NCBI GenBank assembly: GCA_030765625.1 | Contig: JAVCCF010000131.1 | Span: forward strand, 1 to 34,819 | From: Candidatus Tenebribacter burtonii | Lineage (GTDB): Bacteria > Cloacimonadota > Cloacimonadia > Cloacimonadales > TCS61 | DNA: 34,819 bases | Direction: 5' to 3' | Notes under the pieces: model-generated | Databases searched by the model: none | Told to the model about the DNA's origin: nothing | The model's input: only the letters and a program-made list of their open reading frames with translations | Shown: positions 1 to 34,819 of the stretch, one piece after another | Layout: each line of letters opens with the position of its first letter | Numbering within the stretch: position 1 is the first letter of the stretch | Made by a program: the position numbers and the translations under genes

Positions 1-2
1 CA

Positions 3-2306
3 TTCGAACAAAACTGTATTGTAGAAAAATTTACTACTATCGAAAACGGTTGCGTTGCTTTTATTGGAAACACACGTTATGGCTGGTATATGCCGGGCGG
101 AACAAATTCTAGTTCCCAAACAATGGACAGAGAATTCTTTGATGCATTATTTGGAGAAGATATAACACAAATTGGACCAATGAATGCAGATTCTAAAGAA
201 GATAATGCAGCACAGTGTTCAGATGCTAATATCAGATGGGTTTATTATGAACTTACATTATTCGGTGATCCATCTCTGGATGTCTGGACTGCAGTACCTG
301 AAGACATAATAGCTACTTTTGCACCAAGCATTCCAATGGGCACAACATCTATTGATTTTCAAACTGATGCTCCTCTTGCTCGAATTGGTCTTATCCAGAA
401 TGGAGTAGTTATTGGCAATGGCATTACAGGTACGAACGGTAATGGTACTATTGAATTATTCGATCCTATTGTAACACCTGAAACAATCTCGGTATCGATT
501 ATTGCACATAATAAAAATCATTTTGAATCTCAGATAGTAATAGTTTCAAATGAACCTTATGTTATTTACGAATCATATGAAGTAAATGATCCCTCTGGAA
601 ATGGAAATTCACTGCCTGATTTTGGTGAAAGCATAACACTTGATATGTCACTTCAGAATATCGGTAGTGTAACAGCAGAGGATGTTGATGCTGTTCTTTC
701 TGTTGAAGATGATTTTATTAACATTACTTCAGATAACAGTACTTTTGGTGATATGACAGCTCAACAGATTGTAACTGTTTCTGATGCATTCTCTCTGGAT
801 ATTGCAGATGATATACCTGATCAACATAATGTAATATTTACTCTCATAGCTTCCGGTTCGGGACAAAGTGACTGGACATCAAATTTCAATATGACTGTTA
901 ATGCTCCTGAGTTATTCTCTGATACATTTATTGTCAGTGATGTATCCGGTAATAATAATGGAATTATTGATCCTGGAGAAGATGTAAATCTTATAATTTC
1001 TGTAGAAAATATAGGTCATGCAAATTCCCCAACAACTTTTGTTTATTTAACTTGTGATAATAGTAATATTTCTATTGAAACTGGTCTTATTGAAGTTGGC
1101 CAGATTGCAACCCAGAATAATTCAAATGCAATTTTCGAGATATCAGCAGATTCTAATATCCCATTTGGAACAAGTATTGAGTTTGGCTTAACTATAGTTT
1201 CGGGTTCTTATATTTTTATTACTTCTTTCTCAAAATCTGTTGGAATAATCATTGAAGATTTTGAAAGTGGGGATTTTAGTGCATTCCCATGGGAATTTAC
1301 CGGTAATGTTGACTGGACAATATCCAGCGAATCGCACGAAGGTTCATTCGGATCAAAATCCGGTACTATAGATTCTTGGCAAACATCTTCATTAATTATT
1401 GAAGTGGATGTCAATTCTGATGGAGATATCAGTTTTTGGAAAAGAGTTTCTTGCGAAGATGATCCTAATAATGATTACGATTATTTACATTTCCTCATCG
1501 ACGGAGTTGAGCAAGAAAGATGGGATGGAGAAGTAGCTTGGAGCGAAAGCTCTTACCAGATTTCTGCTGGTATTCATACTCTTAAGTGGGAATATTATAA
1601 AGATGGCTATGTGAGTAATGGCAGTGATTGTGGATGGATCGATTACATTACATTCCCAGCACTAAACATAATATCACCTCCAATCATTCATGTTAATCCT
1701 ACAATTGTAGAGAAGGAATTAGGATTAAATCAAATAGGTGAAGAAATCGTTGAGCTTTCAAATATTGGTGGAGAGATATTGAATTATACTATCAGCTTAT
1801 CCAATTTACCTGAGTGGTTAGATATATATCCAATAACAGGTAGTTTAAATTCCGGTGAAATGGATGAAATAACATTAGACTTTGATACTAACGGACTTGA
1901 AACTGGACAATACTCAAGCTCTATGTTGATAGAAAACGGACTTGGTGATCAAACAATTGTGCCTGTTGTCCTTACAGTAACAGCAACAGGAGTTAATGGT
2001 AATTTACCGACTGTTACAGAATTGACCGGTAATTATCCAAATCCTTTTAATCCCATAACAAATATTAAATTCAGTTTGAAAACTGAGTCAAAAGTATCAC
2101 TTATGATATATAATATCCGTGGACAAGAAGTTAAGACTCTTATTAATGACGATATGCAAGCAGGATATCATTCTGTTATTTGGAATGGTACTGATGAATC
2201 TGGTAAGGATGTATCAAGTGGAGTTTATTTTTCCAGATTCGATTCTGAAGAAAGAAATGAACATGGAAGATATACAAGTGTTAAAAAAATAATTCTATTA
2301 AAGTAA
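3..2306 (+). CDS. Gingipain-like (peptidase C25) secreted protein, 5'-truncated at window edge, with MAM-like domain and T9SS/FlgD-like C-terminal tail
   Basis: The frame is open upstream of the listed ATG (FEQNCIVEKFTTIENGCVAFIGNTRYGWYMPGG...), so the start lies outside the window. '...YYELTLFGDPSLDVWTAVP' is typical of the end of a C25 domain. C-terminus GNYPNPFNPITNIKFSL...SGVYFSRF...KKIILLK. Confidence 0.8.
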   Translation, partial: FEQNCIVEKFTTIENGCVAFIGNTRYGWYMPGGTNSSSQTMDREFFDALFGEDITQIGPMNADSKEDNAAQCSDANIRWVYYELTLFGDPSLDVWTAVPEDIIATFAPSIPMGTTSIDFQTDAPLARIGLIQNGVVIGNGITGTNGNGTIELFDPIVTPETISVSIIAHNKNHFESQIVIVSNEPYVIYESYEVNDPSGNGNSLPDFGESITLDMSLQNIGSVTAEDVDAVLSVEDDFINITSDNSTFGDMTAQQIVTVSDAFSLDIADDIPDQHNVIFTLIASGSGQSDWTSNFNMTVNAPELFSDTFIVSDVSGNNNGIIDPGEDVNLIISVENIGHANSPTTFVYLTCDNSNISIETGLIEVGQIATQNNSNAIFEISADSNIPFGTSIEFGLTIVSGSYIFITSFSKSVGIIIEDFESGDFSAFPWEFTGNVDWTISSESHEGSFGSKSGTIDSWQTSSLIIEVDVNSDGDISFWKRVSCEDDPNNDYDYLHFLIDGVEQERWDGEVAWSESSYQISAGIHTLKWEYYKDGYVSNGSDCGWIDYITFPALNIISPPIIHVNPTIVEKELGLNQIGEEIVELSNIGGEILNYTISLSNLPEWLDIYPITGSLNSGEMDEITLDFDTNGLETGQYSSSMLIENGLGDQTIVPVVLTVTATGVNGNLPTVTELTGNYPNPFNPITNIKFSLKTESKVSLMIYNIRGQEVKTLINDDMQAGYHSVIWNGTDESGKDVSSGVYFSRFDSEERNEHGRYTSVKKIILLK

Positions 2307-2321
2307 CTCGCGGAGGAGATT

Positions 2322-5300
2322 ATGAAAAATAGTAAAATAACTATTGCCATATCGTTAATTTTGGTTCTATGTGGCACATTATTACTCGCAGAAAGCGGAT
2401 ATAATATAAGCTGTTCACAGCCAACAAATGATGAAATTAACTTAGATTTTAATCTTGTAAATTATAATGTAGAACAAACTACCCAAAACGGTGTAACTTA
2501 TTCAAAAATTAATTTTGAAAACAGCGTATCAACCAATAAAAAAGGATTCGCAAAACTTCCTTTTATTCACGCTGCAATTCAATTATCAAACACAAAAAAT
2601 GTAACAACAGAAATAATTGCGAATAATTATGTTGAATATCAACTTGATCACCCGCTTCTACCTTCTCGTGGAACAATCTACAGGAATCAAGACCCTTCTT
2701 CGATCCCGTATGAAATTGCAGAAGAATCTATTTCTAATGAATTCTATCCGGGAAATATTGCTGAAATGATGGAACCTTTCATCCTCCGCGATGTAAGAGG
2801 TAGTGTTGTTTATGTATATCCTTTCCAATATAATGCACAAACAAATATATTAAGAGTATACGAAAATATAACCGTAAAACTTACAGAGAATAATACAACT
2901 CCGATTAATCCAATCATCAATACAGCAGAACGTATGACAAGAGCGATGAACTCACTTTATAAAACTGCATTTATCAATTACACCGAAAATAGATTTGAGC
3001 ATGAGTTAGATGAATTTGGCTCTATTTTAGTTATTCATACACCTCGTGATGCCGCAGCCATACTTCCATACATCGAATGGAAAAGGGAAAAAGGGTACAC
3101 CGTTTATGTGGAAGAAGTGTCCACGGGAACTAATGTAACATCTCTTGTTAGTTCTCAATTTGCCAGTCATGATGATATCCTTTATGTACAGCTTGTTGGA
3201 GACTGGAGTGATATTTCCGGTACTACAATAAGCGGAACAGCTACTGATCCAACTTTGGGTTGTCTTGTTGGAAATGATGTATATCCTGATCTTATTGTTG
3301 GAAGATTCTCCGCAAGTAATGTTGACCAGGTTACAACACAGGTAGATAAAGCAATAGGTTATGAAAAAACTCCTGAAATTGGTGGTGACTGGTATAGCAA
3401 GGGATTAGGTATCGGTTCTGGACAAGGTGCAGGAACTGGAGATGATGGTGAAGCAGATTATGTTCACATTGATGTAATCAAAGATGACAAACTCCTTCCA
3501 TTTACCTATACTGAAGTAGCAGAAGCATATCAGTATCCTGCCATGACTTTGGTTTCCGGACCTGTTAATGACGGACTTACTATAATTAATTATTGCGGTC
3601 ACGGTTCTGTTACAAGCTGGGCAACTTCAGGTTTTAATAATTCTGCTGTTAACAATCTTTCAAATGGTGATAGGCTTCCATTCATTATTTCAGTTGCTTG
3701 TGTGAATGGAAATTTCCAAAACACGGAATGTTTTGCAGAAGCCTGGTTACATAAATCAGGTGGTGGTGCTGTTGGTATGTTAGCATCAACTATCAACATG
3801 AGTTGGTCTCCTCCGATGAGAGGCCAGGATTATATTAATGATCTTCTTATTGGTGGATATGATTATGTCGCTCATCCTGGGCAAAATGGTATAACTACTG
3901 ATGTTCAGAAAACAACTTATGGAGCAGTTTGTTTTAATGGATCTATTCTTATGGTTCTAGAAGATTATAGTGGAGGTTTGGATGAAATGCAGCATTGGAC
4001 AATATTTGGTGATGCATCTCTTCAAGTAAGAACTGATACCCCTCAAGAGCTTTCACTTTCTAATACTGCTGTTATAATGGGAATAGCTTTTTCTACAACT
4101 ATAACAGCTGGTGGATCTCCTGTAGAAGGTGCTATGGTTTCTTTATCACAAGACGGCGAAGTTTTTTTAGGAATCTCTGATGAAGATGGAAATGTTTTTA
4201 TCACTCATGAACTTGAAGCAGGCATCTGTACTATGGTTGTTACCGGTTTTAATACTGAAACAATTTATGACAATGCTGTCTCGGTAATTCCTCCTGGAGG
4301 TCCTTATGTTATATTCGAAAGTTATGCTATCGATGATACTAATACTGGCAACGGAAATGGATTACTTGAGAATGGAGAGATAGTAGCTCTTGATATGAGT
4401 GTTGAAAATTTAGGAACTGGACAAGCAACAAATGCTATAGTTACTATTTCTTCAACAGATCCCTATATAACTATTATTGATAATACTGAGGATTTTGGTA
4501 ATATTGCAGCAGGTAACATTGGCTCAGTTGCCGGTGCATTTACCATTGAAGCTACTGAAGATATTCCTGATAGTCACATGATTTCTTTTGAATTGGAAGT
4601 AGTCGCAGAAGAAACGTGGATCAGTAGTTTCTCGATAGAAGCATATGCACCAACGTTTCCTCCAGAAAATCTTTTAGCTGAAATCCAGAATTTCAATGAT
4701 GTAATTCTTACTTGGGAACAACCAGGCGGAACCAGGAATCTTACGGGTTACAAAATTTACAAAGATAATCTAATGATAAATGAAATCACTGACCTTACAG
4801 TACTCACTTATAGCGATATTACACTCGCCCCTGGTAATTATGAATATTATATTACCGCTCTATTCAATGCTGGAGAATCTGTTCCATCTAATGTTGAACC
4901 TGTAACAATATTCCTTCCAGCACCTCAAAATCCCATGGCTGTAACCCAATATATAAACATTCTAATAACCTGGGATGAACCTGCAAGTAGAGATTTTTCT
5001 CATTATAAACTTTATCGTAATATGATTATGATCGATGATAATATTATGGAGACTTCCTATTTGGATACTAATGTTCCAAATGGAACATATTGTTACAATG
5101 TAAGAGCAGTATATAGTGGAGGCTATCAATCATCTCTTTCCACAGATGCTGTCATAGAACATGTCCAGACTAATACAGATGATGTTATCCCCGCCACGAC
5201 TTCTCTCATCGGTAACTATCCGAATCCATTCAACCCAACAACTAATATCAAATTTAGCTTAAAAGCTGATTCCAAAGTATCTCTGATTATCTATAATATT

Positions 5301-5483
5301 CGTGGTCAGAAAGTGAAAACACTGATTAATGAAAATATGCAAGTTGGATATTATTCAATAGTTTGGAATGGGCGAGATGATTCTGGTAAGAGTTTATCGA
5401 GTGGAGTTTACTTCAACGATTTCAATGCATCTGGTGAAGGTGGTGATTATACAAGTGTTAAGAAAATGATCTTATTGAAATAA
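2322..5483 (+). CDS. Gingipain-like peptidase C25 with prodomain, FN3-like domains and T9SS-type C-terminal tail
   Basis: Signal peptide; catalytic-type His motif NYCGHGS and Cys motif SVACVNG; GDASLQVRT end of catalytic domain; GNYPNPFNPTTNIKFSL tail. RBS ggagga before ATG. Confidence 0.88.
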   Translation: MKNSKITIAISLILVLCGTLLLAESGYNISCSQPTNDEINLDFNLVNYNVEQTTQNGVTYSKINFENSVSTNKKGFAKLPFIHAAIQLSNTKNVTTEIIANNYVEYQLDHPLLPSRGTIYRNQDPSSIPYEIAEESISNEFYPGNIAEMMEPFILRDVRGSVVYVYPFQYNAQTNILRVYENITVKLTENNTTPINPIINTAERMTRAMNSLYKTAFINYTENRFEHELDEFGSILVIHTPRDAAAILPYIEWKREKGYTVYVEEVSTGTNVTSLVSSQFASHDDILYVQLVGDWSDISGTTISGTATDPTLGCLVGNDVYPDLIVGRFSASNVDQVTTQVDKAIGYEKTPEIGGDWYSKGLGIGSGQGAGTGDDGEADYVHIDVIKDDKLLPFTYTEVAEAYQYPAMTLVSGPVNDGLTIINYCGHGSVTSWATSGFNNSAVNNLSNGDRLPFIISVACVNGNFQNTECFAEAWLHKSGGGAVGMLASTINMSWSPPMRGQDYINDLLIGGYDYVAHPGQNGITTDVQKTTYGAVCFNGSILMVLEDYSGGLDEMQHWTIFGDASLQVRTDTPQELSLSNTAVIMGIAFSTTITAGGSPVEGAMVSLSQDGEVFLGISDEDGNVFITHELEAGICTMVVTGFNTETIYDNAVSVIPPGGPYVIFESYAIDDTNTGNGNGLLENGEIVALDMSVENLGTGQATNAIVTISSTDPYITIIDNTEDFGNIAAGNIGSVAGAFTIEATEDIPDSHMISFELEVVAEETWISSFSIEAYAPTFPPENLLAEIQNFNDVILTWEQPGGTRNLTGYKIYKDNLMINEITDLTVLTYSDITLAPGNYEYYITALFNAGESVPSNVEPVTIFLPAPQNPMAVTQYINILITWDEPASRDFSHYKLYRNMIMIDDNIMETSYLDTNVPNGTYCYNVRAVYSGGYQSSLSTDAVIEHVQTNTDDVIPATTSLIGNYPNPFNPTTNIKFSLKADSKVSLIIYNIRGQKVKTLINENMQVGYYSIVWNGRDDSGKSLSSGVYFNDFNASGEGGDYTSVKKMILLK

Positions 5484-5503
5484 AAATATTAAATACAGAT
5501 TGT

Positions 5504-5531
5504 AATATGCCTTGTGTAAACAGGGCATATT
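5504..5531 (+). terminator. Hairpin terminator after C25 peptidase genes
   Basis: AATATGCC...GGCATATT stem followed by T-rich tract. Confidence 0.55.
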
Positions 5532-5571
5532 TCTTTATTGTTTTTTTTGAATCATTTAAGGTGACGTACAA

Positions 5572-6075
5572 TTAACTCAATAATTCTAATAATTCTTGTA
5601 AACTGCTTTTTGTAAATTCAATACCTGCACATTCTCTATAAAGTTCTTTCCTTTGATCCCATAATTTATAGAGTTCTTCTTCGCTTCGATCGAGAACTAA
5701 GGGACGATATGAGTTAAGAATTCTTGATTTGATAATCTGCCATGAAGGATTTAACCAGATAGTTTTTTTTGTTCTGATGATGTCACGATTTTCCTGCAAT
5801 TCTATTATTCCGCCACCGGTTGCAATTATTCCTGGTTTATCCCATTTTTTTAATATCTCTGTTTCTAGTTCACGAAATATCTTTTCACCTTTTATTTTAA
5901 AAATATCATTAACATTAAGCTCTGCCTTTTTCTCTATTTCACGGTCAATATCATGAAACTCCAGATTTAAGTTATCTGCTAATTTTTCACCAAGATAAGT
6001 TTTTCCAACTCCCATAAATCCAATTAGAAATATTTGTTCATTATTTTTAAAAAATGAGCCTGTTGGTTCAGTCAT
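5572..6075 (-). CDS. aroK: Shikimate kinase
   Basis: FLIGFMGVGKTYLGEKLA P-loop, FHDIDREIE, ATGGGIIE motifs. Confidence 0.9.
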   Translation of the reverse strand: MTEPTGSFFKNNEQIFLIGFMGVGKTYLGEKLADNLNLEFHDIDREIEKKAELNVNDIFKIKGEKIFRELETEILKKWDKPGIIATGGGIIELQENRDIIRTKKTIWLNPSWQIIKSRILNSYRPLVLDRSEEELYKLWDQRKELYRECAGIEFTKSSLQELLELLS

Positions 6076-6111
6076 TTATTTTCCCTTCCACATAAAAAGA
6101 TAACAGTTTCG

Positions 6112-8265
6112 TTATTCATCTTCCTTTGCTTCTTCAATTACTTCTTCTACTTTATCATTTTCTGCTTTTTCAGCATCTGTTTTTTTAACCTCAATTTCAA
6201 CTGATTTTTCTTTATCTGGCGAAATTTCTATTTCTGCTTTAACAACATCTTCCGTCACCTCAGTCTCTATTTCAGTCTTAACTTCTTCAACTTTTCCTTC
6301 TAATACTTCTTCAGAAACAGGCTCTTCCTGTTTAACCTCAGCTTCAACTTTAATAGTTTCTTCTATTACTTTTGTTTTTGCTTCATCTTTTGTTTTTTCA
6401 ATTATTTCTTTCTTAGATTCTTTCTTTTCTTCGTTTACAAGATTTTCTTTTATAGCTTTTCTCTTTTCAGATTTTTTGTTTACTCTTTTTTGATGTTCTT
6501 CTACAAATTCATTAAACTCATTTTTATCTCGAGCAAAGAAATATGCTTTCACACTTAAGATCAGGCGTCTGTTTTCCAGATCAAGTTCAATAACTTTAAG
6601 TGGTAATTCTTCATCTATTTCAAAAGCCATTCCAGCTTTTTTGAGTCCGGGAATTGCAAGATGTGAAAGAGGAATAAATCCTTCAACAGAATCTTCATCA
6701 ACTGAAACATCAACCAAAACACCTTTAGCAATGATCTTTACAATTTTTGCCTTAACTTCTGTATTAATTGGAAGTCTCTGATCAAGATTATCCCATGGAT
6801 CTATCTGTAATTGTTTGATACCCAGAGCAATCCTGTGTAAAGTTTTATCAATTGAAAGAACTTTCACATCAAGTTTGTCACCCTTCTTTAATACTTCTTT
6901 TGGATGATAAATACGTTTTGTCCACGAAATATCAGAAATGTGTATCAAACCTTCTATATCTTCTTCGATCTCAACAAATACACCAAATGGAGTTATGCTT
7001 CTCACGATACCCTTGATCTTAGTTCCAACTGGATATCTATCTTCAATTGTAAACCATGGATTTGCTTCCATCTGCTTAACACCGAGTGAGATCCTTCTCT
7101 CTTCTTTAGAAGTAGAAAGAACAATAGCCTTTATCGAATCTCCCTTCTTAAACATTTGTTTGGGATGCTTTATTTTTTTTGTCCAACTCATTTCTGAAAC
7201 ATGAACAAGTCCTTCAACTCCTGATTCAAGTTCTACAAAAGCACCGTAATTGGTTATGTTCACAACTTTACCTGAAACAATTGTTCCCTCCGGATATTTT
7301 GTTTCTATATTTTCCCATGGATGTGGAACCAGCTGTTTTAAACCTAATGAAACTTTTTCATTTTCTATATCAAATTTCAGTATTCTAACTTTAACTTTAT
7401 CTCCAATATTCAACATATCAGAAGGATGTTTGATGTGCCCCCAGCTCATATCAGTAATATGGAGCAATCCATCAATTCCACCTAAGTCAATAAAAGCACC
7501 ATAATCAGTAATATTTCTAACTTCACCGTCAAGTTCTGCACCTTCAGAAATTTCTTTTTTCAAACCCTCTAAGCGTGATTGCTGCTCCTCGATGAGAACC
7601 TGTTTTCTGGAAACGATGATATTCCGGCGGTCTTTATCAATTTTGATAATTTTAAATTTTGTTTCTTTCCCTATGAATTGATCTAAATTCGGGATAGGTT
7701 TTGTGGAAATTTGTGATCCTGGTAAAAAAGCTTCCAAATTTTCCAGATCAACTATCATCCCACCTTTTACACGACGTCTGAGAATTCCAGTAACGGATTG
7801 ATTTTCTCCCATGATCTTTTCAAGTTTTTCCAAATTTAGATAAAAATCTGCTTTCTTTTTAGAAAGTCTAAGTCTTCCAATGCCGTCTTCCACAGAATCG
7901 ATATAAACTTTAATTTTACTGCCTGCTTCAGGTAAATTAGAATTTGAAAATTCACGAATTGATATCGCACTTTCAGATTTAAAACCTATATCAACAAGTA
8001 CTGAACGTTCATCAACACTTATTACAATACCTTCAACAATTTTCCCCTGCTCAAATTTTTTGAAATGTTCATCAAGTAAAGATTCCATATCTTCTTCAAA
8101 ATCATCAGTACTCAACTCTTTTTTTTCTTCTTTTTTCTCTTCCTCTTTTACTTCTGTTTTTTCTTCATTAGATTCTTCTTGAACTTCAGATTGTTCATCT
8201 TCTGTTTTTTCGATAGTTTCATTTGTTTCTAAAACTTCATCTTTTTGATCGTTAACAAACATCAT
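6112..8265 (-). CDS. rpsA: 30S ribosomal protein S1 with extended acidic/Lys-rich termini
   Basis: Six S1 repeats readable (e.g. GEVRNITDYGAFIDLGGIDGLLHITDMSW, GKVVNITNYGAFVELESGVEGLVHVSEMSW). Confidence 0.93.
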   Translation of the reverse strand: MMFVNDQKDEVLETNETIEKTEDEQSEVQEESNEEKTEVKEEEKKEEKKELSTDDFEEDMESLLDEHFKKFEQGKIVEGIVISVDERSVLVDIGFKSESAISIREFSNSNLPEAGSKIKVYIDSVEDGIGRLRLSKKKADFYLNLEKLEKIMGENQSVTGILRRRVKGGMIVDLENLEAFLPGSQISTKPIPNLDQFIGKETKFKIIKIDKDRRNIIVSRKQVLIEEQQSRLEGLKKEISEGAELDGEVRNITDYGAFIDLGGIDGLLHITDMSWGHIKHPSDMLNIGDKVKVRILKFDIENEKVSLGLKQLVPHPWENIETKYPEGTIVSGKVVNITNYGAFVELESGVEGLVHVSEMSWTKKIKHPKQMFKKGDSIKAIVLSTSKEERRISLGVKQMEANPWFTIEDRYPVGTKIKGIVRSITPFGVFVEIEEDIEGLIHISDISWTKRIYHPKEVLKKGDKLDVKVLSIDKTLHRIALGIKQLQIDPWDNLDQRLPINTEVKAKIVKIIAKGVLVDVSVDEDSVEGFIPLSHLAIPGLKKAGMAFEIDEELPLKVIELDLENRRLILSVKAYFFARDKNEFNEFVEEHQKRVNKKSEKRKAIKENLVNEEKKESKKEIIEKTKDEAKTKVIEETIKVEAEVKQEEPVSEEVLEGKVEEVKTEIETEVTEDVVKAEIEISPDKEKSVEIEVKKTDAEKAENDKVEEVIEEAKEDE

Positions 8266-9143
8266 TCCTCCTTAAAACCAGGAATATCCTCGATATTATC
8301 GACTTTATTAATATTCCCTATACACTCTAAGATTTTATTGTACACTTCTATAATTACCCAATTGGGTGTAGAAGCTCCAGCGGTTAAACCAATATCCTGT
8401 TTATCTTTGAACCACATTTTATCGATTTCACTAGCTGTTTCAATATGATAGGTCTTTACTAAACTTTCGCAAATTCTGGCAAGCATTTTTGTATTCGAAC
8501 TATTTTTACCACCTACCACAATCATAATGTCACTCTCTTTTGCAAGATCTAAAGTTGAATTCTGCCTGATGGTTGTAGCGTTGCAAATAGTGTTTATAAC
8601 ACGTATTTCATGACATTTAGGGACTAATTTCTTTACCAGTTTTTGAAGATCTTCTACTCTTCTGGTCGTTTGAGAAATAATTCCAACTTTTTTAAATTGT
8701 TTATCTTCAAGTTCATCTGCATTTGCCACAATTATAACTTCCTTATTTACATATGAACGCAAAGCTTTAACTTCCGGATGATTGCTATCACCTAAAATAA
8801 TTAGATTATAACCATCTTCTGATAATGATTTCGCATAATCCTGAGTTTTTGAAACATACGGACATGTTGCATTAATTATTTCGATTTTATTCTTTTCTAA
8901 TTCTTCCAGAATTTCTTTTTTTACACCATGCGATCGAATTATTGTAGGTCGCCCTTTAATATCACTAACATTTTCAACTTTAAAAATATTTTCAGTTTCA
9001 AGTTTTGCTACCATTTGTGGATTATGAATAATCGAACCCAATGTAACAACCTCATGATTCTCTCTTGAAGTTTTAAGTGCTATTTTTATAGCTCTTTTTA
9101 CTCCAAAACAAAAACCGGAATTTCTAGCAATTCTAACATTCAT
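8262..9143 (-). CDS. ispH: 4-hydroxy-3-methylbut-2-enyl diphosphate reductase
   Basis: GFCFGVKRAIKIA, TIIRSHGV, NATCPYVSKTQ, GLTAGASTPNW motifs. Confidence 0.95.
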   Translation of the reverse strand: MNVRIARNSGFCFGVKRAIKIALKTSRENHEVVTLGSIIHNPQMVAKLETENIFKVENVSDIKGRPTIIRSHGVKKEILEELEKNKIEIINATCPYVSKTQDYAKSLSEDGYNLIILGDSNHPEVKALRSYVNKEVIIVANADELEDKQFKKVGIISQTTRRVEDLQKLVKKLVPKCHEIRVINTICNATTIRQNSTLDLAKESDIMIVVGGKNSSNTKMLARICESLVKTYHIETASEIDKMWFKDKQDIGLTAGASTPNWVIIEVYNKILECIGNINKVDNIEDIPGFKEE

Positions 9144-9729
9144 TTTTCAACTCGTATACTTTTTCCATAACGCTGTCTGTCAAATTTTTATAGTTTTCTT
9201 TTATATTTGCCATTTCAGCAAATGATTTTGCAGTGATCTTCTCTCCAATAACAATTTTCAATCTTTCCTTTCCTAAAAAGCATTTCAAGAAGTTCGTTGA
9301 ATTATGAATATACATTGGAATGATATCCTTCTTTGTTTCAATTGCAAATTTACCAATACCTGCTTTTACTTTACTTGATTTTCTTGTACCTTCTGGGAAA
9401 ATCAGAATTGAGTGCCCATTTCTGAGAATCAATTTTACCATAGTGATAGCAGATTTATCTATCCTTCCACGTTTAATAGGAATGCAATTTACATATAGAA
9501 GAAAAGCACCAGCTAATTTATTTTTAAATAATTCCGCTTTAGCAAGATAATGAATTTCTGTTGGAATTATAGACCCAATAAATGGCGGATCAAATGCTGA
9601 GATATGATTTGCAGCAATAATGCAATCAGAAACCTCTATTAATCTTTCACTGTTGATTATCTTTAATTTCCAAAAAATCTTCATATACGCTCTTACACAT
9701 GCCGTTATAAAGGAATAACTTTTTCGCAT
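9133..9729 (-). CDS. plsC: 1-acyl-sn-glycerol-3-phosphate acyltransferase family
   Basis: NHISAFDPPFIG (HX4D) and FPEGTRKSS motifs. Confidence 0.88.
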   Translation of the reverse strand: MRKSYSFITACVRAYMKIFWKLKIINSERLIEVSDCIIAANHISAFDPPFIGSIIPTEIHYLAKAELFKNKLAGAFLLYVNCIPIKRGRIDKSAITMVKLILRNGHSILIFPEGTRKSSKVKAGIGKFAIETKKDIIPMYIHNSTNFLKCFLGKERLKIVIGEKITAKSFAEMANIKENYKNLTDSVMEKVYELKNEC

Positions 9730-9730
9730 T

Positions 9731-10399
9731 TTACCCCCGCTCTATTACAGAATATATCATTTCGACTTGTTCTTTTATGGTCATTTCACTGTTATTTATA
9801 GGAATTGCATCTTCAGCCTGTAGTAATGGAGAGATTTTGCGAGTAGTATCATTTCTATCACGCCAGATCAGCTCTTCTTTAATTTCTTCCAATGTAATGT
9901 TCTTCCTATTATTTTTCATTTCTTCCCATCTGCGCAAAGCACGTGTTTCCACGTCAGCAAGCATAAAGAACTTAAAATCGGCATTCGGGAAAACAATTGT
10001 CCCAATATCTCTTCCATCCATGATAACACCACCATCTTCACCCATTTTACGCTGTAATTCAACCATCTTCCTACGAACCATACCAATCACGGCAATCTGA
10101 GAAGATAACTTGGTGATATCTGCTTCTCGAATCCGCTCTGAGACATTTTCCCCATTTAGAAATATTCTATTACCTTTTTCTGCATATTCTATTTTGATAC
10201 TAATTTTATCAAGCATCTTTTTTAGGGCAACTTCATCATCTAAACTTATATTTTGCAATAGAGTACACAAACCGCAGGCACGATACATTGCTCCTGTATC
10301 AATATAAATATATTTTAATTTTATTGCCAATTGTTTAGCCGTAGTACTTTTACCGGAAGCAGCTGGACCATCTATGGCAATCACAAATTTTTTATTCAT
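9731..10399 (-). CDS. cmk: Cytidylate kinase
   Basis: IAIDGPAASGKSTTAKQLA, YIDTGAMYRA, DGRDIGTIVFPNA, RDRNDTTR motifs. Confidence 0.95.
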   Translation of the reverse strand: MNKKFVIAIDGPAASGKSTTAKQLAIKLKYIYIDTGAMYRACGLCTLLQNISLDDEVALKKMLDKISIKIEYAEKGNRIFLNGENVSERIREADITKLSSQIAVIGMVRRKMVELQRKMGEDGGVIMDGRDIGTIVFPNADFKFFMLADVETRALRRWEEMKNNRKNITLEEIKEELIWRDRNDTTRKISPLLQAEDAIPINNSEMTIKEQVEMIYSVIERG

Positions 10400-10409
10400 T
10401 CTTTATTCC

Positions 10410-10856
10410 TTAAAAATTATAAACTAATCCAACTGTATTATTTTCAAATTTAAGATGAATTTTATTTTTTTTCTCTTCAAAATCGAAGAGATGAGCATCA
10501 ACATAGGCATCTATGGCAGACAGGAAAATAATTGTTCCAATCCAGAAAAAGTCACTTTGACGTCTTTCATAATACTTAACATATTCATCATAATCTAAAC
10601 CTGACCCAGTAACCCTATATCTATCATAATATCTTTCTGCCTCGAGATGATGATATGTTGCAAGAGCAATGAAACTTCCTTCTACTGCAAACACAAATCC
10701 AGATTTTAAATATTTCCCATTATATAATTGACCTCCTCCCGGAATAAAACAGGAAAGAATAGCAGCTTTAATTGGCTGTTTTTTAATAATTTTTTCCTCT
10801 GCAGAAAGAGATATTAAAATAAGAAATAAGAAAATAATTAATACTATTTTACGCAT
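10410..10856 (-). CDS. DUF5683-like membrane protein
   Basis: Signal peptide, IPGGGQLYNGKYLKSGFVFAVEGSF motif characteristic of this family. Confidence 0.6.
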   Translation of the reverse strand: MRKIVLIIFLFLILISLSAEEKIIKKQPIKAAILSCFIPGGGQLYNGKYLKSGFVFAVEGSFIALATYHHLEAERYYDRYRVTGSGLDYDEYVKYYERRQSDFFWIGTIIFLSAIDAYVDAHLFDFEEKKNKIHLKFENNTVGLVYNF

Positions 10857-11793
10857 TCTTTATTCTCTCTTTTAAGGTTTGGAAAAACAGGGGTATCATG
10901 ATCTCGTGATGCCCAATAAAATAGTAACCTTTACCTCCGCTTAAAGTTGGACGGTCAACAATATTGGTTCTTGGTCGATAATGCATATTCATGTCAAAAA
11001 CGGCAGTATAAAAATTATTTAGTGGATAACCCAGATTGCGAACAACCGTTACGGCTTTCAAGAATACTTCGGGCATAATAACTGCTGAACCAAAATTCAG
11101 GAAAACACCACCATCATTAAGTTCGATTAAATTATTGCAGAAAATTCTAAAATCACGCATTGAGCAATCACCAATAGCAGCACCATTTGCCGTTTCATGC
11201 TGATGAACGATATCGGTTCCCAAAGCTACATGCACTGTAAATGGAATTTCCAATTTGTAAGCACTGGCAAAAAGGGAAAGATGATTATTTTCAGCTTTTA
11301 TTTCAATCAGATTTTTCCCGATCGCTTCTCCGTAACCAAATTTCTTATACGCAGAATTAATTATTTTATTTATCCCGTCACAAGTTTCTTTTGCCATTCC
11401 AAATTCACCTGTTTCCAATGCAACTGCTACATTTTCGGAAGTTTCTCCAAATCTGGCAATTTCGTAATCGTGAATAACTACCGAACCATTCGAAGCCAAT
11501 GCTGTTATCAACCCCATTTCCATCATCTCAATAATGATTGAGGTTAATCCGCATTTAATCACATGCCCACCTAATGCAACGATAACAGGTTTATCATTAT
11601 TATAGGCTTGAACGCATTTATTCAATAGTTCATTGAAATCTTTTGCTTTGAGAATATTTGGTAAGGATTGTGTAAATTCTTTAAAATTTTTTAAACCGGG
11701 TTTAGAAAAGATCTCTTTTTTTATTAAACTTGCTCTGGATTTGATCGAGGTTTTCTTAAGGTTAGAAAGATCAATCTCAGTAAATTTACTCAT
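10849..11793 (-). CDS. Conserved hypothetical protein, possibly deoxyhypusine synthase-like (Rossmann-type)
   Basis: VIVALGGHVIKCGL, ASNGSVVIHDYEIA, FGSAVIMPEVFLKAVTVVRNLG; ATG at 11793 with upstream GGAG preferred over the listed alternative start at 11799. Confidence 0.55.
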   Translation of the reverse strand: MSKFTEIDLSNLKKTSIKSRASLIKKEIFSKPGLKNFKEFTQSLPNILKAKDFNELLNKCVQAYNNDKPVIVALGGHVIKCGLTSIIIEMMEMGLITALASNGSVVIHDYEIARFGETSENVAVALETGEFGMAKETCDGINKIINSAYKKFGYGEAIGKNLIEIKAENNHLSLFASAYKLEIPFTVHVALGTDIVHQHETANGAAIGDCSMRDFRIFCNNLIELNDGGVFLNFGSAVIMPEVFLKAVTVVRNLGYPLNNFYTAVFDMNMHYRPRTNIVDRPTLSGGKGYYFIGHHEIMIPLFFQTLKERIKNA

Positions 11794-11795
11794 AA

Positions 11796-14229
<2,434 letters not shown>

Positions 14230-14368
14230 ATAACTCCTTTTAATTAAATCTAATAATATTCAAATCCTTTTAAATTGCTCTATAGGTCAAGTTTTTTGCG
14301 TGTTTACTGATTTCATTTGACATATTTCACACTTATCACAAAAAAGCAGAAAAATTGGAAAATTGAAT

Positions 14369-15583
14369 ATGAAAAAAATTGGTTTATTAATACTCGTTCT
14401 TTTATTGCTGTTAGCTTGCACAAAATCTAACGAAGAAATACAAGATGAGATTGATCCATTTATATATAAAATAGGGATACTTGAAGAAGGTGAAACACTT
14501 GCTAATGCACTGATGAAGGAAGGAATAGAGAATGGGATGGTTTACATGCTTGTGAATAAACTGGATTCACTTTACAATCTCAGACATGCTCATCCCAATG
14601 ATAGCTTTATAATAAAATTAGATACTCTTAATATTATTCAAGAACTTAGTTTTAAACCTGATCAGGTTCATAATTACAGAATTATTAGAGATACTTCCGG
14701 AGTTTTCTACTCTCAGATTGACACTCTTAAGTTAGTAAAAGAAATTTTTATGACAGAAGGCGAGATAGAATCTTCTTTATGGCAGGGCATGAGTAATAAT
14801 GGTATCGATCCTGCAACAATTGTAATGTTCACACAAATATTTCAATGGGATATAGATTTTTTTATAGATCCGCAAAAGGGAGATAATTTCCATGTTGTTT
14901 ACGAAAAGAACATGGATTTAGATGGAAATTTCGTGAAATCAGGAAATATCCTTGCTGCTAAATATTCCAGTAAAAATTATGATGAAATTGCTTATCGATA
15001 TACAAACAACAAAAATGAAACCAGATATTATGATAACAAAGGAAAATGTATTCAAAAAGCATTTCTTAAATCACCTCTAAACTATAAAAGAATCTCATCC
15101 TATTTTGGAAGCCGATATCATCCAATAACAAAAAAAACCAGGTTCCATAATGGTGTAGATTATGCAGCTTCTTATGGAACTCCGGTAGAAGCTTCTGCTG
15201 ACGGAACAATTGTTCATAGAGGATGGAAAGGTGGACACCCAACTGTAAATGGAAAAACAGGCGGATATGGCAATACCATAATGATAAGACATGGAAATGG
15301 ATATAAAACGCTTTACGGTCACCTTAGCAGTTATGGAAAATACAGGGTTGGAGATAGAGTTAAACAGCACGATATTATAGGTTATGTTGGATCAACCGGA
15401 TTATCCACAGGTAATCATCTACATTATACTATCTATCACTATAATAAAGCCATAAATCCTTTAGGTTTGAAAAATGTTTCAGGACCTCCAGTACCCAAAA
15501 ATGAGATGGATAATTTCTTATCTTCAATACAAAGTTTACAAAGATATTTTATCGCAGGATCAACAATTGATTCGACCGAATAA
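14369..15583 (+). CDS. M23-family metallopeptidase (lipoprotein)
   Basis: Lipobox LLLACTKS; HNGVDYAASYGTPVEASADG, GHLSSYG, STGLSTGNHLHYTIYH LytM motifs. Confidence 0.9.
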   Translation: MKKIGLLILVLLLLLACTKSNEEIQDEIDPFIYKIGILEEGETLANALMKEGIENGMVYMLVNKLDSLYNLRHAHPNDSFIIKLDTLNIIQELSFKPDQVHNYRIIRDTSGVFYSQIDTLKLVKEIFMTEGEIESSLWQGMSNNGIDPATIVMFTQIFQWDIDFFIDPQKGDNFHVVYEKNMDLDGNFVKSGNILAAKYSSKNYDEIAYRYTNNKNETRYYDNKGKCIQKAFLKSPLNYKRISSYFGSRYHPITKKTRFHNGVDYAASYGTPVEASADGTIVHRGWKGGHPTVNGKTGGYGNTIMIRHGNGYKTLYGHLSSYGKYRVGDRVKQHDIIGYVGSTGLSTGNHLHYTIYHYNKAINPLGLKNVSGPPVPKNEMDNFLSSIQSLQRYFIAGSTIDSTE

Positions 15584-15700
15584 TTCTGATGTAAATATGC
15601 TCATTATTTATGCAAAATTATGATTGACACAATAAGGTGAAATAGATGTTTTTGAAAAAATCATATTAGAAGCACTAAGAATAATAAAAAGGAGAAGTAT

Positions 15701-18625
15701 ATGAAATTAAACTATGCTAAAACGGGATCGATCCTGTTTTTAATGGTTTTTGGATTCTTACTGGCTCCCATCCCTTCACATGCTGCGATTGATACATCAA
15801 GTTATATTGTAGAAAACCTTAAAGCAGATGACATACCAGATGATGACGGGAGTGGGTTAGTATTAAGCTGGAAACCTTTACCAAAAGAAAAAAGAATCAT
15901 TGAATACCGTATATACCGCGGTGTTTCCCCCGATTCTCTTTTCTACCATGGTAAGGTTGATGTTAATGTAAAAACAGGTGTTGCCGGAGATGTGATGTAT
16001 TATTATGATTCTGGTTATAATCGATTTGTTGATATTCAATCTCCCAGAAAATTGAAAAAAGAGAAACAACAATCGGATAATAGTCCACTTTTTGGACGTT
16101 TACCAAGAGACCTGGAAGTTACCGGACCTCAACTAACCAATTATAGACTTTTAGGTGTTATCATGGAAAAAGATTTTCTATATAAAAATACAAAGATAGA
16201 AATTACTGAAGATGATGAAACTGAAGTATATGCCGGATTAAAATTACGTCATTTCATTTATATCTTGAAAAAATTAAGAGCTGATAAAGAATACTACTAT
16301 ACTGTGATAGCCGTGACAGAATCACGTAAATACATGCCTCATGCTGAACCTGCTATAGGTATTCCAATTGACAACTCACCAGAGAAGATCCAGCAATTAT
16401 ATTCTGTTTATGTTGAAGATCAAACCCGTCTGCAATTTGAATGGATAAGATCTTTATTTACAGATGACCAAAGTAATCACAGTTTATACCTTGTTAAGAA
16501 AATTGATCTTAATAAATTTAATGCTTATGTTGAAGAGCAGCAAAAAGCAGAAATGGATCCTGAATTTGAAACTACTCTTGAAAATCCTGCTCAACTTATA
16601 TATCAAAGGTATTGTGGTTATCCTTATACTCCAGACAATACCGTTGCAGTTGATATTATAGATGGAAAGATCATTAATGATAAACATAACATTGATGTTG
16701 AAGTTGGAAATATTGAAGACTATGTTGCAGTATTTTCACTTCAAGATAGAGCAGGATATGAAACATTCTCAGATCCAAGTCTATTTGATATTGTTAATTC
16801 TGTTGATCTTCCAAAAATTTCTAATGAATGGACAGTTGAAGACAGAAAAAGTGACAAGGGTAATTATAACTCAATTTACTGGGAAAAACCAACTGTTTTC
16901 TTAACAAATTGTACATATCTGAACGATGAAAAAACAAAAATACTTGTTAATTATGATATTTATAAAAACGTAAAATATGATAAAGTTAAAAATGTTTATT
17001 TTACCATTTTTGATAAATCGGGTAATAAGATCACTACTATTAATGAATTTTATCAGGATAGTAAATTAAAGATTACCCTGAAAGAGCCATCTAACAGAAT
17101 TTCTTTCGAGATGAGAGTTGTTGTTAATGGGGATTCCGGTGAAGATCAATTATTTACTCAAGATCTTATCTTTAATCCAGATGTGAAATCTCTGCAGCCG
17201 GGAGTATTATTCCTTAATGGTGAAGAGGTTAATAAATATACTTATTCCGTTTACAAAAATAATTATTCAAACGAAGAATGGCGGCTTTCCAAGAATACAC
17301 TCGGCGCTCAACGTGGCATAGTTGATAATGTAAGTTACAGAAGCATAATTTATAAAGGTGTTAGTAAATTTGATGCAAAGAAAGGATTGTTCATGGTTTC
17401 TCCAACCTTCAATGTAAGAATGGATGATGAGTTAAAAAATAACGTAGGCACTAATCTCTATGCAGAAGAAGTTGCAAAATCCATTGAAAATTACGAAAAA
17501 GAAATTGCTGAGTATATTGCATCGAAAGACACATTAGAAACTGAAGCTGAAATTGCTAATGCTGATGATGCAATCGAGTACTATCAAGCTCAGATTGATC
17601 TTACTGAGAACGATCCAATACTGCAAAAAGCTGCTACATTTAAGAATAATAAAGCAAGAATAAAATTCTTGGAAAAAGTTAAAAATATTGCCAGACGTTC
17701 TTTTAAATATAAGATGGTGAAAACAGATGGAGAAGCACACTTTGCAATTTCTGAAGTTTACACTACAGACAATGTTGCCAAACTACCATTTGATGAATCT
17801 GCAAGAGAAACTTACCCAACATTAGGAAAAGATCATTTTTATCCCATTCCCAACTGGTTCCAGGCAGATAAATTACCGGCTCTTATTGCTACATTTATTT
17901 TTGGATTTATGGTATTATTCATGATAAGGCAAGCAAAGAGTGGTAAGGAACTTTATATAAGACCAATCGCAGGAATTGATGAGATTGATAATGCTATTGG
18001 ACGTGCAACCGAAATGGGAAAACCAATTTTGTTTGTTCCCGGACTATCTGGAATCACTGATGTGGCAACTCTTGCAGGGCTTTCAATATTAGGTCGTGTT
18101 GCCAAAAAAGCTGCTGAATATGACACTAAAATATTAGTTCCAGTGCGTGATTACATTGTACTTCCAATTGCACAGGAAGTTGTAAAAGAAGCACATTATG
18201 AAGCTGGGCGTCCAGATTCTCATGATAAAAACAGTGTTTTCTTTATCACGACCGCTCAATTTGCATTTGTTGCTGGTGTTAATGGCGTCATGATCCGTGA
18301 GAAAACTGCCACTAACTTCTATATGGGAATGTTCTGGGCAGAAGCACTTATTATGACCGAGACAGGTAACACAACCGGAGCAATCCAAATAGCCGGTACA
18401 GATGCTGTTACACAGATCCCGTTCTTTATTACAACCTGTGACTATACACTTATCGGAGAAGAATTATATGCTGCTTCAGCCTATCTTGCACGTGAGCCAC
18501 TGCAACTTGGAACACTGAAAGCATCTGATTATACTAAATTTGTAATATTAGCGTTTGTAGTTATCGGAACCTTGCTTTCAACAGCTCATGCAACATTCCT
18601 GATAAATGCATTTCCAGAGAAATAG
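15701..18625 (+). CDS. DUF6754-like membrane protein with N-terminal exported FN3-like region
   Basis: Signal peptide; FN3-like 'VENLKADDIPDDDGSGLVLSWKPLPKEKRIIEYRIYRG'; TM near 17880; conserved C-terminal domain GIDEIDNAIGRATEMGKPILFVPGLSGITDVATLAGLSILGRVAKKAAEYDTKILVP; C-terminal TM. Confidence 0.65.
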   Translation: MKLNYAKTGSILFLMVFGFLLAPIPSHAAIDTSSYIVENLKADDIPDDDGSGLVLSWKPLPKEKRIIEYRIYRGVSPDSLFYHGKVDVNVKTGVAGDVMYYYDSGYNRFVDIQSPRKLKKEKQQSDNSPLFGRLPRDLEVTGPQLTNYRLLGVIMEKDFLYKNTKIEITEDDETEVYAGLKLRHFIYILKKLRADKEYYYTVIAVTESRKYMPHAEPAIGIPIDNSPEKIQQLYSVYVEDQTRLQFEWIRSLFTDDQSNHSLYLVKKIDLNKFNAYVEEQQKAEMDPEFETTLENPAQLIYQRYCGYPYTPDNTVAVDIIDGKIINDKHNIDVEVGNIEDYVAVFSLQDRAGYETFSDPSLFDIVNSVDLPKISNEWTVEDRKSDKGNYNSIYWEKPTVFLTNCTYLNDEKTKILVNYDIYKNVKYDKVKNVYFTIFDKSGNKITTINEFYQDSKLKITLKEPSNRISFEMRVVVNGDSGEDQLFTQDLIFNPDVKSLQPGVLFLNGEEVNKYTYSVYKNNYSNEEWRLSKNTLGAQRGIVDNVSYRSIIYKGVSKFDAKKGLFMVSPTFNVRMDDELKNNVGTNLYAEEVAKSIENYEKEIAEYIASKDTLETEAEIANADDAIEYYQAQIDLTENDPILQKAATFKNNKARIKFLEKVKNIARRSFKYKMVKTDGEAHFAISEVYTTDNVAKLPFDESARETYPTLGKDHFYPIPNWFQADKLPALIATFIFGFMVLFMIRQAKSGKELYIRPIAGIDEIDNAIGRATEMGKPILFVPGLSGITDVATLAGLSILGRVAKKAAEYDTKILVPVRDYIVLPIAQEVVKEAHYEAGRPDSHDKNSVFFITTAQFAFVAGVNGVMIREKTATNFYMGMFWAEALIMTETGNTTGAIQIAGTDAVTQIPFFITTCDYTLIGEELYAASAYLAREPLQLGTLKASDYTKFVILAFVVIGTLLSTAHATFLINAFPEK

Positions 18626-18633
18626 GAGGATAA

Positions 18634-19257
18634 ATGAAACGACAAATTCCTTTAATAATAATCATAACCCTGGGATTTATGTTTGTAGCACATTCATTTA
18701 TCCCTCACAAAATATCTACTGATTTCTTCGATTGGTACCAGGATTGGGTAAAAGCTGTATCACCATTCGCAGTATCACTTGGTATTATGAGTTTATTTAT
18801 GGTTCATGGAACCAAGATCAAACGAAAAATTTCTAACTGGCAGTACAGCGTTATAACACTTGCCGGTCTTGTATTTACAGCATTTGCAGGATTTATGTGG
18901 GGAACACAATCTGGAACACCATATATGTGGTTATTTGAGAATGTTCAAATGCCTATGAGTGCAACAATGTTTGCATTACTGGCATTTTATATAGCATCCG
19001 CAGCATATAAGGCATTCCGTGCCAGATCTGCAGAAGCTACAGTTCTTCTAATTGCAGCTATTATAGTTATGCTGGGACAAGTACCACTTGGTGCTATGAT
19101 CTCAAAATGGATTCCGGAATCATCTACTTGGATTCTTAATGTTCCCAACCTGGCTGCTAAACGTGCAATTATGATCGGTGTGGGACTTGGAATGACCGCT
19201 ACTTCACTTAAGATATTGCTTGGAATTGAAAGAACTTATCTGGGTGGAGGTGATTAA
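18634..19257 (+). CDS. Uncharacterised polytopic membrane protein (207 aa), DUF6754-operon partner
   Basis: About six hydrophobic segments; 8 bp after the upstream gene; RBS aggagg. Confidence 0.7.
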   Translation: MKRQIPLIIIITLGFMFVAHSFIPHKISTDFFDWYQDWVKAVSPFAVSLGIMSLFMVHGTKIKRKISNWQYSVITLAGLVFTAFAGFMWGTQSGTPYMWLFENVQMPMSATMFALLAFYIASAAYKAFRARSAEATVLLIAAIIVMLGQVPLGAMISKWIPESSTWILNVPNLAAKRAIMIGVGLGMTATSLKILLGIERTYLGGGD

Positions 19258-19258
19258 T

Positions 19259-20218
19259 ATGAATAAGAATAAGAATGTAATCAAACTCTTCGATAGAATG
19301 CAGAATATTGATAGACGCTACATCTACATTGTTGTAGCATTATCTATAATTATTCCACTCCTCATCCCATTTAATTCACGTACCTATGTAACTAAACCTA
19401 CAGAAGATATTTACAAAAAAATAGATTCTTTCGCAGGTGATGAAACTAAAGCAATTTTGATGTCATTTACCCATGATGCATCTACAATGCCGGAATTATT
19501 CCCGATGGAAGTCTCAGTATTAAGACATTGTTTCGAGAGAAACATCAAGGTCTTTACTATTTGCTGGCTACCTGCAGCTGCACCTTTGGTAGATTATGCC
19601 CTTAATACAGCCAAAGAAGATTTCGATGTTCAATCCGGTGTTGACTACTGTAACTTTGGATATAAACCATATGTTCTAAGATTACCAATAATGCTTGGAA
19701 TGGGTGATGATATTTCAAAAGCAGTAGAAACTGATTCTCAAGGTAGAAAAGTTGAGAACCTGGAGATCATGAAAAACATCAAAAATTATGATGATATGAA
19801 CTTGGTGGTTGACTTTGCAGGAAGTAGTAGTGCCATTACGTGGATCACATACGCAAGAGCTAGATTTGGTGCTAATATTGCTGCCGGTGTTACGGCTGTG
19901 ATGGTTGCCGATAACTATCCGTACTTGCAAACAGGGCAACTTATGGGAATATTCAGAGGACTTAAAGGTGCTGCCGAATATGAAAAGCTAGTTGATGTTT
20001 TTGCGGCTTATGAAAGCGAAGATTATCCTAATGGAAGACCATTCAGCAAAGAGATCATTAAGGAAACACGTGTTCCAATTACCGGAGATACAGTTCCTTA
20101 CAAATACAAGAAAGCACGTATTGGTATGAACGCACAATCTATTGCTCATATCATGATGATCTTCTTTATCCTGCTGGGAAATATTGGTTATTTCATTACC
20201 AGGAAAAAGGAATTATAG
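19259..20218 (+). CDS. Uncharacterised protein: TM - alpha/beta domain - TM (319 aa), DUF6754-operon partner
   Basis: ATG at 19259 directly after the upstream stop with RBS ggtggaggtg; N-terminal TM YIYIVVALSIIIPLLIPF; C-terminal TM AHIMMIFFILLGNIGYFI. Confidence 0.7.
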   Translation: MNKNKNVIKLFDRMQNIDRRYIYIVVALSIIIPLLIPFNSRTYVTKPTEDIYKKIDSFAGDETKAILMSFTHDASTMPELFPMEVSVLRHCFERNIKVFTICWLPAAAPLVDYALNTAKEDFDVQSGVDYCNFGYKPYVLRLPIMLGMGDDISKAVETDSQGRKVENLEIMKNIKNYDDMNLVVDFAGSSSAITWITYARARFGANIAAGVTAVMVADNYPYLQTGQLMGIFRGLKGAAEYEKLVDVFAAYESEDYPNGRPFSKEIIKETRVPITGDTVPYKYKKARIGMNAQSIAHIMMIFFILLGNIGYFITRKKEL

Positions 20219-20226
20219 GGGGAAAC

Positions 20227-20826
20227 ATGTTTGAAACAATAAGTAATTTCGTCGCAGCATTCCTAACCTTAAGTATCTTCTCGTTCTTATATAAAGATAA
20301 TCCTTTCTATAAATTCGCAGAAGCTTTACTTGTAGGGGTTTCTATGGGTTATGCAATTCCACTGGTTTATGAAAACGTGTTTATGCCTTATGTTTATACA
20401 CCAATTTTCTTAAACCATAAATTTATAATTATTTTACCTGCATTATTAGGTATGCTATATATGTTCAGATTCAGTAAAAACCTTGGTTGGCTTTCCAGAT
20501 ATCCAATCGTGTTTGGTATGGCTATTATCGGAATGAGCATACCAATGTCCTTGCATTCATCTGTACTTGTACAAATGAGAAGCGCAATGCTACCAATAGA
20601 TAACATCAATACTGCTCTTATTTTTATTGGAACGGTAACTATTCTGTTGTATTTCTTCTTCTCTAAAGCGCATAAAGGTGTTTACGGTAAAGTTACTAAC
20701 GTAGGTATCTGGTTCATGATGATCGGGTTCGGTGCTTCATTTGGATATACCGTGATGGCTCGTGTATCATTACTTATCGGACGTATTCAATTCTTATTGG
20801 GTGACTGGCTGGGATTGATAAAATAA
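20227..20826 (+). CDS. Uncharacterised polytopic membrane protein (199 aa), DUF6754-operon partner
   Basis: KDNPFYKFAEALLVGVSMGYAIPL; about six hydrophobic segments; RBS gggggaa. Confidence 0.7.
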   Translation: MFETISNFVAAFLTLSIFSFLYKDNPFYKFAEALLVGVSMGYAIPLVYENVFMPYVYTPIFLNHKFIIILPALLGMLYMFRFSKNLGWLSRYPIVFGMAIIGMSIPMSLHSSVLVQMRSAMLPIDNINTALIFIGTVTILLYFFFSKAHKGVYGKVTNVGIWFMMIGFGASFGYTVMARVSLLIGRIQFLLGDWLGLIK

Positions 20827-20842
20827 GCGAAAAAATAAAACT

Positions 20843-20871
20843 AAAGCCCCTTAGATCGAGGGGCTTTTTTT
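20843..20871. terminator. Rho-independent terminator, probably bidirectional
   Basis: AAAGCCCC-ttagatcga-GGGGCTTTTTTT. Confidence 0.85.
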
Positions 20872-22138
20872 ACATTTTTTCTAAAATTTCTGCAAGTTGT
20901 TTGGTTTGGTTTATTTTACTGTATTTTTTTATTTCTTTTGATAGTATAAAAGTCTTTCCAGCTTTCCAGTATTTATAATTAGTTTCAATAAAATCTGCAA
21001 TATCATCCACTTTATCATAATCGAACATTTTACCGCTTTTAGTTTCTTCAATAATTACAGCAGGTTCACTTGCTGAATCACCAATTCCAAGAATTGCTGT
21101 ATTACTTCCCATATACTCAAATAGTTTTAGGGGTATAATTCCTTTTCGAACATTATTCAGAACAAGTAGCAACATTGATGAATTAACTAGCTCAGACAAC
21201 ATTTCTTTATGAGAAAGATATGAATGAAATTTAAATTTATTTTCAAATCCAATTTCTTTTACAGAAGATACAACATCTTTACTAATGTTTCCCCAAAAAT
21301 TAAATTGAATTTTATCGATCTTTTTCTTCTCTAATTTTCGCATTACTTCGAATATATTTGATAGATCAGTTCCTTGAGTTAGTAATCCGAAATGGTTGAT
21401 CTTAAAAAAAATATTATTTTCTCTTTTTTTTACGTTTTCAAAGTCCTGTTCGTCAAAGCCATTTGTTAATAATCGCATATTATTTTTATTTCCGAAATCA
21501 TCGATTATTTTCTGAGCTGTTGCCAGAAGAATATCACAATTATTGATAACTTTCCTTTCCAATAATCTATCAATGAAATCAGTTGATTTCCATCGTTTGA
21601 TATTTTTCATGAAAGCAATTTCTGTCCACGGATCGCGGAAATCGGCTATCCATTTGATATTATATTTTTTCTTCAGCTTTAATCCAACCAGATGAGTAGA
21701 ATGCGGAGGTCCAGACGTTATTACTGCATTATATTTGTTTGTTAACAGTTCTTCTCTGGCTGCCTCGTAGGCAAACTTATTCCAAATTTTACGCGCATCA
21801 GGGATTACTAAATTCAATCTTATCCAAATAGATAATTTTTTGAATAAAGAATCTGTAGAATTACTTTCTAAACTGCCGTATGGAATTTCGGAATTTTTAC
21901 CAATTAATCTTTTAAATAACTTTCCAAAAGTTGGAGTTTTTGTTTGAATAACTTTGACCTCCGTAGGAACTTCTTCGAAAAGAGATTCATCAATAACAGG
22001 ATAATCACCATCCTTGGTGGTGATAACGGTTGGCTGCCAACCAAACTGTGGAAGATACTTCACAAATTTCAGCCAGCGTTGAACTCCTGCCCCTCCACTT
22101 GGCGGCCAGTAATAAACTATAACCAATAATTTCTTCAT
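20870..22138 (-). CDS. Glycosyltransferase (GT4-like)
   Basis: YYWPPSGGAGVQRWLKFVKYLPQFGWQPTVIT; IKWIADFRDPWTE; PLKLFEYMGSNTAILG. Confidence 0.8.
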   Translation of the reverse strand: MKKLLVIVYYWPPSGGAGVQRWLKFVKYLPQFGWQPTVITTKDGDYPVIDESLFEEVPTEVKVIQTKTPTFGKLFKRLIGKNSEIPYGSLESNSTDSLFKKLSIWIRLNLVIPDARKIWNKFAYEAAREELLTNKYNAVITSGPPHSTHLVGLKLKKKYNIKWIADFRDPWTEIAFMKNIKRWKSTDFIDRLLERKVINNCDILLATAQKIIDDFGNKNNMRLLTNGFDEQDFENVKKRENNIFFKINHFGLLTQGTDLSNIFEVMRKLEKKKIDKIQFNFWGNISKDVVSSVKEIGFENKFKFHSYLSHKEMLSELVNSSMLLLVLNNVRKGIIPLKLFEYMGSNTAILGIGDSASEPAVIIEETKSGKMFDYDKVDDIADFIETNYKYWKAGKTFILSKEIKKYSKINQTKQLAEILEKM

Positions 22139-22213
22139 TTATTTATATCCTTTTGACAACTTTGGTGTTAATGATCTTTTTGTCCAAAAGTTTCTAAAAA
22201 GGAAAAATAAAAT

Positions 22214-22456
22214 ATGCGACCGATAGAAAAAAAGGTATTAAATAAGATCAAAGAGAAAGGCATTACGATGGATGATGTATTGGAAATTCTCGATAGTACA
22301 TCAAAACATGAAATGAATAAAAGCTTTCAGGACGATTGCCTATTCCAATCTGATAAATACTTCGCCAAGAACATTATTAATTCTCTCTTAAGAAGCAAAC
22401 TTATAAAACAGGAAGGCAACAAATATTTAAAGAATGAGAAGAAATTATCAGAATAA
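22214..22456 (+). CDS. Small hypothetical protein (80 aa)
   Basis: ORF followed directly by a terminator, preceded by a TTGACA box and RBS aaaaagga. Confidence 0.55.
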   Translation: MRPIEKKVLNKIKEKGITMDDVLEILDSTSKHEMNKSFQDDCLFQSDKYFAKNIINSLLRSKLIKQEGNKYLKNEKKLSE

Positions 22457-22478
22457 TTCTACTGAAATAGTTTCACAC

Positions 22479-22504
22479 AAAACGGGCTTCCGCCCGTTTT
22501 TTTT
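22479..22504 (+). terminator. Rho-independent terminator
   Basis: AAAACGGGC-ttcc-GCCCGTTTTTTTT. Confidence 0.88.
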
Positions 22505-22713
22505 ATCAAATTGATATACTTTCAACTTCATTCTTCATCAAAAATATAATTTATATAACAAATTAAAAATAATAGAAATTTATATAGAATCTGCTTTAGT
22601 TAAAAGTTCAATTCCCTAAGAAACCGTTCTCTAGTGGATGTATAACTATTATGATCGAACATATCATTCAATAAGAATGTGTAATATACACCGTATTTGT
22701 ATGTTCTAACCAC

Positions 22714-22729
22714 TGGCACAGGAATTGCT
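22714..22729 (+). promoter_or_regulatory. Sigma-54 (-24/-12) promoter-like site 1
   Basis: TGGCACAGGAATTGCT; GG-N10-GC spacing. Confidence 0.55.
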
Positions 22730-22908
22730 TATTACATTAATAGATCTAAAGAAGTTCTTTATAAAAAAGATATTGATGAAATAAGCTAACCACCTTGTTA
22801 AAATTAAATACTCATCTGCCCGCTATCGTACGAAATGTGTTCAAATACGCACATCCAATATTTACATCAACATCCTGCAACTTCTTTATTACCATGCGAT
22901 TAGCAGCA

Positions 22909-22925
22909 TGGCACGCTAATTGCAT
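22909..22925 (+). promoter_or_regulatory. Sigma-54 (-24/-12) promoter for the outer-membrane-like protein
   Basis: TGGCACGCTAATTGCAT; GG-N10-GC spacing; about 45 bp before an RBS/ATG in the correct orientation. Confidence 0.8.
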
Positions 22926-22966
22926 ATTTAAGATGTAAAAACATTGAATCAAAAGGAGGTTCTAAA

Positions 22967-24151
22967 ATGTTAAAACATATTATACTGATTATTTTACTTG
23001 GACTTATTAGTCCCTTATTAAGTGTTACTTTTGAATTAGATCAACAGGAAGGCACTTGTAAGCCGGTTATCGATTTTTATGCAGATAATCTGGTTTCAGC
23101 AGAAATCGCAGGGCAAGGTTATGCAGGAGTTGCTGATGTTGGTGGTATATCATTTTCCAATATTAATCCTGCTTCTTTTGATATTAAGAACGATGCTCAG
23201 ATCTATTATGAATATGGTTTAAAAAACGATGTAAATTTATTCTCTGATATCACTAATGACGGCAATGAAGTTACAAGTTATCGTTCTGGTGTGGCAGCTG
23301 CTTTTGCCTACAAATTTACAGAATATGTACAAGTCGGGATAATGTACTCTGCAAAGAGCAGCTACAATATGGACTTAGGCAAAGTCTATAATACACACAA
23401 TGGTGAAATACTTGAGACCTTCCGATTAAACGAGAAGCGTTACATTAGATCTGTAAATATTCCTATCTCCTATGTTCTTGAGAAGTTCAGATTTGGAGTA
23501 GGTTTGAATTTAGATATCTACCATTCTGAGATCAATAACGTTTATCCATTGGAGAATGGAAGTTTGGCCAGCTATTGCGGAGAGTTAGATTTTTTATTGT
23601 TCAGACCAAAACTAGGAGCAATCTACTCTCCAATGCAAAACCTCTCCTTTGGCATGTCGGTATTAATTCCTGTAGAAAAAAAACTGACTACGGACTGTAG
23701 ATTTGTATGTTTGGAATTTGATAAAAATATATTCCCTATGGAAATACTGGTTGGAACAAAGTTCTCCACTCCCAATATTCCACTATCGGTGTTATTTGAT
23801 TTCAGCTATAAACAATACTCAGAAATGCCTGAATTTGTAGACAGCAATAACTTCCATTTTGGTTTAGAATATACCCCATTTAAAAAATTGCAAATTAGAA
23901 CAGGTATGTTTACAAATTTTGACATCCGCAATACAGACTACACAATTACAGATAATGCAGGCAATAAATATGATTACTGGGTTGATTCCGATACATTTGA
24001 AGATAGAAAATTCCTTACTTTAGGACTTTCTTATTTCTGGAGAAGAACAGAAATTAATCTCGCTGTAGTAGACAACAGTTTTCTTACAGATAGTGATGTT
24101 AAGCAAACGTATGCAAAACTTGGCTTCACTATCCAACTGGCGCATCCATAA
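22967..24151 (+). CDS. Outer-membrane beta-barrel-like protein
   Basis: Signal peptide; alternating hydrophobic strands, GFTIQL-type C-terminus; RBS aaaggagg. Confidence 0.65.
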   Translation: MLKHIILIILLGLISPLLSVTFELDQQEGTCKPVIDFYADNLVSAEIAGQGYAGVADVGGISFSNINPASFDIKNDAQIYYEYGLKNDVNLFSDITNDGNEVTSYRSGVAAAFAYKFTEYVQVGIMYSAKSSYNMDLGKVYNTHNGEILETFRLNEKRYIRSVNIPISYVLEKFRFGVGLNLDIYHSEINNVYPLENGSLASYCGELDFLLFRPKLGAIYSPMQNLSFGMSVLIPVEKKLTTDCRFVCLEFDKNIFPMEILVGTKFSTPNIPLSVLFDFSYKQYSEMPEFVDSNNFHFGLEYTPFKKLQIRTGMFTNFDIRNTDYTITDNAGNKYDYWVDSDTFEDRKFLTLGLSYFWRRTEINLAVVDNSFLTDSDVKQTYAKLGFTIQLAHP

Positions 24152-24197
24152 TAAGTATCCCTAAGCTCCTAAAAATAAAAAAAGTAGCATCCTCCCT

Positions 24198-24222
24198 AAA
24201 CGGGCGAAAGCCCGTTTTTTTT
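24198..24222. terminator. Rho-independent terminator (convergent)
   Basis: AAACGGGC-gaaa-GCCCGTTTTTTTT. Confidence 0.88.
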
Positions 24223-24537
24223 CTACTTTTGTTTATTCTCAGATACTAAGTGAAGATATTCTTCAAGATTTTTTGTATATTCATCCAAAGCAGTCCTACC
24301 CTTATCTGTAAGAGAAATAGCTGTTTTCGGTTTTCTATTTTCAAAGCTTTTCTTCATTTTTATGTATTTAGCTTCTTCCAGTTTCCTCAAGTGCGAACTC
24401 AAATTACCATCGGAAACATCGATCTCTTTTTTTAGATATGTGAAATTAGCAGATTCGGTTTGAAGGAGCAGGACCATGATAGCAAGACGAACCCGGGAAT
24501 GTATAATGGAATCTAATTCTGCAAAATTAGTTTCCAT
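24223..24537 (-). CDS. Winged-helix transcriptional regulator (MarR/ArsR-like)
   Basis: IHSRVRLAIMVLLLQTESANFTYLKKEIDVSDGNLSSHLRKLEEAKYIKMKKSFENRKPKTAISLTDKG. METNF start (24537) preferred. Confidence 0.8.
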   Translation of the reverse strand: METNFAELDSIIHSRVRLAIMVLLLQTESANFTYLKKEIDVSDGNLSSHLRKLEEAKYIKMKKSFENRKPKTAISLTDKGRTALDEYTKNLEEYLHLVSENKQK

Positions 24538-25123
24538 TTTGTTTCCTTGCCAGATTATATAAATGGAACCCGGGAATAATATTATTAACAACTAAAAGTA
24601 AAACAAATACTCCCATGAAAACAAGCTCATTTCTAATGATTAGAAAAAGTATACTTCCTATCCACCAGAGGATTCCGTTAAATAAAGATATCTTTTGTTT
24701 TATCAGAATTCCGGTAGATATATTCGCAATTCCTATTAACAAGCATACCATTGTATAGATCACGTGCCATTTATATGCATTAAGTATGGGAAAGATGAAA
24801 GCAACAAAAAACATCGCTATCATAGTTCCAATCCAGATAGAACTTAAACCAAGATCCAAGTCTTTGCTACTACCTTGTTTTTCATATGTCCGCTTTGCGT
24901 ATACAAAACTGGCAACCGCTCCTCCAACTACAAATATTGCCCAGGAATATACGATCAGATGATCTAATCCAGATCCGACCAAAACATACATAGCAACAAT
25001 TGCACAAGAGATAAGAATACCCCATAATAAATGATAAAAACCTGTCTGATTGTGTTTCATTTTCCTTCTCTCGATCATGTCCTTAATAACTTCTAATGCT
25101 TGTTCATTTGTAATTTGATCCAT
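24527..25123 (-). CDS. Polytopic membrane protein of unknown function paired with the regulator
   Basis: Several hydrophobic segments; 11-bp overlap with the regulator gene. Confidence 0.65.
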   Translation of the reverse strand: MDQITNEQALEVIKDMIERRKMKHNQTGFYHLLWGILISCAIVAMYVLVGSGLDHLIVYSWAIFVVGGAVASFVYAKRTYEKQGSSKDLDLGLSSIWIGTMIAMFFVAFIFPILNAYKWHVIYTMVCLLIGIANISTGILIKQKISLFNGILWWIGSILFLIIRNELVFMGVFVLLLVVNNIIPGFHLYNLARKQNGN

Positions 25124-25247
25124 TTAACATCTCCTTTTTATTTTCAAAGTACTTTACAATACAAAGCTATTTTTGAAATAGAGATGTTTTTGTCAAATTG
25201 TTTTTTAGTTTATTAGTAATTGCACCATTAAGATTAGTGTTTAAGTA

Positions 25248-25964
25248 TCACACTATCTCTATCTTTATTCGTTTATTTATACGGCCTTTGCTTTTGTAAC
25301 CTACAATTTTAATCGTACCAATCTCGGAAGTATTTTTTACATGAGTTCCACCATCAGCTTGCAAATCTAGATCACCGATCTTTACGATTCTTATTTCTGT
25401 TAAGTTGGGAGGAAGTAAATTTATCTTTGTTCGTATCAGGTCGGGAATTTTCTCCGCTTCTATTCGTGGTAACGTTTCGGAAGTTACATCCAGACCTCTG
25501 TGGATCTCAGCATTAACTTTATCTTCAATTTCAGAGGTCATTTCAGCATTCAGTTTCTCAAATTCAAAATCCAGTCTGCCAGCCAGAGGCTCTATATTAC
25601 CGCCCGTAACCTTAGCATGATAATCACGCCACACAACTGCACTGATTGAATGCATGGAGGTGTGTGTCCGCATCAACTTGTAACGTCTTTCCCAATCAAT
25701 TTTACCTAAAATCTTAGTTCCGGCATCAGGAAGATCACCTTCCAGGAAATGCAATATCTTGCCGTCGATCTTTTTCACTTTGATTACATTTGATGCCTTT
25801 CCCTTAAACTCAATCTCACCAAGATCACAGGGTTGACCCCCGCCGGTAGGATAGAAAGCTGTTTGATCCAGTACAATTGCATTTTCTTCCACGAAAACTT
25901 CGATCACATCTGCCGTAAATTCTTTTAGATAACTATCTTCTAAATATAATAATTCAGTCATTGC
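25248..25964 (-). CDS. Alanyl-tRNA editing protein (AlaX-type)
   Basis: DQTAFYPTGGGQPCDLG; MRTHTSMHSISAV (HxxxH); DLDLQADGGTHVKNTSEIG. MTELLYLED start preferred. Confidence 0.88.
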   Translation of the reverse strand, partial: AMTELLYLEDSYLKEFTADVIEVFVEENAIVLDQTAFYPTGGGQPCDLGEIEFKGKASNVIKVKKIDGKILHFLEGDLPDAGTKILGKIDWERRYKLMRTHTSMHSISAVVWRDYHAKVTGGNIEPLAGRLDFEFEKLNAEMTSEIEDKVNAEIHRGLDVTSETLPRIEAEKIPDLIRTKINLLPPNLTEIRIVKIGDLDLQADGGTHVKNTSEIGTIKIVGYKSKGRINKRIKIEIV

Positions 25965-26183
25965 CACTCCCATCGATTCCAATCTCTCAATCAAGAAAAT
26001 AGTTATAGTTCGAATTGTCAACAGAGAACCAACTGCTAACTTTATTTATTCATTAACCATCAATTTATTTGATAGCGTATAGTAATTAATTATTTGACAC
26101 ATAATTAGTTAACTCCAATCTTACCGCTGTAAACTTTAATTTTATAATTTTTGCACCTTTTTGGAATATCGAATGGAGTAATA

Positions 26184-26693
26184 ATGAATGATGTTATACC
26201 TTTGAAAAATCTGATGAATAAGATCGTCTTTCTGCGTGGATACAAGGTGATGTTGGATAGTGACCTGGCAGAATTGTATGGTGTAGAGACAAAAAGACTT
26301 ACAGAACAAGTTAAAAGAAATCCAGAGAGATTTCCAAAAGACTTCATGTATCAACTTACAAATAAAGAGTTTACAATCTTGAAGTCGCAATTTGCGACCT
26401 CAAGTTGGGGTGGTCGACGATATCCACCTTATGCTTTCACCGAACAGGGAATAGCAATGCTCTCATCTGTTTTGCATAGTAAGCGAGCAATAAATGTAAA
26501 CATTGCTATCATGCGTGCGTTTGTTAAACTACGGAAACTTCTGCTAACCAACAAAGAACTGAATAGTAAACTGCAAGAGATAGAAAGCAAATATGACAAA
26601 CAATTTCGAATAGTGTTTGAGGTATTACAGCAACTGGTAGAAACACCCGACAAACCTAGAAAAGAAATCGGTTTTAAAAATAAGGAGTCTTGA
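26184..26693 (+). CDS. ORF6N domain-containing DNA-binding protein
   Basis: [46 protein letters not shown]...[23 protein letters not shown]. Confidence 0.9.
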
Positions 26694-26795
26694 AATCACA
26701 ATTTGTGATATCAAATTAAGGCATCCGCTTGTGTAATCCTGAGCGGAGTCGAAAAACTAAGGACGGATGCTAAACATTGAACATAGGAAGAATAT

Positions 26796-27023
26796 ATGGA
26801 AAAAATAAAAGCAATCGTAATTGGAATCATCTATTTCGTATTATGTATGATCCTGGGATCAATGTGGCTAGTTGGTGGTATTTATGGGATTTTTAGCCCA
26901 ATGTATAAAAGTGAAACATATATTTATAACCTATTTATTAGTGCTTTAGGAATTGCTTTAGGATTATATTTAATGAATTTTTGGATAAAACGAAATAGAA
27001 AAAGAAAGAATAAAATTAAATAA
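26796..27023 (+). CDS. Small membrane protein (75 aa, two predicted TMs)
   Basis: Two hydrophobic helices and basic C-tail; RBS aggaag; 33 bp upstream of the SIR2 gene. Confidence 0.55.
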   Translation: MEKIKAIVIGIIYFVLCMILGSMWLVGGIYGIFSPMYKSETYIYNLFISALGIALGLYLMNFWIKRNRKRKNKIK

Positions 27024-27056
27024 TGATAAAAGCAATAGAATTAATTTGGAGAAATA

Positions 27057-28772
27057 ATGAATGAATTAGTACCCCTTATAGCAAGCCTAGCTACAAGAAA
27101 TAGGAATTATGTTCTTTTCGCTGGCGCAGGCTTATCAAAAGATGCTGGAGTAAAAAGTGGCTGGGATATTTTGATTGAGACATTAATACCTTTGTATATT
27201 GCTGAAAAGGAAATAGATGAATTACCTGCAAATCATTCTAAAGATATCGAAGAATGGTATCTACAACATGAATCTTTTAGTAAGTTAGGATATTCAGAAA
27301 TATTAGAACTTATGCATAGAGGTGAAATAGAAAGACGAGATTATTTAGAAAAATTCTTCAAAGATGAAACACCAGGTGAAGCACATAAACAAATAGCACA
27401 AATGGTTTCTAATGGATTGATTAGATTTATCTTTACTACGAATTTCGATAATCTTATAGAAAAAGCATTAGATGAGATAAACATAGATTATGACGTCATT
27501 TTTTCAGATGATATTCTGGAAAAAACAAAATCTTGGGATAAGGTTAAAACATGTCGCATATATAAATTACATGGTGATTATAAAACTGGTAAAATCCGAA
27601 ATACAGTAAAAGAGTTAGAAACTCTCGATCGAAAGATCTCAGACGATTTTCAGTATATTATTGATAGACATGGTATAGTTGTAATTGGATATGCTGGTAG
27701 AGATAAAGCGATTATGGATCATTTTATGATTCGGAAACCTTATGCTTATCCATTTTATTGGCAGTATCGTACGTTTCCATTAGTTTCTGATGAATACAAA
27801 TTGTTTTATAAACTGAAAGATAAATATGAAAAAGACAATGAAACACCAATTATTTATTTAGAAAATTCGAGTGTTTCAGATTTACTGTCGATAATAAATT
27901 CAGGAATACAAAATTTAGAAATTTCATTAATTTCAACAAAATCAGATTCAAAAAGATACAGAGATTTCATAGTTAATAATGATCAAAAGAAAATCAGAGC
28001 TTTATCACTTGAGTTGATTAAAGATTTTCAAGATTCATACATAGATTGTGATGAAAAAAGAAAGAAAAATTCAAATTATTTGTACCAATTCGATATTATG
28101 AAATCTTTCTTTGAGAATCAATCTAAAACGCTTTCTTATTTGAAGGAATTATTAGAATTTGAGCAATATGTTGAAATTGACTATTTTTGTGAAAAGATAC
28201 ATAATATAATTCTTGATTTCTATCCAGAAAGGTATGGCTTTTACTATAGTTCAATCTTGTATTACTTTTTAATGACTTTCGGTGCTTTATTATTAGAATA
28301 TAATTATATTCAAAAATATATTGAGAAGATATTTTCCTATTATTACAAAAATCGTGATTATGATTTCAAATCTATCAAAATAATTCCAGGATTATCTCTT
28401 ATTGAATCAGGATGGAAAGAGATAGAACAAGAATTATACAAGAAAAACTATTTCAATCCCAAAGTATCAATTATTGAAAAACACTTATTACCAACCGTTG
28501 TAACATCTAAATCATTCATGATATTTGATGCTTACATAACAATAAAATGGTTATTGAGTGATGATCAATCAAGATCTTGGGCAAGTGGAGCTGCCATGTT
28601 TAACGATTATATAATAAAGGCTTTTGTCACATATTTTGAGAAAGATTGTACAGAAGAAAAAATGAAGTATTTAATAGAAAGGATTAATGAGAAATATAAA
28701 GATTACAGATCCAGGACAGTTATAGGATTAAACGAATTGAGTTGTTATCTAGGTGAAAAGTATAAAATATAA
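27057..28772 (+). CDS. SIR2-like domain protein (candidate anti-phage NADase)
   Basis: VLFAGAGLSKDAG, FTTNFDNLIEKAL, YKLHGDY, GIVVIGYAGRD motifs; unannotated ~280-aa C-terminal region. Confidence 0.85.
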   Translation: MNELVPLIASLATRNRNYVLFAGAGLSKDAGVKSGWDILIETLIPLYIAEKEIDELPANHSKDIEEWYLQHESFSKLGYSEILELMHRGEIERRDYLEKFFKDETPGEAHKQIAQMVSNGLIRFIFTTNFDNLIEKALDEINIDYDVIFSDDILEKTKSWDKVKTCRIYKLHGDYKTGKIRNTVKELETLDRKISDDFQYIIDRHGIVVIGYAGRDKAIMDHFMIRKPYAYPFYWQYRTFPLVSDEYKLFYKLKDKYEKDNETPIIYLENSSVSDLLSIINSGIQNLEISLISTKSDSKRYRDFIVNNDQKKIRALSLELIKDFQDSYIDCDEKRKKNSNYLYQFDIMKSFFENQSKTLSYLKELLEFEQYVEIDYFCEKIHNIILDFYPERYGFYYSSILYYFLMTFGALLLEYNYIQKYIEKIFSYYYKNRDYDFKSIKIIPGLSLIESGWKEIEQELYKKNYFNPKVSIIEKHLLPTVVTSKSFMIFDAYITIKWLLSDDQSRSWASGAAMFNDYIIKAFVTYFEKDCTEEKMKYLIERINEKYKDYRSRTVIGLNELSCYLGEKYKI

Positions 28773-28781
28773 TTGAAATTG

Positions 28782-28818
28782 AAAAAAAAGGACGGGAATC
28801 AACCCGTCCTTTTTTTTT
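28782..28818. terminator. Rho-independent terminator
   Basis: AAAAAAAAGGACGGG-aatcaa-CCCGTCCTTTTTTTT. Confidence 0.9.
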
Positions 28819-29066
28819 GCTGCATTTATACTTAGGAGAAGTCCTCGTATAAATATCTATTTCATCTTTTTAATCATTAATTCATATTTATCTATAACCC
28901 AATATTAGTTCCGGTTGCCATTGTGTGGAATCCCGTGAAGTTATTGGCAGAGCCGTAAGCAAGGATCACGTTGTAATTATTTTGGAAATCTTTTCTTGAC
29001 TCCAAACTAACACTGATCAATTAGATAACTATGAGTTGAAACTGAATGACTTACAGGGAGCGAACG

Positions 29067-29534
29067 ATGAAAAAGTTTGATCTTATTATTCTTATAATTC
29101 TACTTTTCCCTCTCTTATTAACAGCTATAGATCTTGGTGCTAAACTTGAATTATCTGGTGGACCTATCTTTTCTGCAATGCTTGGTTTCCCAATAAATGA
29201 GAAACTGGATCTTGATATTTCAGCCGGAGGATTCCCCGAAGTAATTTTCCGGTCAGATGCAAATCTAAAATTTAAAAAAGAGAGAAAGTGGTTTCCTTTT
29301 TATCTTGCAGGGGTTGGTGTTATGAGTTTTTTCCGTGGTAATGCCGATGGAGATACCATTGTTACTTTCCAGGCAAATGCAGCCATTCGAACTTTTCAAT
29401 TATCAGTCATCAAAATCTCACCATACATCGGAATTCTCTATGTGCCAAAATGGATAAACAAAGATTTTGATGATGATCTTACTGACTTGGCTGTTGTACC
29501 AATGCTTGGTGTGGAGATGATGTTAGGAAGATAA
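29067..29534 (+). CDS. Hypothetical exported protein, beta-barrel-like
   Basis: Signal peptide MKKFDLIILIILLFPLLLTA; start at internal ATG (29067) after RBS gggagc. Confidence 0.55.
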   Translation: MKKFDLIILIILLFPLLLTAIDLGAKLELSGGPIFSAMLGFPINEKLDLDISAGGFPEVIFRSDANLKFKKERKWFPFYLAGVGVMSFFRGNADGDTIVTFQANAAIRTFQLSVIKISPYIGILYVPKWINKDFDDDLTDLAVVPMLGVEMMLGR

Positions 29535-29537
29535 CTT

Positions 29538-29573
29538 TCTCCCCCTCTTGATTTAAGAGGGGGTCAGGGGGAG
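29538..29573 (+). repeat. Palindromic repeat copy 1 flanking the DUF559 gene
   Basis: TCTCCCCCTCTTGATTTAAGAGGGGGTCAGGGGGAG; inner stem CCCCCTCTT/AAGAGGGGG. Confidence 0.85.
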
Positions 29574-29584
29574 TTTTACAAATT

Positions 29585-29959
29585 ATGAAAATTTATAACA
29601 GAAAAATACAAATGGATAGAAGAATAGAACTCCGAAAGAATGCTACTCCAGCAGAAAAGACTCTTTGGAATATACTTAGAAAGCGAAATATTAATAACAT
29701 AAAGTTCTACCGTCAATATGGGATCGGAGTTTATATCGCAGATTTTTACGCACCATCAATCAGGTTGTGCATCGAAGTAGATGGTAAACAACATCATAGT
29801 AGAATGGTAATTGAATACGATGCAATTCGTGATAATTATATGAAATCTTTAAATATCACAGTACTTCGTTTTGATAATGAGTTAGTTATTGAAGATATGA
29901 ATAATGTAGTGGAAAAAGTTAAAGAAGCCACAGAATCATTAATCCAAATAAATAATTAA
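29585..29959 (+). CDS. DUF559 (Vsr-like endonuclease fold) protein
   Basis: RRIELRKNATPAEKTLWNILRKRNINNIKFYRQYGIGVYIADFYAPSIRLCIEVDGKQHH. Confidence 0.92.
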   Translation: MKIYNRKIQMDRRIELRKNATPAEKTLWNILRKRNINNIKFYRQYGIGVYIADFYAPSIRLCIEVDGKQHHSRMVIEYDAIRDNYMKSLNITVLRFDNELVIEDMNNVVEKVKEATESLIQINN

Positions 29960-29980
29960 TCAATAAAACCCCATCCCTGC

Positions 29981-30005
29981 CCTTCCCCTTTAACAAAGAG
30001 GAAGG
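29981..30005. repeat. Hairpin between the DUF559 stop and repeat copy 2
   Basis: CCTTCCCCTTT-aac-AAAGAGGAAGG, one mismatch. Confidence 0.7.
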
Positions 30006-30033
30006 CTTTTAAGAAATCTCGAGAAGGGAATCA

Positions 30034-30069
30034 TTTCCCCCTCTTGATTCAAGAGGGGGTCAAGGGGAA
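30034..30069 (+). repeat. Palindromic repeat copy 2 flanking the DUF559 gene
   Basis: TTTCCCCCTCTTGATTCAAGAGGGGGTCAAGGGGAA; 32/36 identical to 29538..29573, same orientation. Confidence 0.85.
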
Positions 30070-30216
30070 TTCAATAATTCAGAAATGACAACAGTCCGTC
30101 ACTCTGCCTGCCAAGCTATAGTTTATAACGAAGGTTGGAGGAGTCTTCTTGCTGAACTATTAATGAAGAGTTAGGGTATTTTGATGTAGGATTATTAATG
30201 TTGAATGATAAACTCT

Positions 30217-30251
30217 TTAATTCTTAATTCCTAATTCTCAATTCGTAATTT
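30217..30251. repeat. Imperfect heptanucleotide tandem repeat, 5 units
   Basis: TTAATTC TTAATTC CTAATTC TCAATTC GTAATTT. Confidence 0.8.
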
Positions 30252-30534
30252 GGCTACATCCTTCCTTAAAAGAACATCGTGAATGAATCGTCATGATGAC
30301 GAGGAAGAACTTTGGAAGATTTACTAATGTAAATCCTTAAATCGTTCATGCTTTAATGTCACACTGAGCCCTTCGACAAGCTCAGGACAGGCTCTGTCAA
30401 AGTGTGGAGGAATTCTCCGTAAGTAATCTTGAGTGAGAACTTCATCCTTCGATAAACTCAGGATGACAAGAGTGGAACCCGAGGGTTAATTTGAAAGGAC
30501 ACTACATCTTTCGATAATTTAAGGATTACAAAAT

Positions 30535-31299
30535 TTATCTTTTTTTCCACTGTCTGCTGATCTCATAACAGCAAATTGCAGTACACACTCCCACATTCAA
30601 GGAATTCTTCCAACCGGAAAGTGGAATTTGTATAATTTCATCTGCTAGTTCAAGTGTCTTTTTTGATATTCCGAGAGCTTCATTTCCCAGAATGAGTGCT
30701 GTTGGTTTTTTAAATTTTATTTTCGAAATATTTTGTGAATGCGTTGTTGTTTCCAAAGCATAAATTGTAAAATCATCTGTTTGTAATTCTTTGATAACCT
30801 GCTCTATCGACGGATGACTTGACCATTCTACATATTTATCTGTTCCCATAGCAGTTTTCTGTACTTTACTGTTTTCCGGCGTAGGTGTATAACCGCACAA
30901 GTAAATCTGAGAAACACCAAAACATTCTGCAGTACGGAAGATGGAACCTACGTTAAAGGCAGAACGCAATTCATCCAGGATCAAAACCAGTGGAATATTT
31001 TTCCTTTGTATCGGATGCTTATCATCCTTGATGATCACGAATTCATCATCAATTCTGTTCTTCCCAAATTCCTGTTCTATGGGAACCGCAAGTGTAAGAA
31101 ATTCTCTCTTAGATAAGTGTGTTAAATCATCTTCAAGTTTATGATCCATGCAAGTTAGGTAAGACTGGAATTCAAGAAGCAATTCTGTTCGCAACGTTTC
31201 ATCCTGACAGTTAGAATCAATTTTCGTGATTAGCTCGATGAGTTTTTTACCCTGTTTTTGGCGATCAAATGTTTGAAAAATAACTTTAGTATATTTCAT
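30535..31299 (-). CDS. TrmH/SpoU-family RNA 2'-O-methyltransferase
   Basis: LDELRSAFNVGSIFRTAECFGV, ALILGNEALGISK, IPLSGWKNSLNVGVCTAIC motifs. Confidence 0.9.
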   Translation of the reverse strand: MKYTKVIFQTFDRQKQGKKLIELITKIDSNCQDETLRTELLLEFQSYLTCMDHKLEDDLTHLSKREFLTLAVPIEQEFGKNRIDDEFVIIKDDKHPIQRKNIPLVLILDELRSAFNVGSIFRTAECFGVSQIYLCGYTPTPENSKVQKTAMGTDKYVEWSSHPSIEQVIKELQTDDFTIYALETTTHSQNISKIKFKKPTALILGNEALGISKKTLELADEIIQIPLSGWKNSLNVGVCTAICCYEISRQWKKR

Positions 31300-31305
31300 A
31301 AAAAA

Positions 31306-31331
31306 AGAGGAAGCAGTTAATTGCTTCCTCT
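31306..31331 (-). terminator. Terminator of the coiled-coil protein gene
   Basis: AGAGGAAGCA-gttaat-TGCTTCCTCT with T-run on the minus strand. Confidence 0.8.
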
Positions 31332-31344
31332 AAAATTATTTTAT

Positions 31345-31716
31345 TTAACCTTTTTCGATTGATTTAATTTTTTTATTATCAGCTGGTTTAAATTCTTCTA
31401 ATCTTGCCCTCAGTTTTGAATTTTCTTCTTTTAATTTTTTCCTTTCAGACTGCAATACTTTATTTGCTTTTCTCAGAGCTTTTAATTCTGCTTTTAAACC
31501 TTTCTGATCTTTGTCTTGTTCTGCTTCTTTAACTTGCATTGTTTTTTTAGCTTCTTCTGTTTTCTTCAATTTCAATTCATTTTCTGCCTGCTTCTCTTGT
31601 TTGATTAGCTTTCCTTTGTTTTCCGTTTGCTGTGATTGAGTACCCTGTTCAGAAAGTTGAGCACTTAAACATAAAACAAAACTAAGTAAAGTTAAGATAA
31701 TAATTGTCTTTTTCAT
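31345..31716 (-). CDS. Exported Lys/Glu-rich coiled-coil protein
   Basis: Signal peptide then heptad-rich KAELKALRKANKVLQSERKKLKEENSKLRARLEEF. Confidence 0.65.
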   Translation of the reverse strand: MKKTIIILTLLSFVLCLSAQLSEQGTQSQQTENKGKLIKQEKQAENELKLKKTEEAKKTMQVKEAEQDKDQKGLKAELKALRKANKVLQSERKKLKEENSKLRARLEEFKPADNKKIKSIEKG

Positions 31717-31871
31717 TTTTCCCCCTATTCTCTTTTCCTTTACTTAAAATCTTAATGTTCAATTTATGTGTCAATAATTTTGTTTTCTTGTTCTTAATTT
31801 ATTATTGAGTTTTATTTCATCTTGACATGTTTAGAATAACAAATTGAAATAAAAACGCTTTAGGAGGTTCC

Positions 31872-32270
31872 ATGAAATACCATAGAAAAATATTTGGATA
31901 TGAATGTGATGTTTATGGTCATCTAAATAATGCAAATTATCTTCATCTTTATGAAGAAGCACGTTCAGAAGCTCTGGAAAATATGGGTATGTCTATTGGC
32001 AAATTGAGTGAAGAAGGAATTCACATCTATCTTACTGAGATCAATCTCACTTTCAAGAACGGTCTGCCGGTGGGAGAAAATGTTGTAATTGATACAAGAA
32101 TGATAAAAGCAAACAGGGCAACATCGATCTGGAAACAGGAAATTTTCAATAGTGCTGATGAACTTTGTAATATAGCTATTGTAAGAGGTGTCTTTATCAA
32201 GTCAGGGAAACCCTTCAGAATATCAAAAGAACTTTTTGAAGAATATAAGAAATATCTTCAGCCTGAATAA
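31872..32270 (+). CDS. Acyl-CoA thioesterase, 4HBT hotdog fold (YbgC/FadM-like)
   Basis: YECDVYGHLNNANYLHLYEEARSEALENMG. Confidence 0.85.
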   Translation: MKYHRKIFGYECDVYGHLNNANYLHLYEEARSEALENMGMSIGKLSEEGIHIYLTEINLTFKNGLPVGENVVIDTRMIKANRATSIWKQEIFNSADELCNIAIVRGVFIKSGKPFRISKELFEEYKKYLQPE

Positions 32271-32283
32271 TTGTAATTTAAAT

Positions 32284-33615
32284 TTATAATAAGATAGTAG
32301 CTAAACCAAGGAAAGAAGCAAATCCACCAATATCCGTCAGCATTGTAATTATCACACTGGAAGCCAGGGCAGGATCGATTTTTAAAGTTTTCATTACTAC
32401 CGGAATTGATGAACCCACAAGCCCGGCAATGAACATATTACAAACCATGGATATCCCGAGAACTGCACCGAGCAGAATGTTCCCTTTCAAAAGATAAGCA
32501 ATGAACATGGCAACAGATCCAATTAATAAGCCGTTAATAATCCCAACTGTGATCTCTTTTACTATTGCCCTGTAAGTATTGTGAAGCGTCAGTTCACCAA
32601 GTGCAATACCACGAGTGATCACGGTAAGTGTTTGTGTTCCGGAGTTTCCACCCAGTCCAGCAACGATAGGCATAAGAACTGCCAGAAAAGAAAGTCGTGC
32701 TATTGTTCCCTCAAAAATTCCCACCACACTAGAAACAAGAAGGGCAGTAAAAAGATTCAGGGTTAGCCAGGGAAGCCTCTTCCTAACTGAGCTGAGAGGT
32801 GAAGTGAAAACTTTATCCTCATTTTCCAAACCCACCATTTTATAAACATCTTCCGAAGCTTCATCGTCGATTACATCAATAATATCGTCGACCGTGATCC
32901 TGCCGAGTAGATGGTTCTCTTCATCTATAACAGGTAAAATATAAATATCATATTTACGGAAGATCCCGGCAACCTCTTCCTGATCCATCTCAACCGGAGC
33001 TGAGATCACATCTTTATTCATTATATCCATTGCCTTCATTTCAGGCTTACATAAAAGCAGTTTGGATGCTTCCAGAATACCAATTAATTTATTTTCTTTA
33101 TCAGTAACAAAAATGTAATAAAGTTTTTCTACATCTTCATAATTATCTCGAATATAATCGATCATCTCAGAACGGTTCATCTCCTTATTTACTGTGATGA
33201 TCTCTTTCTGCATGATACCACCAGCAGTATCCTCATCATAAACAAGAAGCTGCTTTATTTCATCAGAATCTTCTTTATCTATCTTTTGCAGAACATCCTT
33301 AAGCTGGTGTTCATCAAGTTCAGCAGCAATATCCGTTGCTTCGTCAGATTCCATTTCATCTATGATCTCAACGAGACGTTTTTGCTGAATAGTTTCCAGA
33401 ACATCTTCCAGCAATTCGTCATGTAGGTCATTAATAACATCGGAAGCAAGTTCAGAGGAGAGATATGAGAATGCTTTAACTTGATACTCAGCGGGAAGTT
33501 CATTTATTATTTGAGCAGCATCACCCGGATGGAGAAGATTGATCTTTTTCTTTATCTCATCTAATTGATCATTTTCAAACAATGAAATAAATTGATCTAT
33601 AGTTAACTTTAACAT
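32284..33615 (-). CDS. mgtE: Magnesium transporter MgtE
   Basis: MgtE_N repeats, CBS pair, GLGGNSGTQTLTVITRGIALGEL, ITMLTDIGGFASFLGLATILL. Confidence 0.93.
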   Translation of the reverse strand: MLKLTIDQFISLFENDQLDEIKKKINLLHPGDAAQIINELPAEYQVKAFSYLSSELASDVINDLHDELLEDVLETIQQKRLVEIIDEMESDEATDIAAELDEHQLKDVLQKIDKEDSDEIKQLLVYDEDTAGGIMQKEIITVNKEMNRSEMIDYIRDNYEDVEKLYYIFVTDKENKLIGILEASKLLLCKPEMKAMDIMNKDVISAPVEMDQEEVAGIFRKYDIYILPVIDEENHLLGRITVDDIIDVIDDEASEDVYKMVGLENEDKVFTSPLSSVRKRLPWLTLNLFTALLVSSVVGIFEGTIARLSFLAVLMPIVAGLGGNSGTQTLTVITRGIALGELTLHNTYRAIVKEITVGIINGLLIGSVAMFIAYLLKGNILLGAVLGISMVCNMFIAGLVGSSIPVVMKTLKIDPALASSVIITMLTDIGGFASFLGLATILL

Positions 33616-33784
33616 AAATTACTCCCGATATATTTATTTTTAAATTTGTGATTTGCTTTTTTTTGTCCATTAATTTATAGAAACTCTTTGTCATCAAAAT
33701 ACTTGACACGAAAAAATGATTCTTTAAATTATATTTTAGCAAAGATGTGCCATCGTTAATTCTATAGAATAAGTTTTAGAGGTA

Positions 33785-34474
33785 ATGAAAATGAAAGAGA
33801 AATTAATTATATTTACTGTTCTATTTTGTTTGCTTATGCTTACAGGTTGCAGCAAAAGTAGCACTGAAGTTAAAAATGGATACATTTCTTATTACATAAC
33901 AATAATAAATTATAGCTCATATGATTTAACTGAACTGGTTATTTCTATGGTAGGTTTAGATGATATGCAGCAAATTAGCATACTTCGTATGGGTTATACT
34001 TCTCAATTTTTTGAATTTCAGTTACCGGTGCCTTCAGGTAATACGCCATTTAGTTATGGTGATTACAATCTTAGTTATCTACAGAACAATGAAGAAATGG
34101 ATTTTAGTATTATACAACCTGAAGCTTATATTTCCGTTTTCATAAATGATGATGGTTATATAGTTGAAACCTTAATTTCTCATTTAATAACAATAATTAA
34201 TGATAGCTCTTATAATGTTACAGAAATGGAAATTTTTATGGAGGGTGCATTTGGATTTCATCAAATCAGTGAACTTATTCCTGGAGAATGCTCACAGGAA
34301 TTTGAAGTTAATTTAATTAATTATACAGGACCAACATCAGATAATTATGGTTATTTTTGTGGTTCATATCTTCAAAATAACCAAGTATACCCATATCTGT
34401 TTTTTCCCCCAAGCACTAATATTATTATGCATATAAATAACGATGACTATACAATTGAAGATGTTGGAAATTAA
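33785..34474 (+). CDS. Hypothetical lipoprotein with two tandem homologous domains
   Basis: Lipobox MLTGCSKSS; duplicated YITIINYSSYDLTELVISM / LITIINDSSYNVTEMEIFM. Confidence 0.75.
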   Translation: MKMKEKLIIFTVLFCLLMLTGCSKSSTEVKNGYISYYITIINYSSYDLTELVISMVGLDDMQQISILRMGYTSQFFEFQLPVPSGNTPFSYGDYNLSYLQNNEEMDFSIIQPEAYISVFINDDGYIVETLISHLITIINDSSYNVTEMEIFMEGAFGFHQISELIPGECSQEFEVNLINYTGPTSDNYGYFCGSYLQNNQVYPYLFFPPSTNIIMHINNDDYTIEDVGN

Positions 34475-34518
34475 ATAAAATCAGATTTGCTTTACTAATC
34501 TAAAATTTTATGATCCAC

Positions 34519-34544
34519 AAAAAAGCCCCGAAAAACGGGGCTTT
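34519..34544 (-). terminator. Rho-independent terminator, best oriented for rplQ
   Basis: AAAGCCCCG-aaaaa-CGGGGCTTT with A-run on plus strand (T-run on minus). Confidence 0.75.
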
Positions 34545-34580
34545 AATATTTTGTAACCAGCTTATATTAATAAAGTAATC

Positions 34581-34819
34581 TTATTTCTTTTTTGGTTTTG
34601 CTTCTTCTTTTTGCTCTTCTCTTTGAGTAAATTCAATAATTGCCATTGGAGCACAATCACCACGACGATAACCGTTTTTCAATACTCTTGTATATCCACC
34701 TTCAGTTGTTTCAAATCTTGGTGCGATCTCATCAAAAACTTTTTTTACAAGATCTCTATTTTTAAGAACTTTAAAAGTTAATCTACGATGATGTACAGTA
34801 CCTTTCTTTCCGTAAGTTA
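34581..34819 (-). CDS. rplQ: 50S ribosomal protein L17, 5' part outside window
   Basis: Minus-strand reading: ...TYGKKGTVHHRRLTFKVLKNRDLVKKVFDEIAPRFETTEGGYTRVLKNGYRRGDCAPMAIIEFTQREEQKEEAKPKKK*. Missing from the ORF track because it runs off the edge. Confidence 0.9.
   Translation of the reverse strand, partial: TYGKKGTVHHRRLTFKVLKNRDLVKKVFDEIAPRFETTEGGYTRVLKNGYRRGDCAPMAIIEFTQREEQKEEAKPKKK

Follow-up and report, generated by a model that had tools for sequence, protein, structure and literature searches.

The stretch of DNA analysed here (the window: 34,819 nt of contig JAVCCF010000131.1 of Candidatus Tenebribacter burtonii, phylum Cloacimonadota) carries four same-strand genes at 15701-20826 (+), separated by gaps of 8, 1 and 8 bp. 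A Shine-Dalgarno sequence lies 5′ of all four starts (AAAAGGAGAAGTAT for g1, TAGGAGGATAA for g2, GGTGGAGGTGATTAAT for g3 and ATAGGGGGAAAC for g4). This confirms what an earlier reading of the sequence without database searches (the sequence-only reading) had described, namely four co-directional genes 1-8 bp apart, each with a ribosome binding site and closed together by a strong terminator. The features are the following:

14363..15583, + strand: M23 peptidase (Csd3-like; PF01551, E=1.7e-31), the upstream neighbour, outside the component set
15701..18625, + strand: g1, 974 aa, A-type, long form, with a match to DUF6754 (PF20539)
18634..19257, + strand: g2, 207 aa, about six transmembrane segments (TM), conserved C-terminal GIERxYLG
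19259..20218, + strand: g3, 319 aa from ATG, with a TM, a Rossmann-like alpha/beta domain and a TM
20227..20826, + strand: g4, 199 aa, polytopic, with the motifs SFLYKDNPFYKFAE and GYTVMARxSLLIGR
20843..20867, + strand: intrinsic terminator at the operon end, a 10-pair stem with 5 GC pairs, then a T-run

The automatic ORF call for g3 starts at TTG 19220, within gene 2. Promoter prediction returned 35 candidates against 36.2 in shuffled sequences, which is no excess, and no promoter is claimed. In about 20 Cloacimonadota loci the A-type quartet is preceded by an M23 gene, and the same neighbour search listed none among its matches in loci outside the phylum. Elsewhere in the window, two adjoining genes at 90-5483 encode a protein with a Por secretion tail domain and a C25-family peptidase with a propeptide, respectively, and their products are likely to be type IX secretion substrates. 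A 571-aa protein encoded at 27057-28772 contains a SIR2-like domain (SIR2_2, E=4e-13) of a type that is frequent in defence systems.

Gene 1 had been recognised as DUF6754-like, and the family search bore this out, since PF20539 is matched at E=2.1e-118 with 394.5 bits (cutoff 27) over domain positions 3-255 of 257. The Pfam entry records no function for the family, and a literature search for DUF6754 returned no mention of it. The proposed layout of an exported region, a TM, an alpha/beta domain and a TM also stood (signal peptide, TM at about 724-742, DUF6754 at 717-969 and second TM at about 941-959), whereas its FN3-like part is weakly supported (fn3 E=0.006, under the cutoff). The exported region is fast-evolving and probably a coiled coil, and in many members outside Cloacimonadota, where g1 measures about 245-285 aa, it is missing altogether. 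Family-averaged hydropathy gave about six TM for g2, six to seven for g4 and two for g3, with the Rossmann-like domain of g3 lying between its two, in agreement with the earlier description of genes 2 and 4 as polytopic proteins of about 200 aa and of gene 3 as TM-alpha/beta-TM; overall, the quartet has about 16 TM. From positive-inside residues and hydropathy, the DUF6754 domain of g1 is predicted to be cytosolic and the g3 domain extracytoplasmic, the N-terminus of g3 ahead of its first TM being predicted to lie in the cytosol (N-in).

No Pfam or NCBIfam cutoff was passed by g2, g3 or g4, and diverse orthologues (n=35 for g2, 29 for g4 and 28 for g3) shared no consistent Pfam family. Seven of the 35 g2 members displayed weak similarity to 7TMR-DISM (best 2e-5), and g2 scored 19.7 bits against PF07695, under the gathering cutoff of 29. 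Comparison of all pairs among the four quartet proteins by hhalign detected no homology (probability below 2). The g4 alignment contains the invariant residues T14, S19, N25, E32, R179 and R186, and invariant polar residues are numerous in DUF6754 and g3. AlphaFold2 models were built from shallow alignments, with rows from related loci alone. That of g3 reached a mean pLDDT of 72, with core blocks above 90, and retrieved generic Rossmann-like matches from the PDB (best E 0.06; none at E<=0.001). The DUF6754 domain was modelled poorly (pLDDT 56), and hence no structural search was made from it. A PDB sequence search with the g1 domain, g3 and the c1 and c3 proteins introduced below returned no specific match. 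The expectation that the quartet proteins had not been assigned to a characterised complex held in Pfam, NCBIfam, PADLOC and the PDB (for the last, with the g1 domain and g3). The quartet genes are under strong purifying selection: the DUF6754 domain has a dN/dS of 0.04-0.05 and g2-g4 have 0.06-0.07, against 0.11-0.15 in the exported part of g1, the least conserved portion of that protein.

The sequence-only reading had proposed that the neighbourhood of DUF6754 be compared between genomes, and the conservation of its partners indeed holds across many lineages. DUF6754 is present in 122 of 125 sampled Cloacimonadota genomes (69/71 among the high-quality ones), often in 2-3 copies; the window's own genome (G000) has a second quartet, with a short g1, on contig C58. 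The order g1-g2-g3-g4 is kept in all sufficiently long Cloacimonadota loci. Outside the phylum, a sample of 71 genomes from 71 different families yielded 16 genomes with DUF6754, in 25 copies, and the loci retrieved from distant genomes display the identical order, save for a contig-end break in genome G184. The g3 profile produced 25 matches, which fall in 16/16 outside genomes with DUF6754 and 0/55 without it (Fisher p=3e-16). Viral contigs contained no relatives of g1. Omp85 was detected in 15 of the 16 DUF6754-positive outside genomes and 65 of the 71 overall. It is missing in G184, which carries the system and is thus a counterexample to a restriction to Omp85 (diderm) genomes. Because Omp85 is so common overall and G184 does without it, the system is not bound to the usual kind of outer membrane. 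Chloroflexales are without bamA (PMC7332563).

That the quartet forms a single envelope complex had been suggested from its tight layout. The quartet does travel as a unit, but the unit is larger and includes at least three further components, because three other genes, c10, c3 and c1, adjoin the quartet in several lineages and co-occur with DUF6754. The first, c10, encodes a protein of about 100 aa with a core of about 80 aa and without a family. The c3 product (about 570-640 aa; PF13941, E=2e-131) is a long GlmL/MutL-family protein, of the actin-like fold family, with a C-terminal extension. The c1 product, of about 375 aa, combines an RnfC_N-like barrel-sandwich N-terminal part (matched in 3/6 members, best 2e-5) with a middle domain of its own and a KOW-like tail. 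All three are predicted to be cytosolic or peripheral. The c3-c1 pair adjoins the quartet, on either side, in L110, L119, L122, L125, L114 and L130, and c10 stands before c3 or immediately before g1 (L128, L130, L131); as its iterated search used a small ORF set, the most divergent c10 members are better supported by where they lie than by the search. Among the outside genomes, c10 occurs in 15/16 with DUF6754 and 0/55 without it, c1 likewise in 15/16 (with a weak match, 1e-9, in G154) and 0/55, and the MutL family in 14/16 (G154 again weak) and 2/55, the latter two proteins being short and of canonical length. G182 has the quartet and c10 with no c1 or MutL match, and G131 has no MutL match. 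In Cloacimonadota, c10-c3-c1 form a separate cluster unlinked to the quartet (G000:C100, locus L142; G001, L144), so that in the window's genome the trio lies on a different contig. Taken together, gene order and co-occurrence indicate that g1-g4, c10, c3 and c1 very probably belong to one seven-part system. Beyond these seven genes, the neighbours change from one lineage to another, most of them being housekeeping genes. In one Cloacimonadota clade, mutase-like genes (L033:165-2213 and L036:3354-5405; by eye, the large and B12-binding subunits of methylmalonyl-CoA mutase) lie a few kb 5′ of the quartet.

Outside Chloroflexota, c3 has the ASKHA-type phosphate motifs DCGSTTTK, VDIGGATTD and GSGG; in most Chloroflexota members, phosphate-2 is eroded (VDIGSSAAV and similar). 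Because of this erosion, ATP hydrolysis would not be generally required, arguing for a c3 role that is organising or regulatory more than that of an obligatory ATP-driven motor. The window's genome also encodes a relative of the c3-c1 pair as one polypeptide, a 1056-aa fusion protein (L143:4779-7949; G000:C109) in which a MutL/GlmL domain and an NqrA-like barrel-sandwich are joined to a Zn ribbon and a lipoyl-like part. Similar matches exist in many Cloacimonadota.

A further phylum, Chloroflexota, was sampled starting from G184 and contained a divergent DUF6754 in 34 of 121 genomes. Seven of its loci (L165, L168 and L172-L176) have all seven genes contiguous, in the order c10-g1-g2-g3-g4-c3-c1. 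In most of these Chloroflexota, g3 bears a long N-terminal extension that is predicted to lie in the cytosol and contains 9 to 54 W-L repeat motifs. The repeats of L165, L169-L175, L178 and L179 are of the P/D-x-WL type, often with zinc-ribbon-like CxxC pairs, suggesting that the extension may be a docking platform built as a multivalent motif array. One carrier of the system, Herpetosiphon aurantiacus, is a sequenced cultured type strain, which makes the function testable as one system. As Chloroflexus and Herpetosiphon glide, a role in gliding motility was considered; it was dropped, because nearly all Cloacimonadota have the system and its other carriers are highly varied.

A concatenated tree separates the A-type quartets (that of the window, with long g1) from the B-type ones (short g1), and members from outside the phylum fall on either side of the split, the support of the deep nodes ranging from 29 to 99 so that the exact root is uncertain. 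Judging from this tree, the A/B split is an ancient duplication of the quartet. Three loci (L111, L112 and L114) contain two quartets in tandem, an A-type copy beside a B-type copy, hinting at hetero-complexes of two quartets.

These observations can be assembled into a working model. In the membrane, g2 and g4 would constitute the core, and may be the stoichiometric 'channel or scaffold' subunits imagined in the sequence-only reading; the alpha/beta domain of g1 would face the cytosol and the Rossmann-like domain of g3 the outside. Proteins c3, c1 and c10 would dock at the cytosolic face of this complex, where nucleotide binding by c3 would control its assembly or conformation, comparable to the organising of envelope complexes by PilM or FtsA. 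We infer the docking of the trio on the quartet from gene order, co-occurrence and predicted topology, and the odds lie slightly in favour of a single seven-part system with such docking. Its most likely role, put forward tentatively, is that of a transenvelope assembly or transport device which links a state of the cytosol with a ligand or structure on the extracytoplasmic side. Conserved order across many lineages, near-universal presence in one phylum and strong purifying selection point to a probably basic role.

Other explanations account for parts of the same evidence. The four genes could be adjacent by accident or as generic housekeeping neighbours; nothing was found in favour of this, it is refuted by co-occurrence and order across lineages, and its probability is negligible. 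In the way proposed for GlmL and glutamate mutase, g1-g4 might be a membrane-bound enzyme, with the alpha/beta parts of g1 and g3 as cofactor or substrate domains and c3-c1 as its GlmL-type reactivation or chaperone pair. The match of c3 to the GlmL and Or-4 models (E of about 1e-72, under the equivalog cutoffs), the fused Zn-ribbon-MutL-barrel relative and the many invariant polar residues of DUF6754 and g3 would fit such an enzyme; on the other hand, family searches assigned neither a B12-binding nor any other cofactor family to g1-g4, and no mutase gene recurs beside the seven genes in distant loci, which leaves this explanation improbable.

About as doubtful is a transporter in which g2 and g4 provide a path for ions, solutes or lipids, with g3 as the extracytoplasmic binding domain and g1 as a cytosolic gate, under regulation by c3-c1-c10. 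The number of TM, the alpha/beta domains at both membrane sides and the extreme conservation speak for it, but the proteins have no transporter-family similarity and few conserved charges within their TM segments, and their neighbours differ greatly, without a substrate-specific pathway. Signalling, with the g3 domain and the exported region of g1 as sensors of envelope state or peptidoglycan that report to cytosolic c3, would agree with the low conservation of that exported region, the weak 7TMR-DISM similarity of some g2 members and the M23 peptidase 5′ of the quartet in Cloacimonadota. The exported part is nevertheless missing in many outside members, and no output domain such as a kinase or GGDEF was found, so that signalling appears somewhat less probable still.

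The seven-part system resembles several known ones in part. Of its proteins, c3 alone belongs to a named family: g1 is a DUF, the match of c1 to the barrel-sandwich is weak, and the other four stay below every family cutoff; none of the seven matched the PADLOC defence models. Protein g1 is a strong DUF6754 member with the full domain, distinguished here by a fixed set of six partners. With the GlmL/MutL proteins (PF13941; NF040745, NF040744), accessory to B12 mutases, c3 shares the full domain of the family, and thus membership of the MutL superfamily, plus the phosphate motifs outside Chloroflexota. Unlike GlmL, it is longer, has a C-terminal extension and is linked to a membrane quartet in place of a mutase, no B12-dependent mutase being seen near c3 by inspection of L142, L144 and the distant loci. 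Its scores (from L119 and L130) lie under the equivalog cutoffs, at 245 against 475 bits for GlmL, 240 against 600 for Or-4 and 172-189 against 204 for glmL_fam, and a literature search on GlmL membrane complexes found nothing relevant. The N-terminal part of c1 resembles the barrel-sandwich hybrid of RnfC and NqrA (PF13375, PF05896), but no Rnf or Nqr subunits stand beside c1, which has its own middle domain and KOW-like tail. With PilM and FtsA, the shared trait is an actin-fold protein of the cytosol whose gene keeps company with those of bitopic and polytopic membrane proteins, a works-like analogy alone, as the components include no PilN/O/P, GspL or FtsZ match and Pfam names MutL for c3 instead of PilM or FtsA. 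By elimination, the system fits none of the known kinds compared. It probably represents an undescribed class of inner-membrane machine, core to the sampled Cloacimonadota, widespread elsewhere and anciently duplicated (A/B). In such a machine, the membrane complex of four proteins, bearing alpha/beta domains on either face, would be acted upon by a GlmL-type actin-fold protein together with its barrel-sandwich partner.

Follow-up and report, generated by a model that had tools for sequence, protein, structure and literature searches.

A DUF559 gene between predicted intrastrand-triplex repeats: a probable compact, REPtron-like mobile element

The repeats called BoxC, PIT or TM (Maher 2000, as cited in Holder 2015, PMC4666352) were already known in the 1990s, are present in hundreds of genomes and have been tied to genome instability (PMC4666352). 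Formation of a triplex in solution has been demonstrated for TMECO oligonucleotides, PIT/TM elements are reported to block polymerase in vitro, and in E. coli rearrangements are more frequent at TM loci (PMC4666352). Mobility genes near TM repeats were never found by the 2015 study, and no mover gene is known for them (PMC4666352). Members of the DUF559 protein family have been described in other contexts. VsrA of Caulobacter, a DUF559 protein, has been read as a mismatch-repair nuclease and affects DNA damage (PMC12907096), a DUF559 gene has been assigned to the EDxHD family (PMC9403480), and ycjD of E. coli appears in the literature either for its predicted PD-(D/E)XK product or for taking the place of eef (PMC12817139). 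No paper linking DUF559 to repeats was found in the literature outside subscription journals.

The stretch of DNA analysed here (the window) comprises 34,819 nucleotides of Candidatus Tenebribacter burtonii and carries a unit of about 530 bp that is probably a copy of a widespread, compact REPtron-like element, in which one DUF559 gene lies between repeats with the architecture of the intrastrand-triplex motif (ITM).

The DUF559 gene of the window and its repeats

The gene (29585-29959, plus strand) encodes 124 amino acids, and its assignment to DUF559 in the initial annotation was confirmed by a profile search (PF04480, E 2.3e-29, 102 bits against a curated cut-off of 20.6). Residues invariant in an alignment of 38 sequences include E24, D53, E64, D66, H70 and D79. 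With an AF2 model of DUF559 (pLDDT 91), the best Foldseek matches in the PDB are 3hrl (NGO0050, E 8.5e-7) and 3r3p, the catalytic domain of I-Bth0305I (E 1.1e-4), followed by a weaker match to Vsr (E 0.05). The modelled protein thus fits the PD-(D/E)XK / Vsr-like / EDxHD-type nuclease fold, as expected of a putative nuclease. DUF559 is the only gene of the unit, which lacks an HUH Y1 tyrosine transposase gene. A role as a defence gene was considered and dropped, as PADLOC yields weak partial matches at most. Upstream of the unit lie a SIR2-like domain protein (27057-28772) and a lone alanyl-tRNA synthetase/editing-domain fragment (25248-26021). A second, unrelated repeat of dispersed type (30360-30400, CACTGAGCCCTTCGACAAGCTCAGGACAGG) lies in the intergenic stretch that separates the unit from SpoU.

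A repeat search of the window recovered a 49-nt direct repeat in the same orientation (29527-29575 and 30023-30071, 82% identical), bearing out the earlier proposal that direct copies bracket the gene; the score of this upstream/downstream pair, 28.5, exceeds the 99th percentile (18.3) of windows with the same geometry at the same loci. The first copy ends 9-10 nt before the DUF559 start codon and the second starts about 75 nt after the stop. Within each copy lies a plus-strand motif, ITM A. In copy 1 (29541-29575; 9/9 triads with T allowed opposite A) a C-rich arm Y, CCCCCTCTT (29541-29549), is followed by the loop GATTT, the purine arm R, AAGAGGGGG (29555-29563), the spacer TCA and a tag RH, GGGGGAGTT (29567-29575). 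The second G-block of the repeat therefore mirrors the purine arm of the hairpin, in the order Y-R-RH. Copy 2 (30038-30071; 7 triads) has the same order, with Y CCCCTCTTG, loop ATT, R CAAGAGGGG, spacer GTCAA and RH GGGGAATT. The third hairpin noted earlier between the gene and copy 2 is real and extends to 29966-30005, where it forms part of a minus-strand motif, ITM B (11/11 triads), which reads on that strand as Y ccttcctcttt, loop gtt, R AAAGGGGAAGG, spacer gcag and RH GGATGGGGTTT. The ITMs of the unit thus run plus, minus, plus. ITM B and ITM A copy 2 make up an inverted dimer with its tags outward (REPIN/BIME-like) downstream of the gene, and the upstream copy has no inverted partner in the window, although this partner is retained in orthologues of the genus. 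These are the only three ITMs reported by the detector in the whole 34.8-kb window.

The exact hairpin CCCCCTCTT..AAGAGGGGG has no further occurrence, and no exact solo copy, in the 2.8-Mb genome. A dispersed family built on this exact sequence, of which the genome holds just two copies, is ruled out. Conservation lies in the Y-R-RH architecture and not in the particular hairpin sequence on which the initial annotation focused, and 213 ITMs carry 79 distinct R arms. This order is that of the intrastrand-triplex motif known as BoxC/PIT/TM, and the repeats of the window are predicted to fold accordingly. ITMs were detected on both strands at a threshold of at least 7 triads with T allowed opposite A, and since these thresholds were chosen after examples had been seen, the same detector was applied in every control. 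When hairpins were picked without a third-block criterion, the match to the mirror of their own R arm was 0.644, compared to a maximum of 0.607 in 200 permutations. The tag base is G in 439 of 448 positions opposite G in the R arm, and opposite A it is T in 112, A in 67 and another base in 15, which is the code that a purine-motif triplex would require. The tags are G-rich mirrors and the GTAG tag at the hairpin foot is absent. Of 57 pairs of adjacent ITMs, 42 are inverted dimers with the tags facing outward, and the repeats fall into three spacer classes (about 3 nt, about 7 nt, and at least 10 nt, often with another hairpin). A tag-first pattern (RH-R-loop-Y, the other triplex order) is found in 11-31 copies in the Cloacimonadota genomes G003, G008, G011 and G013, in which DUF559 was not found; these repeats are a different family.

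Association of the repeats with DUF559 genes

The association was assessed at 129 non-redundant small DUF559 genes from 8 lineages, drawn from Cloacimonadota, Bacteroidota, Planctomycetota and named or other genomes. An ITM lies within 350/300 bp of 105 of these genes, on both sides in 54, and about a fifth of the genes have none at the detector threshold. ITM density reaches 3.39/kb at 0-250 bp from the gene and is mostly 0.07-0.25/kb further out. Within Cloacimonadota it is 2.69/kb at DUF559 against a background of 0.034/kb at the same loci. In a direct-repeat test run before the triplex logic was recognised, 72 DUF559 genes of Cloacimonadota had complete flanks, and 31 of them exceeded the 99th percentile of windows from the same locus. 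Hairpins rich in C and G are common as terminators, and the motifs might be chance hairpins or terminators next to an unrelated gene. However, ITMs are about zero in dinucleotide-shuffled flanks scanned with the same detector, rare in the same-locus background, and found at none of 30 ParE-toxin loci and none of 30 Y1-transposase loci of the same phylum. The mirrored third G-block is moreover foreign to terminators, and the probability left to this explanation is negligible. The association of ITMs with DUF559 is almost certainly real.

The association is also specific and cognate. On the DUF559 protein tree the long spacer class clusters with 15 changes, against 29.3 after shuffling (0/500 shuffles as low), a strength that is approximate because the tree rests on about 100 columns and includes near relatives. 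A comparison over 13 genomes shows solo ITMs to be closer to the DUF559-associated ITMs of the same genome than to those of the other genomes (p 0.0056). Such solo copies are the bulk of the motifs sampled, 71 of 77 lying more than 3 kb from any DUF559 gene. Among 123 Cloacimonadota genomes, those with DUF559 average 4.8 copies of the broad ITM pattern and those without it 0.46 (Spearman 0.55). The p-values of these genome-level tests are optimistic, since the genomes are related and incomplete. Y1-transposase counts correlate with ITM counts too (rho 0.47). In partial correlations DUF559 has a rho of 0.41 and Y1 one of 0.27, and the genome-level correlation with DUF559 is partly confounded by general mobile-element load. 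A RAYT/Y1 transposase as the mover was nevertheless rejected on the absence of ITMs from the Y1 loci. At two loci, L043 (G114:C81) and L244 (G100:C121), DUF559 and repeat alternate in tandem (DUF559-repeat-DUF559-repeat), one of them with nearly identical repeats of about 270 bp.

In E. coli the DUF559 gene ycjD lies between sapF and fabI, and a query of ycjD with its flanks was covered to at least 80% in 3362 of 5426 complete genomes. The repeat that follows the gene matches the published TMECO/BoxC consensus CCCTCNCCCN3-6GGGNGAGGGN3GGGNGAGGG (PMC4666352). The sapF-fabI interval was rejected as a clean empty site, as strains without ycjD have the eef efflux operon there (PMC12817139), which makes the difference a replacement. 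K-12 has a solo BoxC dimer between hrpB and mrcB that AGR4587 lacks; in an O111 strain (L336) part of the dimer is gone, a deletion between two ITMs having left one hairpin without its tag.

Deletions of this kind, together with the more frequent rearrangement of TM loci in E. coli (PMC4666352) and the correlation of ITM counts with Y1 transposases, would also be expected if the ITMs were recombination-prone sequences moved by another agent or by replication slippage, with DUF559 as trapped cargo. However, other small genes of the same genomes (ParE, Y1) are not bracketed, the ITM class follows the DUF559 tree, the same family recurs across all 8 lineages, and no other enzyme is recurrent at the repeats among the loci read. 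DUF559 as a mere passenger is therefore improbable, albeit the least so of the alternatives considered here.

Occupied and empty sites

In the genus of the window, the SpoU locus carries DUF559 and repeats in four genomes and neither in three congeners or in the loci examined from other genera, and in Sinorhizobium sp. C101 a dimer-DUF559-dimer arrangement separates two genes that are direct neighbours in Shinella; both pairs are presence/absence differences, for which insertion and loss are both possible. Orthologues of the window unit keep the neighbours on the SpoU side or on the ORF162/ORF741 side, so the unit has been inherited with rearranged outer neighbours in the genus. It appears to be vertically inherited, and transposition within the genus was rejected. 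In the hpa operon of Deinococcus, a DUF559 gene with ITM ends lies between hpaB and the oxidoreductase gene in D. proteolyticus and between the oxidoreductase gene and hpaE in strain NW-56, and the operons of D. deserti and D. ficus lack both gene and repeat. The Deinococcus units end in minus/plus ITMs. Outside the ITM ends of the D. proteolyticus unit (L330, about 882-1350) there is a 15-bp inverted repeat, GGGCCAGCGTTGCTG / CAGCAACGCTGGCCC, which gives the impression of a palindrome enclosing the unit. Near searches on the Azospirillum, Sphingomonas and Pseudanabaena loci yielded no empty sites. Neither a target-site duplication nor an exact junction was found in these comparisons, in which the gene-bearing pairs share about 80% identity at most or match at the protein level, too distant for a junction to be defined.

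DUF559 is also found inside other genes, in frame and together with translated repeats, in LeuRS, MetRS, MetH, HsdR, HsdM and AroC (chorismate synthase), and likewise in an M23 peptidase gene. The translated repeats of these units read PPSPxxGE / SPLGEGxGG. In leuS, two genomes have 184 and 228 residues with DUF559 where parsed relatives have a link of 25-50 residues. One DUF559 clade, with the leader TADPxLYxxLKEF or near it, occurs twice in MetH and also in MetRS and M23, which implies that new, unrelated sites have been reached.

Gene and repeats are thus present or absent together, they occupy unrelated sites including gene interiors, and solo dimers are polymorphic. The DUF559 gene with its repeats is very probably a mobile unit. 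The initial annotation had proposed a small RAYT-like or homing-like unit of this kind; the enrichment of repeats at DUF559 genes, their solo copies and the occupied and empty sites at SpoU, Sinorhizobium/Shinella, Deinococcus and leuS uphold that proposal, while its other part, mobilisation by DUF559, is something we infer.

Two other roles for DUF559 were weighed. As a free-standing homing gene, it would copy itself into cognate repeat-bearing sites and reach no new ones. The closest characterised enzyme in the fold search, I-Bth0305I, would fit such allelic homing, leuS and metH are each occupied at the same place in more than one lineage, and direct copies on both sides are compatible with insertion into a pre-existing repeat. 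However, the empty leuS, Deinococcus and SpoU sites have no repeat at a threshold of at least 7 triads, and a single clade is found in the genes for MetH, MetRS and M23. Homing confined to allelic sites is accordingly an unlikely account. Alternatively, DUF559 might be a structure-specific or mismatch nuclease that is retained next to triplex-forming repeats to relieve the replication block or mutation risk they pose and that does not move them, as could be suggested by the Vsr-like fold, the effect of Caulobacter VsrA on DNA damage (PMC12907096) and the polymerase block by PIT/TM elements in vitro (reported in PMC4666352). A housekeeping gene, however, need not travel as a discrete insert or sit inside LeuRS, MetRS and MetH, and most ITM copies lie away from DUF559 genes, leaving this repair function marginally less credible than strict homing.

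Proposed mechanism and comparison with known systems

The reading we favour is that DUF559 is the mobility enzyme of the unit, a putative catalytic role that we consider likely, though with less assurance than the mobility of the unit itself. The element would consist of a DUF559 nuclease gene flanked by ITMs, usually as inverted dimers with tags outward, each repeat comprising a C-rich arm Y, its complement R, a short spacer and a G-rich tag RH that mirrors R. The DUF559 protein may recognise its cognate ITM folded in single-stranded or extruded DNA and, in the manner of Vsr or a homing endonuclease, cut or nick at the tag boundary. Through repair or copying, a new site would then receive either the gene with its flanking repeats or just a repeat dimer, and solo dimers could be spread in trans in the way that RAYTs disperse REPs. 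There is an even chance that DUF559 proteins in general are structure-specific mobility enzymes that recognise intrastrand-triplex DNA and are the founders of bacterial BoxC/PIT-type repeats, with an enzyme unrelated to RAYTs and with in-frame insertion into essential genes possible. This would link the BoxC/PIT/TM repeats, which have lacked a mover gene, to DUF559, a large family of unknown function, and suggests that a nuclease of Vsr/homing type drives a REP-like element able to enter aminoacyl-tRNA synthetases in frame. In laboratory E. coli, ycjD with its BoxC repeat offers a testable pair.

Like the REP/RAYT system (REPtron), the unit has one enzyme gene with palindromic, tagged repeats on either side that are also dispersed solo and as inverted dimers (BIME/REPIN-like). 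However, its enzyme is a PD-(D/E)XK-type DUF559 protein where that of RAYT is an HUH Y1 transposase, and its tag mirrors the hairpin arm and is rich in G where that of REP is GTAG. DUF559 units would work like REP/RAYT, but fall outside RAYT on both enzyme and tag. CGTC-tagged REPs (PMC3733652) are likewise dispersed palindromes that form dimers, some of them in genes, reportedly without a dedicated transposase, but their tag differs from that of the ITMs. With the free-standing homing genes of the I-Bth0305I / EDxHD / Vsr-like group (PMC3943268), DUF559 shares the fold, the probable active site and the character of a small selfish nuclease gene. DUF559 units differ from these in lacking an intron or intein, in being flanked by repeats that spread solo and in occupying many unrelated sites; DUF559 is probably a homing-like enzyme, yet one apparently not confined to allelic sites. 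The BoxC/PIT/TM repeats (PMC4666352) have the same Y-R-RH purine-motif triplex architecture as those described here. The study of those repeats came upon no gene for mobility in their vicinity, whereas DUF559 accompanies the repeats here, and variants that lie far from the E. coli consensus still share the architecture.
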